A DNA stretch of 64,000 nt from Acinetobacter tandoii DSM 14970 = CIP 107469 (lineage in GTDB: Bacteria > Pseudomonadota > Gammaproteobacteria > Pseudomonadales > Moraxellaceae). Below are positions 1 through 64,000 of the stretch, piece by piece (positions within the stretch are counted from its first letter, which is position 1; the number at the start of each line of letters is the position of its first letter). Under the pieces are notes generated by a model. It was not told the DNA's origin, did no database searches, and was given only the letters and a program-made list of their open reading frames with translations. The position numbers and the translations under genes are program-made. The DNA lies in assembly GCF_000400735.1 (NCBI RefSeq), contig NZ_KE007367.1, forward strand, positions 300,672-364,671, given 5' to 3'.

Positions 1-1113
1 GTGCCGATTCAGGCCTTAATGCAACGTAATCCAAGCGTGGACTGGAAACAAGTCGATGATGTGATTTACGGCTGTGCCAACCAAGCGGGTGAAGACAACC
101 GCAATGTCGGTCGTATGTCAGCACTACTTGCAGGCTTACCTGTCGAAGTACCAGCAACCACCATCAACCGTCTATGTGGTTCATCCCTAGATGCGATTGC
201 CATGGCAGCCCGTGCCATTAAAGCGGGTGAAGCGAACCTGATCATTGCGGGTGGTGTGGAAAGCATGTCACGTGCTCCCTTTGTGATGGGCAAATCAGAA
301 ACGGCTTATAGTCGTAGTCAGAAGATTGAAGACACCACCATGGGATGGCGTTTTATCAATCCGAAGCTAAAAGCCATGTATGGTGTAGAGACCATGCCAC
401 AGACTGCAGAGAATGTGGCACAACAATTTAAGATTGATCGTGCAGATCAAGACCAGTTTGCCTTGACGAGTCAACAGCGCACAGCAACCGCGCAAGCTCA
501 AGGCTTTTTTAAACATGAGATCGTCCCTGTAAGTATTGCACAGCGTAAGGGTGATCCGATTGTGGTGGACACCGATGAACATCCTCGTGCATCGACCACC
601 TTGGAAGGTTTGGCGAAACTGAAGCCAGTCGTCACAGCAGAAGGCACCGTCACAGCGGGAAACGCGTCAGGCATCAATGACGGTGCGGCTGCTGTACTGA
701 TTGCTTCGGAACAAGCCGTCGAGCAATACCAACTTAAACCACGTGCCAAGATTATTGCATCTACGGCTGTGGGGGTTGAACCTCGCATCATGGGCTTTGC
801 CCCAGCACCAGCAATTAAGAAATTGCTGAAACAAGCTAATCTCACAATCGAGCAGATGGATGTGATTGAGTTGAATGAAGCCTTTGCGGCACAGGCACTG
901 GCGGTTACCCGTGATTTAGGTCTGGCAGACGATACGACACAAGTGAATCCCAATGGTGGTGCGATTGCGATTGGTCATCCGTTGGGTGCATCGGGTGCAC
1001 GTTTAGTCACCACGGCTTTAAACCAATTGGAACAAACGGGTGGAACCTATGCGCTATGTTCGATGTGTATTGGTGTCGGTCAAGGTATTGCAATGATTAT
1101 TCAGCGGGTTTAA
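1..1113 (+). CDS. pcaF: Beta-ketoadipyl-CoA thiolase, 5' end outside window
   Basis: Catalyses the last step of the beta-ketoadipate pathway, thiolytic cleavage of 3-oxoadipyl-CoA to succinyl-CoA and acetyl-CoA in the cytoplasm. The visible 370 residues are in frame from the first base, and about 30 N-terminal residues of a ~400-residue thiolase are missing, so the opening GTG is an internal valine codon and not the start. Thiolase motifs are present: the nucleophilic Cys in NRLCGSSLDA, the GHPLGASGAR histidine motif near the C-terminus and the second catalytic Cys in CSMCIGVGQG. It is followed by pcaB after 22 bases, consistent with the pca operon; pcaI and pcaJ would be expected to the left. 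Confidence 0.97.
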   Translation: MPIQALMQRNPSVDWKQVDDVIYGCANQAGEDNRNVGRMSALLAGLPVEVPATTINRLCGSSLDAIAMAARAIKAGEANLIIAGGVESMSRAPFVMGKSETAYSRSQKIEDTTMGWRFINPKLKAMYGVETMPQTAENVAQQFKIDRADQDQFALTSQQRTATAQAQGFFKHEIVPVSIAQRKGDPIVVDTDEHPRASTTLEGLAKLKPVVTAEGTVTAGNASGINDGAAAVLIASEQAVEQYQLKPRAKIIASTAVGVEPRIMGFAPAPAIKKLLKQANLTIEQMDVIELNEAFAAQALAVTRDLGLADDTTQVNPNGGAIAIGHPLGASGARLVTTALNQLEQTGGTYALCSMCIGVGQGIAMIIQRV

Positions 1114-1135
1114 AGCAGAGTTAAGGATAGCGATC

Positions 1136-2491
1136 ATGAGCCAGTTATATGCCAGCTTATTTTACCAAAATGAGGTGACTGAAATTTTCAGTGATCGCGC
1201 TTTGGTGTCTTACATGATTGAGGCGGAAGTTGCCTTGGCACAAGCACAGGCTCAAGTTGATGTCATTCCAGAATCTGCCGCAACCGCAATTTCAAATATT
1301 GCAGCAACTGCACTCGATCAGATTGACTTTGATGCTTTAGCTATTGCTACAGGCTTGGCGGGCAATATCGCGATCCCTTTTGTGAAGCAATTAACTGCGA
1401 TTGTGAAACAAAACGATGAAGATGCTGCACGTTATGTACATTGGGGTGCAACTAGTCAAGACATTTTAGATACTGCCTGTATTTTGCAGTGCCGTGCAGC
1501 AATGACACATGTTGAAGCTTTAATTCAACAATGTTATCGCACAGCTTTGGCTCAAGCAGAACAGTATCGCTCACAAGTGATGATTGGGCGCACGTGGTTG
1601 CAGCAAGGTTTACCCATTACCTTAGGTCATAAATTAGCACGTTGGGCTTCGGCCTTTCATCGTGATTTGGCCCGTATTGAAGCCATGAAATCACGCGTGT
1701 TGACTGCTCAATTGGGTGGTGCAGTCGGTTCATTGGCTTCTTTGCAGCATCAAGGCACAGCAGTTGTACAAGCATTTGCAGCGCAGTTACAACTTTCTGT
1801 TCCAAGCTGTACTTGGCATGGTGAGCGCGACCGTATTGTTGAAATCGCGAGCGTCTTAGCAATGGTGACAGGTAGCTTGGGCAAGATGGCACGTGACTGG
1901 TCTTTGATGATGCAAACTGAAATTGCTGAAGTGTTTGAGCCAACCGCAAAAGGTCGTGGTGGCTCATCCACTATGCCACATAAGCGCAATCCTGTCGCGG
2001 CGGCATCTGTATTGGCCGCAGCCAATCGTGTCCCTGTGTTGATGTCGAGTTTGTATCAAAGCATGGTGCAAGAACATGAGCGCAGTCTAGGGGGATGGCA
2101 TGCGGAATGGCTAGCATTGCCTGAAATTTTCCAACTCTGTGCTGGTGCTTTAGAGCGAACTTTGGATGTTTTACAAGGGATGCAAGTTAATGCAGAGAAC
2201 ATGCAGCGCAATTTGGAATGTACTCAAGGCTTAATTATGGCAGAAGCGGTGATGATGGCATTGGCGCCACACATCGGACGTTTACAGGCTCATCATCTAG
2301 TAGAGGACGCGTGTAAAACAGCTGTTGCAAAAGGTGTGCACTTAAGAGATGTGATTGCTGAATTGGATCAAGTTAAAAACTTATTTAGCGTAGCTCAGGT
2401 TTTAGAAATTTTTAAACCCGAATCTTATCTTGGCAATATTCAAGACCAGATTGATGCGGTGTTGCAAGAAGCAAAAGGAGAGGCAAAGTGA
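1136..2491 (+). CDS. pcaB: 3-carboxy-cis,cis-muconate cycloisomerase
   Basis: Second step of protocatechuate breakdown: converts 3-carboxy-cis,cis-muconate to 4-carboxymuconolactone in the cytoplasm. The 451-residue protein belongs to the fumarase/aspartase superfamily and shows its signature GSSTMPHKRNP at about residues 276-286, plus the conserved WGATSQDI segment near residue 103. The ATG has a TAAGGA ribosome site 8 bases upstream. Its stop overlaps the start of pcaD in a GTGA junction, which implies translational coupling. Length and position match PcaB of Acinetobacter. Confidence 0.97.
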   Translation: MSQLYASLFYQNEVTEIFSDRALVSYMIEAEVALAQAQAQVDVIPESAATAISNIAATALDQIDFDALAIATGLAGNIAIPFVKQLTAIVKQNDEDAARYVHWGATSQDILDTACILQCRAAMTHVEALIQQCYRTALAQAEQYRSQVMIGRTWLQQGLPITLGHKLARWASAFHRDLARIEAMKSRVLTAQLGGAVGSLASLQHQGTAVVQAFAAQLQLSVPSCTWHGERDRIVEIASVLAMVTGSLGKMARDWSLMMQTEIAEVFEPTAKGRGGSSTMPHKRNPVAAASVLAAANRVPVLMSSLYQSMVQEHERSLGGWHAEWLALPEIFQLCAGALERTLDVLQGMQVNAENMQRNLECTQGLIMAEAVMMALAPHIGRLQAHHLVEDACKTAVAKGVHLRDVIAELDQVKNLFSVAQVLEIFKPESYLGNIQDQIDAVLQEAKGEAK

Positions 2492-3276
2492 ATATCACGA
2501 TGACCAATCGTCAAGGCAAGACTTTAGCCGTTGCGATTAGTGGGCAAGACAATGCGCCTGTGATTGTATTTTCAAACTCGTTGGGTACAGATAAAGGCAT
2601 GTGGCAGCCGCAAGTTGCTGCTTTTGAACAGCAGTTCAAAGTGGTGACTTATGACACGCGTGGTCATGGGCAAAGCGATGTGATTGAGCAGACCACTGTA
2701 CAAAATCTTGCAGAAGATGTGATTGATATTCTTGATGGTTTAAACATTGAAAAAGCACATTTCTGTGGAATTTCGATGGGCGGTATGACGGCTTTATGGC
2801 TCGGTATTCACCATGCGGATCGTTTTCATAGCATAACTGTGGCGAACTCAGCAGCCAAAATTTGGACTGAAGAGGGTTGGAATGCACGTGCAGATGCAGT
2901 GACAGCCAATGGCTTAGCAGATTTGGTCAAAACTACGCACACCCGTTGGTTCAGCGAACAGTTTGATTATCAACATGATGCTTTGGCACAGCGCACCATT
3001 CAGTCTTTAGCGACTACGCCAGCACTGGGTTATGCAGAATCTTGCCGCGCATTGGCTCAAGCAGATTTGAGCGAAGAAATTCAACAGATTCAGATTCCTA
3101 CTTTATTGATTGCAGGCGCATTTGATCCAGTCACGACAGTGGCAGATGGCGTCTTTATGCAACAACAGATTCAAAAGAGTGAACTTGCGGTGATTGATGC
3201 ATCGCATCTTTCCAATATTGAGCAACCTGAGCTGTTTACCCAAACCCTCAGCCAGTTTATTGGATCGATTCAATAG
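2488..3276 (+). CDS. pcaD: 3-oxoadipate enol-lactonase
   Basis: Hydrolyses 3-oxoadipate enol-lactone to 3-oxoadipate. It is a 262-residue alpha/beta hydrolase: nucleophile Ser96 in GISMGG, acid Asp213 in GAFDPV, and His240 in DASHLSN complete the triad. The start is a GTG overlapping the pcaB stop by four bases, preceded by AAAGGAG; an ATG four codons downstream is possible but less well placed. Not fused to PcaC, unlike the PcaL fusion seen in some bacteria: a separate pcaC lies two genes downstream. Confidence 0.96.
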   Translation: MNITMTNRQGKTLAVAISGQDNAPVIVFSNSLGTDKGMWQPQVAAFEQQFKVVTYDTRGHGQSDVIEQTTVQNLAEDVIDILDGLNIEKAHFCGISMGGMTALWLGIHHADRFHSITVANSAAKIWTEEGWNARADAVTANGLADLVKTTHTRWFSEQFDYQHDALAQRTIQSLATTPALGYAESCRALAQADLSEEIQQIQIPTLLIAGAFDPVTTVADGVFMQQQIQKSELAVIDASHLSNIEQPELFTQTLSQFIGSIQ

Positions 3277-3317
3277 TTTAAGGATTTTAAAAGGACTTTC
3301 AGCCCAAGGAGGCAGGT

Positions 3318-4673
3318 ATGGCGTCTCAGGAATACGCTACTCAAAAAACGAGTATAGACGCACAAGCACTGATTAATGATGCACCGATTAGCAAATATCA
3401 GTGGCTTATCGCAATTGTATGTTTTCTCATTGTTTTTGTTGACGGTATTGATACTGCAGCAATGGGTTTTATTGCTCCCGCTTTAGCACAAGACTGGGGT
3501 ATAGACCGTTCGCAACTGGGTCCAGTCATGAGTGCAGCCTTAGGCGGCATGATTATTGGCGCTTTGGTGTCTGGTCCAACCGCTGACCGCTTTGGGCGAA
3601 AGATTGTTTTAAGCGTTTCGATGCTGATTTTCGGTGGTTTTACTTTGGCATCAGCATATGCAACTGACTTAAATACTTTAGTGATACTGCGCTTTTTAAC
3701 GGGTATTGGTTTGGGCGCGGCAATGCCGAATGCAACCACGCTATTTTCTGAATATTGCCCGCAGCGCTCCCGCTCGTTACTCGTGACCTGTATGTTCTGT
3801 GGTTATAACTTGGGTATGGCGACGGGTGGTTTCATCAGCAGTTGGTTAATCCCAACCTTTGGTTGGCACAGTTTGTTTTTACTCGGCGGTTGGTCGCCAC
3901 TGATTTTGATGCTTCTGGTGATTTTCTTCCTGCCAGAATCCTATCGGTTCTTGATTGTGAAAGGTCGTGATAATGCCAAAGTTCATCAAATTTTGATGCA
4001 TATTGCACCGACGCAAGTACAGGGTGTCACTGAGTTTCATGTGCCAGAGGAAAAAGCAGAAGGTGCAGAGAAGAAAGGCGTGTTTGGCATGCTGTTCTCT
4101 CAAAAATATGTCAAAGGTACAGTTTTATTGTGGCTGACCTATTTCATGGGTTTGGTGATGATTTACCTGCTCACCAGTTGGTTACCAACCTTAATGCGTG
4201 AAACAGGGGCTTCTTTAGAGCGTGCAGCATTCATCGGTGGTTTGTTCCAATTTGGCGGTGTACTCAGCGCTTTATTTATTGGCTGGGCAATGGATCGCTT
4301 CAATCCGAACCGTATTATTGCAGGTTTCTATTTTGTCGCTGGAATCTTTGCCTTCGCTGTGGGGCAGAGCTTAGCAAACCCGACATTACTTGCCATTTTA
4401 GTGCTTTGCGCAGGTGTTGCAATTAATGGTGCACAGTCGGCTATGCCAGCACTCAGCGCTCGTTTTTACCCGACGCAATGCCGTGCAACAGGTGTGGCTT
4501 GGATGTCTGGAATTGGTCGTTTCGGTGCGGTATTTGGTGCTTGGATTGGTGCGGTATTACTCGGCAATGACTGGTCGTTTACTGCAATTTTGAGCTTACT
4601 CATGATTCCTGCAACGGCAGCGGCTGTCGCAATTTTTGTTAAATCACTTGTTGCACATACTGACGCAACTTAA
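3318..4673 (+). CDS. pcaK: Protocatechuate / 4-hydroxybenzoate transporter, MFS
   Basis: Inner-membrane importer of protocatechuate and 4-hydroxybenzoate, of the aromatic acid:H+ symporter family of the major facilitator superfamily. The 451 residues contain about 12 hydrophobic segments and the MFS loop signature GPTADRFGRKIVL after helix 2, with a related AMDRFNPNRI motif in the second half. The acidic DGIDTAAMGF in helix 1 is the family's conserved substrate-linked motif. The start has a strong AAGGAGG. Placement inside the pca operon supports the substrate; if QuiB and QuiC are periplasmic as their leaders suggest, PcaK would carry the product of quinate oxidation inward. Confidence 0.94.
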   Translation: MASQEYATQKTSIDAQALINDAPISKYQWLIAIVCFLIVFVDGIDTAAMGFIAPALAQDWGIDRSQLGPVMSAALGGMIIGALVSGPTADRFGRKIVLSVSMLIFGGFTLASAYATDLNTLVILRFLTGIGLGAAMPNATTLFSEYCPQRSRSLLVTCMFCGYNLGMATGGFISSWLIPTFGWHSLFLLGGWSPLILMLLVIFFLPESYRFLIVKGRDNAKVHQILMHIAPTQVQGVTEFHVPEEKAEGAEKKGVFGMLFSQKYVKGTVLLWLTYFMGLVMIYLLTSWLPTLMRETGASLERAAFIGGLFQFGGVLSALFIGWAMDRFNPNRIIAGFYFVAGIFAFAVGQSLANPTLLAILVLCAGVAINGAQSAMPALSARFYPTQCRATGVAWMSGIGRFGAVFGAWIGAVLLGNDWSFTAILSLLMIPATAAAVAIFVKSLVAHTDAT

Positions 4674-4687
4674 TTGAGGATTCTCCC

Positions 4688-5122
4688 ATGAATGATGAAC
4701 AACGCTATGAACAAGGGATCAAAGTCCGAACTGAAGTGCTAGGTGAAAAGCATGTGAATCGTTCGATCGAGAACCTGAATGATTTCAACGCAGATTTTCA
4801 AAACTTTATCAGCCGTTTTGCATGGGGTGAAGTGTGGTCTAGACCAGGTTTGCCCCGCCACACCCGCAGTTTAGTGACGATTGCAATTTTATTGTCTCTA
4901 GGTCGTGAAGACGAATTACGTATGCATTTACGTGCTTGTTTTAACAATGGTGTGACTAAGGATGAGTTAAAAGAATTGATTCTGCACTGCTCACTCTATG
5001 CAGGTCTACCGGCAGCCAATGCTGCTATGCATATGGCAGAAGAGGTATTTGCAGATTTGGGCATTGCACCAAAAAAACTCAGTGAACTGCAATCTAATTC
5101 AGAACAAACCAATCAAGAGTAA
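4688..5122 (+). CDS. pcaC: 4-carboxymuconolactone decarboxylase
   Basis: Decarboxylates 4-carboxymuconolactone to 3-oxoadipate enol-lactone, linking PcaB to PcaD. The 144-residue protein is of the CMD/AhpD-like all-helical family; the core FAWGEVWSRPGLPRHTRS followed by VTIAILLSLGREDELRMH is typical and the C-terminal Gln/Asn-rich tail is variable. The ATG follows GAGGATTCTCCC, a usable ribosome site. It sits 14 bases after pcaK and 26 bases before pcaH, within the same transcript. Confidence 0.96.
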   Translation: MNDEQRYEQGIKVRTEVLGEKHVNRSIENLNDFNADFQNFISRFAWGEVWSRPGLPRHTRSLVTIAILLSLGREDELRMHLRACFNNGVTKDELKELILHCSLYAGLPAANAAMHMAEEVFADLGIAPKKLSELQSNSEQTNQE

Positions 5123-5136
5123 TGGAACAAGATTAA

Positions 5137-5874
<738 letters not shown>

Positions 5875-5889
5875 TTCAGGGAGAACAAC

Positions 5890-6519
5890 ATGAACAATTG
5901 GAACTTTCAAGAATTGCATGAAACTCCATCTCAAACAGGTGGACCATATGTACACATTGGTTTGTTACCAAAACAAGCCAACATTGAAGTCTTTGAAAAT
6001 AACTTTAACAACCAGCTCGTTCAAGAAAACACTTTAGGTGAACGCATTCGCTTGGAAGGTCAGGTGTTTGACGGCTTAGGTTTACCATTACGTGATGTTT
6101 TAATCGAGATTTGGCAAGCTGATGCCAATGGTGTGTATCCAAGTGCGGCCGACATTCAAGGCAAAGCAGTTGACCCTAATTTCCTTGGTTGGGGACGTAC
6201 AGGTGCAGACTTCGAAACTGGTTTCTGGAGTTTTAATACTATTAAGCCGGGTGCTGTTCCGGGCCGTAAAGGCACAACTCAAGCCCCGCATATTGCACTG
6301 ATCATTTTTGCACGTGGCATCAACATTGGCTTAAACACGCGTGTTTACTTTGATGATGAAGCGGAAGCAAATGCACAAGATCCTGTGCTCAAAGGCATTG
6401 AATGGGCACCACGTCGTCAGACTTTAATTGCTAAGCGCGAAGAGCGTGATGGTGAAGTGGTTTATCGCTTTGACATTCGTATACAAGGCGAAGACGAAAC
6501 AGTTTTTCTAGATATCTAA
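5890..6519 (+). CDS. pcaG: Protocatechuate 3,4-dioxygenase, alpha subunit
   Basis: Partner of PcaH in the heteromeric dioxygenase. The 209 residues share the intradiol dioxygenase beta-sandwich (GERIRLEGQVFDGLGLPL, then EIWQADANGVYPS and TIKPGAVPGR). The positions that would hold the iron ligands are changed: the PcaH HIH motif reads HIA here, and the PGPYPW tyrosine is absent, so this chain does not bind iron, as known for alpha subunits. A well-formed AGGGAGAAC site precedes the ATG. The gene ends just before a strong hairpin that separates the pca from the qui half of the operon. Confidence 0.97.
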   Translation: MNNWNFQELHETPSQTGGPYVHIGLLPKQANIEVFENNFNNQLVQENTLGERIRLEGQVFDGLGLPLRDVLIEIWQADANGVYPSAADIQGKAVDPNFLGWGRTGADFETGFWSFNTIKPGAVPGRKGTTQAPHIALIIFARGINIGLNTRVYFDDEAEANAQDPVLKGIEWAPRRQTLIAKREERDGEVVYRFDIRIQGEDETVFLDI

Positions 6520-6523
6520 GCTT

Positions 6524-6549
6524 ATAAGCGCAAGAAAGCTTGCGCTTAT
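6524..6549 (+). other. Intercistronic hairpin pcaG-quiB
   Basis: An 11-bp perfect stem (ATAAGCGCAAG / CTTGCGCTTAT) with an AAAG loop begins five bases after the pcaG stop. It is followed by CAAAGAGATAAA and not by a T-run, so it is not a classical terminator. More likely it is a processing or 3'-end protection element that uncouples pca from qui mRNA levels; that role is inferred. Confidence 0.6.
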
Positions 6550-6662
6550 CAAAGAGATAAAAGTTTATACGTGGTGATTGCATGTCCCATTGCATGAATC
6601 CCACGTATGTTTGCGGCTGATGACTAAAGTCAGGCAATAGTTTGAAAATACAAGGAACTGTA

Positions 6663-7523
6663 ATGATTACCATCAAAAAATTAGCAATGCAATTATGCTT
6701 AAGCAGCGCTGTTATCGCTGCAATGCCAGCGACCTTTGCCGCTGAAGTGGCTCAATCAAACGCACAACACTATATGGTGAAAAACGTCAATATTGGCGAC
6801 TTACCTGTTAAAACCATCGTACCCATTACTGCAAAAACAGCTGAACAAGCGATTGCACAAGCCAAAGTGATTGCCAGCAATCCAGATGCCGACTTGGCTG
6901 AATTCCGTATCGATTTACTCAAATTTTCTGCAGACACCAAAAAAGTCATCGCACTCGGTCAGCAACTCAATCAAATTTTAAAAGACAAACCGCTTATTGC
7001 CACCATTCGTACTCATAACGAAGGTGGAAAAATGACGGTGTCTGATCAAGACTATGAAAAAATTTATCGTGAATATCTAAAAGCTCCATTTATGCAGTTG
7101 CTGGATATCGAGATGTTCCGTGATGCAGGCAGCGTCGCAAAATTAACCAAATTGGCGCATGATCAACATGTGTTAGTGATCATGTCGAATCACGATTTTA
7201 ATAAAACCCCAGAACAACAAGAAATTGAAAACCGTTTGCTGAAACAAGACCAAATGGGCGCAGATATTTTGAAAATTGCGGTGATGCCGAAATCTAAACA
7301 AGATGTCTTTACCCTGATGAATGCAACGCTTGCTGTAAGCCAAAAAAGTCAAAAACCATTACTGACCATGTCGATGGGGCAATTGGGCACGATCTCGCGT
7401 GTCGCTACTGCCAACATGGGTGGCAGCCTAAGTTTCGGCATGATTGGTGAAGCTTCGGCACCAGGTCAAATTGATGTGACTCAACTTAAACAGTTCCTTA
7501 AAACTGTGCAGCCTACACCTTAA
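6663..7523 (+). CDS. quiB: Catabolic 3-dehydroquinate dehydratase (type I), exported
   Basis: Converts 3-dehydroquinate to 3-dehydroshikimate in quinate catabolism. The 286-residue protein is a type I (Schiff-base, AroD-like) enzyme: EFRIDLL, ATIRTHNEGG, the catalytic His region MSNHDFNKTP, the Lys in ILKIAVMPK and the C-terminal GMIGEASAPGQIDV are visible. The start is the ATG preceded by CAAGGAACTGTA; a TTG seven codons upstream has no ribosome site. Residues 1-26 form a signal peptide ending in ATFA, unlike biosynthetic AroD, placing the enzyme in the periplasm beside QuiA. First gene of the qui half of the operon. Confidence 0.94.
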   Translation: MITIKKLAMQLCLSSAVIAAMPATFAAEVAQSNAQHYMVKNVNIGDLPVKTIVPITAKTAEQAIAQAKVIASNPDADLAEFRIDLLKFSADTKKVIALGQQLNQILKDKPLIATIRTHNEGGKMTVSDQDYEKIYREYLKAPFMQLLDIEMFRDAGSVAKLTKLAHDQHVLVIMSNHDFNKTPEQQEIENRLLKQDQMGADILKIAVMPKSKQDVFTLMNATLAVSQKSQKPLLTMSMGQLGTISRVATANMGGSLSFGMIGEASAPGQIDVTQLKQFLKTVQPTP

Positions 7524-7551
7524 GACTTAAAGATATAAAAAGGATTTGAAC

Positions 7552-9012
7552 ATGAAATTATCAGCTTTACGTTTAAGCACACTGGTTTTAAGTTTGGCGG
7601 CTTCTGGTCTTGCCAGTGCAGAAACTTATATTGTTGACCGCTATCAGGACGATAGTGCCAAAGGTTCATTACGCTGGGCAATTGAACAATCCAATGCCAA
7701 TGCTGCACAAGAAAATGAAATTCAGATTCAAGCAGTGGGCAAAGCGCCTTATGTCATTAAGCTGAATCAAGCTTTACCGCCCATCAAATCTTCCGTGAAA
7801 ATTATTGGTACCCAGTGGGATAAAACTGGTGAGTTTATTGCCATTGATGGTTCTAATTACATTAAAGGCGAAGGTGCTAAAGCCTGCCCAGGCGCAAACC
7901 CTGAACAGTATGGCACCAACGTGCGTACTATGACTTTACCGGGTCTGGTGCTGCAAGATGTGAATGGTGTGACCTTAAAAGGTTTAGATGTTCACCGTTT
8001 CTGCATTGGTGTCTTAGTTAACCGTTCAAGCAATAACTTGATTCAGCACAACCGTATTAGTAACAACTACGGTGGTTCAGGCGTGATGTTGACGGGTGAT
8101 GATGGTAAAGGCAACCCAACCTCAACCACCACCAATAACAACAAAGTCTTGAATAACTTGTTTGTAGACAATGGCGATGGTTTAGAGCTGACGCGTGGTG
8201 CGGCATTTAACCTTGTGGCCAATAACCTGTTCACTTCAACTAAAGCCAACCCAGAGCCATCTCAGGGCATTGAAATTCTTTGGGGTAATGACAACGCTGT
8301 GGTCGGCAATAAGTTTGAAAACTATTCTGATGGTTTGCAAATTAACTGGGGCAAACGTAACTACGTCGCTTATAACGAACTGACCAACAACTCGATAGGT
8401 TTTAACCTCACGGGTGATGGCAACATCTTTGACAGCAACAAAGTGCATGGTAACCGTTTAGGCATTGCTATACGTTCTGAAAAAGATGCCAATGCACGTA
8501 CCACCTTAACCAAAAACTCGATTTGGGATAACGGTAAAGATATTAAGCGTTGTGAAGCGGGCGGTTCATGTGTACCCAATCAACGTTTAGGTGCCATTGT
8601 CTTTGCTGTGCCAGCACTTGAACATGCAGGTTTTGTCGGTTCTCGTGGTGGTGGTGTGGTGATTGAAGAGTCTAAATTGCAAAAAACCTGCACACAGCCA
8701 AACCAAGAAGGCTGTAATGCGATGCCTAACCAAAATATCCAAGCACCGCGTTTAAGCTATAGCAAAGGACAAATTACCGCGACAGTTCAAGGGCAACCAA
8801 ATCAGCGTTATCAGGTTGAATTCTTTGCCAACCGTCAAGCGAATAGTCAAGAAGCTGAACAGTACTTAGGTGCTCAAGTGCTCACAACCAATGCACAAGG
8901 TCAAGGTCAAGCCACTTGGAAAGCACTGAGTGGTGCTGCAAGTGTGACAGCCAATGTAACCGACCATTTGGGCGCAACTTCTGAACTCAGCCCAGCTGTT
9001 CGCATTAAATAA
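7552..9012 (+). CDS. quiC: 3-dehydroshikimate dehydratase, periplasmic beta-helix type
   Basis: Dehydrates 3-dehydroshikimate to protocatechuate, joining the quinate/shikimate branch to the pca pathway. The 486-residue protein begins with a signal peptide cleaved after about residue 22 (SGLASA), then a right-handed parallel beta-helix with many NxxxNN turns such as SNNLIQHNRISNN and TNNNKVLNNLFV, and a C-terminal beta domain. This is the Acinetobacter QuiC type and not the TIM-barrel AsbF/QsuB type. The ATG follows AAAAAGGATTTGAAC; the TTG two codons earlier lies inside the ribosome-site region and is rejected. Confidence 0.93.
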   Translation: MKLSALRLSTLVLSLAASGLASAETYIVDRYQDDSAKGSLRWAIEQSNANAAQENEIQIQAVGKAPYVIKLNQALPPIKSSVKIIGTQWDKTGEFIAIDGSNYIKGEGAKACPGANPEQYGTNVRTMTLPGLVLQDVNGVTLKGLDVHRFCIGVLVNRSSNNLIQHNRISNNYGGSGVMLTGDDGKGNPTSTTTNNNKVLNNLFVDNGDGLELTRGAAFNLVANNLFTSTKANPEPSQGIEILWGNDNAVVGNKFENYSDGLQINWGKRNYVAYNELTNNSIGFNLTGDGNIFDSNKVHGNRLGIAIRSEKDANARTTLTKNSIWDNGKDIKRCEAGGSCVPNQRLGAIVFAVPALEHAGFVGSRGGGVVIEESKLQKTCTQPNQEGCNAMPNQNIQAPRLSYSKGQITATVQGQPNQRYQVEFFANRQANSQEAEQYLGAQVLTTNAQGQGQATWKALSGAASVTANVTDHLGATSELSPAVRIK

Positions 9013-9024
9013 TAAAAACCGCAT

Positions 9025-9051
9025 GGAAAGCTCACTTGAGTTGAGCTTTCC
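9025..9051 (+). other. Intercistronic hairpin quiC-quiX
   Basis: A 10-bp perfect stem (GGAAAGCTCA / TGAGCTTTCC) with a 7-base loop starts 13 bases after the quiC stop. It is followed by CTCACAAAAAAGG, so there is no T-run; the tail is the quiX ribosome site. It is the second of three such stems in the supra-operon and may act in mRNA processing. Confidence 0.55.
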
Positions 9052-9072
9052 TCACAAAAAAGGATGTTTGGT

Positions 9073-10389
9073 ATGCAACAACTATTAAAACTTGGCACAT
9101 TATCTTTGGCACTTTTAACTTGCCAACTGGCTTCTGCAAATGAATTTTATTCGGCTGATCGTCAATGGTTATTTGGGGATTGGAACGGTGAACGGAAGCA
9201 GCTGGAAGATCAAGGTTATAAATTTACAGCAGCCATTATGAGTCAGGCGGCAACCAATCTGGATGGTGGTTATAACGATAACAATACTTTGGAAAATGCT
9301 GGACAACTGACCTTAGGTGCAAATTTTGATTTGAACAAAATTGCGGGTTGGGAAAATACCACAGCAGGTTTAATGATCACCAAACGTGACGGTAATTCTT
9401 TAACGCTAGAGCGTATTAAAGATCCACGTGCCAGCACATTAGGCAATACCCAAGAAATTTACGGACGCGGAAAAATCTGGCGCCTTACTCAAGCATGGAT
9501 CAAAACTGGATTTGATGACAATAAAGTCCAATTCAAGATTGGTCGTATGGGCATGTCGGATGACTTTAACAGCTCACAATGTGAATTCCAAAATTTGCTG
9601 CTATGCGGCGGTCAGTTAGGTAAATCGATTGGTTCAATCTGGTACAACTGGCCTGTCGGGGTTTGGGGTACTAACCTGAAGTATCAATTTGCCCCTGCAT
9701 GGTCACTCGGCTTGGGGGTGTATGAAGTCAATCCTGACAATGTCAAAACACAATCCAACAGCGATGGCTTTAACCTTGATATGGACAATGTTGAGGGTGC
9801 CACCATTCCTTTAGAGTTGGCTTGGAAACCCAAGTTAGCGGCATTCAACAGCTTGCCGGGGGAATATAAAGTGGGTGCTTTGTACTCTACTGCGGAAGCG
9901 AAAGATATTCGCAGCGGTGAAATGCAAGATAGCAAATACAGTTTCTGGCTGAATGCCCAACAACAATTGACGCAACACGGCACCGATCCAAAACGTGGTT
10001 TATACATTAGCTTTAATGGCGTCGTGAACGATAAAGCCACGACAACAGTGGAAAGTACACAACAATTGGCACTTTGGTACAAAGGTCCATTTGATAGCCG
10101 TCCGAACGACTCGATTGGTCTGGGCTTTGCAAATTATGTGGTCAATGATCGCGTTACAGATAAACAAATAGCCACCAATGAAGGTCGTGGTTACTACAGT
10201 TACGATGCCATTGCCAGCGACTACGTTCCGATTCAACGTGACGAGCTGAATGTCGAGCTGAACTATACCTACCAATGGTCACCAGCGGTCATGCTTAGAC
10301 CGAACCTGCAATATATCTACCAACCAACAGGGGTTAAAGAAGTAGAGGATGCATGGGTTGCGGGTTTAAGTATGAAAGTTAATTTTTAA
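9073..10389 (+). CDS. quiX: OprB-type outer-membrane porin of the quinate operon
   Basis: Probable outer-membrane channel for quinate/shikimate. The 438-residue protein has a signal peptide (cleavage near CQLASA-NEF), the OprB-family opening FGDWNGERKQLEDQGYKF, repeated amphipathic beta strands and a C-terminal strand ending in VNF, the usual barrel terminus. The start is taken at the second ATG because AAAAAGGA lies 8 bases upstream of it, whereas the ATG at 9064 overlaps that site. It is separated by hairpins from quiC and quiA. Transport of quinate is inferred from context and from the known qui operon. Confidence 0.9.
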   Translation: MQQLLKLGTLSLALLTCQLASANEFYSADRQWLFGDWNGERKQLEDQGYKFTAAIMSQAATNLDGGYNDNNTLENAGQLTLGANFDLNKIAGWENTTAGLMITKRDGNSLTLERIKDPRASTLGNTQEIYGRGKIWRLTQAWIKTGFDDNKVQFKIGRMGMSDDFNSSQCEFQNLLLCGGQLGKSIGSIWYNWPVGVWGTNLKYQFAPAWSLGLGVYEVNPDNVKTQSNSDGFNLDMDNVEGATIPLELAWKPKLAAFNSLPGEYKVGALYSTAEAKDIRSGEMQDSKYSFWLNAQQQLTQHGTDPKRGLYISFNGVVNDKATTTVESTQQLALWYKGPFDSRPNDSIGLGFANYVVNDRVTDKQIATNEGRGYYSYDAIASDYVPIQRDELNVELNYTYQWSPAVMLRPNLQYIYQPTGVKEVEDAWVAGLSMKVNF

Positions 10390-10437
10390 CAGCACTTAGA
10401 TTAGAAAAATGCTTAAAATATAAACAGTAGTGCTGTT
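10388..10437 (+). terminator. Weak terminator-like stem after quiX
   Basis: AACAGCACT and AGTGCTGTT pair across a 32-base loop and are followed by TTTG. The long loop and short T-run make this at best a partial terminator or attenuation site before quiA. Confidence 0.3.
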
Positions 10438-10459
10438 TTGTTTAAACACTTAAGTCATG

Positions 10460-10484
10460 GCTTTCGCAACCCAGTTGCGAAAGC
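10460..10484 (+). other. Intercistronic hairpin quiX-quiA
   Basis: An 11-bp perfect stem (GCTTTCGCAAC / GTTGCGAAAGC) with a 3-base loop, about 85 bases before quiA and without a T-run. It resembles the stems at the pcaG-quiB and quiC-quiX junctions in length and in lacking a terminator tail. Confidence 0.55.
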
Positions 10485-10568
10485 ACAAGAATTTATTCGT
10501 GAAGATAAATGATACTCAAAGGAGAGAGGGAGTGATCATTTAAACGCACGGCACTTGGAGTAAGATGT

Positions 10569-12998
10569 ATGTCTGAAGCTCAATCAAAGCCAGGACTCAT
10601 ATTTAAAATATGGTGCTTTGTCCTTGGCTTAGCCTTATTGTTAACAGGCCTATTTTATTTAATTGGTGGCGGAAAGCTTATCAGTTTAGGTGGCTCTTGG
10701 TACTTCTTTATTGCAGGCTTAGTGACCATTGTTTCAGCGATTTTCATTTTTAGAAAAAAAGCCCTTGGGGTTGGATTATTCAGTTTAGTCTTTATTGGCA
10801 CTGTCATTTGGGCATTGATTGATACTGGCTTTGAATTCTGGCCACTGCATTCACGCCTGATGTTCCCAGCAGGACTCTTTGCTGCAGTACTGTTTACGCT
10901 GCCATCTATCCGTAAATACCAGCAACAAGATGCAATGAACGCGCCGGCTTACGTTGTGGGTGGATTAACTGTTTTGGGGATGATCGGCGGTTTGTATGGC
11001 ATGTTTATTCCACATCCAACCGTTGAAGCATCGGGTCAGGAATTACCGCTTGTCCCTGTAGAACCAAATAAACAACAAGTGAATTGGGATCATTACGGTA
11101 GTGATGCAGGTGGAAGTCGTTTTGCTGCGCTTGATCAAATTAACCGCAACAACGTGTCTAAGCTCAAAGAAGCTTGGCGCTTCCAAACGGGTGATATGAC
11201 TACAGGCTCAGGTAATGGTGCAGAAGATCAAATGACTCCATTGCAGGTGGGCAACAAAGTCTTGTTGTGTACCCCACATAACAACATTATTGCTTTGGAT
11301 GCGGACACAGGGAAGCAAATCTGGAAAGCTGAGGTCAACTCTAAAGCAGATGCGTGGGAACGTTGCCGTGGTGTAGCTTATTTCGATTCAACTCAAGCAT
11401 TGGTTCAGCCAAGCTTGGTAGGTGCAACAGCAGTAACTGCAGTCGCGACCAATACAGCTTGCCCTCGTCGTGTCTATACCAATACACCTGATGGGCGTTT
11501 AATTGCAGTCAATGCCGATACAGGCGAACGTTGTAAAGATTTTGGTGTCGATGGTACGGTAAATCTACTTGAAGGCCTCGGTGATGGTACTAAAGCACCA
11601 CGCTTTGAAGTGACTTCAGCACCGACTATTGCAGGAACATCTATTGTCATTGGTAGCCGTATTGCCGATAACGTGGGTGCAGACATGCCGGGCGGTGTGA
11701 TTCGTGCATACGATGTCATTACAGGTCAGTTACGTTGGGCATTCGATCCGCGTAATCCAGATCCAAACTATGTGTTAAAACCAGGTGAAACCTATAAGCG
11801 TAGTTCAGCCAACTCATGGGCTGCCATGTCTTATGACCCGCAAATGAATACCGTGTTCTTACCGATGGGAAGTTCATCTGTGGATCTTTGGGGTGCAAAC
11901 CGTCAGCCACTAGATCATAAATACAATACGTCGGTATTGGCACTGGATGCGACCACAGGTAAAGAGAAATGGGTCTATCAAACGGTTCATAATGATTTAT
12001 GGGACTTTGACTTACCAACGCAACCAAGTTTGGTGGATTTCCCGCTGAAAGATGGTTCGACTAAACCTGCTGTGGTGATTGGTACCAAGTCTGGTCAGTT
12101 CTTTGTGCTTGACCGTGTGACAGGTAAACCATTGACCAAAGTCACTGAACAGCCTGTTAAAGCCGCGGATATTCCAAATGAACAATATAGTTTGACCCAA
12201 CCGCGTTCAGTTGAAATGCCGCAAATTGGCAATCAAACGCTGACTGAATCAGACATGTGGGGTGCTACACCATTTGACCAATTGATGTGTCGTATTAATT
12301 TCAAATCGATGCGTTATGAAGGTCTATTTACTGCACCAGGCACTGATGTGTCATTGAGCTTCCCAGGTTCGTTGGGTGGTATGAACTGGGGTTCTATCGC
12401 ATTCGATCCAACACATCGTTATATGTTTGTGAATGACATGCGCTTAGGGCTTTGGATTCAGTTGATCAAACAAACTCCTGAAGACTTGGCGATTCAAGCC
12501 AATGGCGGTGAGAAAGTGAATACGGGTATGGGTGCAGTACCAATGAAAGGCACACCATACAAAGTGAACAAAAACCGTTTCTGGTCAGCGTTAAGCATTC
12601 CTTGTCAAAAACCACCATTTGGTACCATGACTGCAATTGATATGAAAACTCGTCAAATTGCATGGCAGGTTCCTTTGGGTACAGTCGAAGATACAGGTCC
12701 AATGGGTATCAAAATGGGATTAAAAGCACCGATTGGTATGCCAACCATTGGCGGTCCAATGGCAACACAGGGTGGTTTAGTGTTCTTTGCAGCAACACAA
12801 GATTACTACTTACGTGCCTTCAATTCATCTAATGGTGAAGAATTGTGGAAAGCACGTTTACCTGTGGGGAGTCAGGGTACGCCAATCAGCTACATTTCAC
12901 CAAAAACAGGTAAGCAATATGTGGTCATTTCTGCAGGCGGTGCACGTCAGTCGCCAGATCATGGTGATTATGTGATTGCTTATAGTTTAGAAGACTAA
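10569..12998 (+). CDS. quiA: Quinate/shikimate dehydrogenase, PQQ-dependent, membrane-bound
   Basis: Oxidises quinate to 3-dehydroquinate (and shikimate to 3-dehydroshikimate) on the periplasmic side, passing electrons to ubiquinone. The 809 residues match the membrane quinoprotein dehydrogenase layout: about five hydrophobic helices in residues 1-150, then a large eight-bladed propeller with repeated tryptophan-docking sheets (GKQIWKAEVN, GQLRWAFDPRNPDPN, GEELWKARLPVGSQGTPISY). The ATG has GGAG 8 bases upstream. PQQ is required, and no pqq genes lie in this window, so the cofactor operon must be elsewhere. The closest alternative is a glucose-dehydrogenase-like paralogue, excluded by its place in the qui operon. 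Confidence 0.94.
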   Translation: MSEAQSKPGLIFKIWCFVLGLALLLTGLFYLIGGGKLISLGGSWYFFIAGLVTIVSAIFIFRKKALGVGLFSLVFIGTVIWALIDTGFEFWPLHSRLMFPAGLFAAVLFTLPSIRKYQQQDAMNAPAYVVGGLTVLGMIGGLYGMFIPHPTVEASGQELPLVPVEPNKQQVNWDHYGSDAGGSRFAALDQINRNNVSKLKEAWRFQTGDMTTGSGNGAEDQMTPLQVGNKVLLCTPHNNIIALDADTGKQIWKAEVNSKADAWERCRGVAYFDSTQALVQPSLVGATAVTAVATNTACPRRVYTNTPDGRLIAVNADTGERCKDFGVDGTVNLLEGLGDGTKAPRFEVTSAPTIAGTSIVIGSRIADNVGADMPGGVIRAYDVITGQLRWAFDPRNPDPNYVLKPGETYKRSSANSWAAMSYDPQMNTVFLPMGSSSVDLWGANRQPLDHKYNTSVLALDATTGKEKWVYQTVHNDLWDFDLPTQPSLVDFPLKDGSTKPAVVIGTKSGQFFVLDRVTGKPLTKVTEQPVKAADIPNEQYSLTQPRSVEMPQIGNQTLTESDMWGATPFDQLMCRINFKSMRYEGLFTAPGTDVSLSFPGSLGGMNWGSIAFDPTHRYMFVNDMRLGLWIQLIKQTPEDLAIQANGGEKVNTGMGAVPMKGTPYKVNKNRFWSALSIPCQKPPFGTMTAIDMKTRQIAWQVPLGTVEDTGPMGIKMGLKAPIGMPTIGGPMATQGGLVFFAATQDYYLRAFNSSNGEELWKARLPVGSQGTPISYISPKTGKQYVVISAGGARQSPDHGDYVIAYSLED

Positions 12999-13017
12999 AA
13001 CGTATTATTGTTGGGAG

Positions 13018-13044
13018 AGTCCTTCCTTGAGGAGGGGCTTTCCA
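13018..13044 (+). terminator. Probable terminator of the pca-qui operon
   Basis: AGTCCTTCC and GGAGGGGCT pair over a TTGA tetraloop (9 bp, including G-T pairs), followed by TTTCC. The T-run is short, so termination may be partial and read-through into the receptor gene is possible. Confidence 0.5.
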
Positions 13045-13078
13045 CATTCCTACCAAGATGATAATAAAAGGATGTCTT

Positions 13079-15202
13079 GTGAAATTATATAGTCGCAATC
13101 CACTTCCCTTTAAATATGCTTTATTAGCCACAGTGATTCTAAAATCGATGGCACTGTATGCTCAAGATACAGGAGCATATCAACTCCCAGTCATTACAGT
13201 GCAAGCCGTACGTACTGAAAATGAATTGTTACAGACCCCAGCTTCTATACAGAAAGTTGAAGTTGCGCAATCGCAATCCAACACTCATGTGAATGTGTCT
13301 GAAGTACTGCAAGGTGTTGCGGGTTTACAAATGAATAACCGTGAAAATTACGCGCAAGATTTGCAAATTTCCATGCGTGGCTTTGGAGCGCGTTCTACTT
13401 TTGGTGTGCGGGGCATACGGCTTTATGTCGATGGCATTCCTGCTACCATGCCTGACGGTCAGGGGCAAAGTTCTAATATTGATTTAGACAGCTTGGACAA
13501 TATTGAAGTTTTGACAGGTCCATTTTCTGCCATTTATGGGAACTCATCGGGTGGAACCATTCTCACCGAGACCAAAGAAGGGCAAGGGAAAGACTCGATT
13601 CAAGTGGGGCTAAATGCAGGTAGCCACCATAAACAACAAGCCAATATTCAATTACAAGGGGGTTCAGAGCAAGCCAATCAACCCGCTTATGTGATTAGTT
13701 CTTCCTATTTTGATACTGATGGTTTTCGCGATCATAGCGCTGCGCGAAAAGTGTTGAATAATGCCAAGCTCACTTGGAATTTGGAGGATGGTAGTAAGAT
13801 TAATTGGCTCATAAACCGTACAAAAATTGAAGCAGATGATCCTGCTGGATTGACACGTAAAGATTGGCAGAGTAATCCAAAACAGCAAGCAAGTTTTTTA
13901 AGACAATTTAATATACGAAAAGAAATTGAACAAACTCAAACAGGCTTAACGTGGAGCAAACCCCTGAATGACCAAAATGAACTCTATGGCATGGTTTATT
14001 TGGGAAATCGTCAGGTCGTGCAATATCAGTCTATTTCTAAAAATACGCAAGAAGCTAATGATCGTCATGCAGGTGGTGTGATCGATTTTGATCGAGATTA
14101 TTATGGTGCAGACTTCCGTTGGATGGGGAAAGAGCTCTTGCCGAATACTACATTTATTGCAGGTTTGGCATTTGATCAGATGCGGGAAGATCGTCAGGGG
14201 TATGAAAACTTTGATGCGACTGGGCGTTATGGTGTGAAAGGTAATTTACGTCGTGATGAAATCAATACCTTATGGAATCTCGATCCTTACATCCAAGCCT
14301 CATGGCAGTTTTTACCACAGTGGCACTTAGATGCAGGTTTACGTTATAGCAACGTCAATTATGAATCTGAAGATCATTACATCACCACAGTTAATGGTGA
14401 TGACAGTGGTTCAACGGATTACCAAAAGTTACTTCCAACTGTCGCCTTAGGTTGGGAAATTTTACCCGAGCTTTATGCCTATACCAGTTATGGTAAAGGC
14501 TTCGAAACACCAACCTTTACCGAAATGGCTTATCCTACAGTAGGGACTTCAGGCATTAATTTTAATTTAAAACCTGCGACGAGTGATACCGCAGAACTTG
14601 GATTAAAATCGCAGAATAGCTTAGGACTGTTTACTTTTGCTGTATTTCATACTGAAACTAAAAATGACATTGTTCCTGACGATGCCAATGGTGGGCGTAG
14701 CACATTTCGCAATGCAGACAAAACCTTACGTGAAGGCTTAGAGTTATCGTGGCAAAAACAGCTCTGGCAGGCACTCAATGTTCGAACCAGTTATAGTTAT
14801 TTAGATGCGACTTTTGATGCTGATATTCCAGCAACCTCAACTAAGCCGCTGATACGGAAAGGAACATACATTCCCGGAATTGCCAAGAATCAAGCTTTTG
14901 TAGGCTTGGCATGGCAACCTGAGCAGGGCTTTCAGGCAGGCTTGGATGCACGTTATATGGACAAGATTTATGTCGATGATATCAATTCCGATACTGCACC
15001 AAGTTATACGGTCGTTGCGGCAAATTTTGGCTATTTGTGGGTCAATAAAGACTGGAAAATCAATACTTATGCACGCGTCGATAATTTGTTTGATCGAAAC
15101 TATGTGGGTTCTGTGATCGTTAATGATAGTAATAGTCGCTTCTTTGAACCTGCGGATGGTCGAAACTTTAGCGTTGGTGTGAGTGTGAACAAGACTTTCT
15201 AG
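13079..15202 (+). CDS. TonB-dependent outer-membrane receptor
   Basis: Energised uptake receptor of 707 residues. It starts at a GTG with AAAAGGA six bases upstream; the ATG at 13058 has no ribosome site. An N-terminal signal peptide ends near MALYAQ. The plug domain follows (TENELLQTPASIQKVEV, QISMRGFGARSTFGVRGIR, YVDGIPATMPDGQG, GPFSAIYGNSSGGTI) and then a 22-strand-type barrel ending in GVSVNKTF. The substrate is not evident. No Fur-type box was seen in the short gap after quiA, so iron control is not supported. Its position directly behind quiA invites a link to quinate or to an iron-aromatic complex, but that is speculation. Confidence 0.9.
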   Translation: MKLYSRNPLPFKYALLATVILKSMALYAQDTGAYQLPVITVQAVRTENELLQTPASIQKVEVAQSQSNTHVNVSEVLQGVAGLQMNNRENYAQDLQISMRGFGARSTFGVRGIRLYVDGIPATMPDGQGQSSNIDLDSLDNIEVLTGPFSAIYGNSSGGTILTETKEGQGKDSIQVGLNAGSHHKQQANIQLQGGSEQANQPAYVISSSYFDTDGFRDHSAARKVLNNAKLTWNLEDGSKINWLINRTKIEADDPAGLTRKDWQSNPKQQASFLRQFNIRKEIEQTQTGLTWSKPLNDQNELYGMVYLGNRQVVQYQSISKNTQEANDRHAGGVIDFDRDYYGADFRWMGKELLPNTTFIAGLAFDQMREDRQGYENFDATGRYGVKGNLRRDEINTLWNLDPYIQASWQFLPQWHLDAGLRYSNVNYESEDHYITTVNGDDSGSTDYQKLLPTVALGWEILPELYAYTSYGKGFETPTFTEMAYPTVGTSGINFNLKPATSDTAELGLKSQNSLGLFTFAVFHTETKNDIVPDDANGGRSTFRNADKTLREGLELSWQKQLWQALNVRTSYSYLDATFDADIPATSTKPLIRKGTYIPGIAKNQAFVGLAWQPEQGFQAGLDARYMDKIYVDDINSDTAPSYTVVAANFGYLWVNKDWKINTYARVDNLFDRNYVGSVIVNDSNSRFFEPADGRNFSVGVSVNKTF

Positions 15203-15220
15203 AAAGCTCACAGTAAAACT

Positions 15221-15248
15221 AAAAAAGGGACGAAATAGTCCCTTTTTT
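15221..15248 (+). terminator. Rho-independent terminator
   Basis: AAAAAAGGGAC / GTCCCTTTTTT with a 6-base loop just after the receptor gene; a strong stem with a T-run. Confidence 0.9.
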
Positions 15249-15344
15249 ACGATTTAAAATCTTTCATGATTTAATTACTCGTTTTTTTAGCCCAAATTTG
15301 CTTAAATACGCCTCGAAAAATAACAAACAGACATTGGGCTTTAT

Positions 15345-16382
15345 ATGAATAAACTTGCCAATTCTTTGGTTTTTGCAACATTGTGTAGCAGCATGCTTTT
15401 AACGGGTTGTGATTTCTTTAAGGGAAAGAAAGACAGCGCCGAAGCAGAACAAGCCACACCCGCAGTGAATGAATGGGACTGTAGCAATGAGGCGAAGTTA
15501 AAAGAGATTAAGAATGCTTTACAGCAAGACTATTTGAAAAAGTTAGATAAAGCCTTACGTAACTCGAGTTACTATCAGTCGGATAAAAACCTGACCGATA
15601 CCATCACGCAGAATATTAAATTTGAAGTCAAAAGTATTACAACAGTAACGGAACAACCTGAGACGGCCAAACAACTGGAATGTCGTAGCGAGTTGGTCGT
15701 GAAAATGCCGAAAGGTTTACAGAAACGTGCTGAAAATGCTTTTGAGGCAGAATATTGCGAAGAGTGTGAACGAGAAGCAGAGACGCTTAAAGACTATATT
15801 GAAAGTGAAGTATATGGTTTAACGATGCAAAATGATCAACTCAAAGGATCATTTAATTATCAACTGATTAAAACGGATAAAGAAGGTATTCAACTCCAGC
15901 TACCAAAAGAAAATAAAGTGTTAGATGGACTCGTTTATATCACCGAAAAAGCAGTACAACTTGCTGCTTATGAAGAAGAGAATAAAGGTATTGCGGATAG
16001 TCAAGAAGCCAATGCCCAAGAAGAAGCTGCGCAACAAGAACTCGCTCAGAAATCTATGGATATCCGTCAGAAAGAGCTCAATGCTGATCAGGCAAAAGTG
16101 GTAGATCGTTTGAATCAAACATGGGATCGTTTTAGTAGTGAGCAAAAAGCACAATTACAACAGGACCAGTCAGATTGGTTTGAAAAGCGTGATGTAGACT
16201 GTAAAGTGCTTGCACAAACGAGCATTCATAATATTGCTGAAAAAGATCGTGAAACTTACCAACAGCATTACAACTATTGGGATGAGCAAATGAGAGCACA
16301 AAATCAGGACATGCAATACACCAAATGTTTTAATCAAAAAACGTCGGAGCGTATTGTTTATTTAAACAATGTCTTTAATTAA
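15345..16382 (+). CDS. Lipoprotein with C-terminal LprI/DUF1311-like domain
   Basis: A 345-residue envelope protein of unproven role. Residues 1-22 are a lipoprotein signal with lipobox LLTGC. The middle region, about residues 40-210, is charged with paired cysteines (AEYCEECERE). A Gln/Glu-rich coiled-coil-like stretch (about residues 215-250) leads into a C-terminal domain with the DUF1311/LprI pattern (LNQTWDRFSSEQKAQLQQDQSDWFEKRDVDC). Such domains inhibit lysozyme in some bacteria (LprI, family knowledge); that function here is inferred only. It stands alone between two terminators. Confidence 0.75.
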   Translation: MNKLANSLVFATLCSSMLLTGCDFFKGKKDSAEAEQATPAVNEWDCSNEAKLKEIKNALQQDYLKKLDKALRNSSYYQSDKNLTDTITQNIKFEVKSITTVTEQPETAKQLECRSELVVKMPKGLQKRAENAFEAEYCEECEREAETLKDYIESEVYGLTMQNDQLKGSFNYQLIKTDKEGIQLQLPKENKVLDGLVYITEKAVQLAAYEEENKGIADSQEANAQEEAAQQELAQKSMDIRQKELNADQAKVVDRLNQTWDRFSSEQKAQLQQDQSDWFEKRDVDCKVLAQTSIHNIAEKDRETYQQHYNYWDEQMRAQNQDMQYTKCFNQKTSERIVYLNNVFN

Positions 16383-16402
16383 TCAGAAAGTTGCTTGAAA
16401 TG

Positions 16403-16431
16403 AAAAGGACGAATTGATTCGTCCTTTTTTT
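16403..16431 (+). terminator. Rho-independent terminator
   Basis: AAAAGGACGAA / TTCGTCCTTTT around a TTGA loop, followed by more T residues, after the lipoprotein gene. Confidence 0.9.
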
Positions 16432-16471
16432 ATTGGCATGCTTAGCGCAGAAATAGAGAGTCAGTGTAGAC

Positions 16472-17245
16472 ATGCGAATTAGTTTTATTGGTGCTGGACG
16501 TGTTGCCCACCATTTGGCATTTGCTTTAAAGCAACACCATCAAATTGTACAAATATATAGTCGAACTTGGGAAAAGTCACAACATTTGGCAGAGCTGGTG
16601 GCAGCACAAGCATGTCCCTCATTAACCGACTTATCTTCAGAAATTGATTTGCTCATTCTTACTGTCAGCGATCAATCTATTGCTGCCGTCATCGCTGAAG
16701 TTGCACCGTTGTTGCCAGAGGTTCTGATCGTACATACTTCAGGTAGTACTGATCTGCAAATCCTACAGCAACAGCATTCAAATTCGGGCGTATTTTATCC
16801 TTTACAGACCTTCAGTTTAGAGCGAGAGGTAGATTGGAAACAAACCCCATTATTTATTGAAGCTGCAAATGAAAACCATCAAAAACAGCTATTGGATTTG
16901 GCTCAACAGTTGAGCCAGCGTGTCTATGCTTATAGTTCACAGCAACGTTTAAGTTTGCATTTGGCTGCGGTATTTGCCTGTAATTTTGCCAATTACTGTT
17001 ACGATATGAGCAAGCAAATTGTCGATCAGACGCAAGTTGATTTTAGTTTGTTATATCCGCTGATCTTAGAAACAGCAGCGAAAGCCACCCAAAATGATCC
17101 GAAAATGATGCAAACCGGACCTGCGGTACGCGGTGATGTGAATATTTTACAGATGCATCAGTCAATATTAGCAGATTTAAAACGACCTGATTTAGCAGAG
17201 GTTTATACCTTAATGAGTCAGCAAATTATGCAGCGACACAGTTAA
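16472..17245 (+). CDS. Rossmann-like / DUF2520 domain protein
   Basis: A 257-residue putative NAD(P)-dependent oxidoreductase of unknown substrate. It opens with a dinucleotide-binding motif (RISFIGAGRVAHHLAFAL), has a YPLQTFS segment near the middle and a C-terminal DUF2520 helical domain (HLAAVFACNFANYCYDM). The fold resembles ketopantoate- and pyrroline-5-carboxylate-reductase-like proteins. No clear ribosome site precedes the ATG, but the frame has no better start. Confidence 0.8.
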   Translation: MRISFIGAGRVAHHLAFALKQHHQIVQIYSRTWEKSQHLAELVAAQACPSLTDLSSEIDLLILTVSDQSIAAVIAEVAPLLPEVLIVHTSGSTDLQILQQQHSNSGVFYPLQTFSLEREVDWKQTPLFIEAANENHQKQLLDLAQQLSQRVYAYSSQQRLSLHLAAVFACNFANYCYDMSKQIVDQTQVDFSLLYPLILETAAKATQNDPKMMQTGPAVRGDVNILQMHQSILADLKRPDLAEVYTLMSQQIMQRHS

Positions 17246-17286
17246 TTGAAGGATGAATAACTCGTGTACCTGTAATAAAAACAAGT

Positions 17287-17313
17287 AAAGCCGCTGAAAA
17301 AGTGGCTTTTTTT
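17287..17313 (+). terminator. Rho-independent terminator
   Basis: AAAGCCGCT / AGTGGCTTT with a GAAAA loop followed by TTTT, after the DUF2520 gene. Confidence 0.85.
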
Positions 17314-17370
17314 ATGCATTAGGATTCGGTAGAGTGCTTCTGAAAATAAATACAAACAATTAGAGGGTGT

Positions 17371-18156
17371 ATGCGTTCACATTTACTATTAGAACAGGTG
17401 CAGTGGAAAGATCTTGTGCAGTTAGGCCGTACTGATGTCATCAGTGAGTTACTCATTTCTTTACCATGGTTACTGGTCTCATTCATTTTCGCAGGTTTTC
17501 AGTGGTATCTTTTGGCACTGTTTTGCTCGTTTATGTTTTTCTTAACAGGGCTTAGACAAGTGCATAATGCCTTTCATTTCGCTTTAGGGATTAGCCGCCC
17601 CGCGACACATTGGGTCATGTTTGTCTTAAGTATTATTATGCTTGGTTCAATGCATGCGGTACAAATTAATCATCTTCGACACCATCATCACTGTATGCAA
17701 GAAGAGGATATTGAAGCAAAAAGTGCAACCATGAAGTGGTGGCAGGCTTTGTTATTTGGCCCTATTTTTCCGTTGATGTTGCATAAAAAAGCATTCGAGG
17801 TTGGAAGTAAGACGCAGAAAAAGTGGATGTCTGCTGAGCTTGTTGCCAATCTGATCGTGCTGTTTTTGGTTTTTATCATTTTGGATATCGGTGTCTTAAA
17901 ATACCATGTCAGCGCAATGTTGATTGGGCAATGTATGACGGCTTTTTTTGCGGTATGGACGGTGCATCATGATACAGAAGATCATATTTATATGGCACGT
18001 ACAGTACGTAATGAGTTCAAACGCGTAGTGACCTACAACATGTTTTATCATGTGGAGCATCATTTATTCCCCGCAGTACCGACACGACGTTTACATATTT
18101 TGGCAAAACGCTTAGATGCACATGATCCGACAGTTGAAATTCGGCATGTGTTTTAA
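17371..18156 (+). CDS. Membrane fatty acid desaturase family protein
   Basis: A di-iron integral-membrane desaturase/hydroxylase of 261 residues. The three histidine boxes can be placed: His65-x3-His69 (HNAFH), residues 101-107 (HLRHHHH) and residues 227-231 (HVEHH). Four hydrophobic segments flank them. The substrate (acyl chain, carotenoid or other lipid) cannot be told from sequence, and the protein is shorter than typical acyl-lipid desaturases of 300 or more residues. A weak TTAGAGGGTGT ribosome site lies upstream. Confidence 0.82.
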   Translation: MRSHLLLEQVQWKDLVQLGRTDVISELLISLPWLLVSFIFAGFQWYLLALFCSFMFFLTGLRQVHNAFHFALGISRPATHWVMFVLSIIMLGSMHAVQINHLRHHHHCMQEEDIEAKSATMKWWQALLFGPIFPLMLHKKAFEVGSKTQKKWMSAELVANLIVLFLVFIILDIGVLKYHVSAMLIGQCMTAFFAVWTVHHDTEDHIYMARTVRNEFKRVVTYNMFYHVEHHLFPAVPTRRLHILAKRLDAHDPTVEIRHVF

Positions 18157-18169
18157 TCATTTCAGAATA

Positions 18170-18198
18170 AAAAAATAGGGCACTAAGCCCTATTTTTT
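18170..18198. terminator. Bidirectional terminator
   Basis: AAAAAATAGGG / CCCTATTTTTT with a 7-base loop between convergent genes; T-runs exist on both strands, serving the desaturase and trmB. Confidence 0.9.
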
Positions 18199-18210
18199 AA
18201 AACACAAAAC

Positions 18211-18927
18211 TTATTTAATTTTCTTAAATAAGAAGTCGTTAATTTTATGACCTTCTTCCAGTCCTCGACGTTCAAACTTAGTCTGTGGACGCCAGTCAGG
18301 ACGTGGGTAGCTGTTGCCTTTACCTGCCATATTCTCAAGATTTGGACGGTTGTCGAGCACATCAAGCATCCATTCTGCATACGGTTCCCAGTCCGTTGCT
18401 GCGTGGAATGTTCCACCCATTTCTAACTTCTGTTCAACCAGTGGCATACGGTCATGTGACACGAAACGACGTTTGAAATGACGTTTTTTCTGCCATGGGT
18501 CTGGAAAGTAAAGTTGCACAGCGTTAATGCTGTTGTCTGGCATTTCACGCAACACTTGAATTGCATCGGCATCTAAAAGACGGAGGTTGGTTAAACCCGC
18601 CATGCCAGCCTCATATACACATTGAGCAATACCTGGAACATGGACTTCAATCCCGACAAAGTTTCGTTCAGGATTGGCTTTTGCCATAAGCACCAGTGAA
18701 CGTCCCATACCAAAACCAATTTCAACAGTTAATGGGCGTTCAGGGTGTTCAAAATGTTGACGTAAATCACCAACTGGATATTCCAAAATTAAGTGACCAT
18801 ATTGTTCAAGCGCAGTACGTTGAGAAGTATTCAGCGGAGAAGAGCGACGCATAAAAGTCACAATTTCACGATGCTCATTCAAGTTGTCTAGCTCGACGAC
18901 TTGCGGTTCTAATAGATCGGTTGACAT
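18211..18927 (-). CDS. trmB: tRNA (guanine-N7)-methyltransferase
   Basis: Methylates G46 in the variable loop of tRNAs using S-adenosylmethionine. The 238-residue protein has the SAM-binding motif VEIGFGMGRSL, the acidic VGIEVHVPG strand end and the family signature QLYFPDPWQKKRHFKRR, followed by a C-terminal FERRGLEEGHKI. It is a stand-alone gene on the minus strand. Confidence 0.95.
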   Translation of the reverse strand: MSTDLLEPQVVELDNLNEHREIVTFMRRSSPLNTSQRTALEQYGHLILEYPVGDLRQHFEHPERPLTVEIGFGMGRSLVLMAKANPERNFVGIEVHVPGIAQCVYEAGMAGLTNLRLLDADAIQVLREMPDNSINAVQLYFPDPWQKKRHFKRRFVSHDRMPLVEQKLEMGGTFHAATDWEPYAEWMLDVLDNRPNLENMAGKGNSYPRPDWRPQTKFERRGLEEGHKINDFLFKKIK

Positions 18928-19111
18928 AACTTCGGCAAATGTAAAAATTCGAAAGCGGTATTTTAAATCCTAAGACTAGCAAGTCAAATTATTTACCGTT
19001 ATTTCGGCAATTAAATTGTTTTTGAGTTTTTCAAATCTCTTTTTTTCGACTTTTATCGAATTATAAAGTTCATTTATTGAATGAAATCTATAGGTGATTT
19101 GAAGGGCGAAT

Positions 19112-19137
19112 AAAAAGAGCTGAATAAACAGCTCTTT
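19112..19137 (-). terminator. Terminator of the SulP gene
   Basis: AAAGAGCTG / CAGCTCTTT with a 6-base loop; on the minus strand it ends in TTTTTA, placing it directly after the transporter gene. Confidence 0.8.
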
Positions 19138-19152
19138 AGTGAGATAGAAACA

Positions 19153-20601
19153 TCAAAGTGGATTATAGCGGTCAATCAACGTACTACTGGCTTCATTTAA
19201 ACCGAGGACTTCAATTTCAATGCCTTGATCTCGAAATTTTTGTACCACAGTATTTAACATATTCACCGAAGTAATGTCCCAGACATGAGCATGGCTCAGA
19301 TCTAGAATCACATGTTTGGCTGAAGTTGTGAAATCAAAGAATTGATAGAATTTTTCGGCACTACTAAAGAAAATCTGCCCTGAAACTTGATATTGCAAAG
19401 TTTCAGCGTTAATCAATTTAGATGTAACTTTCACCTCACTTTCCAATTTATTTACAAGAAAGAGCGCAGAAAGGCAGACGCCAACAAAGACTCCTAAAGC
19501 CAAATTGTGCGTTGCTAAAACAATGAGCACTACACTGAGCATCACGATGTTGCTTTGTTTCGGATGTTTACTAAATTGTTTGACTGAGTCCCAGTTAAAG
19601 GTGGTAAAGGACACCATAATCATAATCGCAACCAGTGCCGCCATTGGAATATAAGCCAGCCAACCTTTTAAAAAAACAACCAGACAGAGCAAGAATACAC
19701 CAGCCACCAAGGTAGAAAGTCGTGTACGAGCACCAGAACTCACATTGATGATGGATTGACCAATCATGGCGCAACCTGCCATACCACCCATAAAGCCGCT
19801 AATAATATTGGCAAGTCCTTGTCCGCGACATTCTTGATGACGATCACCTTCAGTTCCTGTCACTTCATTTACAATGGTGGTGGTCATCATGGTTTCGAGT
19901 AAGCCAACTGTGGCCAAGGTTATTGCGTAAGGAAAAATGATTTTTAAGGTTTCAAGATTCAGTGGAATATCTGGAATCAAAAAGACAGGCAACGTATCTG
20001 GAAATTGACCTAAATCACTGACAGTTCGCATATCTGCACCAAATAATAGCGCGACTAAGCTCAGTAAAATAATACAGATTAACGGTGCAGGCAGTAATTT
20101 CCCAATCTTGGGGATATATGGAAATAGATAAACAATAGCTAAACCTAAAGCCACAAAGCTATAGCCTATAAAGTCCATGCGTTGTATTTCAGGAATCTGT
20201 GCGACAAAAATTAAAATGGCTAATGCATTTACGAAACCATAGACCACAGATTGAGAGACAAAGCGCATCAATTTTGCGACTTTAAAATAGCCAGCAATAA
20301 TCTGAATACAACCTGTCAAAATGGTGGTCGCAAATAAATACTGTAACCCATGATCTTTGACCAAGGTAATCATCAGCAATGCCATTGCACCTGTTGCCGC
20401 AGAAATCATGGCGGGGCGTCCACCAAAAAAGGCAATACTCACGGCTATACAGAACGAAGCATATAAACCAACCTGAGGATCAACACCGGCAATAGCAGAA
20501 AAGGCGATAGATTCAGGAATCAAGGCTAAACCAACCACAATCCCTGCAAGTACATCAGTACGAATATTGGATAACCATTCTGATTTTTTAAGGTTAATCA
20601 T
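19153..20601 (-). CDS. SulP-family anion transporter with STAS domain
   Basis: An inner-membrane inorganic anion transporter of 482 residues. About 10-12 hydrophobic helices occupy residues 15-390, including the family motif [13 protein letters not shown] in the first repeat and [19 protein letters not shown]. The C-terminal STAS domain (about 400-482) contains [20 protein letters not shown]. SulP proteins carry sulfate, bicarbonate or other anions; the substrate cannot be assigned here and no sulfate-assimilation genes are nearby. Confidence 0.88.
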
Positions 20602-20827
20602 TATGGCATTTCATAAAATTTAAAGGATGTGTATGTTAAAACATCTAGCAATAAAAAAGCACACAGGATTAACTTGAAAAAAATTAAAAATTGAACAATA
20701 TTCAAAAGGTAATTGTTTTTATATGTTTTATAGAATGGTTACGTTTTTGCAATTTACAGGTCTGATCGCTTGAAAGTTTGTCAGAAGCAATTTAAAAAAG
20801 TGAAAAGTTAGATAACAAGGATTATAT

Positions 20828-21439
20828 ATGAAGCTTTATTATTCCCCAGGCGCATGTTCACTGGCATCTCATATTATTCTAAATGAAATTAATGTCGATT
20901 TTGATCTGGTTCGCGTAGACCTAAAAACCCATAAAACAGAAAAAGGTGAAGATTATTATGCAATTAACCCTAAAGGTTATGTTCCTGCCTTAGAAATTAA
21001 TCCTGGGTTAATTCTGACTGAAAATGTGGCAATTTTACCTTTCCTTGCTCAGCATGATCCTAAGCAGGATTTAATTCCACCATCAGGTTTAGGTCGTGCC
21101 AAAGTGCTGGAATGGTTGGGCTACCTCAACTCTGAGTTGCATGATGCCTATGCTGTATTCTTTGGTGGACCTTTATCGGAAGAGGCTAAAACCAAGGCTT
21201 ATGCAGAAATTGATCGCTTATTGACCTATATTGATAACGCCATTGCTGAATCTGATCATGACTACTTGGTCGATGATAATTTTGGGCCAGCAGATGCATA
21301 TTTATTTGTGCTAACAAATTGGTCAAATTCGATTGAGCACGATTTAACACCTTATAAGAACATTATTGGCATACGTCATAAAGTCGCAGAGCGCCAGTCT
21401 GTACAAATGGCGATGCGTGATGAAGGCTTAATTCCATAA
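20828..21439 (+). CDS. Beta-class glutathione S-transferase
   Basis: A 203-residue glutathione transferase close in pattern to E. coli GstA. The N-terminal thioredoxin fold starts KLYYSPGACSLASH with the beta-class Cys10, then NPKGYVPAL and the glutathione-binding TENVAI; the C-terminal helical domain holds the DDNFGPADAYLFV N-capping-box region. An AAGGATTATAT leader gives the ribosome site. Likely a cytosolic detoxification enzyme. Confidence 0.92.
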   Translation: MKLYYSPGACSLASHIILNEINVDFDLVRVDLKTHKTEKGEDYYAINPKGYVPALEINPGLILTENVAILPFLAQHDPKQDLIPPSGLGRAKVLEWLGYLNSELHDAYAVFFGGPLSEEAKTKAYAEIDRLLTYIDNAIAESDHDYLVDDNFGPADAYLFVLTNWSNSIEHDLTPYKNIIGIRHKVAERQSVQMAMRDEGLIP

Positions 21440-21458
21440 TTGCCTAAAAGTTTGGTCT

Positions 21459-21488
21459 AAAAAATGCCTCGTGAAGAGGCATTTTTTA
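21459..21488. terminator. Bidirectional terminator
   Basis: AAAAAATGCCTC / GAGGCATTTTTT between the convergent GST gene and the following minus-strand gene, whose stop codon lies inside the T-run. Confidence 0.85.
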
Positions 21489-22175
21489 TTGATATTCAGC
21501 ATATTCACTAAAATCTATGTCTTGTAATTGAATCTGATATTTATTTTTAAGTTTGCTCCACTGAACTTTCACAGGTTGTGAAGTGTCTGCAAATTCATTT
21601 TTACCTGTGGTAGTTTTCACTTTGCCAGTAGAAAAATTAATGCTCTTTTCGGTGATGTCACCTGAGGCACGATGGAAATCATTACTGTCAAAACCAATTA
21701 AATTGAAATTATTATTTTGATAACGGAAGGTATAGCTATTATTGGTAACATACCAAGAACCGCAGCTTAACCAATAATGTAGGCTTATTTTTAACAAGCC
21801 TTTAGTTATGGTAATACCGCCATCTTCTAATGGGTCTGCAAGGCAAGGGGATTCGGCATCGTTCTCACTAGGCAATAGCTCATTTTTACTTATTAATTGG
21901 TAACCTGAAGCGGTCTTAAATAAAACAAGCAGTGTTCTGGGGTTGGTATTGAGTACAGAACTGCCTAAACCAGCATTGGCGATCACATTTTCTGGATTGT
22001 TTTCTTCAATAACCAAGATGGTGTCATTCTGACCATCACGGTTCAAATCCCCAGTGGTTGTTTTCAAAATTTTCCAACCTTGTGGCACAAACTTTGAATA
22101 ACCAGAAGTTTCTGAAGCTGCGAATGCTGAGGAACTTAAGGCTGCGAGTGTAAGAGCAAGTATATTTTTTAGCAT
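21486..22175 (-). CDS. Secreted protein with FG-GAP-like calcium motif, function unknown
   Basis: A 229-residue protein with an N-terminal signal peptide (MLKNILALTLAALSSSAFA). I place the start at this ATG and not further upstream because an upstream extension would run into thiG and through its terminator. Near residue 40 it has GDLNRDGQNDTILV, a D-x-N-x-D-G-x-x-D loop as in calcium-binding FG-GAP or dockerin segments. The rest is beta-rich with two cysteine-containing segments (SPCLAD, LSCGSWY). Probably periplasmic or surface-located; function is not recognised. Confidence 0.72.
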   Translation of the reverse strand: MLKNILALTLAALSSSAFAASETSGYSKFVPQGWKILKTTTGDLNRDGQNDTILVIEENNPENVIANAGLGSSVLNTNPRTLLVLFKTASGYQLISKNELLPSENDAESPCLADPLEDGGITITKGLLKISLHYWLSCGSWYVTNNSYTFRYQNNNFNLIGFDSNDFHRASGDITEKSINFSTGKVKTTTGKNEFADTSQPVKVQWSKLKNKYQIQLQDIDFSEYAEYQ

Positions 22176-22218
22176 GATGTTCTGAACTTTTATTATAAAA
22201 AGATTATAGAAAGTATAA

Positions 22219-22244
22219 AAAATGGATTCCGAAGAATCCATTTT
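22219..22244 (-). terminator. Terminator after thiG
   Basis: AAAATGGATTC / GAATCCATTTT over a CGAA loop; on the minus strand it ends in TTTTTTAT immediately after thiG. Confidence 0.85.
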
Positions 22245-22254
22245 AAGTGCAGTA

Positions 22255-23040
22255 TTATTTAAAGAAATAACCTGTTTCAGGGGAACTAGCATTTGCCATA
22301 CGTTTACGTGGCATACGTCCTGCAAGGAATGCTTCACGTCCTGCTTCAACTGCCTTTTTCATAGCAGACGCCATTAAAATTGGATTTTGAGCAGCAGCAA
22401 TCGCAGTATTCATCAGTACGCCGTCACAACCTAATTCCATTGCAATTGCAGCATCACTGGCTGTACCTACACCAGCATCTACCAACACTGGAACTTTGGC
22501 GTTTTCTTTAATAATTGAAATGGTATGCGGGTTTAAAATACCTAAACCAGAACCAATCAAACTGCCTAAAGGCATAATTGCAACGCAACCCATGCTTTCT
22601 AATTCTTGCGCGACAATAGGATCATCCGAGGTGTATACCATAATCTCGAAACCATCATCAATCAGTGTGCGTGCTGCTTTTAAGGTTTCGGTAATGTTCG
22701 GATATAAAGTTTTTTCATCCCCTAAAACTTCCAGTTTTACCAGATTGTGACCATCTAACAGTTCACGAGCCAACATACAAGTACGGATTGCACTATTTGC
22801 ATCAAAGCAGCCTGCTGTATTCGGCAAAATGGTATATTTTTCTGGTGGAATCACAGAAAGTAAATTGGGTTGATCAGGGTGTTGCCCAATATTCACACGA
22901 CGAATTGCCACCGTGACAATTTCGGCACCACTGGCTTGAATGGCTAAATCAGTTTCATTTAAATCTTTATATTTACCTGTACCCACCAAAAGGCGTGAGT
23001 TAAAGGTTCTTGAACCAACAATAAGAGGGGTGTCTTCCAT
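22255..23040 (-). CDS. thiG: Thiazole synthase
   Basis: Builds the thiazole phosphate ring of thiamine from deoxyxylulose phosphate, dehydroglycine and the ThiS thiocarboxylate. The 261-residue TIM barrel shows [10 protein letters not shown] near the N-terminus, [16 protein letters not shown] with the Schiff-base lysine, and the phosphate-binding [18 protein letters not shown] and GVLMNTAI. It follows thiS by 12 bases in the same operon, the usual pairing. Confidence 0.96.
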
Positions 23041-23052
23041 GGGAGCTCCGAA

Positions 23053-23250
23053 TTAGCCGCCACCAACGGCGTGAATAATTTCAATGCGATCTTGATCACA
23101 AATTGGGGTTTGTTCGAGTTTGGATTTAGAAATAATCATTTCATTTTGTTCAACTGCAAAGCGTTTGCCTTCGAGTTCTAATTCCTGAACCAGTTGTAAA
23201 AGATTGCAGCACGTGGTGTCTTTTGCTTCACCATTCAGAAAAATTTGCAT
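23053..23250 (-). CDS. thiS: Sulfur carrier protein ThiS
   Basis: A 65-residue ubiquitin-like sulfur carrier in thiamine synthesis. It begins MQIFLNGEAK and ends in the diagnostic Gly-Gly tail (IIHAVGGG), which is adenylated and thiocarboxylated. The two internal cysteines (TTCCNLLQL) are not catalytic in the family. It lies directly upstream of thiG. Confidence 0.95.
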   Translation of the reverse strand: MQIFLNGEAKDTTCCNLLQLVQELELEGKRFAVEQNEMIISKSKLEQTPICDQDRIEIIHAVGGG

Positions 23251-23275
23251 GTTTCATTCCCAAAAAATTGCGACT

Positions 23276-23683
23276 TTATTTGGCGTATTTGAAAGCATTC
23301 CAAGCCAGAATCAGCCATCCAGCAATCATGAGCGCACCACCAATAGGGGTAATGGCACCTAAGCCGCGAGGTAATCCCAAAGCCATGACATACAATGAGC
23401 CGCAAAAGAAGAAAATTCCAATTTGAATAAGAGTAAAACTCATTCTAATAGGAAGTTGGGGAACGACTTTTGCCAAAATGGCGAGCGCCAATAAGCCCAA
23501 GGCATGATAGAAAAAATAATCTGTTGCAGTGTGCCACCAAGTCAATTGAGCCTCAGTTGCACGCGCTTTTAAACCATGTGCACCAAAAGCGCCTAACATG
23601 ACAGCAATTGCTAAATTAAGTGCAGAGATTGCAATCCACATAAGTCGTGATGACCTGAACAAATTTGCCCATAACCTTAGCAT
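23276..23683 (-). CDS. DUF423 small membrane protein
   Basis: A 135-residue inner-membrane protein of the DUF423/YgdD family, function unknown. Four hydrophobic helices and the family pattern MLGAFGAHGLKA, then WWHTATDYFFYHALGLL, are visible. The first ATG has AGAGAG upstream; an internal ATG at 23641 (MWIAISALNL) would give a more typical 121-residue N-terminus and is a reasonable alternative start. It is 25 bases upstream of thiS and may share its transcript. Confidence 0.8.
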   Translation of the reverse strand: MLRLWANLFRSSRLMWIAISALNLAIAVMLGAFGAHGLKARATEAQLTWWHTATDYFFYHALGLLALAILAKVVPQLPIRMSFTLIQIGIFFFCGSLYVMALGLPRGLGAITPIGGALMIAGWLILAWNAFKYAK

Positions 23684-23734
23684 ATTCTCTCTGAGGTAAA
23701 AAAGCGAAATGTGACATTGTCAAAGCGTTAATGT

Positions 23735-23766
23735 AAAAAAGGCACAATTTGAAATTGTGCCTTTTA
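23735..23766 (-). terminator. Terminator of rpoH
   Basis: AAAGGCACAAT / ATTGTGCCTTT with a short loop; on the minus strand it ends in TTTTTT just after rpoH. Confidence 0.9.
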
Positions 23767-23778
23767 AAAACAGAAAAC

Positions 23779-24648
23779 TTAATTGGATGACATAGCGACT
23801 TTAATTTTTTCCATCGCATTTTTTTCTAATTGACGAATACGTTCAGCAGAGACGTTATATTCAGCAGCCAATTCGTGCAAGGTAGACTTGTCATCATCTA
23901 ACCAGCGACGTTGTAAGATATTGCGTGAACGATCATCCAGTTGCTCCATGGCTTCATGTAAAGCAGAGGTACTTTGTTCTTCGTAATCTTCACTTTCTAC
24001 TAAGCGAGCAGGATCGTAACGATTATCTTCTAGATATAAAGCAGGCGCGACATGGGTTGAACCTTCATCGTCATCATCGCCCTGTGCTTCAAATGCAGCA
24101 TCATAAGCAGTTAAACGACCTTCCATCTCAAGAACTTGTTCTGGAGTCACGTTTAAATCGTTTGCAATCGATTGCGCTTCTTCAAGCGTCAATTTTTTGC
24201 TTGATTTTTTTAGACTGCGTAAATTAAAAAACAATTTACGTTGGGCTTTAGTCGTTGCAATTTTGACAATACGCCAGTTACGAATGACGTATTCATGGAT
24301 TTCAGCCTTAATCCAATGCACCGCAAAGGAGACCAAACGTACGCCCATATTGGGGTCAAAACGTTTTACGGCTTTCATTAAGCCTAAGTTACCTTCTTGA
24401 ATAAGATCACCTTGAGGCAATCCATAACCTGCATAACTACGTGCAATATGTACGACAAAACGTAAATGTGACATTACCAGCATTTTGGCTGCATCAAGGT
24501 CTTGGTCGTAGTAGTAACGTTCAGCCAACTCTTTTTCTTGTTCGGCTGTTAAAATTGGAATCTGATTGACAGTACTAATATATGCCCCAAGGTTTACACC
24601 TGGTGCAGATAATGACAGGGGCATCAATTGATTGCTGCTGTCACTCAT
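23779..24648 (-). CDS. rpoH: RNA polymerase heat-shock sigma factor (sigma-32)
   Basis: Directs transcription of heat-shock genes. The 289-residue sigma-70-family protein lacks region 1.1 and has region 2 ([25 protein letters not shown]), the RpoH box QRKLFFNLR near residue 137 that distinguishes sigma-32 from other sigmas, and region 4.2 ([26 protein letters not shown]). A good AAGGAGTACCT site precedes the ATG. An acidic insert (GDDDDEGS) around residue 192 lies between regions 3 and 4. Confidence 0.97.
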
Positions 24649-24789
24649 AGGTACTCCTTAATAAAATTGGACATTGATGTTCCACTACCTTTCATCTTAA
24701 TGCCAATACGCTCACACATTAAGGAAATTTGGGTAGTGTTATGTAATTTTTTATGCCAAATTGAAACCATTTAGTTTAATTGAAAATAA

Positions 24790-25023
24790 TTAAGATTCAA
24801 TTAAGTAATGGTATTCATGCTCTGAAATTTTTTGCACTACACAGGTCATTTGATGCATTTGGCAATACCTTGTTACATCAATTTGGCTATGTGGGTCGGA
24901 GGACTTTAGTAAGACTCGACCATGCGGCGAATTTTTTAAAGAACGCTTCAACATGAGTAATGGCATTGGACAAGGTTTACCCATTGCATCAATAATGAGG
25001 TCACATTCGCTTTGATTCGACAT
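24790..25023 (-). CDS. TusA-family sulfurtransferase-like protein
   Basis: A 77-residue SirA/TusA-like protein with the family motif DAMGKPCPMPLLMLKRSL, where the CPxP cysteine carries persulfide sulfur in TusA. TusA proper delivers sulfur for tRNA 2-thiouridine; whether this is that protein or a paralogue cannot be told. It stands between rpoH and a cold-shock gene without an obvious partner. Confidence 0.85.
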   Translation of the reverse strand: MSNQSECDLIIDAMGKPCPMPLLMLKRSLKNSPHGRVLLKSSDPHSQIDVTRYCQMHQMTCVVQKISEHEYHYLIES

Positions 25024-25407
25024 ATGAAGTGAGAAATATCAGGATACATCGCCAAATATTAGCAAATTTAATGCCAAACCCCAACTTAAATCACAGTAAA
25101 ACTATATTTATGTTTATATTGGTCATAAATAAGTATCGAAAAAAAAATACTAAATTTGATATGGAATAAGTAAAAAAAATTCTATTAATTGTCATAAACC
25201 CATGTTAAGCTCGATGCCGTATTGAGGATTTAACACAACTATAAATTGTTTTAAACCCATACTCTACAAATGGATGTAACCGGGATTTTGTTAATAGTTA
25301 TACAGAATGATTACAAGCTTAGAAATAATAAATGTTTTTAAACCTTGTTTGCTCTGCTGTTTGCAACACCGGGTGGTCCTTCTTTTAAATACAATGAGGA
25401 TTAACTT
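25024..25407 (+). promoter_or_regulatory. Long leader / regulatory region of the cold-shock gene
   Basis: This 384-base gap contains no convincing coding frame. It is A/T-rich up to about 25,200, followed by a mixed stretch with ribosome site AATGAGGATTAACTT before the cold-shock ATG. Cold-shock genes usually have 100-200-base structured 5' UTRs, and the spacing fits. No precise promoter could be fixed. Confidence 0.4.
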
Positions 25408-25620
25408 ATGACAGCTCGTGAACAAGGCGTAGTTAAATGGTTCAACGACACTAAAGGTTTTGGTTTTATTCAACGCAATGGCGGTGACGATGTATTCGTT
25501 CACTTCCGTGCTATTCAAGGCGAAGGCCACCGTTCACTTCGTGACGGCCAACGTGTTGAATTCAGCGTTGTGAAAGGCCAAAAAGGCTTCCAAGCTGAAG
25601 AAGTTCAACCTTTAGACTAA
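25408..25620 (+). CDS. Cold-shock domain protein
   Basis: A 70-residue CspA-family nucleic-acid chaperone. It consists of a single cold-shock domain with RNP1 KGFGFIQ and RNP2 VFVHF. It begins [17 protein letters not shown] and ends EEVQPLD. It has a long leader and its own terminator, so it is monocistronic. CspA-family members cannot be told apart by sequence alone, so no symbol is given. Confidence 0.95.
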
Positions 25621-25638
25621 TACGCTAAAGATTCTTCG

Positions 25639-25669
25639 AAACGCCTCAATGTATATTGGGGCGTTTTTT
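25639..25669 (+). terminator. Rho-independent terminator of the cold-shock gene
   Basis: AAACGCCTCAAT / ATTGGGGCGTTT with a GTAT loop and a following T-run. Confidence 0.9.
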
Positions 25670-25718
25670 GTTTATAATGACCCTGTTTTTCAATATTCAT
25701 TAATTTGAGCACGTATTT

Positions 25719-26870
25719 ATGTCATCTGGTTTTGAAACCCTAAATTTACACCCGCAACTTAAACAAGCGATTGATGCTTTAGGGTTTAAGGAAATGACGC
25801 CAATCCAGCAAAAGGTGCTTAAATTTACTTTGGCTGGGCATGATGCGATTGGTCGCGCACAAACTGGAACAGGAAAAACGGCTGCGTTTTTAGTCAGTGT
25901 CATCAATGATTTGCTTAATAATCCAATTAAGGAACAGCGTTTCCGTGGTGAACCACGTGCATTAATTTTGGCACCTACACGCGAATTGGCTTTACAAATT
26001 GAAAGTGATGCGAAACATTTAACTAAGTTTACTGAACTACATTTAGTGACTTTGCTGGGTGGTGTGGATTTTGATAAACAAAAAGCACAACTCGACAAAA
26101 AACCTGTTGATATTATTGTGGCTACACCAGGACGATTGATTGATTTTGTAGAGCAAAAAGAAGTCTGGTTAGATCAAATAGAATTTTTGGTGATTGATGA
26201 GGCAGACCGTTTATTGGATATGGGCTTCATTCCTTCAGTTAAGCGAATTGTGCGTTATTCACCACGTAAAGAACAGCGTCAAACCCTCATGTTCTCTGCA
26301 ACATTTAGTTATGATGTTCTCAACTTGGCTCAACAATGGTTATTTGAGCCAGTGACGGTAGAAATCGAACCTGAAAAGAAAACTAATGCAGATGTTGAAC
26401 AACGTGTGTATATGGTTGCAAAGTCTGATAAATATAAATTGCTACAAGACATTTTACATGACGAGCCGATTGAAAAAGTCATGATTTTTGCCAACCGTCG
26501 TGATCAAGTTCGTAAGTTATACGACACCTTAAAACGCGATGGTTATAAAGTAGTGATGTTATCGGGCGAAATTGCTCAAGACAAACGTCTGAAAATGTTA
26601 GACCAGTTTAAGAATGGTCAGCATAATATTATGATTGCAACAGACGTTGCAGGGCGTGGTATCCATGTAGATGGTGTGTCACACGTAGTTAATTTTACTT
26701 TACCAGAACAGTCTGATGATTACGTACATCGTATTGGACGTACAGGACGTGCGGGTACGCGTGGGGTGAGTATCAGCTTCCTTTCTGAAGATGATGCATT
26801 CCATTTACCTGAAATTGAAAAAGCAATTGGTCAGAAGTTACCATTAACCCGTTTGGAAGGGTATTGTTAA
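25719..26870 (+). CDS. rhlB: DEAD-box RNA helicase, RhlB-like
   Basis: An ATP-dependent RNA helicase of 383 residues with the full motif set: TPIQQ Q-motif, AQTGTGKT (motif I), PTRELA, TPGRL, DEAD in VIDEADRLLDMGF, SAT (motif III) and HRIGRTGR (motif VI). It lacks the long basic C-terminal tail of RhlE or the extra domain of DeaD, which fits RhlB, the degradosome helicase. The symbol is a best match by size and N-terminal pattern (FETLNLHPQLKQAI). Confidence 0.85.
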   Translation: MSSGFETLNLHPQLKQAIDALGFKEMTPIQQKVLKFTLAGHDAIGRAQTGTGKTAAFLVSVINDLLNNPIKEQRFRGEPRALILAPTRELALQIESDAKHLTKFTELHLVTLLGGVDFDKQKAQLDKKPVDIIVATPGRLIDFVEQKEVWLDQIEFLVIDEADRLLDMGFIPSVKRIVRYSPRKEQRQTLMFSATFSYDVLNLAQQWLFEPVTVEIEPEKKTNADVEQRVYMVAKSDKYKLLQDILHDEPIEKVMIFANRRDQVRKLYDTLKRDGYKVVMLSGEIAQDKRLKMLDQFKNGQHNIMIATDVAGRGIHVDGVSHVVNFTLPEQSDDYVHRIGRTGRAGTRGVSISFLSEDDAFHLPEIEKAIGQKLPLTRLEGYC

Positions 26871-26885
26871 TTCCATATTGAATCT

Positions 26886-26919
26886 AAAAAAGGGTTGGCA
26901 TTAAAGCTAACCCTTTTTT
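26886..26919. terminator. Bidirectional terminator
   Basis: AAAAGGGTTGGC / GCTAACCCTTTT with a 6-base loop between the helicase and the convergent lipoprotein gene. Confidence 0.85.
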
Positions 26920-26948
26920 ATTCTATTTAGACGTTGAATTGGACGGTG

Positions 26949-27326
26949 TTATTTTGCTTTGCAATAAAAAGTCAAAACAGTCTGATAATCTGTATCTTTG
27001 GCAATACTTGTATTGGTACCTGCAATACTGCCGATCACATCCGCAGCCGATTGAATCATTTGCCCAGTTTTTTCATCAAAAACACCTTTTAAGGCACCAT
27101 TGTATTCAGTCTTTTCACTAACGACGATAAGCGTTGAGTTTTTACACGTCTTGTTTGCAGCTTCAATCGCATTGTTTTTAGCGATAATATTGGTTTTACC
27201 TAGTCCTGTAACTTCAAATTGATTGTTTTCTTTTTGAATTACCGTAGAAGAGGTGGGTGTGGATGCACATGCAGTTAATAAAATAGTGAATAATGCAGTT
27301 GTGCCTAAAGTTAAAATTTTATTCAT
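26949..27326 (-). CDS. Small lipoprotein, function unknown
   Basis: A 125-residue predicted lipoprotein with signal MNKILTLGTTALFTILLTAC (lipobox LTAC), then a low-complexity Thr/Ser linker and a compact domain with two cysteines (TCKNSTLIVV and FYCKAK at the C-terminus). I chose the ATG preceded by ATGGGGAAAAT; the frame is open further upstream but lacks a lipobox and would overlap the divergent nitroreductase gene. No known family recognised. Confidence 0.7.
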   Translation of the reverse strand: MNKILTLGTTALFTILLTACASTPTSSTVIQKENNQFEVTGLGKTNIIAKNNAIEAANKTCKNSTLIVVSEKTEYNGALKGVFDEKTGQMIQSAADVIGSIAGTNTSIAKDTDYQTVLTFYCKAK

Positions 27327-27523
27327 ATTTTCCCCATCCATTATAAGAAACCTCTGAGGCAATGGTTTCATGATCATGCTGCGGATGCTGTATAAAAAAT
27401 GCAGTTTTATTTTATTGCAATGTGAAAAGAGTTTTTGAAGTGACAATTTATTCAGTTGGCTAGAGTAATATGAAAATATTGTGATACTCTTGCTGAAGTA
27501 TTTATGTATAGATCTTTGAATCA

Positions 27524-28099
27524 ATGACGGATTTAACAGTTGACCTTGTTCATCAAAATATTCATCAACGTCAGTCAATTGGACATCTTGTTGAGCCTGC
27601 GCCTAATGCAGCGCAATTGGAGTTGGCATTTCAGGCAGCATTAACAGCACCTGACCATCATCGTTTAAAGCCTACAAGATTTGTAGTGATAGAGTCAGAG
27701 CAACGTGAAGCATTTGGGCAATTATTGTCTCAAGCATTAGCAGACTTGGGCGAGCAAGATCAAATTCAACTTAATCGAGTTAAGAATCATCCATTTCGCG
27801 CACCTTTGCTGGTACTCGCGCTAACCAAGTTTCAAGAACATATAAAAGTTCCTAATTTTGAGCAAACTTTAAGTACAGGTGCAGCAATTCAAAACTTTTT
27901 ACTATCTTTACAAGCGCAAGGTTTTTCGACCATGTGGCGAAGTGGTGCGGTTATTGAATCAAAATTATTAAAACAGGCCTTGGGCTTAACGGAGCATGAT
28001 CTTATTTCAGGGATTATTTATGTCGGTACAGCAGCAAAGGCAATTCCTGCCCGGGCTGAAATAAATACTGCCGACTATGTAAGTACTTGGAATAAATAA
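27524..28099 (+). CDS. Nitroreductase family protein, YdjA-like
   Basis: A 191-residue FMN-dependent nitroreductase-fold protein. The pattern PAPNAAQLELAFQAALTAPDHHRLKPTR with the flavin-binding basic residue, then STGAAIQNFLLSLQAQGFSTMWRSG, fits the small YdjA subgroup. The physiological substrate is unknown. It is 29 bases upstream of gpsA, possibly in one transcript. Confidence 0.86.
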   Translation: MTDLTVDLVHQNIHQRQSIGHLVEPAPNAAQLELAFQAALTAPDHHRLKPTRFVVIESEQREAFGQLLSQALADLGEQDQIQLNRVKNHPFRAPLLVLALTKFQEHIKVPNFEQTLSTGAAIQNFLLSLQAQGFSTMWRSGAVIESKLLKQALGLTEHDLISGIIYVGTAAKAIPARAEINTADYVSTWNK

Positions 28100-28128
28100 G
28101 TTAGATCCATTTTGGGATATAAAAATAA

Positions 28129-29202
28129 ATGTCTGAATTAAACTTTAGTGATTTGGTAGAACCTGTAAATATTGACCGCAAAACTGCTTTACGTGTCACG
28201 GTATTGGGTGGGGGTAGTTTCGGAACAGCAATGGCCAATACGGCTGTGCGGAATGGTTGCGATACCATGATCTGGATTCGTGATGAAGCGATTGCTGAAG
28301 AAATTAACCGTACTCACGTAAATCAACGTTATTTACCAGATTTTCAATTAGAACAAAATTTGGTTGCTGTTTCAGATTTAGAAAAAGCGGTACGTGATCG
28401 CGATATTATTTTGGTTGCCATTCCAAGTCATTCATTCCGCGATGTGCTTAAGCAGATTCGTCCATTTATTAGCTCACAAGCTGTGGTGTCTTTAACTAAA
28501 GGGATTGAAGCGAAAACATTTTGCTTTATGAGCGATATTATTCAGCAAGAATTACCAGAAATTCCTTTTGGTGTGCTTTCAGGTCCAAACTTGGCAAAAG
28601 AGATAGTTGCAGGACAACCTGCGGGTACCGTTATTGCGAGTGACTCTGAATTAGTACGCTATGCTGTACAGCAAGCCTTACACAGCGCCTTATTTCGTGT
28701 ATTTGCTAGTGATGATGTGCATGGAGTAGAGTTAGGTGGTGCACTTAAGAATATTTATGCAGTCGCAATGGGGATGGCGGCTGCTTATAATGTAGGTGAA
28801 AATACCAAAAGTATGATTTTAACTCGCGCTTTGGCTGAAATGAGTCGCTTTGCAGTGAAGTTAGGTGCGAATCCATTAACTTTCTTGGGGTTGTCTGGGG
28901 TCGGTGATTTATTTGCAACTTGTAATAGCCCACTGAGTCGTAACTATCAGATTGGCTATGCTTTAGGAAAGGGAAAAAGCTTGGAGCAAGCTACCAAGGA
29001 ATTAGGACAAACCGCAGAAGGGATTAATACAGTTGTTCAAGTTCGCGCACGAGCGCAAGAGTTGGATGTCTATATGCCAATTACCTGTGCATTGTATGAT
29101 GTTATTTTTGAAGGTGCTCCGCCCTTATCTATTGCAGTTTCATTAATGAAGAATGGTCACCGTAGTGATGTAGAATTCGTACTGCCTCACCATGAAGTTT
29201 GA
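28129..29202 (+). CDS. gpsA: Glycerol-3-phosphate dehydrogenase [NAD(P)+]
   Basis: Reduces dihydroxyacetone phosphate to sn-glycerol-3-phosphate for phospholipid synthesis. The 357-residue protein has the nucleotide-binding motif VLGGGSFGTAMANTA, the catalytic lysine region GVELGGALKNIYAVAMG and the C-terminal domain GLSGVGDLFATC. It is about 20 residues longer at the N-terminus than the E. coli enzyme, a usual variation. Confidence 0.96.
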   Translation: MSELNFSDLVEPVNIDRKTALRVTVLGGGSFGTAMANTAVRNGCDTMIWIRDEAIAEEINRTHVNQRYLPDFQLEQNLVAVSDLEKAVRDRDIILVAIPSHSFRDVLKQIRPFISSQAVVSLTKGIEAKTFCFMSDIIQQELPEIPFGVLSGPNLAKEIVAGQPAGTVIASDSELVRYAVQQALHSALFRVFASDDVHGVELGGALKNIYAVAMGMAAAYNVGENTKSMILTRALAEMSRFAVKLGANPLTFLGLSGVGDLFATCNSPLSRNYQIGYALGKGKSLEQATKELGQTAEGINTVVQVRARAQELDVYMPITCALYDVIFEGAPPLSIAVSLMKNGHRSDVEFVLPHHEV

Positions 29203-29315
29203 TGAATTGAACGCGTTAGAATTGTCATAAATCTTGTATATACTTGAAAATTAGACGCCTGCAGAATTTTAATTTGATCATGCTGCTGAGTGTTCTGAAA
29301 TAATAAGGAAATTTT

Positions 29316-29771
29316 ATGTTACTTACATTGGTTCGTCATGGCGAAGCCGCGCCAGCAATTGACGGTAATGATATGAAAAGACCACTTACTGCACGTGGTC
29401 ATTTACAGGCACAAGAAACAGCAGATTATTTAAAAGATGTTGTGCAACCTGATATTTTTATTGTGAGTCCATTATTAAGGGCACAAGAAACTTTGGCGCA
29501 TATCCAAACGCATTTTAAAGGTGTGCCAGTATTACTTTGTAATGCAATTAAACCAGATGATGATGCGCGTGTAGCAGTAGAATGGTTGTCGCATTTGCCT
29601 TATGAGTCAATTGTTGTGGTTTGCCATATGAATGTTGTGGCACATATAGAAGAATTGTTGACGGCCGAGCCTTTTCATCCTTTTTCGTTGGCAGAAGCCC
29701 GCTGTTATGATCAAAGTGTGATTGCAGCAGGTTTATCAACGGTTCAAAATCGCTTTATTCCTCAAGCTTAA
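29316..29771 (+). CDS. sixA: SixA-like histidine phosphatase
   Basis: A 151-residue member of the histidine phosphatase (RHG) superfamily, like SixA, which dephosphorylates phospho-histidine on HPt domains or on PtsN-system proteins. The catalytic LVRHGEA is at the N-terminus and the second catalytic His is in VVVCHMNVVAH. AAGGAAATTTT provides the ribosome site. It lies 28 bases ahead of gspL. Confidence 0.85.
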   Translation: MLLTLVRHGEAAPAIDGNDMKRPLTARGHLQAQETADYLKDVVQPDIFIVSPLLRAQETLAHIQTHFKGVPVLLCNAIKPDDDARVAVEWLSHLPYESIVVVCHMNVVAHIEELLTAEPFHPFSLAEARCYDQSVIAAGLSTVQNRFIPQA

Positions 29772-29798
29772 ATTATTCTAAACGGCAGATAAAAATAA

Positions 29799-30941
29799 AT
29801 GTTGTATATATGGATGCCAGAAGCCAATGAGGCATGGCAATGGTCGCAAGGGGAATTCTGGCAAAGCGCTTTGAGTTTGGAACAGTTGATTCAAGATTTG
29901 CAGCCTTTTGCTGCTCAAGAAGCGACTGTTTTTTTTCCAAGCCGCCATGTGCAAATGTTACAACAGCAGTTGAGTAAGGCAAATTATAAACAACTGGGGC
30001 AAGAAGGTATTAAGTATCTGTTAGAGGAATATATTGTATTCCCTGTCGATAGTATGAAAATCTTGTATCATTTTCAAAATCCAGATCAACTCACATTGTT
30101 GGGCGTTTCTCAGCATTTGGTAGAAACATGGCAGCATTCGCTTTCCTTATTACCTACAAAAATTACTGCACTTCTTCCTGACTTTTATGCAGCACCACCA
30201 CCCCAACAGGCAGATGAAACAGTTTTGTTGGATTTGCATGGACGTTTATTGGCAAGAGAAAGTGAATGGATGGGGTGTTCTATTGATGACTTGCCACTTT
30301 ATTTAGATTATCAAGAGGTGTCGCGACTTTATACCGTCTCTAATTTAAATACAGCACAACTAAATAGTTTGCAGGCTCGTGTAACGCAAGATCAGATTCA
30401 TGGATTTCAATATCACTTCACGGAACTGAAAAAGCCGAAACAACATCCTTTTAATGTTTTACCAAAGTTGAAATCGGAAGCAAAAATTTCTGGTTATTGG
30501 AAAGCTTGTGCAGCTGTTTTATTTGCAATTTTAATTGTTCAATTTGGTTACGATGCAAGTCGCTGGTATAAAAATAAAAAGGTGGCTGATGAAACAGCAC
30601 TGCAAGCAGTATCGCAATTTAAATATTGGTTTGGACAAAATTATCCAGTAACTGAGCAGACGCTGAAAAGTCAATTTGAGTTTCAGATGCGGACCAATCA
30701 AATGGGGCAAAACGCAGGACTACAATTATTGAGTCGTGTTGGTCCAGTATTGATGCAGAATAAAATTATTGCGGATCGTGTCTCGTATGATGCATCAGTT
30801 CTTAATTTAGATTTAAAAGCCAATTCATCGGTAGTATTGCAAAATTTGACACAGCAATTGAATCAACAAGGCTTTAAAGTGGAGCTTGGTAATATTCAGC
30901 CAAATGGTTCTGGGGTAATTGGTTCGGTGAAAATACAATAA
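29799..30941 (+). CDS. gspL: Type II secretion system protein L
   Basis: A 380-residue inner-membrane platform protein of the type II secretion system that ties the ATPase GspE to GspM. It has an N-terminal cytoplasmic actin-like domain (to about residue 225), one transmembrane helix near residues 237-257 (AAVLFAILIVQFGYDA) and a periplasmic ferredoxin-like domain. It overlaps gspM by one base (TAATG junction). Sequence conservation is low; the call rests on architecture and on the gspM partner. Confidence 0.85.
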   Translation: MLYIWMPEANEAWQWSQGEFWQSALSLEQLIQDLQPFAAQEATVFFPSRHVQMLQQQLSKANYKQLGQEGIKYLLEEYIVFPVDSMKILYHFQNPDQLTLLGVSQHLVETWQHSLSLLPTKITALLPDFYAAPPPQQADETVLLDLHGRLLARESEWMGCSIDDLPLYLDYQEVSRLYTVSNLNTAQLNSLQARVTQDQIHGFQYHFTELKKPKQHPFNVLPKLKSEAKISGYWKACAAVLFAILIVQFGYDASRWYKNKKVADETALQAVSQFKYWFGQNYPVTEQTLKSQFEFQMRTNQMGQNAGLQLLSRVGPVLMQNKIIADRVSYDASVLNLDLKANSSVVLQNLTQQLNQQGFKVELGNIQPNGSGVIGSVKIQ

Positions 30942-31420
30942 TGAGTACAATAGAAAAATTTCAAAATAGATTAGATGGTTGGGTTGAGCAATTCACACAA
31001 TATCTAGAGCGTTTGTCTGTTCGCGAGCGCGTCATGGTCATTTTTACTATGGTCTTTGTACTGGTTGCAGCGGTGGGATCTGCTTTATGGTATATGCATA
31101 AAGCAGCAGAATATCAACAGCAAAGGGTGAGCGAGTTGAAAGATTTAGTGGTGTGGATGCAAAGTAATGCGGTCACCATGAAGCCGGCAGGGGATGTGCA
31201 ACTCAGCGCAGCTGAAAAAGTACAGCGTGCTGCGCAACAACAAGGATTGGGGGTTGCTTCACAACAAGTAGGGGAGCAAATTCAAGTTGTTGTGAGTCAT
31301 GCAAATTATTCTATTCTGGCGAATTTTCTCACTCAATTAGCCCAGATGGGTTTAAGCATTGAAAAAATGGAACTTCAGTCTAATGCTGGACAGATTAAAT
31401 TAACAGCGACACTACAATAA
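30941..31420 (+). CDS. gspM: Type II secretion system protein M
   Basis: A 159-residue single-pass protein that binds GspL. It has a cytoplasmic N-terminus with LERLSVRERVMV, a transmembrane helix at about residues 30-50 (FTMVFVLVAAVGSALWYM) and a periplasmic domain ending in KMELQSNAGQIKLTATL. It is co-translated with gspL. The remaining gsp genes are not in this window, in line with their scattered arrangement in Acinetobacter. Confidence 0.86.
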   Translation: MSTIEKFQNRLDGWVEQFTQYLERLSVRERVMVIFTMVFVLVAAVGSALWYMHKAAEYQQQRVSELKDLVVWMQSNAVTMKPAGDVQLSAAEKVQRAAQQQGLGVASQQVGEQIQVVVSHANYSILANFLTQLAQMGLSIEKMELQSNAGQIKLTATLQ

Positions 31421-31510
31421 TAGGTCAAAATAAACAGTTGCCAAGCATGGCGTTTTTGGTGGGCTACGCCTATAATATACCGACCTAAAAAGCAGTAGAC
31501 TTTTCTAGAT

Positions 31511-32521
31511 ATGTTGTATTCTCTAGCCCGCCCTTTGTTGTTTTCTTTAGCACCAGAGCGTGCACATGAGCTAACATTGTCCTTGCTGAAATCAGCCCAT
31601 GCGATGGGAATGATGCGCCAACATGTTGCAGCAAAGCCTGTGACTTGTATGGGTATTGAATTTCCAAACCCTGTTGGTTTAGCGGCAGGTTTAGATAAAA
31701 ATGGTGCTTATATTGATGCCTTGGCTGCTCTCGGCTTTGGTTTTATTGAAATTGGAACGATCACTCCGCGTCCACAAGCAGGTAACCCCAAACCTCGTCT
31801 TTTCCGTTTGCCGCAAGCACAAGCCATTATTAACCGTATGGGTTTTAATAATGATGGTGTAGATCAACTAATTGAAAACGTAAAAGCATCTAAATTTAAA
31901 GGTGTGTTAGGAATTAACATTGGTAAAAATGCTGATACACCTGTCGAAAATGCAGTTGACGACTATCTCATTTGCTTAGAAAAAGTCTATAACTACGCGT
32001 CTTATATCACCGTAAATATTTCCTCTCCGAACACTAAAAACCTACGTAGTTTACAAAGTGGTGATGCGCTGACTGACTTGTTGGTGACTTTGAAGAAACG
32101 TCAACTTGAGTTGGCCGATGAGCATCAGCATTATGTGCCTTTAGTATTGAAAGTTGCGCCAGATTTAACACCTGAAGATATTAGCTTCATTTCGCAACAA
32201 TTAATTACGAATAAAATTGATGGGCTAATTGTCACGAATACGACTTTATCTCGTGAAGGCGTAGAAAATTTACCACAAGGTGATGAGGCTGGTGGATTGT
32301 CTGGTGCGCCTGTATTTGAGAAGAGTACGGCATGTCTATCTGCGTTTGCTCAAGCGTTAAATGGTCAAGTGCCATTGATTGGTGTGGGTGGAATTTTGGC
32401 AGGCGAACAAGCACTAGTAAAACAAAATGCAGGCGCAACACTTGTACAGGTGTATAGTGGCCTTATATATACTGGACCTAAACTGGTTAAAGATTGTGTT
32501 GATGCTATGCTTGCAAAATGA
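31511..32521 (+). CDS. pyrD: Dihydroorotate dehydrogenase (quinone), class 2
   Basis: Oxidises dihydroorotate to orotate in pyrimidine synthesis, bound to the inner membrane and reducing ubiquinone. The 336-residue protein has the N-terminal membrane-association helices of class 2 ([21 protein letters not shown]), FMN barrel segments [19 protein letters not shown] and [15 protein letters not shown], and the catalytic serine loop [11 protein letters not shown]. It overlaps cvpA by ATGA. Confidence 0.96.
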
Positions 32522-33102
32522 ATACCATTGATATCTTCATACTGATCATTTTGCTCATTGGAGGGCTAAACGGTTTGCGACAAGGATTTGTTAAAGCCTT
32601 TGCGAACTTGGTGGGTTGGATTTTTGCACTGATTGTCGGTGCAAAATATGCCGCTATCATCGCTCCTTCAATGGGTGCTCTCAGTCAAGATCCAGTGGTT
32701 CAGAAAATTGCAGCGTTTGCCTTTATTGTGTTGCTCATTGTTGTTCTAACTTGGCTCGCAACAGCACTGTTGAATAGTGTTTTAAGTACCCTGAAGTTAG
32801 GTCCGTTTAATCGTCTTGCGGGTGGTGCATTTGGCACACTCAAAGGACTGATGGTGGTTTTAATTACAATGCAAGGTTTAAGTCCATGGGTGGAAAGCTC
32901 TCCACATTGGAAGCAATCCAAAATGGTTCAATCTTTATTGCCTTATGCGCCTTGGGCTGCCCAGTTGTCTAAAGATGCAGCGCACGAAGCGCTTGAACAT
33001 ATTCAGTCGGAAGATGCTCAGAAATCTTCTCACTCTTTGTCTGAACCAGCGCCAAAAGATCATTCGCGTTCAGGCAATTCAACAAATAATCCTTTTTATT
33101 AA
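32518..33102 (+). CDS. cvpA: CvpA family membrane protein
   Basis: A 194-residue inner-membrane protein with four hydrophobic helices and the CvpA opening [23 protein letters not shown]. It has a hydrophilic Ser/Pro/Lys-rich tail from about residue 160. In E. coli CvpA is linked to colicin V production and envelope stress and sits upstream of purF, as here. Its start overlaps the pyrD stop. Confidence 0.92.
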
Positions 33103-33126
33103 TCCTAGCTTGTCTGCGAGGTTGCT

Positions 33127-34668
33127 ATGTGTGGAGTTGTTGGTATAGCTGGTAAATCACCCGTTAACCAAATGTTGTTTGATGCATTAACGATGTTACA
33201 ACATCGTGGACAAGATGCTGCTGGGATCGTAACTTGCCATGAAGGACGTTTATTTCTTCGTAAAGACAACGGCATGGTACGTGATGTTTTCCATACTCGC
33301 CATATGCGAGCTTTGCTTGGTAATTATGGTATCGGTCATGTGCGTTATCCAACTGCGGGTTCTTCAAGCAGTGCAGAAGCGCAGCCATTCTATGTAAACT
33401 CTCCTTATGGTATTACTTTGGCGCACAATGGTAATTTGACCAATGCCGAAGAAATTCATGACGATTTGTTTAAAACAGATTTGCGTCATATGAATACTGA
33501 TTCGGATTCGGAAGTTTTACTGAATGTTTTTGCGCATGAATTGCAAAAGCGCAGTAAGTTAGAGCCGACGCCAGAAGATATTTTCCATGTGGTTTCACGT
33601 GTTCATGAGCGTTGTAAAGGTGCTTATGGTGTTGTTGCCATGATTACGGGTCAGGGTTTGGTTGGTTTCCGTGATCCAAATGGTATTCGACCACTCATTT
33701 ACGGTTCACGTTTAACAGAAACGGGCGAGAAAGAATATATTATTGCTTCTGAATCTGTAGCAATTACTGCGCTTGGTTTTAAAGTTGAGCGTGATATTGT
33801 GCCGGGTGAGGCAATTTTCATTAATGCTGATGGCGAAATTTTTACACAGCAATGTGCGGAAACCCCACAATATCGCCCATGTATTTTTGAATATGTGTAC
33901 TTTGCACGTCCAGATGCAACTATTGATGGTATTTCAGTGTATAAAGCTCGCTTAAAAATGGGTGAGAAGTTAGCACACAAAATTCTTAGCGAATGGGGTG
34001 AGGAGCACGACATTGATGTGGTGATTCCAATTCCTGATACATCACGTACTTCAGCATTAGAGTTGGCGAATACTCTTGGTGTAAAATTCCGTGAAGGTTT
34101 TATGAAGAACCGATATATCGGTCGTACCTTCATTATGCCAGGTCAACAACAGCGTAAAAAATCAGTTCGTCAAAAATTGAACCCTGTAGAACTTGAGTTT
34201 AAAGATAAAAATGTATTGCTGGTGGATGACTCGATTGTACGTGGTACAACGTGTAATGAAATCATCCAAATGGCGCGTGATGCTGGTGCAAAAAAAGTAT
34301 TCTTTGCTTCTGCGGCACCAATGGTGAAATATCCAAACGTGTACGGCATTGATATGCCGGCGAAACAAGAGCTGATTGCATCAGAGCGTAGTGTCGAAGA
34401 AATTCGTGAGATTATTGAAGCTGATCGTTTAATTTTCCAAGATTTGGAAGATTTAAAAGCTGCGGTTCGCACCAGTAAGGTTCCTGATTTACAAGACTTT
34501 GATTGCTCTGTATTTGATGGTGTTTATGTGGCTGGTGGTATTGATGCAGCATATTTAGATGAATTGGAGCAAAAGCGTAGCGATACAGCTAAGAAATCGA
34601 AAGATGGCTATATTGATGTGAATATTGATGCTGCATCTGTTGATTTAACAGGTGTGACCGAGCAATAA
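33127..34668 (+). CDS. purF: Amidophosphoribosyltransferase
   Basis: First committed step of purine synthesis: transfers glutamine ammonia to PRPP to make phosphoribosylamine. The 513-residue protein has the N-terminal nucleophile Cys2 (MCGVVGIAG), the glutaminase domain with [10 protein letters not shown] and AHNGNL, and the PRPP-binding loop [13 protein letters not shown] in the synthetase domain. It follows cvpA by 24 bases and is closed by a terminator. Confidence 0.98.
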
Positions 34669-34687
34669 TTTTCAATGATTTTGCATG

Positions 34688-34716
34688 AAAAAGGTGGGTA
34701 TTTCCCGCCTTTTTCA
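34688..34716 (+). terminator. Rho-independent terminator of purF
   Basis: AAAAAGGTGGG / CCCGCCTTTTT with a TATTT loop and a T-run. Confidence 0.88.
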
Positions 34717-34759
34717 TTTATGATGTGGCTGAATTACAATGTAATAAAGGAATTTTACA

Positions 34760-36649
34760 TTGAAAGAAATAGGTGGCTTTTTGATCAAAAATAAAAATAT
34801 GATGTGGACTGCCAGTATTTGTGCTTTGGCTGTTCTTTTGACTATGTTTATTCTCAATACTGTTTTGGGGCTTTTGGTTTATTATTTTGATCAATCACAA
34901 TCTATTTTTTGGCATCAGCTTAGTCCCTACGTCATTATTTTACTGTTACTGATTATTGGCTCGTCTATTCTGTATGAATTTTATGTGTTTCGTTCAGGTG
35001 GACACTCGCTGGCAAAACAATTACGTGCAAGAAGACTGAGTCTGATAGAAAGCACTCCAGAAGAATTTATTGCACTAAAGATTACAGAGCAACTTTCTGA
35101 GCGTTTCCTTATTGATACACCAGCTGTATATGTGTTGCCTGATGAAGTTGGGGTGAATGCACTTACAGCAGGCTTTTTGCCTCGTGATATCGCGATTATT
35201 CTGACTTGGGGGGCTTTACAAAACTTAGATGAATCTGAGTTATTTGGTTTGTTAAGCCATGAGTTTAATCAAATTTTATCTGGGGAAACTGCGGACAACA
35301 CCCGTCTAAAAATTTTATACAGTGGCTTAACCACTTTTAGTCAGTGGGGGAGTAAGGTTGCGAAATTAGGCTTTAGTCGTCGTGGATATAATCAACCCCA
35401 GAAGTTCGAAACTATTTTAGTGGCATTGGGTGGTGTCATTTGGTTGGCAGGAAGTTTGGGTGTCTTAATCACACGATTTATTAAGTATTTAACTTTAGGT
35501 AGTCGTACCTTTAGAAATGATTTGAAAACCAAGCGACTGATTCAAAATAGCGCCAATATCCAGACGCTTTTACGTATTTATGTTCATCATGCAGGCTCGC
35601 AAATTCATAGTGAATATTCTGAATCAATTTCACATATGTGTTTTGCTAATTCACTAAGTCCGCAAAGTTGGATGAATATTCATCCAAGTATTGAGCAGCG
35701 GATTTATGAAATGAATCCTGGGTTGGTGCAGGATTTACAGCTAGAAAATCTAAAAAGATTAAAAAATCAGCCCTTATTTGGTTTGTTTCGCCCGTTAGAA
35801 GAAACTAATGCTGAATACCATACGCCTTGGAGTTCACCTCAGCCTTTGCCTCTCTTGCGTTTATCTCCCATTAGTTTCGCTATTAAAGATGCAATCAAGC
35901 CGTTGAATCCCGAAGTGCGGAGCTCTATGCAGCGTCCAGAGTTGATTGAGCGAGCGTTACAAACAGCGACAGGCTCACGTGAGGTGATGGTTGCGATTCT
36001 CATGATTCGTCAATATCGCGAGTTTATTCCAGCCGAAGCAGAAGTCAGCCGTGCAATTATTGAAGCATTGCTTCATTTGGATGGACGTGTGCATTTATCT
36101 ATTTTTCATGAAGCATGTGCTAATATTGGTGGAATGCCAGCGACTATTGCTCGTCAATTTGTCACTAAGTTGGCACTCATTATTCAAGAAGATGGCGAGA
36201 TTGGACTATTAGATGCATTATTACTTGAGCGGGTAAAATATGAACTAAACTTATTGCCTGCGCATACTCCAACAGCTTTAGATGAAGTGAAGCCGCAAAT
36301 TGTTCGTTTGATTGATGCCTTGCTGCACGTGCAGCAGATTAATAGTGATAACCAGCTTACTGTTCGTGAGCGTATATTAAAAAAAATCCTGACGGTAGAT
36401 GAGCTTGATATCTACGAAGAAATATCTGATGAGCCGATTGATCTTGCAGAAATCGTGCATGATATTTCGGGATTGCTTTTGCGTGATCGCCTAATTATTT
36501 TGGGAATAGCAGAATTATGTCTTTGGAATGATCGTATTATTACCCAAGATGAATTGGATGTTTTAGAATTATTATATTGGCGTTTTGGCTTTGAAACTGC
36601 AGAAATCGTTGAGCAAATGCAAAAGAAAAATAGTTTAATGATTATGTGA
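34760..36649 (+). CDS. Large membrane protein with degenerate M48 peptidase-like motif
   Basis: A 629-residue protein starting at a TTG with AAAGG nine bases upstream. Two hydrophobic helices (about residues 14-37 and 53-75) are followed by an HtpX-like region: DTPAVYVLPDEVGVNALTAG, then GLLSHEFNQILSGETAD. The zinc motif that would be HExxH reads HEFNQ (His167, Glu168, Gln171), so one metal ligand is lost. The C-terminal half is helical, and the last 60 residues (AELCLWNDRIITQDELDVLELLYWRF) recall TerB/DjlA-like acidic domains. It is probably a pseudo-peptidase or scaffold; function unknown. Confidence 0.7.
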   Translation: MKEIGGFLIKNKNMMWTASICALAVLLTMFILNTVLGLLVYYFDQSQSIFWHQLSPYVIILLLLIIGSSILYEFYVFRSGGHSLAKQLRARRLSLIESTPEEFIALKITEQLSERFLIDTPAVYVLPDEVGVNALTAGFLPRDIAIILTWGALQNLDESELFGLLSHEFNQILSGETADNTRLKILYSGLTTFSQWGSKVAKLGFSRRGYNQPQKFETILVALGGVIWLAGSLGVLITRFIKYLTLGSRTFRNDLKTKRLIQNSANIQTLLRIYVHHAGSQIHSEYSESISHMCFANSLSPQSWMNIHPSIEQRIYEMNPGLVQDLQLENLKRLKNQPLFGLFRPLEETNAEYHTPWSSPQPLPLLRLSPISFAIKDAIKPLNPEVRSSMQRPELIERALQTATGSREVMVAILMIRQYREFIPAEAEVSRAIIEALLHLDGRVHLSIFHEACANIGGMPATIARQFVTKLALIIQEDGEIGLLDALLLERVKYELNLLPAHTPTALDEVKPQIVRLIDALLHVQQINSDNQLTVRERILKKILTVDELDIYEEISDEPIDLAEIVHDISGLLLRDRLIILGIAELCLWNDRIITQDELDVLELLYWRFGFETAEIVEQMQKKNSLMIM

Positions 36650-36746
36650 TTGGGATATAAGTGCAGATCTGATAGATATTGGTGAGCGCTTTAATAAAGC
36701 ACAGCAAAATGATGCGAATGTCGTTAGAATAGCGCTAAAGATTGAA

Positions 36747-37439
36747 ATGTTGAACACAGGCATGATGGGGCATCAGCGAGATATATTGGCAACGATGGGA
36801 ATCGATATCTGGATTCCTAATCATAGCGTTCGCGTGCAGCAAACTCAGCCATCTTCTTTGTGGCGTGATCAGGCTTTACCAGAAGTAATGGTAGAACTGC
36901 CTCAAAACCAGATTGAGGTCCCAGCTTTTAGTCCACCAGATATTCGTGAAATTGATTCGACATTAACTCAGTTTGTTGAAACTGAAAAAGAAAGTCGCCA
37001 TCAAAATACTCAGGTTGTCTCAATTGAACCGTTAGAAGCTGTTCCTCAAGCTGCGATTCAGATTGAGGCATTTGAGTTGCAGGCGATCAGTTCAGCATCA
37101 TGCTTGATTGTGGTAGATGCTTCTACTTTAAGCGAGTCGCAAGTAGAATTATGGTTAAATATACAACGTGCCATACCCACCGAATATCATGAGTTGAAAT
37201 GGCCATTTCCGTTAGCTGAAATGCAAGATGGCCGTGGAGCATCCAGTTATGTTCAGGGATTTATTGATGGTATGGGGGTAGACAAAGATCTGATTGCATT
37301 GGGAGAGATACCTCATTTACAACAAGTAGATCTGCATCAATTGGCGAGTTTGCAAGAAATGCTTGATCAGCCAATTTTGAAAAAACGTTTGTGGCAGTTT
37401 ACGCAAAAATCACTCAATACACGGATGACTGATGAATAA
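36747..37439 (+). CDS. Probable DNA polymerase III psi subunit (HolD-like)
   Basis: A 230-residue protein without strong database-type motifs. The N-terminus (QRDILATMGIDIWIPNHSV) resembles the clamp-loader psi peptide pattern, a short helix plus GIxxW. The middle is an acidic, Gln/Pro-rich linker (about 40-115), and the C-terminal domain (SCLIVVDAS, HELKWPFPLAE, SSYVQGFIDGMG) has the layout of the pseudomonad psi protein. Psi binds chi and the gamma/tau complex. The start is uncertain: Met6 or Met7 are alternatives and no good ribosome site is seen. It overlaps the next gene by 8 bases. The assignment is inference. Confidence 0.5.
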   Translation: MLNTGMMGHQRDILATMGIDIWIPNHSVRVQQTQPSSLWRDQALPEVMVELPQNQIEVPAFSPPDIREIDSTLTQFVETEKESRHQNTQVVSIEPLEAVPQAAIQIEAFELQAISSASCLIVVDASTLSESQVELWLNIQRAIPTEYHELKWPFPLAEMQDGRGASSYVQGFIDGMGVDKDLIALGEIPHLQQVDLHQLASLQEMLDQPILKKRLWQFTQKSLNTRMTDE

Positions 37440-38397
37440 AAAAGTTGTTGTTTTTAGCCAAATTGACCCTGAAATCTTAACTCGCTTAAAAGCACAATAC
37501 CATGTTGTGGTTATAGACCCTAAACAGGGTGATGTGAATCAACAAATTCAACAGCATGTTCAAGATGCGGACGGTATGATTGGTGCGGGTCGATTGCTCA
37601 ATCAAAGTAATTTGGCGACAGCGCAACAGCTCAAGATTATTTCAAGTGTTAGTGTTGGTTATGATAACTACGATGTAGATTATCTGAATCAAAAAAATAT
37701 TTGGTTAAGTCATACACCACATGTATTAACAGAAACTACCGCCGATTTGGCATTTACCTTGCTCATGAGTGCAGCACGTAAAGTACCATATTTAGACCAT
37801 TGGACTAAAAGTGGTGAATGGAAGCGTACAGTATCACAAGCGCAGTTTGGTCAAGACATTCATGGGAAAACTTTAGGAATTATTGGTTTAGGTAATATTG
37901 GAGCAGCAATCGCTCGTCGTGGTTTATATGGCTTTAATATGAATATTTTGTACCATAATCGTCGCGAAAAATTAGAAATGGCACAGCCACTCAATGCACA
38001 ATACCGTTCTTTAGAGCAACTGTTGCAAGAGTCGGATTTTGTGGTGGTTGCAGTTGATCTGAATGCTGAATCAAAAGCCTTACTTTCTACCGAGCAGTTT
38101 GATTTAATGCAATCGCATGCGGTGTTTGTGAATATCGCGCGTGGTTCAGTGATTGATGAGCAAGCATTAATTCAAGCATTGAAAGATCATAAATTTTTTG
38201 CTGCGGGTTTGGATGTTTACGAGAAAGAACCACTTCAAACGTCTGAACTGTTTCAGTTAGACAATGTGGTGACATTGCCACATGTAGGTTCTGCAACAGC
38301 AGAGACGCGGAAGAAAATGGCTGAGCTTGCTTATCGTAATTTAGTCGATGCTTTAGATGGACGTCAACCACGCTATTTGGTGAATCCTGACTTTTAA
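37432..38397 (+). CDS. D-2-hydroxyacid dehydrogenase (glyoxylate/hydroxypyruvate reductase type)
   Basis: A 321-residue NAD(P)H-dependent reductase. The nucleotide-binding motif GIIGLGNIGAAIARR, the catalytic Arg in NIARGSVIDE, Glu in DVYEKEPL and His in LPHVGSAT are all present. The substrate is probably glyoxylate, hydroxypyruvate or 2-ketogluconate (GhrB-like), but members of this family are hard to separate by sequence. It overlaps the upstream psi candidate by 8 bases, implying co-expression. Confidence 0.9.
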   Translation: MNKKVVVFSQIDPEILTRLKAQYHVVVIDPKQGDVNQQIQQHVQDADGMIGAGRLLNQSNLATAQQLKIISSVSVGYDNYDVDYLNQKNIWLSHTPHVLTETTADLAFTLLMSAARKVPYLDHWTKSGEWKRTVSQAQFGQDIHGKTLGIIGLGNIGAAIARRGLYGFNMNILYHNRREKLEMAQPLNAQYRSLEQLLQESDFVVVAVDLNAESKALLSTEQFDLMQSHAVFVNIARGSVIDEQALIQALKDHKFFAAGLDVYEKEPLQTSELFQLDNVVTLPHVGSATAETRKKMAELAYRNLVDALDGRQPRYLVNPDF

Positions 38398-38481
38398 AAT
38401 ATTGATAACACATCATTGCAAATCATAAGTTGTTTCAATGTTATAGTCTGTTCAGAACGAATAATATTTTGAGATGTAACA

Positions 38482-39921
38482 TTGAAACGGTTTTTCGTCA
38501 TTGGTAGTTTGTGTGCAATGGCTCATATCGCATGGGCTGATACAGCGCACTTTTCATCTTCTCCTCAGTTTAATGTTCCCGAAATTGGAAGTGGGATAGG
38601 CTTAATTGATCGCCAAAATGAAAAAATGATTGGTGAAAAAGTCTATCGTGAAGTGCAGCATCAATTACCTATTGCGCATAATACGTGGCTTGAAGACCAG
38701 CTTTTATCAGTATTTTCAAATATTTTAAGTCAAACTCAGTTGGGGCAGCCCATTGGTTTGGTTCTGGTTAATGATGCTCAAATTAATGCTTTTGCTGTGC
38801 CTGGGGGCTTATTTGCTTTAAATACAGGCATGATTACTTCTGCGCGCAATATGGATGAAATTGCAGGGGTGATGGCACATGAAATTGCGCATGTTACACA
38901 ACGACATTACAGTCGTTCCCAAGATGCATTTAAAGGGCAGAGTCTATTGGCTTTAGCGGGTATTATTGTTGGGGCTTTGGTGGCTTCACAGGCAGACGGC
39001 AATGCTGGGGCTGCGGTGATGATGGGTTCTCAAGCTGCGTTAATGGATCAACAACTGACGTACAGTCGAAATCAAGAGCGTGAAGCTGATCGTATAGGTA
39101 TGCAGTATATGTATGCTGCGGGCTATAACCCACAAAGCATGGCAGATTACTTTGAGGTGATGCACCGAGCAACCAGTCGAGTCAGTTTCTTGCCAGATTT
39201 TTGGTTAACCCATCCCTTAACTACAGAGCGTATGAGTGAAGCGCGTTTACGTGCGAATCAGTTACCTCAAGTTAAAGGCAGTATGCGTGATGAAAATTTT
39301 GAAATTTTAAAATGGTATACTTTAGTTATTACCAATCAAGCGACTGAATTACAATTGCAAACCCTTGCAAAACAAGGAAGCTTTGCAGGAGAGTTGGCTT
39401 TAGCGGCGTTTTATAATCAGCAGGGTGATTATGTATTGGCACAAGCACAGCTCAATCAGCTCAAAAAACAAAATAAGTTACATAATTTACTGACTTTAAT
39501 TCAAACAGATGTTTATCTTGGTCAAAATAAATTAGATGATGCTTATCAGGCGATCGCATCATCCGCGCGAATTATGCCTGAGAATCGTGCTTTGGCATAT
39601 AAACTGGCAGAAGTATTGATTCGTCAAAAGCAACCCGCACAAGCCACTAACTTAGTGCAAAATTTTGTGAATCAAAACCCACGTGATATTACGGGATGGA
39701 ACTTACTACAACAGTCTGCGAATATTGATGTGGCTTCACCACTCCGAGTAGTGAATGTATTGCGTTATCGTGCTGAAGTTGAGTATTGGAGTGGCTTGGA
39801 AGAAGGTGCAATAAAATCATTATTGCATGCACAGCGCTTGGCAAAGGATAATGTTGCAATGTCCGCACAGTTAAAACAGCGTATTGATCAAATGCAAAAG
39901 GAGCGTCAGCTCAGAATTTAG
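38482..39921 (+). CDS. M48 metalloprotease with TPR region, BepA-like
   Basis: A 479-residue periplasmic zinc protease resembling BepA/YfgC, which assists or degrades outer-membrane proteins such as LptD. It has a signal peptide (MKRFFVIGSLCAMAHIAWA), the intact zinc motif HEIAH at residues 133-137 (contrast the degenerate gene at 34,760), the third ligand region QEREADRIGMQYM and a C-terminal TPR part from about residue 300 (DDAYQAIASSARIMPENRALAYKLAEVLIR). The start is a TTG; no upstream ATG is available in frame after the preceding gene. Confidence 0.88.
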   Translation: MKRFFVIGSLCAMAHIAWADTAHFSSSPQFNVPEIGSGIGLIDRQNEKMIGEKVYREVQHQLPIAHNTWLEDQLLSVFSNILSQTQLGQPIGLVLVNDAQINAFAVPGGLFALNTGMITSARNMDEIAGVMAHEIAHVTQRHYSRSQDAFKGQSLLALAGIIVGALVASQADGNAGAAVMMGSQAALMDQQLTYSRNQEREADRIGMQYMYAAGYNPQSMADYFEVMHRATSRVSFLPDFWLTHPLTTERMSEARLRANQLPQVKGSMRDENFEILKWYTLVITNQATELQLQTLAKQGSFAGELALAAFYNQQGDYVLAQAQLNQLKKQNKLHNLLTLIQTDVYLGQNKLDDAYQAIASSARIMPENRALAYKLAEVLIRQKQPAQATNLVQNFVNQNPRDITGWNLLQQSANIDVASPLRVVNVLRYRAEVEYWSGLEEGAIKSLLHAQRLAKDNVAMSAQLKQRIDQMQKERQLRI

Positions 39922-39964
39922 TGTATGAATAGATTATAAATTATAAGAATAATAGGAGGATAAA

Positions 39965-40330
39965 ATGATAGAGGGGCAGTGTTTATGCGGTACAGTCAGT
40001 TACCGATATCATGGGGAAATTGAGAAATCAATTTTATGTTACTGCCAGCATTGTCAAAAAGCCCAAGGGGGTTTTGCTGGTTGGAATAGCCCATTGCAGA
40101 AGTCGTTGTTTGAAATTGTACGTGGTGTGAAAGTCCTAAAAGAGTATTTCCATAGCCCGAACAAAGCTCGTGTTTTTTGTCAGGAATGTGGAAGCCCAAT
40201 TTTTTCCTATCGTGTAGATTTGCCAGATATTATCCGGCTAAGACTGGGTACGGTCACTGTAGGACAAATACCCCTACCAACTGAAGAAGCATATAAGCAA
40301 TATAAGCCTGAATTTATTCAAATTAAATAA
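39965..40330 (+). CDS. GFA / CENP-V-type zinc protein
   Basis: A 121-residue protein of the Gfa family (glutathione-dependent formaldehyde-activating enzyme fold). The zinc cysteines are seen in QCLCGTVSY, CYCQHCQKAQGG and FCQECGSP. Its ATG has an excellent AGGAGGATAAA site. Few of these proteins have proven glutathione-formaldehyde activity, so substrate is left open. Confidence 0.88.
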   Translation: MIEGQCLCGTVSYRYHGEIEKSILCYCQHCQKAQGGFAGWNSPLQKSLFEIVRGVKVLKEYFHSPNKARVFCQECGSPIFSYRVDLPDIIRLRLGTVTVGQIPLPTEEAYKQYKPEFIQIK

Positions 40331-40401
40331 ACGATGCTAGTTTTGCTATAATAGGCGCTGTATGATGGCGGTCAATCATGTTTTGATTTTTAATGGTTCA
40401 C

Positions 40402-40767
40402 ATGAAGAATAAAGTTCAATTTTTAGCAGCACTTTGGCTTGCTGTTTCTTGTGGTTCGGCTTTTGCGAGTGTCGAAGATTATGTGGTTACGGTGGATAAA
40501 ATTAATCGTAATTACAAAGCGGATATTCGACAGTTCTTTGCGCAACTTAATCCGCAGCAAACTAGTTTTACTGCTGAACAGCAAATGCGATATTGTGGAA
40601 TTATGGGGCGTTATGTAGATCAGCTATATATAGCGGCGGATAAGAATAGAAGTTCGCTTGATGCGCAATATCGAAATTTAACTAAACAAGATGTGATTCA
40701 ACAAGTAATGTCATCGAAAGAAATGATGATTTTGAAGAAATATAATGTGCAGTGTAATTTGACTTAA
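40402..40767 (+). CDS. Small exported protein, function unknown
   Basis: A 121-residue protein with a signal peptide (MKNKVQFLAALWLAVSCGSAFA) and a short helical mature part containing two cysteines (MRYCGIMG and NVQCNLT at the C-terminus) that could pair in the periplasm. The frame is open from an ATG three codons earlier (40393); I prefer the second because it gives a standard signal peptide. No family recognised. Confidence 0.68.
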   Translation: MKNKVQFLAALWLAVSCGSAFASVEDYVVTVDKINRNYKADIRQFFAQLNPQQTSFTAEQQMRYCGIMGRYVDQLYIAADKNRSSLDAQYRNLTKQDVIQQVMSSKEMMILKKYNVQCNLT

Positions 40768-40836
40768 ATGCTGTTATCTAAGAACTGTCTTATTGTTAAG
40801 GCAGTTCAACGATAAAGAAAGAATATTTTTGAAAGA

Positions 40837-41283
40837 TTAAGCGAGTTTCGCTTTGATTTTAGCAGAAACGAGAGCAGGATCGGCGCGCCCGGCTATGAGC
40901 GGACGCAGAGAGTTCATCACCTTACCCATATCTTTCATGCTAGTAGCTTCTTGAGCAGTAATTGTTTGCTCAATGATAGAATCAAGCTCTTCCTCAGTCA
41001 TAGCTTCTGGTAGAAATTGAGATAAAACGTCAATTTCGGCTTGTTCTTTACTAGCTAAATCATCACGACCAGCGCCTTCAAAGGCTTTGATCGATTCTTT
41101 ACGTTGCTTTATTTGCTTTTCAATGACCGCAAGAGTTTGAGCGTCGTCAAGCTCTTTGCGCTCATCGACTTCGATTTGCTTGATTGCTGCTTGTAGACTA
41201 CGAATGACCGTTAACTTATCCATTTCTTTAGCACGCATAGTGGCTTTTAAAACTTCAGTTATTTGGTTTTTTAAAGTAGTCAT
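40837..41283 (-). CDS. yqeY: GatB/YqeY-domain protein
   Basis: A 148-residue all-helical protein of the YqeY family related to the tail domain of GatB. It shows TLKNQITEVLKATMRAKEMDKLTVIRSL, IKQRKESIKAFEGAGRDDLA and QFLPEAMTEEELD. The domain binds tRNA in GatB; the free-standing form has no firm role. It follows rpsU by 37 bases on the same strand, a conserved proteobacterial pairing. Confidence 0.93.
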   Translation of the reverse strand: MTTLKNQITEVLKATMRAKEMDKLTVIRSLQAAIKQIEVDERKELDDAQTLAVIEKQIKQRKESIKAFEGAGRDDLASKEQAEIDVLSQFLPEAMTEEELDSIIEQTITAQEATSMKDMGKVMNSLRPLIAGRADPALVSAKIKAKLA

Positions 41284-41320
41284 TTATTTTTCCAAGTCGT
41301 CAATCAATCACAAATTAATC

Positions 41321-41536
41321 TTAGTAAAGGCGTGTAGTACGAACTGATTCGCGCGCCAATTTCTTTTGGTAGCGCTTAACAGCAGCAGCTTTTTTGCGCT
41401 TACGTTCTTGAGTTGGTTTCTCATAGAATTCGCGCTTACGAACGTCAGCTAAAACACCTGCTTTTTCGCAAGAACGTTTGAAACGACGGATAGCTACGTC
41501 TACTGGTTCGCCTTCTTTCAATTTAACTTGTGGCAT
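41321..41536 (-). CDS. rpsU: 30S ribosomal protein S21
   Basis: A 71-residue basic ribosomal protein ([27 protein letters not shown], with [23 protein letters not shown]) that assists translation initiation at the 30S platform. Good GAGGATTC ribosome site. It is divergent from tsaD and leads yqeY, an arrangement common in gammaproteobacteria, where dnaG and rpoD often follow; those genes are not here. Confidence 0.98.
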
Positions 41537-41613
41537 GAAGAATCCTCATTAAGTTATGGATAAGATCTCAGCTTGATTGCCTTGATCACAAGTGAAGGTC
41601 AGTATTTTACTCA

Positions 41614-41641
41614 TTTACATCTCATACCACAAGTCTATAAT
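41614..41641 (+). promoter_or_regulatory. Sigma-70 promoter for tsaD
   Basis: TTTACA, a 16-base spacer and a perfect TATAAT lie about 40 bases upstream of the tsaD ATG, in the divergent rpsU-tsaD gap. Confidence 0.65.
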
Positions 41642-41681
41642 AGGTTTCGCTTTAGATTTGATATAGGTTGTAGGCAGTTTA

Positions 41682-42698
41682 ATGATCGTTTTAGGCTTAG
41701 AAACATCGTGTGACGAAACAGGTTTGGCACTGTATGACAGTGAAAACGGCTTACGCGGGCAAGTTTTGTATAGTCAGATTAAACTGCATGCAGAATATGG
41801 TGGGGTCGTACCAGAATTGGCTTCGCGTGACCATGTACGCAAATTAATCCCATTATTAAATCAATTGCTTTCGGACAGTGGCGTTAAAAAATCCGAAATT
41901 GATGCGGTTGCGTATACACGTGGGCCAGGATTAATGGGCGCGCTCATGACAGGCGCTTTGTTTGGTCGAACTTTGGCTTTTGCTTTAAATAAACCTGCTA
42001 TTGGTGTGCATCATATGGAAGGGCATATGTTGGCACCGTTACTCTCTGCGACACCGCCTGAATTTCCTTTTGTTGCACTGTTAGTGTCTGGTGGGCATTC
42101 TCAGTTAATGGCAGCCTATGGCATTGGGCAGTATGAATTGCTCGGCGAGTCTATTGATGATGCTGCGGGTGAAGCCTTTGATAAAGTGGCGAAAATGATG
42201 GGTTTACCATATCCAGGTGGTCCAAATATTTCTAAACTGGCAGAGCAGGGTGATCCAAACGCATTTGCTTTCCCTCGCCCAATGTTGCATCAGGGCTTAG
42301 AGTTTTCATTTAGTGGTTTAAAAACAGCTGTATCTGTACAAATGAAAAAATTGGGTGATGAGAACCGTGATGCTGATATTGCTGCAAGTTTCCAAGAAGC
42401 GATTGTGGATACTTTAGTTAAAAAATCCGTTAAAGCATTAAAACAAACAGGTTTAAAGCGTTTAGTGATTGCCGGTGGTGTTAGTGCGAATAAGCGTTTA
42501 CGCGAACGTTTAGAAGCTGATTTGGTGAAGATACGTGCTCAAGTGTATTATGCAGAACCTGCACTTTGTACGGACAACGGTGCCATGATCGCATTTGCAG
42601 GCTATCAGCGTCTAAAAGCAGGGCAACAGGATGGATTGGCGGTAACTACGACACCGCGCTGGCCGATGACAGAGTTAAGTAATCCTGCGGACATTTAA
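41682..42698 (+). CDS. tsaD: tRNA N6-threonylcarbamoyladenosine transferase TsaD
   Basis: Transfers the threonylcarbamoyl group to A37 of ANN-decoding tRNAs, with TsaB and TsaE. The 338-residue ASKHA-fold protein has the metal motif HMEGH (His111, His115), the N-terminal [18 protein letters not shown] and the C-terminal [15 protein letters not shown]. It is divergent from rpsU with its own promoter and is closed by a strong terminator. Confidence 0.97.
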
Positions 42699-42729
42699 AT
42701 CGTCTTAATCAAATTGTGTAGTAATAAAA

Positions 42730-42757
42730 AAAGCCCGACATCCTGTTGGGCTTTTTC
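42730..42757 (+). terminator. Rho-independent terminator of tsaD
   Basis: AAGCCCGACA / TGTTGGGCTT with a TCC loop, flanked by A- and T-runs. Confidence 0.92.
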
Positions 42758-42768
42758 GTATGGGGTAT

Positions 42769-42891
42769 TTAGTATAACTCCTGTCGTACCTCACGTCCGA
42801 GTGCTGACTTTATCATTGTTGTTTTGAGTTTTTGGAACATCATGTTCTCTATGACTTTATAATATAAATCTTGTGGTGAATGGTATAGCGA
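42769..42891 (-). pseudogene. Possible C-terminal gene remnant, family unknown
   Basis: On the minus strand 40 codons are open between stops and end in IKSALGREVRQELY, a protein-like composition unusual for an A/T-rich gap. A short version starting MMFQKLKTTM (24 residues) is also possible. There is a weak AGAGAAC leader. It could be a tiny gene, the tail of a decayed gene or chance; I do not recognise a family. Confidence 0.25.
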
Positions 42892-42952
42892 TTATCTGCC
42901 TGAATAGGTGTAAGCAGAAGCTCATAGAGTTGTAATACACTTACCCCTAGGG

Positions 42953-42961
42953 TTATCCACA
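42953..42961 (+). promoter_or_regulatory. Single perfect DnaA-box sequence
   Basis: TTATCCACA, the consensus DnaA box. Only one copy was noticed here, without an AT-rich unwinding array or neighbouring dnaA/dnaN/gidA genes, so it is not an origin. It could be a titration or regulatory site, or chance. Confidence 0.35.
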
Positions 42962-43240
42962 GAAATTGCGGATAAAATTAAGGGTTCTAAGTGTTGATTT
43001 ACCTAGTGTTATTGAATTTTAGTATGTTTTTTGATCTATCTGGAGTGTTGAAAGTAAGAATACTGCTGATAAGAAGTAGATGATCTAAAATATAAATAAT
43101 TTTTTCATGTGATATATTTGCGGTGAGTTAAATTAAGTTGTGAGTGAGTTCATGTTTAGATAACTGTCAATTTTATAAGAGTTATTTTAATTTTGCGTAT
43201 AATCAACTAGATTTAATTCATGATGTTTAAATGTTAAAAA

Positions 43241-44368
43241 ATGAGTATTAAAAATATTTTATTCAAAGTAACTGTTTTACCTATATTGCTTGCTATTAGT
43301 CCAACTTTTACCAAATTTATAATCTTTAAGTACACATCAATATTCGCTAATCGAGGGCATGCAAATGCCCAGTATAATTTGGGAACACTTTATCAGGTTG
43401 GTCAAGGTGTACCTCAAAACTATAAGGAAGCAGTTAAATGGTTTAGAAAGGCGGCTATTCAAGGTAATGATTCGGCTCAGTACAATCTTGGAGTAATGTA
43501 TCAGAAGGGGCAAGGTGTAGAGCAGAACTATGAAAAAGCTTTTGAGTGGTTTAGCAAGGCTGCGATTAAAGGGATTGATACAGCACAGTTTAACCTTGGA
43601 TTAATGTATCAAAAGGGTCAAGGTGTAGAGCAGAACTATGAAAAAGCATTTAAATGGTTTGGCAAAGCTGCTGCACAAGGAGATACTGAAGCGCAAAATA
43701 ACTTAGGTTGGATGTATCAGCATGGTGAAGGCACGTTACAAAACTATGAAAAAGCCTTTGAATGGTTGAGTAAGGCTGCAGCAAAGGGGAGCTCTTTAGC
43801 ACAAACTAACCTTGGCTGGATGTATCAGCAAGGTCAAGGAGTTATTCGAAATTATACTCAGGCATTGGAATGGTATCGCAAGGCAGCTAAACAGGGCGTT
43901 ACAAAGGCGCAATATAATATTGGAAGGATGTATCTGAATGGTGAAGGTGTGACCCAGAGTGATACGAAAGCCTTTGAATGGATTCATAAGGCTGCTCTTC
44001 AGGGAGATATGGATGCACAAAATCACCTTGGAGTAATGTTTGTTACGGGTCAAGGTATTTCTCAAAGCAATATGAATGCATTTGAATGGTTTAGTACTGC
44101 AGCGGCTCAGGGATGTGCTAGTGCGCAAACTAACCTTGGCTCAATGTACTACCAAGGTCTTGGCATAATTCAATGTTATGAGAAAGCGTTTGAATGGCTT
44201 AGTAAGGCCGCTGAACAGGAGGATATGAGCGCTCAATATAGCCTAGGTACTATGTATGACAACGGCTATGGAGTTGTCAAAAATATTGTCTTGGCAAAAG
44301 AATGGTATTCAAAAGCCGCGAATAATGGTCATGCCCAAGCCCAATTGGTACTTGATGAAATGCAATAA
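43241..44368 (+). CDS. Sel1-repeat (SLR) protein
   Basis: A 375-residue protein made of an N-terminal hydrophobic segment (about residues 8-30) and nine complete Sel1-like repeats of 36 residues plus a partial tenth, each of the form AQxNLGxMYxxGxGVxQNYxKAFEWxxKAAxxG. Such alpha/alpha solenoids mediate protein-protein contacts, often at the cell envelope. No cleavage site is obvious, so it is likely membrane-anchored. Repeats 2 and 3 are very alike at the DNA level, suggesting recent duplication. There is no adjacent partner gene; the role is unknown. Confidence 0.88.
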   Translation: MSIKNILFKVTVLPILLAISPTFTKFIIFKYTSIFANRGHANAQYNLGTLYQVGQGVPQNYKEAVKWFRKAAIQGNDSAQYNLGVMYQKGQGVEQNYEKAFEWFSKAAIKGIDTAQFNLGLMYQKGQGVEQNYEKAFKWFGKAAAQGDTEAQNNLGWMYQHGEGTLQNYEKAFEWLSKAAAKGSSLAQTNLGWMYQQGQGVIRNYTQALEWYRKAAKQGVTKAQYNIGRMYLNGEGVTQSDTKAFEWIHKAALQGDMDAQNHLGVMFVTGQGISQSNMNAFEWFSTAAAQGCASAQTNLGSMYYQGLGIIQCYEKAFEWLSKAAEQEDMSAQYSLGTMYDNGYGVVKNIVLAKEWYSKAANNGHAQAQLVLDEMQ

Positions 44369-44428
44369 ATATAGATTTCGCTAATGCACAAATATTTTTT
44401 ATTTATAAGACAATAAACTAAATCGAAT

Positions 44429-44462
44429 AAAAAAGCTCAATTTGAGACAATTGAGCTTTTTT
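44429..44462. terminator. Bidirectional terminator
   Basis: AAAAAAGCTCAATT / AATTGAGCTTTTTT with a 6-base loop between the convergent Sel1 and DUF815 genes. Confidence 0.92.
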
Positions 44463-44487
44463 ATAAATTTAATATAGCGATAAAAAA

Positions 44488-45366
44488 TTAGAGCTGCTGT
44501 AATTGCTGTGAACCTACCCAATGTTTTGAGAATTGATAAGCGGCGCGCCCAGAACGTTGCCCACGTGCCTGACACCATCTCAATGCTTCTGCGTGTACTT
44601 CTTCAGTCATTGGCATTTTTAATTTTGCTAAATAGTGCTCAACGATTTCTAAGTAAAGTGCCTGATCCATAGGATAGAACGACAACCACAAGCCAAAGCG
44701 ATCAGACAACGAAATCTTTTCTTCAACCGCTTCTTGAGGGTGTAGTTCTGTGTATTGAGGAACGTCAACGCGGGTGATGGGTGTATTTTCATGCATAAAC
44801 TCAGGAAGTAAATGACGACGGTTACTGGTGGCGTAAATAATAAAATTACTTGAGCCAGACTGTAATGAGCCATCCAATACACTTTTTAAACTTCGGTAGT
44901 TTTCATCTTCAGCGTTAAATGCTAAATCATCACAATAGACGATAAACTTTTCAGGACGGTTTTGAATAATTTTTTGAATTTCGGGTAATTCTGATAAATC
45001 ATCACGTTCAATTTCAATTAAACGTAAACCTTGATCTTGATATTGGCTTAATAAAGCACGAACAATAGATGACTTACCTGTACCACGTGAGCCTGTCAGT
45101 AATACATCGTTTGCAGGTAATCCATTTAAAAATTGTAGTGTATTTTGAATGACTTTGGCCTTTTGACGCTCAATCCCTTTTAGGTCGTCTAAATCAATTT
45201 TTTTGGGATGGAAAATAGGAATAAGTTCCTTATTTTGCCACTTAAACGCTGGCGCAGAAAAATCAGGTTCTTGTTTCAATGAGGGGAGCGTTTGATGTAA
45301 TTGAGCAAGAACTTGCGAGAGTGATTGTAAAATCGTGTCAGGTAATTCGATAGTTGCCATAGTCAT
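44488..45366 (-). CDS. DUF815 AAA+-like ATPase
   Basis: A 292-residue P-loop ATPase of the DUF815 family. Walker A is LLTGSRGTGKSSIVRALL, Walker B FIVYCDDLAF, with sensor-like YATSNRRHLLPEFM. The C-terminal helical lid contains EALRWCQARGQRSGRAAYQF. The biological role of the family is not established. The first ATG is used; an alternative two codons inside (45360) is equally possible. Confidence 0.88.
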   Translation of the reverse strand: MTMATIELPDTILQSLSQVLAQLHQTLPSLKQEPDFSAPAFKWQNKELIPIFHPKKIDLDDLKGIERQKAKVIQNTLQFLNGLPANDVLLTGSRGTGKSSIVRALLSQYQDQGLRLIEIERDDLSELPEIQKIIQNRPEKFIVYCDDLAFNAEDENYRSLKSVLDGSLQSGSSNFIIYATSNRRHLLPEFMHENTPITRVDVPQYTELHPQEAVEEKISLSDRFGLWLSFYPMDQALYLEIVEHYLAKLKMPMTEEVHAEALRWCQARGQRSGRAAYQFSKHWVGSQQLQQL

Positions 45367-45541
45367 TCAGCTTATAATTACGATAAAGTAGCAAATAAGA
45401 CCAACATCAGCCTTGGTTTTAGACTGTATAGTATTATGACTATGATTGCTAATCGAATCGTAATTCGCTTAAGCCAAATTTTAAAATTGAAAATGAAGAA
45501 GTTAAGTTAATGTATTTAAGCGCAGGTGTTTGAGGGAAGCT

Positions 45542-47056
45542 ATGTTATTTCAAGAATTCATACAGGACATGAATCCACATCAAGCCTATCGTATAAAAAA
45601 GTTAAAACGCCAATTAGAACATGCGGAAAGTTATGCAGAGTGGAAAAGTATTGCGCTCAAAATTGATCAAGAGTCGGGAGCGCAAGAGTGGAAGTATGAT
45701 AACTGCTCGCCTTATTTTGATGCGGAAATGATCTCATATCGTTTGAAATTACTAAAACGCTATCGCTATCAGCACCGAACACGTGACTTAATGTATTTAT
45801 TACGTGAGGGGCTAACCTATGACATTGCCAATATCGCACATCCAATGCTTTTTGCAGCGACGTATGTAGGTACTAAAACTATTATCGAGGACTATATTGA
45901 AGAAGTAAGCGCGAGCTTAGCGTTTATTGCCTCAGAAGCTTGCGAGTGTCTTTCTCATCAAGAGAAAATGGATTTCTTTAAACATTGTGAAAAAGCCTAT
46001 GGACAGCCAGCGTTAATGTTCTCTGGAGGTGCAACTTTAGGTTTGTTTCATACTGGGGTGTGTAAAGCCTTACTTGAGCAGGATTTAATGCCTAAAGTGC
46101 TTTCAGGTTCAAGTGCGGGTGCAATTATGACTGCTATGCTTGGTGTCTCAAATCCTGAAAATATTTCGAAAATATTAAATGGCGAGAACTTTTTTAGTGA
46201 AGCTTTTCATTTTCGAAAGTTGGGTGACTTGTTAAAAGGCAACGGTGGCGTTGCCGATGTGAAGTATTTGAAAAAATTCCTCGTTGAAAATTTAGGCAAT
46301 GTTACTTTTGATGAAGCATTTAAACAGTCAGGGTTATATATTAATGTAGCAGTAGCACCTTACGATGCTTCACAGGAAGCGCGTATTATGAATACCTATA
46401 CTTCACCTGATTTATTGGTGTGGAGTGCGGTATTGGCTTCCTGTGCGGTTCCTATTTTATTTCCGCCTGTTAAGCTCACCAGTAAACGCTATGATGGTGA
46501 ACTTACACCATATATGGCAACGACGCGTTGGGTAGATGGCAGTGTACGGAGCGATTTCCCACAACAGAAAATGGCACGCCTTTATAATTTAAATTACAGT
46601 ATCGCCAGTCAGGTTAACCCACATATTGTGCCATTTATGCAGGATGATGTTTCTCGGTTCAGACGTGATATGTTGAGTTGGCCTGAGCGTATTATTCGTC
46701 GTCAAGGCAAAGTTATCGCTAAGGGTGTGATGGACTTTACGCGTGAACGGGTGGGGAAAGTGCCATCTATACGCCGTTTACTTGATCATGGTTATGGTGT
46801 GGTGGATCAGCGCTATTATGGTGATGTCAATATTATTGGTAGATATAGTCTGCGTCATTATAGTTATATGTTGCAAAATCCTCGTCCACACTTATTTAAG
46901 TTGTTACAACGCGAAGGAGAGCGGGCAACATGGCCCAAAATATCGAGCATTGAAACTCATGCTCGAATTGGGAAAACCATTCAGCACGCTTTAGAGCTTC
47001 TGAATTATCAGCAATTACACCGACAAGAAACACATGTCCAAGTTCATACTGCCTGA
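45542..47056 (+). CDS. Patatin-like phospholipase with DUF3336 domain
   Basis: A 504-residue serine lipase. The N-terminal DUF3336 domain (about residues 10-150; MNPHQAYRIKKLKRQLEHAESYAEWK) also occurs in eukaryotic triacylglycerol lipases. The patatin domain has an oxyanion-type GGATLGLFHTGV, nucleophile Ser191 in GSSAG and catalytic Asp332 in DGS. The ATG preceded by GAGGGAAGC is chosen over a TTG four codons upstream. The last 23 bases overlap the next gene in another frame, so the two are probably co-expressed. Substrate is likely a phospholipid or acylglycerol. Confidence 0.88.
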   Translation: MLFQEFIQDMNPHQAYRIKKLKRQLEHAESYAEWKSIALKIDQESGAQEWKYDNCSPYFDAEMISYRLKLLKRYRYQHRTRDLMYLLREGLTYDIANIAHPMLFAATYVGTKTIIEDYIEEVSASLAFIASEACECLSHQEKMDFFKHCEKAYGQPALMFSGGATLGLFHTGVCKALLEQDLMPKVLSGSSAGAIMTAMLGVSNPENISKILNGENFFSEAFHFRKLGDLLKGNGGVADVKYLKKFLVENLGNVTFDEAFKQSGLYINVAVAPYDASQEARIMNTYTSPDLLVWSAVLASCAVPILFPPVKLTSKRYDGELTPYMATTRWVDGSVRSDFPQQKMARLYNLNYSIASQVNPHIVPFMQDDVSRFRRDMLSWPERIIRRQGKVIAKGVMDFTRERVGKVPSIRRLLDHGYGVVDQRYYGDVNIIGRYSLRHYSYMLQNPRPHLFKLLQREGERATWPKISSIETHARIGKTIQHALELLNYQQLHRQETHVQVHTA

Positions 47057-47870
47057 TTCTAATCATATAGATTGTTTGGAATTAAAAACCAAGACGAACA
47101 GCCTGCGATATGGACGCAGGCTTTATTATTTTCAGTATCAAGAAAAACTTTATTGGTTAAAGATGCAAATGAAACAAGGGCATCATATCTACCAACAAGG
47201 ATTTCAGCATGAATTGGCTTTTTATCAAGAAAGTCTGAACTCTACTTCATTGTCTAGCATCATATTGCCTTGTGACATCGTGCCTAAAGCATTTTTAGCA
47301 TTTAAGGCAGTAGATATTGAAGTCGAGCAATCCTTAGCGCAGATGCTCATTCTGCCTGATGCAGTGCCATACTTTACAGTGGGTGCTCAGACATTGCCGA
47401 TTGCAAGTATTCAGCATTATCTATTACGTGCTTTAGATGCCCTACAGGGATTACATGAAGCAGGATGGATACATGCTGATTTAAAACAGGAGCATTTTGT
47501 AGAATATCAGGGGCAGGTCAAACTGATTGATTTTGAGCAGGTTCAATCTGTTCGCCAACAAGCGATAACTGAAATGAATGCGACGCCACGCTATATGGCA
47601 CCAGAATTATTTCACGGTGAAGTGAAAACAATACAATCCGATATTTATGCTTTAGGCATTATTTTCTATGAATGGCTATCTGGGCAGAAATTATATGCAG
47701 AAAATTATACAGAATGGGCATATTTGCATTGTCAGCGGTTGCAGATTGAATTACCTGAGAAACTTTTAAGTTTTCAATCACTTCTTTCGAAGATGTTGGC
47801 AAAGCATCAAGCCGCAAGATTTGACAATATTTATGCAATAAAACAGGCCTTAGTGTCTGAAATTGCTTAA
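47034..47870 (+). CDS. Atypical protein kinase-like protein
   Basis: A 278-residue protein-kinase-fold protein. A short N-lobe without a glycine-rich loop has a candidate ATP-lysine in YWLKMQ. The catalytic loop reads HADLKQEHF: Asp149 is present but the usual Asn is His154, as in WaaP-type lipopolysaccharide kinases. The metal-binding DFG is DFE (Asp166-Glu168), and a eukaryotic-type APE (189-191) and SDIYALGIIFYEW helix follow. It may phosphorylate a protein or an envelope glycan, or be weakly active. It overlaps the phospholipase gene by 23 bases. Confidence 0.78.
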   Translation: MSKFILPDSNHIDCLELKTKTNSLRYGRRLYYFQYQEKLYWLKMQMKQGHHIYQQGFQHELAFYQESLNSTSLSSIILPCDIVPKAFLAFKAVDIEVEQSLAQMLILPDAVPYFTVGAQTLPIASIQHYLLRALDALQGLHEAGWIHADLKQEHFVEYQGQVKLIDFEQVQSVRQQAITEMNATPRYMAPELFHGEVKTIQSDIYALGIIFYEWLSGQKLYAENYTEWAYLHCQRLQIELPEKLLSFQSLLSKMLAKHQAARFDNIYAIKQALVSEIA

Positions 47871-47937
47871 GAAAAGTACATAAAAGAGGTTTTTGTTTCA
47901 TATTTAATCAAACAGGAGTTTTTTTCATAAAAAGGGC

Positions 47938-47964
47938 TTGCCAGAGGAGGGTGATCTCTATAAT
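47938..47964 (+). promoter_or_regulatory. Promoter of the Leu-Trp-Leu tRNA cluster
   Basis: TTGCCA and a perfect TATAAT separated by 15 bases, with the -10 ending 14 bases before the first tRNA. The spacer is short for sigma-70 but the position is right for a stable-RNA promoter. Confidence 0.6.
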
Positions 47965-47978
47965 ATACACAGCCATCG

Positions 47979-48063
47979 GGGGGCGTGGCGAAATTGGTAG
48001 ACGCACTGGATTTAGGTTCCAGCGCCGCAAGGTGTAAGAGTTCGAGTCTCTTCGCCCCCACCA
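47979..48063 (+). tRNA. tRNA-Leu (anticodon UAG)
   Basis: An 85-base class II tRNA. The acceptor stem GGGGGCG / CGCCCCC, the anticodon arm CTGGA-TTTAGGT-TCCAG with anticodon TAG, a long variable arm (GCCGCAAGGTGT), the T-loop TTCGAGT, discriminator A and encoded CCA are all visible. Identical to the copy at 48,200. Confidence 0.97.
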
Positions 48064-48094
48064 CTTAATCATCAGTTGATGATGTTTAGGTAAC

Positions 48095-48168
48095 AGAGGA
48101 TTGGTGTAATGGTAGCATGACGGTCTCCAAAACCGTTCGTCAAGGTTCGAGTCCTTGATCCTCTGCCA
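48095..48168 (+). tRNA. tRNA-Trp (anticodon CCA)
   Basis: A 74-base tRNA with acceptor AGAGGAT / ATCCTCT, anticodon arm ACGGT-CTCCAAA-ACCGT giving anticodon CCA, T-arm CAAGG-TTCGAGT-CCTTG, discriminator G and encoded CCA. The anticodon, G73 and the first A-U and G-C acceptor pairs fit known TrpRS identity elements. The D-arm is short with a weak GTGT/GCAT stem. Confidence 0.93.
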
Positions 48169-48199
48169 AATTTATTCACGATAAAGTGAAACCTGGTAT

Positions 48200-48284
48200 G
48201 GGGGCGTGGCGAAATTGGTAGACGCACTGGATTTAGGTTCCAGCGCCGCAAGGTGTAAGAGTTCGAGTCTCTTCGCCCCCACCA
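48200..48284 (+). tRNA. tRNA-Leu (anticodon UAG), second copy
   Basis: Base-for-base identical to the tRNA-Leu at 47,979 over 85 bases including CCA. The two copies flank the tRNA-Trp gene in one cluster and could recombine with each other. Confidence 0.97.
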
Positions 48285-48308
48285 TTTAATATACTGGGAA
48301 AGATGAAG

Positions 48309-48332
48309 CAAGGTTAAAACCTTGTTTTTTTT
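48309..48332 (+). terminator. Terminator of the tRNA cluster
   Basis: CAAGGTT / AACCTTG with a short A loop followed by eight T residues; an outer AGATGAA / TTCATCT pairing extends the stem. Confidence 0.85.
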
Positions 48333-48494
48333 CATCTGGAGAAAAGTGAATGTTTAAAGTTCACTAAGAAAATTGTGCATATTAAATTTTCTAAATATGA
48401 AAATGGGTGTAGAGGATGCTCAATCACTTTCAAAGGATGTTGGATTTGAGAATCGCTGTATTTTAGACTAGCCTGAATGAGTTAAATGTGGCAA

Positions 48495-48516
48495 ATAAAA
48501 AAGCCCCGTAGGGCTT
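48495..48516 (-). terminator. Terminator of the small minus-strand gene
   Basis: AAGCCC / GGGCTT with a CGTA loop; on the minus strand the stem is followed by TTTTTT. Confidence 0.6.
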
Positions 48517-48584
48517 AAATCTATAGGAATAGCAACTCGATGAGCTGTGAAAATCGTGTACGACTTACAGGAATGCTTATTTCA

Positions 48585-48788
48585 TTACGCTTTTAAATGA
48601 TCTTCAAATTCTTCGCCTAATTGCATTGCTAAAGAATTTCCTGCCAAATCACAGGTAACTAAGCCATATTCTTTTTTAAAACTAAAGGTAAAACCACGAT
48701 CATCAGCGAGGCTTTTAACTGAATAACCTAATTTTTCTAACCAAATACGAAATGCGATTAAATTTTTTGCTTTCACAACCTTTTTCAC
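48585..48788 (-). CDS. Small conserved-type protein, function unknown
   Basis: A 67-residue protein. The start is a GTG with a perfect AGGAG seven bases upstream; the open frame extends 15 codons further but includes the ribosome site itself. It begins MKKVVKAKNLIAFRIWLEKLGYSVKSLADDRGF and has a basic N-terminal half and acidic C-terminus (GEEFEDHLKA). No transmembrane helix or known family seen. It has its own terminator. Confidence 0.7.
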   Translation of the reverse strand: MKKVVKAKNLIAFRIWLEKLGYSVKSLADDRGFTFSFKKEYGLVTCDLAGNSLAMQLGEEFEDHLKA

Positions 48789-49138
48789 GAGAGAACTCCT
48801 GTAAACATATAAATATTTAATAGGGATAGGCAAAATTTTTTAAAGGGCAAAAACCTACTTTTTTATTTATAAGCATTTTTTTGCCTAATTTCTATGCTGT
48901 TGTGTAATTGATTTGGTGAACTTAATTGAGGGGGAATAGTTGAATGAAAGTAAAAATCAATTAGTATTTTTAGATTAAAGATTTGATTAATAAAATATTA
49001 TTTTCTTTAAAATCGGAAAATATTTTTGTATTAAGGCATTAAGCATCAATATGTGAGAAATATTTTGTTATGAGAAATTATTTTGCAATAGATGTAAAAA
49101 AGCTCACCGAAGTGAGCTTTTTTTGATGGTGGGAAATA
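48789..49138. other. Intergenic region before metK's 3' end
   Basis: A/T-rich DNA carrying the promoter side of the small gene and the metK terminator. No further gene is supported. Confidence 0.5.
49096..49124 (-). terminator. Terminator of metK
   Basis: AAAAAAGCTCAC / GTGAGCTTTTTT with a CGAA loop just after metK on the minus strand. Confidence 0.92.
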
Positions 49139-50305
49139 TTAGAGACCAGCAGAAGACTTAAGTGCTTCAACTTTGTCTGTTTTTTCCCAAGTAAATGCAG
49201 TATCTGAACCTTCGCGACCAAAGTGACCATATGCAGCAGTTTGCTTGTACATAGGTTGAATAAGGTCAAGCATACGTGTAATGCCGTATGGACGTAGATC
49301 GAAGTGTTCACGAACCAATTGAATAATCAATTCATCAGGCACTTTGCCCGTGTTAAATGTATTAATAGAAATAGAAGTCGGCTCGGCAACACCAATTGCG
49401 TAAGACACTTGAATTTCACATTTATCAGCTAAGCCAGCAGCCACAATGTTTTTCGCAACATAACGACCAGCATATGCAGCAGAGCGGTCAACTTTAGATG
49501 GGTCTTTACCAGAGAAAGCACCACCACCGTGACGTGCCATACCACCGTAAGTATCTACAATGATTTTACGACCTGTTAAACCACAGTCACCTACTGGACC
49601 ACCAATCACAAACATCCCTGTTGGGTTGATGTGGAATTGAGTGCCTGTGTGGAACATATCGGCAGGAATAATTTTTTTCACGATTTCTTCAATCACAGCT
49701 TCTTTTAAGTTCGCTTGTGAAATTTCAGGATCGTGTTGTGTAGACAGTACAACTGCGTCTAAACGTACAGGCTTGCCATTTTCATAAGCAAAAGTCACTT
49801 GGCTTTTTGCATCTGGGCGTAACCATGGAAGTGAGCCATTACGACGTAATTCAGCTTGTTTTTCCATTAAACGGTGTGCATATGAAATTGGAGCAGGCAT
49901 AAGCACGTCAGTTTCACGGCTTGCATAACCAAACATTAAACCTTGGTCACCTGCACCTTGGTCTTCAGGTTTTTGACGGTCAACACCCTGAGCAATTTCA
50001 GGAGACTGTTTACCAATCATGTTGATGACCGCACAAGTCGAACCATCAAAACCTAAATCTGAATGGTGGTAGCCAATACCGTTTACAGTTTGACGAACAA
50101 CAGCTTCGACATCAATGTTTGCAGTTGTTGTGATTTCGCCAGCAAGTACGACAGCACCCGTTTTTACAAGCGTTTCACAAGCAACCCGCGCATATGGGTC
50201 TTCTTTTAAGATTGCATCCAAGATAGCATCACTGATTTGATCAGCCATTTTATCTGGATGGCCTTCGCTTACAGATTCCGAAGTAAATACAGCGTACTCG
50301 CGCAT
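49139..50305 (-). CDS. metK: S-adenosylmethionine synthase
   Basis: Makes S-adenosylmethionine from methionine and ATP. The 388-residue protein starts [19 protein letters not shown], the usual N-terminus, at an ATG just behind TAGGA; the GTG four codons earlier is rejected. The methionine/ATP-site motif [12 protein letters not shown] and the phosphate-binding [20 protein letters not shown] are present. The upstream gap is unusually long at about 1 kb; no SAM riboswitch pattern was recognised in it. Confidence 0.97.
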
Positions 50306-51360
50306 AAGTCCTATCACAGTTAATTTTAAAGACGCAATATCTTACATCGAGTTAGACTTTAGGACTAGCTCAACTTGTATAAAAAAGGATGAATTTATTT
50401 CAATTCAATGACTTTTTATTTGATATAAGCATCTATAAAACTGATAAAGAAGGGGTAATTCTTTATATAGTTAATATTAAGAGTAGATAAATTACACAAT
50501 TAGATGCAATTTTCTCAGATACAAATCACGGTCTATTTGCCTGAAACTAGCTAAATAACTTATCTGAAGTTGAATTATAGCAACTTAACCTTTCATTTAT
50601 ATTAAAAAATAGAACGGTTTGAATGTGGTTGGTGTTAGCGCAGAGTTTTTCTTGGTGGTTTAAGATATTTGTTCTGCGATGCTGTAATGTTGGGGGTAGA
50701 AGTTCTATTCAAAGATTAGTTATATGCATTCTTGGTTTGCCGTTTAGATCCTTTGTAATATGTAGCTAAAGGATGACTAGATATCTATCATGATCACAAA
50801 AAGACTGAGATGTTGTATGCAACAAATCAGTCAGATTTTGGAGGTCAGTGAATCGCTATGGTTAAGCGTACTTTGAATTAATTAAATTGATACGTGTAGG
50901 AGAGGATCAAACGTTCATCAGGATTGTCTAAATAGGTGTTGTTATCCATCATAAAAGCTATCTTATTAGAGGAATCACACTTTTTATGGGAAGGGCTTCG
51001 TTAGAGCTAAGTTAACTTTGCTTTGATTCTGTATTGAGCTGGAATAAACATAAATTTTGAGTAAGGGGGAGCTATTTTTCATTTTGATCTGTGTTTTAAA
51101 GCTTTAATCTGATTTTGCATGTACAGCGATAGAACGGAAGACATGGTTGGGCGTAACTCTAGATCAAAATAATAATTTTTTTGTTTGCTCGTATAAATAA
51201 AATTCTTAATATTTCCATTCATTCAAGTCCACATAAGTAGCAATTAATAAGGAAAAATTGTGTATAAGGCTTTACCCATATCGCTTTTTTTAAGACAATA
51301 GTGCCTAGTTTTGAATGTGATATTCATCTTCTTTAAATTGTTTTAATTGGACTCTGATCT
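50306..51360. other. 1-kb intergenic region metK-tkt with decayed sequence
   Basis: The longest gene-free stretch in the window. It lies between divergent metK and tkt and must hold both promoters, none of which I could fix. The middle contains a protein-like minus-strand fragment (listed separately). The remainder is A/T-rich with many stops in all frames. Confidence 0.6.
50878..51000 (-). pseudogene. Remnant resembling the C-terminus of an outer-membrane barrel protein
   Basis: Forty codons open on the minus strand end in NPDERLILSYTYQFN followed by a stop. The final strand alternates hydrophobic residues and ends with aromatic F, as in beta-barrel outer-membrane proteins. Upstream it is cut by stops, while another frame over about 50,984-51,082 reads KVNLALTKPF, suggesting a frameshifted gene. 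No intact 5' end is visible. Confidence 0.4.
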
Positions 51361-53349
51361 ATGACAACCCCTTTGAACGAACGTCGTATTGCAAATGCAA
51401 TTCGTGTATTGGCTATGGATGCTGTGCAAAAAGCCAACTCAGGACATCCAGGTGCACCAATGGGGATGGCAGATATTGCAGATGTCGTTTGGCGTGAATT
51501 TTTAAATCATAATCCGACTAACCCGCAATGGGCGAACCGCGACCGTTTTGTATTGTCGAATGGTCATGGTTCAATGCTTCAATATGCATTGTTACATTTA
51601 ACAGGTTATGAGCTTTCAATCGAAGATTTAAAAGCGTTCCGTCAGCTTCACTCTAAGACACCGGGTCACCCAGAATTGGGTTATGCACCTGGTATTGAAA
51701 CTACAACTGGGCCGTTGGGTCAGGGTATTGCCAATGCTGTAGGCTTTGCGTTGGCTGAAAAAACTTTGGCAGCGCAGTTCAACAAAGAAGACTTGGCAGT
51801 TGTTGACCATTTCACTTATTGTTTCTTGGGTGATGGCTGCTTAATGGAAGGTGTTTCACACGAAGCATGTTCACTTGCAGGTACTTTAGGTCTAGGTAAA
51901 TTAATTGCTTACTATGACGACAATGGTATTTCAATTGATGGTGAAGTTGAAGGTTGGTTCTCTGACGATACAGAGCAACGTTTCAAATCTTACGGCTGGC
52001 AAGTACTTCGCGTGGATGGTCATGATAACGATGCGATTCGTGCTGCAACTTTAGAAGCGAAAGCGGAAACTCAAAAACCGACCATCATTATTTGTAAAAC
52101 AATTATTGGTTTAGGTTCGCCTAACAAGCAAGGTAAAGAAGACTGTCACGGTGCACCACTGGGTAATGATGAAATTGCATTAACACGTGAAGCTTTAGGC
52201 TGGACTGAAGGTCCATTTGAAATTCCTGCTGACGTTTATGCAGCTTGGGATGCGAAAGCGAAAGGTGCTGAATCTGAAGCGGCTTGGGATGCGTTGTTTG
52301 CTCAATATGCAGCTAAATATCCGACTGAAGCAGCGGAGTTAAAACGTCGCCTTTCAGGTGAATTACCAGCTGAATTCCTTGCGCAAGCCGATGCGTTCAT
52401 TGCTGAAACCAATGCTAAAGCAGAAACAATTGCAACGCGTAAAGCAAGCCAAAATACTTTACAAGCGTTTGGTCCATTATTGCCTGAATTATTAGGTGGT
52501 TCTGCGGACTTAGCTGGTTCTAACTTAACACTTTGGAAAGGTTGCCAAGGTGTTCAAGATAACCCTGCTGGTAACTATGTACACTATGGCGTACGTGAAT
52601 TTGGTATGACTGCAATGGCGAATGGCGTTGCTTTACACGGTGGTTTCATTCCTTACGTTGCAACATTCCTTATGTTTATGGAATATGCACGTAATGCGGT
52701 GCGCATGTCTGCACTTATGAAACAACGCGTAATTCACGTGTATACGCATGACTCAATTGGTTTAGGTGAAGATGGTCCAACGCACCAACCTGTTGAACAA
52801 ATTGCATCTTTACGTGGTACACCAAACCTAAATACATGGCGTCCAGCAGACACCGTTGAAACTGCGGTTTCTTGGAAGTCTGCGCTGTCTCGTCAAGAAG
52901 GTCCTTCTGCGTTAATTTTCTCTCGTCAAAACTTACCATTCCAAACACGTACTCAAGCGCAAATTGAGAACGTGGCAAAAGGTGGTTATGTATTGGCTGA
53001 AGAAAAAGGCGAATTAAAAGCAATTATTATTGCAACAGGTTCTGAAGTATCGTTAGCGATGGAAGCTTATGCACAATTAGAAGGCGTGCGTGTCGTTTCT
53101 ATGCCATGTGCTGAAGAGTTCATGAAGCAAGATGCTGCGTACCGTGACGCGGTTCTGCCTGCTCATATCCGTGCACGTGTAGCGGTAGAAGCAGCGCATG
53201 TTGATTACTGGTGGAAGTTTGTTGGTCTAGACGGCAAAGTGATCGGTATGACAACGTATGGTGAATCTGCACCAGCGAAAGACTTATTCCAATTCTTCGG
53301 TATTACCACTGAAGCGGTTGTGAACGCGGTTAAAGAATTGACTGCTTAA
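51361..53349 (+). CDS. tkt: Transketolase
   Basis: A 662-residue thiamine-diphosphate enzyme of the pentose phosphate pathway, exchanging two-carbon units between sugar phosphates. It shows the N-terminal [15 protein letters not shown], the ThDP motif [13 protein letters not shown] (GDG with the usual downstream N replaced in a DDNGISIDG context), the [15 protein letters not shown] segment and [16 protein letters not shown]. It has its own terminator. E. coli has tktA and tktB; only this copy is in the window. Confidence 0.97.
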
Positions 53350-53365
53350 TCGGTCATTTCTAAAT

Positions 53366-53397
53366 AAAAAAACGCCTCACTATGAGGCGTTTTTTTA
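53366..53397 (+). terminator. Rho-independent terminator of tkt
   Basis: AACGCCTCA / TGAGGCGTT with a short loop and long flanking A- and T-runs. Confidence 0.92.
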
Positions 53398-53706
53398 TGC
53401 GCTTAAAGTTCATAAATCATAACAATAAGAACAAATAAAACTTTATTAGAGAGGGATCGCACCGCTAAAAGCCTTAGGGTTTTATATTTCTAAAAGTAAA
53501 TAGATCAAGCTTTATTGGAGAGATGCTGAGTTGGCATGCAAGCGATTCATTTACTGTGTAATCTGTCACAATCGTTCTACTAAAATTCAGAATCATATTA
53601 ATTCGTTAAACTGTTCTAAATTTGAAACATATCGTCTTATTCATAACAGTGAATTATAATTTCAAAGGTATACACTAATAATCATTCTGAAACGAGATAC
53701 AATCAC
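53398..53706. other. Intergenic region tkt-yceI
   Basis: About 310 bases of A/T-rich DNA with no supported gene. A TATAAT lies about 50 bases upstream of the YceI gene, but I see no convincing -35 partner. Confidence 0.4.
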
Positions 53707-54291
53707 ATGAACTTCAAAACATTAACTTTGGGTTTGGCAGTTGCTTCAGTTGCAACGTTCTCTATGGCAAAACCTGTTGCATATCAAATTGATCCAACAC
53801 ACACAGCAACTGTGTTCTCTTGGAGCCACTTTGGTTTCTCTACGCCATCTGCGAACTTTAGCGATATTCAAGGCACAATTAACGTTGACAATGACAAGCC
53901 TGCGAATTCTTCTGTAAATGTGACGATTCCATTGGCAAGCTTAAATACCAATGTAAAAGCATTAGATGAGCATTTGAAAAAAGCTGAATTCTTTGATGCG
54001 ATCAATTATCCAAACATTACCTTCAAAAGTACGAAAGTAGAATCTTTAGGTAATAATCAATATAAAATTACAGGTAATTTAACAGTTAAAGATGTGACTA
54101 AACCTGTTGTGCTTGATGCTGTAATGAATAAGCAAGGTGAACATCCAATGACTAAGCTACAGTCGATTGGTTTTAATGCTACAACTTCATTTGACCGTTC
54201 TGCATTTGGTGTCGGTGCATATGTGCCGAATGTGGGTGATAAAATCACGGTCAATATCACCACTGAAGCATCAGTTCCTGCGAAGAAATAA
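53707..54291 (+). CDS. YceI-family periplasmic protein
   Basis: A 194-residue secreted lipocalin-like protein of the YceI family, which binds isoprenoid-type lipids in known structures. It has a signal peptide (MNFKTLTLGLAVASVATFSMA) and the family pattern YQIDPTHTATVFSWSHFGFS, LDEHLKKAEFFDAINYPNITFKS and SFDRSAFGVGAYVPNVGDKI. Its physiological role in Acinetobacter is unknown. Confidence 0.93.
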   Translation: MNFKTLTLGLAVASVATFSMAKPVAYQIDPTHTATVFSWSHFGFSTPSANFSDIQGTINVDNDKPANSSVNVTIPLASLNTNVKALDEHLKKAEFFDAINYPNITFKSTKVESLGNNQYKITGNLTVKDVTKPVVLDAVMNKQGEHPMTKLQSIGFNATTSFDRSAFGVGAYVPNVGDKITVNITTEASVPAKK

Positions 54292-54317
54292 TCTCCCCAC
54301 GATTTCTTCAGGAAAGT

Positions 54318-54345
54318 AAAAGGCACTCATATGAGTGCCTTTTTT
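54318..54345. terminator. Terminator after the YceI gene
   Basis: AAAAGGCACT / AGTGCCTTTT around CATATG, with a T-run on the + strand. Confidence 0.88.
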
Positions 54346-54395
54346 AGGTTCGTTGCTTATTGGAAGATAGGGAGGATTGATTTGATCTAGCGATC

Positions 54396-55109
54396 TTACT
54401 CAATATGCTGCATGAAAAATTGTAAGACTTGTGGTGCGCTTTGTTCTAAAGCAGGTGCAAAACACTGGTTATCTGTACGAAGGGCTTGAATGTCAATTTT
54501 CGCATGACGTAATTCACAGGTATGGCCGATCAGCCATTTTTCCATTGCATCTGCGGCAACCTCAATGTGGAATTGTAAGGCCAAAATGTTGTTACCCACC
54601 TTAAATGCTTGATGAGGATAAAGGTTGGAGCTTGCTAAAAGTTCAGCTTGTTCAGGTAAATCAAAGGTATCGCCGTGCCAGTGCAAAACTGGAGTGTCCT
54701 GCAGTGTTGCAAGTGGGTTCTGGACGACAGGTTTGATCTCCAAACTGCTCCAGCCAATTTCTTTTTGTGCGCCAGCATAGACTTTGGCACCCAGCGCATG
54801 TGCAATCAATTGTGCACCTAAACAAATCCCTAAAGTGGGTAGGTTACGTGCTAAACGCTGTTGTAATAGTTCAATTTCTTGTTTTAAAAAAGGGTAGTCT
54901 TCAGTTTCATAGACCCCAATTGGACCGCCTAAAATAACAGTGAGTCCTTCATGTTCTAGGGCTTTACGTAGGTTATCGACACCTGCTTCTACATATCTCA
55001 CACGAAAGCCGAGTTGATAAAAAGTATCCTCTAAAGCACCAAGGTCTTCAAAAGCAAGATGTTGAATGGCATAAATGGTCTCAGGAAAATCGGGAGCTGT
55101 TGTTTTCAT
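54396..55109 (-). CDS. Class I glutamine amidotransferase-like protein
   Basis: A 237-residue stand-alone glutaminase-fold protein. The triad can be read as Cys96 (GICLGAQ), His181 and Glu183 (QFHIEV). It resembles GMP-synthase-like amidotransferases found without a synthetase domain. The acceptor and pathway are unknown; neighbours give no clue. Confidence 0.88.
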   Translation of the reverse strand: MKTTAPDFPETIYAIQHLAFEDLGALEDTFYQLGFRVRYVEAGVDNLRKALEHEGLTVILGGPIGVYETEDYPFLKQEIELLQQRLARNLPTLGICLGAQLIAHALGAKVYAGAQKEIGWSSLEIKPVVQNPLATLQDTPVLHWHGDTFDLPEQAELLASSNLYPHQAFKVGNNILALQFHIEVAADAMEKWLIGHTCELRHAKIDIQALRTDNQCFAPALEQSAPQVLQFFMQHIE

Positions 55110-55206
55110 ACGCTTTGAATTGTGATGAATAAACGAAATGGTTTTGAATATATACTAAAATAATAAAGCTGAGTAAGTAATAAAGTTTAAACATTAAGGC
55201 TTGCTT

Positions 55207-55418
55207 TTAAAAAGCTTTGCTAGACTTGATCACTTGTTTTTGTATATTTTCATCTGCCATACCACGCGCAAGGCTAATCGTACCCACCAGTTGGCAAAGG
55301 AGGCCTCATGCTTTGCTGGTTTATTTGTAATACTTGTGCTTAGAGAGAAATTAGATGGGTTTGGCTGTAATAGGACTGATTTTTGTTTGATGATCTTATT
55401 TAAAAAACAACCCGAATT
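55207..55418 (-). pseudogene. Decayed TetR-family regulator, 3' fragment
   Basis: On the minus strand, two frames joined by one frameshift near 55,290 read like the ligand-binding half of a TetR regulator: GCFLNKIIKQKS, then KPAKHEASFAN, then QLVGTISLARGMADENI and a stop. LVGxxxLAR followed by an acidic helix is the usual end of TetR proteins (family knowledge). The DNA-binding half is missing. It lies beside the aldehyde dehydrogenase and may once have regulated a neighbour. Confidence 0.5.
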
Positions 55419-55458
55419 TTAATCAAATCAAAAGATTGTTCTCACCTATTCAAAAATA

Positions 55459-55486
55459 AAAACAGCGAACCTAAGTTCGCTGTTTT
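55459..55486 (-). terminator. Terminator of the aldehyde dehydrogenase gene
   Basis: AAAACAGCGAAC / GTTCGCTGTTTT with a CTAA loop; on the minus strand it ends in TTTTTATTTTT. Confidence 0.9.
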
Positions 55487-55524
55487 CGTTTGCAAGAAAA
55501 TGAAAACAAGTTTCAAAAGAGGGA

Positions 55525-57036
55525 TTAGAAGAAACCTGCTGGTTTGGTTGAGTAGCTCACTAACAAGTTTTTAGTTTGTTGGTAGTGATCAAGCATCATT
55601 TTGTGGTTTTCACGTCCGATACCTGATTTCTTGTAGCCACCGAATGCCGCGTGCGCAGGGTAGATGTGGTAACAGTTGGTCCATACACGACCTGCTTCAA
55701 TCGCGCGACCAGCACGATAAGAAGTGTGTGCTGAACGTGACCATACACCTGCACCTAAGCCATAAATGGTGTCATTGGCAATTTTGATGGCTTCATCAAA
55801 GTCTTTGAAGGTAGTTACAGACAAGACAGGTCCAAAAATTTCTTCTTGGAAAATCTTCATGCTGTTATTACCTTTGAAGATGGTTGGTTCAATGTAGAAA
55901 CCACTGCCGACTTCGTTACGTGCACCACCGCCAGTAAGTACTTCTGCACCTTCGCCACGACCTGTTGCAATACAGCCCAAGATTTTTTCTTGTTGCTCTT
56001 GAGAAGCTTGCGCACCAATCATGGTGTCTGTGTCTAATGGATGTCCTGTTTTAATACGTTTTACACGTTCAATAGCTTTTTCAAGGAATTTGTCTGCAAT
56101 GCTTTCTTGAACGAGAGCGCGTGAAGGACATGTACATACTTCACCTTGGTTTAAAGCGAACATTGCAAAACCTTCAAGGGCTTTGTCTAGGTAGTCATCT
56201 TCACGATCCATGATATCTTCAAAGAAAATGTTTGGAGATTTACCACCAAGTTCCAGCGTTACAGGAATAATGTTTTCAGTCGCATATTGCATAATCAACT
56301 GACCTACTTGCGTAGAACCAGTAAATGCGATTTTCGCAATACGTGGGCTAGTTGCAAGTGGACGGCCCACTTCAGCACCAAAGCCATTGACGATGTTCAA
56401 GACACCTTCTGGTAATATGTCTTGAATTAATTCAGCAACCAATAAAATACCGACAGGGGTTTGTTCGGCAGGCTTAAGAACAATACAGTTGCCTGCTGCC
56501 AGTGCTGGAGCAAGTTTCCATGCCGCCATAAGAATTGGGAAGTTCCATGGGATAATTTGACCCACTACACCCAATGGTTCATGGAAATGGTAAGCAATCG
56601 TATCTTCATCAATCTCAGAAATTCCGCCTTCTTGTGCACGAATACAACCTGCAAAATAACGGAAGTGATCGATTGCTAGAGGGATGTCAGCCGCAAGTGT
56701 TTCACGGACAGGTTTACCATTGTCCCAAGTTTCTGCAACTGCCAGTAATTCAAGATTTTGTTCTAAACGATCTGCAATTTTAAGTAACAGATTTGAACGT
56801 GTTGTAGGAGAGGATTTGTTCCATTGAGCCTTAGCTTTGTGCGCTGCATCAAGCGCAAGTTCGATATCTTCAACCGTTGAGCGAGGAATTTTTGTGAATA
56901 CTTTGCCATCGACAGGCGAGATGTTTTCGAAGTATTCTCCTTTAATAGGTGCAACCCATTGGCCACCAATAAAGTTTTCGTATTGTGCTTTAAATTGAAC
57001 CTTAGAACCAGGTTGATTAGGATCGACGTAACGCAT
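55525..57036 (-). CDS. NAD+-dependent aldehyde dehydrogenase, AcoD/ExaC type
   Basis: A 503-residue aldehyde dehydrogenase that likely oxidises acetaldehyde or similar short aldehydes from alcohol or acetoin breakdown. It has the NAD motif FTGSTQVG, the general base Glu262 in LELGG and the nucleophile Cys301 in [11 protein letters not shown], plus [20 protein letters not shown] typical of the ExaC/AcoD subgroup. It is transcribed away from the GAF regulator gene and close to an iron alcohol dehydrogenase, which fits a two-step alcohol to acid route. Confidence 0.92.
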
Positions 57037-57127
57037 ATATAATTTCCTTTGCTTGTTGTTTATCTCAGCTTCTACAGCTTTGGTATAAGGTACAACAGTA
57101 CATTATTTGTTTAGCATAACTAGCATA

Positions 57128-57146
57128 AGGTTGGAGAAAGGTTGGA
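57128..57146 (+). promoter_or_regulatory. Tandem 8-bp repeat, candidate operator
   Basis: AGGTTGGA-GAA-AGGTTGGA: two direct repeats one helical turn (11 bp) apart in the divergent gap, 91-110 bases upstream of the aldehyde dehydrogenase start. A related element with the same spacing lies before the alcohol dehydrogenase gene. Confidence 0.5.
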
Positions 57147-57162
57147 AAGTAGAAGGTTTACA

Positions 57163-57204
57163 ACAGGACGACAAATGCTTACAAAAACAGTTAAGTACAG
57201 GACG
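57163..57204 (+). repeat. ACAGGACG direct repeat in regulator promoter region
   Basis: ACAGGACG occurs at 57,163 and again at 57,197, the second running into the palindrome GACGTC. The 34-bp period is about three helical turns, suitable for a regulator site, but may be chance. Confidence 0.3.
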
Positions 57205-57232
57205 TCGAATCATTAGTTGTTGAGAGAAAGCA

Positions 57233-58423
57233 ATGATGAATAAGCAAGCATTATTAGAAAAAAGACAAAGGATTGATCAGTTTCGCCAAAGCAGTAGCCT
57301 TTCGCCATTACATGCAGAACAATTAGGGCAAAGTATTGCAAGTTCATGGCAGCGTTCTGCTTCGGCAGCGATTCCCAAAGACCGTATGGCAGCGCCAATT
57401 AATCATCAGCATCGTCGTGGTTTAAACGGTGCATTAGAGCATGCCTTACAACTTTGCACGGAAGATCTCAAACATATTGCACAGCAATCTTCCATGGTGA
57501 TTGCTGTAGGTGATATCGGTAGTACCATTGTGTGGTCGGCATCGAGTAATCAAATGCAAAGAGCTGCTGAAAGTGTACACTTTGTTGAAGGTGGGCAGTG
57601 GCGAGAAGAGTTGGTCGGTACTAATGCATTAGCATTGTCGTTAAAAACCCAGCAATCGAGTTGTGTGTTTTCTAATGAGCACTACATGACTTCTATACAG
57701 GACTGGGTGTGTTATGCGGCACCTATTATTGATCCTTATTCAAAGCAACTATTGGGGGTCATCGATTTATCGACCACATGGAAAAACCACAATAGCTTGG
57801 GACTTTTGGCTGCTGAGCGCTGTTCTTCGATTATTCAATCCGCCTTATTGGAACATCAAAAGCAACAGTTATTTATTCGTGCATTTGCTGTGCCACAAAT
57901 TTTGTTTAATGGTAAAGCTTTGGTACTGACGCCACGTCAAATTGAGATTCTTGCGATTTTGGCTTTGTGTCCTCAAGGGCTAACTTTGGATACCTTACAT
58001 CAAGCACTATATGGGGAACGTAAGGTTAGTGTGGGAACATTAAAAGCTGAAATGTCACAACTTCGTGATATTTTGGGAGGCATGTTAGGCTCAAGACCTT
58101 ACCGTTTGTTGGTCAATGTAGATGCGGATTTTTTACAGGCTGAGCAAGCTTTAGATGCTGGATATTTGGAAACCGCATTAAAGTTGTATACAGGCGTGTT
58201 CTTGGCGAAAACCGAAAGTCCATTTTTATGTGCTTGGCGGGATTGTTTAGAGTCACGTTTAAGTGATGCCATTTTTAAAGCCAACGAAACAGATGTATTG
58301 CTGAAACACGTGGCGCATTTTCCAGAAGCTATAGATGCGGTAGAGCGTTTGATTGAACTGATGCCTAAGACACATCCTGTCCATCAAACGCTATTGAAAT
58401 TTAAGGATAGAGAGGACTTTTAA
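57233..58423 (+). CDS. GAF-domain transcriptional regulator lacking AAA+ domain
   Basis: A 396-residue regulator. The N-terminus (LGQSIASSWQRSASAAIPKD) and GAF-like region (about residues 60-200, with VHFVEGGQWREELVGTNALALSL and APIIDPYSKQLLGVIDLS) match AcoR-type activators of acetoin/alcohol genes. It has no sigma-54-interacting GAFTGA or AAA+ core; instead residues 225-300 look like a winged helix (LTPRQIEILAILALCPQGLTLDTLHQAL, VSVGTLKAEMSQLRDIL). It probably controls the divergent aldehyde dehydrogenase with ordinary sigma-70 promoters. Start ATG-ATG; either may be used. Confidence 0.82.
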   Translation: MMNKQALLEKRQRIDQFRQSSSLSPLHAEQLGQSIASSWQRSASAAIPKDRMAAPINHQHRRGLNGALEHALQLCTEDLKHIAQQSSMVIAVGDIGSTIVWSASSNQMQRAAESVHFVEGGQWREELVGTNALALSLKTQQSSCVFSNEHYMTSIQDWVCYAAPIIDPYSKQLLGVIDLSTTWKNHNSLGLLAAERCSSIIQSALLEHQKQQLFIRAFAVPQILFNGKALVLTPRQIEILAILALCPQGLTLDTLHQALYGERKVSVGTLKAEMSQLRDILGGMLGSRPYRLLVNVDADFLQAEQALDAGYLETALKLYTGVFLAKTESPFLCAWRDCLESRLSDAIFKANETDVLLKHVAHFPEAIDAVERLIELMPKTHPVHQTLLKFKDREDF

Positions 58424-58424
58424 T

Positions 58425-59405
58425 TCAGATTCCTTTCTCCTTTATCCAAGCAAATAAGTTCTGATAAACCTGTTCACGCACTTTAGGTGCAGATAAAACC
58501 AAATCGTGCAAACCATTTTCAATGGTTTGAATACTGATATCTCCGATCATTTTCTCAGCGTATTTTTGAATATCATGAACGTTTAAAATCACGTCACTGG
58601 TCTGAGCTTCAATCCCCCATTTTTTCGGGTTGGTGGTTTGATGTGAATGCATGACTAGGGTGGGAATAGTGAGTGTTACACCTGCGTGAATCTCTTTTTG
58701 AGCTTCATGGATGGCTCGAACAAAGCTGAGTTTTACCATTTTATAGCTTGGTTGTTTCCACTCCAGATTAAAATTCCATTCACCGTGATAGTGACAATGT
58801 AGGCTAGGGACGTACCATTTATTCAAACCGCTTGGAATAGTGAGATTCGGAAGCAATCGACCTAGTTTGCTAAGTTGCGGTAACGCTTTATTTTTCTCAA
58901 ACTCGCTCATGTTGAAATCATAAAAAGGACTGTTTGCCCATAAACCCTTAATCAATGAATGCTGCGGGTGATGAGCTGCAAATAAGGTGCAAATGAGGCC
59001 TCCCGTTGAATGCCCGCTTAACAACACAGCATCATGACCTTCAGCTTGAATAATTTCTAACGCTTTATTAATTTCTGCATCGTATTCACTTAAATCACGT
59101 ACATTATAGAGTTGTTGATGCCCTAAACGGGAACGTCCATATTTGCGTAAATCCAGTGCATAGAAATCAAAACCCTGCTGATTGAATTGATCTGCCATTT
59201 CAGTTTGAAAAAAATAATCAATAAAACCATGAATGTACAAAATTGCTTTGGTGGTGGTTTGAGTATTTTTTTTGCGGACTAAAGTCGCAACGACTTTGCC
59301 TTCATAATCATCGGGGAATTCAAGCACAAGCTGTTGATAATCTGATCCCAGAACATCGGCTTGATAGGTGGTAGGAATTTTGAGCGATGTCATTTTTATA
59401 CTCAT
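58425..59405 (-). CDS. Alpha/beta hydrolase, lysophospholipase/monoglyceride-lipase-like
   Basis: A 326-residue hydrolase. The nucleophile elbow is LSGHSTGG (GHSTG) near residue 132; LYIHGFIDYFFQTEMAD is the oxyanion HG region and FYALDLRKYGRSR the usual second loop; the terminal His is in GLHDLVLS. It lacks a signal peptide. The first ATG is used; a TTG just before and an ATG four codons later are alternatives. Its stop is two bases from that of the convergent regulator gene. Substrate unknown. Confidence 0.86.
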   Translation of the reverse strand: MSIKMTSLKIPTTYQADVLGSDYQQLVLEFPDDYEGKVVATLVRKKNTQTTTKAILYIHGFIDYFFQTEMADQFNQQGFDFYALDLRKYGRSRLGHQQLYNVRDLSEYDAEINKALEIIQAEGHDAVLLSGHSTGGLICTLFAAHHPQHSLIKGLWANSPFYDFNMSEFEKNKALPQLSKLGRLLPNLTIPSGLNKWYVPSLHCHYHGEWNFNLEWKQPSYKMVKLSFVRAIHEAQKEIHAGVTLTIPTLVMHSHQTTNPKKWGIEAQTSDVILNVHDIQKYAEKMIGDISIQTIENGLHDLVLSAPKVREQVYQNLFAWIKEKGI

Positions 59406-59474
59406 CAAGATTTATTATGGTTTAATCCTTGATGATGTTGGAACATTTGTCAAATTGAATTGATTGTAAAATAA

Positions 59475-59581
59475 AAAAATGCAACCCAGTGCCTTCTTCT
59501 GTAAAGAATCTAGACTGCAGCCAATGGTTAGTCAACATTGGCTACATTCCATGCCCGATTCAAACAGAACTGGGTTGCCAA
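59475..59581 (-). ncRNA. Candidate structured RNA / long two-armed terminator downstream of the alcohol dehydrogenase
   Basis: Read on the minus strand, GCAACCCAGT and ACTGGGTTGC form a perfect 10-bp closing stem 78 bases apart. Inside are a perfect AGCCAATG / CATTGGCT arm with a 9-base loop and a smaller TTCTT / AAGAA arm. The closing stem is followed by TTTTTTT. It could terminate the upstream gene or be processed into a small RNA. Structure is seen; function is inferred. Confidence 0.5.
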
Positions 59582-59608
59582 AAGCAAAAAGTAAGAGATT
59601 GGAGAGAC

Positions 59609-60820
59609 TTACACCGCTGCTTTAAAATCTACAACTTCAGCGCCACTTTTTAATGCCGCTTTGAAAATATCAACCACTTGAGCATGAGTAGCTTTACGTG
59701 GGTTAGTCAACATACAAGCATCTTTTTGAGCATTTTCAGACATAATGCCTAAATCTTGCTCTTTCACACCGAGTTCAGATAGGTTTGATGGAATACCGAT
59801 AGAAGATGACAACTCACGGATTGCATCAATCGCAGCATAGGCAGCTTCAGTCACGGTAAATCCAGTGGTGTTAACACCCATTAACTCGGCAATACGTGCA
59901 TAACGGTCAGGGCAGGCAATTAAGTTGAATTCGCATACATGTGGTAGTAATACCGCATTACATACACCATGTGGTAGGTTATAGAAGCCGCCTAATTGGT
60001 GTGCCATGGCATGAACATAACCTAAAGAGGCATTGTTGAATGCCATACCTGCAAGATACTGTGCATAGCTCATTGCATCACGTGCTTCAAGGTTTTCACC
60101 GTTGGCAACCGCTGGGCGCAACCATTCACTGATCATTGAAATCGCTTTTTCAGCACATGCATCGGTAATTGGATTTGCAGCAGTAGAAACATAGGCTTCT
60201 ACAGCATGAGTCAATGCATCCATACCTGTAGCAGCAGTTAAGCTAGCTGGTTTTGCAATCATGAGTTTAGGGTCATCAATTGCAATCAGTGGAGTGCAGC
60301 GCCAATCGACAATTGCCATTTTTACATGCGTGTCTGTGTTGGTAATAATACAGAAGCGCGTCATTTCAGATGCTGTACCAGCAGTTGTATTTACTGCAAT
60401 CAGAGGAGTCATTGGGACAGAGCTTTTATCAATGCCTTCATAATCACGAATATGACCGCCACCTGCTGTTACCAGACCAATGCCTTTTGCACAGTCATGT
60501 GATGAACCACCACCTAGTGAGACAATAAAGTCACAGCCATGGTCATTGTAAGCTTGTACACCGTTATGTACGTTAATATCTGTTGGGTTTGGTTCTGCAC
60601 CTGGGAAGATGTGACTGTCGACACCCGCATCTTTTAGATAGCTTGCAATCGTGTCTGCGACCCCAAATTTAAATAAGCCTGCATCGGTAACAATCAGTGC
60701 TTTTTTAGCACCTAAATTTTGTGCTTTGGTCCCAATCTCTTTAGCACAGCCTGGACCAAAGAGTGAAACACATGGAATGTAAAAACCGTTTGTTTGATCT
60801 GCAATATTTTTAAAAGCCAT
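59609..60820 (-). CDS. Iron-containing alcohol dehydrogenase
   Basis: A 403-residue type III (Fe-dependent) NAD+ alcohol dehydrogenase. Family signs are GGGSSHDCAKGIGL for the dinucleotide, NTTAGTASEMTRF, and iron ligands in GMDALTHAVEAY, YVHAMAHQLGG and LPHGVCNAVLLP. It resembles the short-chain alcohol/1,3-propanediol dehydrogenase group. It probably feeds aldehydes to the nearby aldehyde dehydrogenase. The ATG follows AGAAGGAATCGCACC. Confidence 0.93.
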   Translation of the reverse strand: MAFKNIADQTNGFYIPCVSLFGPGCAKEIGTKAQNLGAKKALIVTDAGLFKFGVADTIASYLKDAGVDSHIFPGAEPNPTDINVHNGVQAYNDHGCDFIVSLGGGSSHDCAKGIGLVTAGGGHIRDYEGIDKSSVPMTPLIAVNTTAGTASEMTRFCIITNTDTHVKMAIVDWRCTPLIAIDDPKLMIAKPASLTAATGMDALTHAVEAYVSTAANPITDACAEKAISMISEWLRPAVANGENLEARDAMSYAQYLAGMAFNNASLGYVHAMAHQLGGFYNLPHGVCNAVLLPHVCEFNLIACPDRYARIAELMGVNTTGFTVTEAAYAAIDAIRELSSSIGIPSNLSELGVKEQDLGIMSENAQKDACMLTNPRKATHAQVVDIFKAALKSGAEVVDFKAAV

Positions 60821-60854
60821 GGTGCGATTCCTTCTACCATTGTTATGTTTTAAG

Positions 60855-60869
60855 CGGTGACCCTCACCG
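60855..60869 (-). promoter_or_regulatory. Perfect inverted repeat in the alcohol dehydrogenase leader
   Basis: CGGTGA-CCC-TCACCG, a 6-bp palindrome with a 3-base centre, 35-50 bases upstream of the start codon. It could be an operator or a leader hairpin. Confidence 0.4.
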
Positions 60870-60904
60870 TGGCTTGAGTATTAAATGAAGACACATTTAA
60901 GCCT

Positions 60905-60923
60905 ACCTACCAAACACCTACCA
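60905..60923 (-). promoter_or_regulatory. Tandem 8-bp repeat, candidate operator (second copy of the motif)
   Basis: On the minus strand TGGTAGGT-GTT-TGGTAGGT, two direct repeats 11 bp apart, 85-103 bases upstream of the alcohol dehydrogenase. Aligned without gaps to the element at 57,128, 11 of 19 bases are identical and all eight differences are A/T swaps. Confidence 0.5.
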
Positions 60924-61106
60924 TCATATTGAGATTGGAAAATTGTCGTGGAGAGGAAGAGTGCTGTTAAAAACAAATATTGAAAAATATTTCTATAATG
61001 TTTTGAAAAATAACAAAATATATGAATATCTTTCTTGAGGTGCTTTTTTAAAAAATTTGATTACAATAAAGAGAGGCATTATACAAAAGTAGAATGAGGG
61101 GCGTGT

Positions 61107-63116
61107 ATGGAACAAGAGCGTTTAATACCGCAACAACGTCAAATTGCTCAGTTGATTCTGAGTTTTTCCCCAGATTTGATGACCATGCAGCATCAACAAT
61201 GGCAAATCTTGGGGGATATTAATGCGCAAAATATGTTTCGGATAGATCAAGAGAAACATACCATCTATATAATGAATGAGATGTTTCATCTTTCTTTTGA
61301 ATTAGTCCAAAATCAACAGACGCCTTTTATTCAATATAACTTCCATTATCAAGATCAACATGCAGAATTACTTGAAGATTTCTTTTTGAATGATGTCGGT
61401 TTTTTGACTGATCAATTGAATGAACAACACTCCTTATTTCTTAAAAATAAAGCGCAGCAATTACGTGAACTTATTGCGAAACAAATTTATCAGTGGGTAG
61501 ATGGACCTACGCGTGTTATTACATGTTTAAACCGTATGAGCTTGGCTCAAGCTGAGTTGTTAGATCGGCGTTTAATGGTACTTGGAATGGCAAAATACGC
61601 TTGTTTTGCCCAGTCTAAACAAATGGGAACCGATTGGGATCCTGCATTACAACAACATTTTAGCCAGCTTTGTGCTTTACATATTGTGAATGGAGATGAT
61701 TTTTTACCTTTGCAGGGTTTAATGGATTGTTATGATGAGCTTTGTCACAGTGCAGCGCAGTTTTTACCTTCAGCACTGTATCGGATAGCGACTTTAACTT
61801 TTGAACAAAAATTTAATTTAGATGAGTTGCTTGATCATCAAATGGATTTTGCATTACTGCAACCTTATGCCTTACAGCAAAGTCATGTTTTATCTTTTGT
61901 GCGTTTGATGAATCGGGAGTTGTGGCATAAAGATGATTTATTGGCTAAACAGAATTTTTTGCAGCCAAATGCGCAGATTTGGCAAAAAAAAGTGGCGCGT
62001 TTACCTATATTTGACTATTCCAGAACGGTCAATTGGCTGTTTAAGCAAGACGCAATGGTACTGGACTGGTTAAGTGCACACATCCAACACAGTCATGTAC
62101 GCGTCGCCGTTACTGCTTTAAGTTTTGTCGATACCAGTCAAATTCATCCTTGTATTATTTTATTAACATTGCAATATTTTCAACATACTTGTGCGCGTAT
62201 GTTCATTCAAAGTTGTGATATTCATGCGACTACAGAACAATGGTTTGAACACCAGAACAATCAAAGCGTAGTACTGAAAGGGCAGCAGCAAACGGTAGAA
62301 GATCAGCGTATCGCCATCAGTCCATCTATTTTATATTTGGATGAATGGATGAATTTACTGCGTAATGTTGCCAATAAGAATGAAACCATAGTGAAGCAGG
62401 TCTACAAGAAAATTAGCCGTGTCATGCAGGCATATATGTTGCATTTACATCATATTGTGCAAGATTTACCTCATGAGTTATTGAATTATGTACATCCAAG
62501 TACACACCAAAATCGGGGGTTTTATCGTACCTTACGTCGGCATCATGTCCCTGTGAATGAGTTTAGGGCTTTATTTTATTTGAGATATCAGAATTTAAGA
62601 GTGTCTGTATTTGATGCTTATGTTCGAGATTATTTGATCTATTGTTTTAATGAAAACCGTGAAATTGCCAAAAATAGTACATGGCTAGGTTTGTTTCACC
62701 ACGCCGTAGAATGGCATCGGCAGTTACATAAAGACGAAATTTTAGCGCGGTTAAAACAAAATTTTGCAGTGAATACTTGGAATGCTGTATCGCCCCAAAC
62801 CATTTTGCAATATTCTGGTTGGAGTTTTGAGGAACTGCATCATATTGAAAGAATAATCGAAGAGTCGAATATATTTCATCACTGCTTGGCGATGAGTTAT
62901 GCGGAACGGATTATGCAGGGAGAATATGTTGCTTTTCATATGTCCTCACCGCATTACGCACAGTCTTTAACACTAGGTTGTCATATTCAGGCAGGTAAAT
63001 TATTGTTTGATCAATTGGAATATCCAAATAATCAAAAAGCGGAGCAATTGTTGGTGACGATTGCAGAACAATTCATTCAATGGTTTAACGAACATTTTTC
63101 ACCAGCACTGAAATAA
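61107..63116 (+). CDS. Large protein with PcfJ-like C-terminal domain
   Basis: A 669-residue cytosolic-looking protein rich in His and Gln, without signal peptide or long hydrophobic helix. Residues 1-570 are not recognised. The C-terminal part (about 575-650) has a PcfJ-like pattern: HHC at 591-593 followed by a conserved Tyr598 (HHCLAMSYAERIMQGEYVAF), then SLTLGCHIQAGKLLFDQLEYPNN. PcfJ-type domains occur in mobile-element and chromosomal proteins of unknown activity. The ATG follows a GAGGGG site. It stands alone between an alcohol dehydrogenase and a PIF1-type helicase gene. Confidence 0.7.
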   Translation: MEQERLIPQQRQIAQLILSFSPDLMTMQHQQWQILGDINAQNMFRIDQEKHTIYIMNEMFHLSFELVQNQQTPFIQYNFHYQDQHAELLEDFFLNDVGFLTDQLNEQHSLFLKNKAQQLRELIAKQIYQWVDGPTRVITCLNRMSLAQAELLDRRLMVLGMAKYACFAQSKQMGTDWDPALQQHFSQLCALHIVNGDDFLPLQGLMDCYDELCHSAAQFLPSALYRIATLTFEQKFNLDELLDHQMDFALLQPYALQQSHVLSFVRLMNRELWHKDDLLAKQNFLQPNAQIWQKKVARLPIFDYSRTVNWLFKQDAMVLDWLSAHIQHSHVRVAVTALSFVDTSQIHPCIILLTLQYFQHTCARMFIQSCDIHATTEQWFEHQNNQSVVLKGQQQTVEDQRIAISPSILYLDEWMNLLRNVANKNETIVKQVYKKISRVMQAYMLHLHHIVQDLPHELLNYVHPSTHQNRGFYRTLRRHHVPVNEFRALFYLRYQNLRVSVFDAYVRDYLIYCFNENREIAKNSTWLGLFHHAVEWHRQLHKDEILARLKQNFAVNTWNAVSPQTILQYSGWSFEELHHIERIIEESNIFHHCLAMSYAERIMQGEYVAFHMSSPHYAQSLTLGCHIQAGKLLFDQLEYPNNQKAEQLLVTIAEQFIQWFNEHFSPALK

Positions 63117-63292
63117 ACTTCATAAAAGTTAAACAATCAACAAAAACTATTTTGCTTAATTTTAAAATTGATAGATAAGCTTTTGTAATTTATGGGATTG
63201 ATCTAAGAAAAGATAACTGTGTTTCTTCTCAGACTTAACTTTTAACACAAAACTCGTTAGGCTATAGCCGTTATTTATTGGTTATCGGTCAT

Positions 63293-64000
63293 ATGAAACA
63301 AGAAACTGCACTTAAGCTCCTTAAAGCTGGCGAAAATGTCTTCCTTACAGGTTCGGCTGGTGCAGGAAAAACCTATACTTTAAATCAGTACATCAATTAT
63401 TTGAAAGCGCGTAAGGTACCTGTTGCAATTACAGCGTCTACAGGTATTGCTGCAACGCATATGAATGGTATGACTATCCATACTTGGGCGGGTATTGGTA
63501 TTAAAGATAGCCTAAGTGATGATGACCTGAAGCGCATGAAAGAGCGTAAATACCTGAAAGAGCATTTAGAGAATGCACAGGTATTAATTATTGATGAAAT
63601 TTCGATGTTGCATGCAAAACAACTGAATTTGGTCAATCAAGTTTTAAAATACTTTAAAGAAAGTGATGATGCTTTTGGTGGTATTCAGGTGATTGTTGCG
63701 GGTGACTTTTTTCAGTTGCCACCCGTTGGTAAAAAAGAAGAGCTGAATCGGGATAAGTTTTGTTTTATGTCCGAAGCGTGGGTAGAAGCCAAGTTTCGTG
63801 TTTGCTATCTGACCGAGCAACATCGTCAAGGTAATGATTATCTGAATGATATTTTGAATGCTATCCGTAGTCAGAGCATTACTTCAGAGCATATACGTGC
63901 ATTAGAACAAACGCGCTCACAAGATATCGGCGAGACTTTCACACGTTTATACACCCATAATATGGATGTAGATTCGATTAATTATCAACATTTAAATGCG
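63293..64000 (+). CDS. PIF1-like DNA helicase, 3' end outside window
   Basis: The first 236 codons of a superfamily 1 helicase related to PIF1/RecD2. Motif I is FLTGSAGAGKTYTLNQY, motif Ia VAITASTGIAATHMNGMTIHTWAGIG, motif II LIIDEISMLHAKQ and motif III VIVAGDFFQLPPVG; TEQHRQGNDYLNDILN is the next PIF1-type block. Members unwind DNA, including G-quadruplexes in the eukaryotic case. The reading frame is still open at the last base. Confidence 0.93.
   Translation, partial: MKQETALKLLKAGENVFLTGSAGAGKTYTLNQYINYLKARKVPVAITASTGIAATHMNGMTIHTWAGIGIKDSLSDDDLKRMKERKYLKEHLENAQVLIIDEISMLHAKQLNLVNQVLKYFKESDDAFGGIQVIVAGDFFQLPPVGKKEELNRDKFCFMSEAWVEAKFRVCYLTEQHRQGNDYLNDILNAIRSQSITSEHIRALEQTRSQDIGETFTRLYTHNMDVDSINYQHLNA

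Follow-up and report, generated by a model that had tools for sequence, protein, structure and literature searches.

Does the reading frame at 36747..37439 of the Acinetobacter tandoii window (the whole 64,000-nucleotide stretch of DNA that was analysed) encode the psi subunit of DNA polymerase III, and if it does, why do ordinary searches pass it by? The first-pass annotation had proposed a cryptic psi from an N-terminal peptide, an acidic/Pro/Gln linker and a C-terminal domain with CLIVVDAS and YVQGFIDGM. All of these elements are present, the peptide at residues 11-22 (RDILATMGIDIW, 36777-36812), the linker at residues 42-100 and the two motifs of the domain at residues 119-126 (37101-37124) and 168-176 (37248-37274). 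We are highly confident that the frame is holD and that its product is a long, pseudomonad-like psi subunit of the clamp loader, because homology is found at both ends of the protein, the gene is single copy and conserved throughout the genus, and chi is encoded in the same genome. The features discussed here are the following.

34760..36649, plus strand: upstream neighbour, an HtpX/M48-like membrane protein of 629 aa (PF01435, 22.6 bits against a cut-off of 20.3)
36747..37439, plus strand: psi ORF (HolD), 230 aa; probable true start ATG 36762 (225 aa)
36774..36815, plus strand: N-terminal peptide QRDILATMGIDIWI, aligned to the tau/gamma-binding N-terminus of psi; putatively binding, by homology
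36870..37046, plus strand: variable acidic/Pro/Gln linker, predicted to be disordered on the sole basis of composition
37047..37436, plus strand: C-terminal domain with profile matches to psi; presumptively chi-binding
37432..38397, plus strand: overlapping neighbour, a D-isomer 2-hydroxyacid dehydrogenase (PF02826, E=1.2e-56)

The psi ORF is a real gene. A single-sequence search, asked at E<=1, matched it in 172 of 175 Acinetobacter genomes (weakest genome row 4.8e-7), and one further genome, 99% complete, was recovered by profile (E=7.6e-6). Two genomes that are 64-65% complete gave no match even by profile, and among near-complete genomes of the genus the gene is found in 169 of 169. All 10 named matched loci belong to Acinetobacter, and the nearest, at 80% identity, is that of Acinetobacter sp. 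ANC 4173. The silence of Pfam, NCBIfam and PDB sequences would suit a chance open frame, but conservation on this scale, together with dN/dS values of 0.13-0.15 against four relatives (L002, L003, L004, L031), refutes that explanation, the probability of which is effectively nil. The start codon is a separate matter. Three in-frame ATGs, at 36747, 36762 and 36765, compete within 36747-36767, and relatives point to the second of them. Since these relatives (L005, L011, L019, L022, L026 and L028 among them) carry an upstream stop just 2-3 codons before the codon equivalent to ATG 36762, translation probably begins there and yields a product of 225 rather than 230 aa.

Direct searches do not name the protein. 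PF03603, the Pfam model of psi, has no match in the A. tandoii genome, NCBIfam leaves the single protein unnamed, and the single sequence matches no PDB chain. Searching the PDB at E<=10, profile A2 retrieved four chains, none of them psi, and profile A3 retrieved none. The PHROGs offered nothing usable for the single protein, and a scan of viral contigs with profile A2 found no relative. No unrelated family makes a better candidate than psi: a Pfam scan at E<=1 gives a single row, IPK (E=0.13), whose 12.6 bits fall short of the 22.2 cut-off. We attribute this row to chance, as we do the matches to phrog_18578 (E=0.011) and, with profile A2, to UvrA (E=0.11). The missing PF03603 match says little, because the model passes its own cut-off in just 12 of 229 genomes of the class and 3 of 244 genomes of the order. 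AlphaFold2 models, built on alignments of 11 sequences each, reached a mean pLDDT of 36 for the whole protein and 48 for the C-terminal domain, too low for a usable model, and a fold search with the latter, to which we give no weight as evidence, had no psi among the 50 rows listed (best E 0.46).

The identification comes instead from comparing profiles with profiles. The first-pass annotation had proposed a comparison with pseudomonad psi; in place of that named protein we used psi genes of the class and the order found with PF03603, plus E. coli HolD, and the result supports psi. An alignment of 45 Acinetobacter sequences, from which L025 was excluded (its frame had been lost in extraction), was compared by hhalign with each set of psi, and the figures given here are those of one-to-one comparisons, not of a database search. 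Of 30 class loci from the PF03603 scan (L042-L071), nine were taken as psi (eight over the cut-off, plus L070), 12 were assigned to a uracil-DNA glycosylase (UDG) type and nine were left out, among them L059, which looks UDG-type, and L050, for which the wrong frame had been picked. Ten order loci were chosen by match place and frame length from the same kind of scan (L133-L162), with L145 trimmed to its C-terminal part; those passed over were six Moraxellaceae repeats, repeats of frames already in the set, and others.

Against the nine class psi the Acinetobacter alignment scores 97.9% (score 86, 89 columns). The 10 long order psi, retrieved by PF03603 but not by the Acinetobacter profile, give 99.1% over 119 columns, a value that has no shuffle control of its own. 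The two ends of the protein match psi separately: the N-terminal 36 columns reach 95.2% over 25 columns of the class psi (50 column shuffles <=4.8%) and the C-terminal 130 residues 97.1% over 96 columns (50 shuffles <=1.0%). The C-terminal domain also matches the order psi, at 98.0% over 119 columns. Control values are low throughout, with 60 column shuffles (3 x 20) of the whole protein at <=2.9%, three reversed alignments at <=0.46% and 200 column shuffles (4 x 50) of its parts at <=4.8%. The linker columns match nothing in any of the five sets tested (0.01-0.02%); this segment is weakly conserved in profile A2, and its residues 42-100 are 19% D+E, 22% P+Q and 5% K+R. Compared with E. coli psi as a single sequence, neither the whole protein (1.6%) nor its N-terminus (17%) nor its C-terminus (1.4%) is significant, and the short alignments fall at the expected spots, L..MGI..W on L..LGI..W and P.....LW on P.....LW.

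The comparison also works in the other direction. A psi profile of 20 rows was built from E. coli HolD and 19 sequences found with PF03603, leaving out Moraxellaceae and anything that the Acinetobacter profile had retrieved. We searched all six frames of the A. tandoii genome with it. Seven candidates passed the first filter and one match remained at E<=10, the psi ORF itself (E=0.0098). A second psi elsewhere in the genome was found neither by this profile nor by PF03603, and chi is present once.

It could be argued that only the N-terminal, clamp-loader-binding peptide is psi-like and that the C-terminal domain has another, non-psi role. A peptide of this kind is indeed found joined to a different domain, given that all 10 of the scanned class proteins of the UDG type combine a strong UDG domain with a PF03603-like N-terminus, and the structure models (pLDDT 36 and 48) are uninformative on the point. 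Yet the C-terminal domain of the Acinetobacter protein, taken alone, matches psi at the 97.1% and 96 columns given above and hardly matches the UDG set (5.0%, 20 columns), and where PF03603 detects Moraxellaceae proteins it does so in this same domain. We therefore regard a psi-like peptide on an unrelated domain as quite unlikely.

The Moraxellaceae matches come from a bridge between Acinetobacter and recognised psi. Of nine listed non-Acinetobacter genomes of the family, seven contain a frame of 280-306 aa that the Acinetobacter profile matches (E 2.1e-14 to 4.7e-7), and two have no match. Five of these bridge proteins were scanned with Pfam: three, all of one genus, exceed the PF03603 cut-off of 22.2 (31.7, 26.0 and 24.5 bits), one matches at E=0.027 and one has no match. 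The PF03603 matches of the four Moraxellaceae proteins that have one, at profile positions 38-126 (of 127), fall within the C-terminal domain. Across the order, the Acinetobacter profile and PF03603 meet on the same frame in 15 of 244 genomes, six of them Moraxellaceae, with E<=1 as the limit for either search.

The place of the gene was the other part of the proposal, which had the ORF overlapping a 2-hydroxyacid dehydrogenase and not rimI, and this description is borne out. The dehydrogenase starts at 37432, ahead of the end of the psi ORF at 37439, so the two genes overlap by eight bases. The best rimI match of the genome lies on contig C15 and the window on contig C16, and within the stretch examined a RimI-like frame accompanies none of 14 Acinetobacter loci and none of seven other Moraxellaceae loci. 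Outside the family, where the company of rimI is the classical though not a defining setting of holD, such a frame is present in 10 of 10 chosen order loci and eight of nine class loci found with PF03603. It is also present in 17 of 17 kept non-Moraxellaceae loci found via the Acinetobacter profile, many of those matches being weak (E up to 0.055). These 17 remain from 22 loci fetched (L110, L111, L113-L132) after near copies of L116 and L129 (L117 and L130) and three loci for which the wrong frame had been picked (L114, L121, L126) were dropped. Because a RimI-like frame shares the locus with psi outside Moraxellaceae and is absent from all 14 and seven loci inside, psi seems, judging from gene order, to have moved away from rimI in this family.

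Could the ORF instead be an unrelated protein with a functional link to the overlapping dehydrogenase or to the upstream HtpX-like protein? The eight-base overlap would fit such a link, as would the persistence of both neighbours in genome G289, which we take to be A. baumannii ATCC 19606, and, within the stretch covered, at L096. Against it, the downstream gene differs from that of Acinetobacter in seven of seven other Moraxellaceae loci while the psi features persist, and in the distant Acinetobacter loci L099 and L100 the upstream gene is LeuA-like, the dehydrogenase still following psi in L099. A role tied to these neighbours is thus very improbable, and we retain the psi reading.

Several details of these neighbourhoods deserve mention in their own right. 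The upstream 629-aa protein reaches 47 bits with the best HtpX model, against a cut-off of 355. Its gene lies between psi and a gene on its far side that is presumably purF, and its place is unchanged in G289. At L099 and L100 the LeuA-like gene stands upstream of the psi orthologue instead of the HtpX-like gene; it was named via its N-terminal motif. In the other Moraxellaceae loci (L104-L109 and L112) no RimI-like frame lies near the psi relative, and the gene that follows it, starting NFCAGPA or NFSAGPA, is assumed to be serC.

The set of class loci yielded a further observation, which a specialist might find the surprising part of this work. At 12 loci of Gammaproteobacteria (L051-L053, L056, L058, L061, L063-L065, L067-L069) a UDG-superfamily domain stands behind a psi-like N-terminal peptide. 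In each of the 10 proteins scanned, PF03167 scores 118-143 bits and PF03603 matches the N-terminus, over its cut-off in two of the 10. All 12 sequences keep the G and W of the N-terminal motif and three cysteine columns, and a fourth cysteine is shared by 11. Such cysteines hold the iron-sulphur cluster in family 4 UDG. A RimI-like frame is found at 10 of the 12 loci, and chi in 12 of 12 of these genomes (15 of 15 when three Moraxellaceae genomes are included). Hhalign pairs the long psi with the UDG set at 99.2% (135 columns), a figure that has no shuffle control of its own; the Acinetobacter protein reaches only 51% over 23 columns, and a Pfam scan of the psi ORF gave no UDG row at E<=1.

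The UDG-type protein may be a psi that still acts as a repair enzyme, or an ancestor of psi. We tentatively propose, at somewhat less than an even chance, that psi is a decayed uracil-DNA glycosylase: in some Gammaproteobacteria an apparently intact UDG beside rimI, with four conserved cysteines and a psi-like clamp-loader-binding peptide in front, would tether uracil repair to the replisome, the long psi would retain the fold but not the enzymatic activity, and at the far, relocated end of the series would stand the Acinetobacter protein. A literature search for psi together with uracil-DNA glycosylase found nothing within its partial coverage, and the likeness may be noted elsewhere.

How the A. 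tandoii protein would act can be envisioned from known psi. Excerpts of PMC3290774 and PMC3197488 describe the psi N-terminus as binding tau domain III, psi as binding chi and chi as binding the SSB tail. By analogy, the N-terminal peptide would attach psi to tau/gamma in the clamp loader, the variable linker would provide a flexible tether and the C-terminal domain would hold chi. With chi bound to the SSB tail, psi would link the loading of clamps and the handover of primers to the lagging strand coated with SSB.

An assignment of this kind is already in print, and our finding confirms it: the reading is right, and it is not new. The excerpts of PMC11975115 (PLoS Genet 2025) name A. baumannii GO593_00140 as a possible HolD. 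They report that 48% of the protein can be modelled by Phyre2 on a HolD-like domain, that AlphaFold2 gives a heterodimer with chi (S7 Fig legend) and that its knockdown phenotypes resemble those of other polymerase III subunits and link it to replication genes. They also cite Robinson et al. 2010, likewise cited in the excerpts of PMC3290774, for an earlier HMM-based prediction of psi in other Acinetobacter species. The word cryptic in the first-pass annotation accordingly holds for ordinary searches, with Pfam, NCBIfam and PDB sequences silent, and does not hold for the literature. As a discovery the result is modest, since the assignment had been published; its value is that several sequence tests fill the place of psi in the Acinetobacter replisome and show why annotation misses it.

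Gene order suggests that the published gene and ours correspond. When frames of 60 aa or more are counted from the contig start in G289, the orthologue of the psi ORF comes 27th, and it is again number 27 when four spurious-looking frames (of which two lie antisense to tRNA genes) are subtracted and four tRNAs added; GO593_00140 is expected at position 28, if its tags step by five. Provided that G289 is ATCC 19606, the orthologue of the window gene thus lies no more than one gene away from the place of GO593_00140. The HtpX-like neighbour does not fit the description given in the excerpts of PMC11975115.

Related work bears on the importance of the gene. In its excerpted text, PMC3290774 describes A. 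baylyi holD as an essential gene whose psi product far exceeds that of E. coli in length. Table 1 of the same source, in its excerpted form, marks HolD 'D', which may mean dispensable and would then possibly be at odds with its text. For P. aeruginosa, excerpts of PMC8879598 state that holD is on the essential-gene lists of transposon projects and that its depletion slows growth strongly.

Among known systems, the closest likeness is to GO593_00140 of a different species, A. baumannii, where a long unstructured N-terminal part precedes a HolD-like domain, as in the psi ORF. P. aeruginosa psi, as described in the excerpts of PMC3197488, similarly places a long, unstructured N-terminal part before a core like that of E. 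coli psi. Its N-terminus is reported there to bind ssDNA, whereas the extension of the psi ORF, although present, is acidic. Because the first 100 residues carry a net charge of -8, we doubt that the Acinetobacter protein binds ssDNA through its N-terminus as pseudomonad psi does. E. coli psi (HolD, b4372) has 137 aa, lacks the long linker, is encoded by a gene that overlaps rimI and shows no significant single-sequence similarity to the psi ORF. The two proteins nonetheless present their short motifs in the same order, L..LGI..W and then P.....LW in E. coli, L..MGI..W and then P.....LW in A. tandoii.
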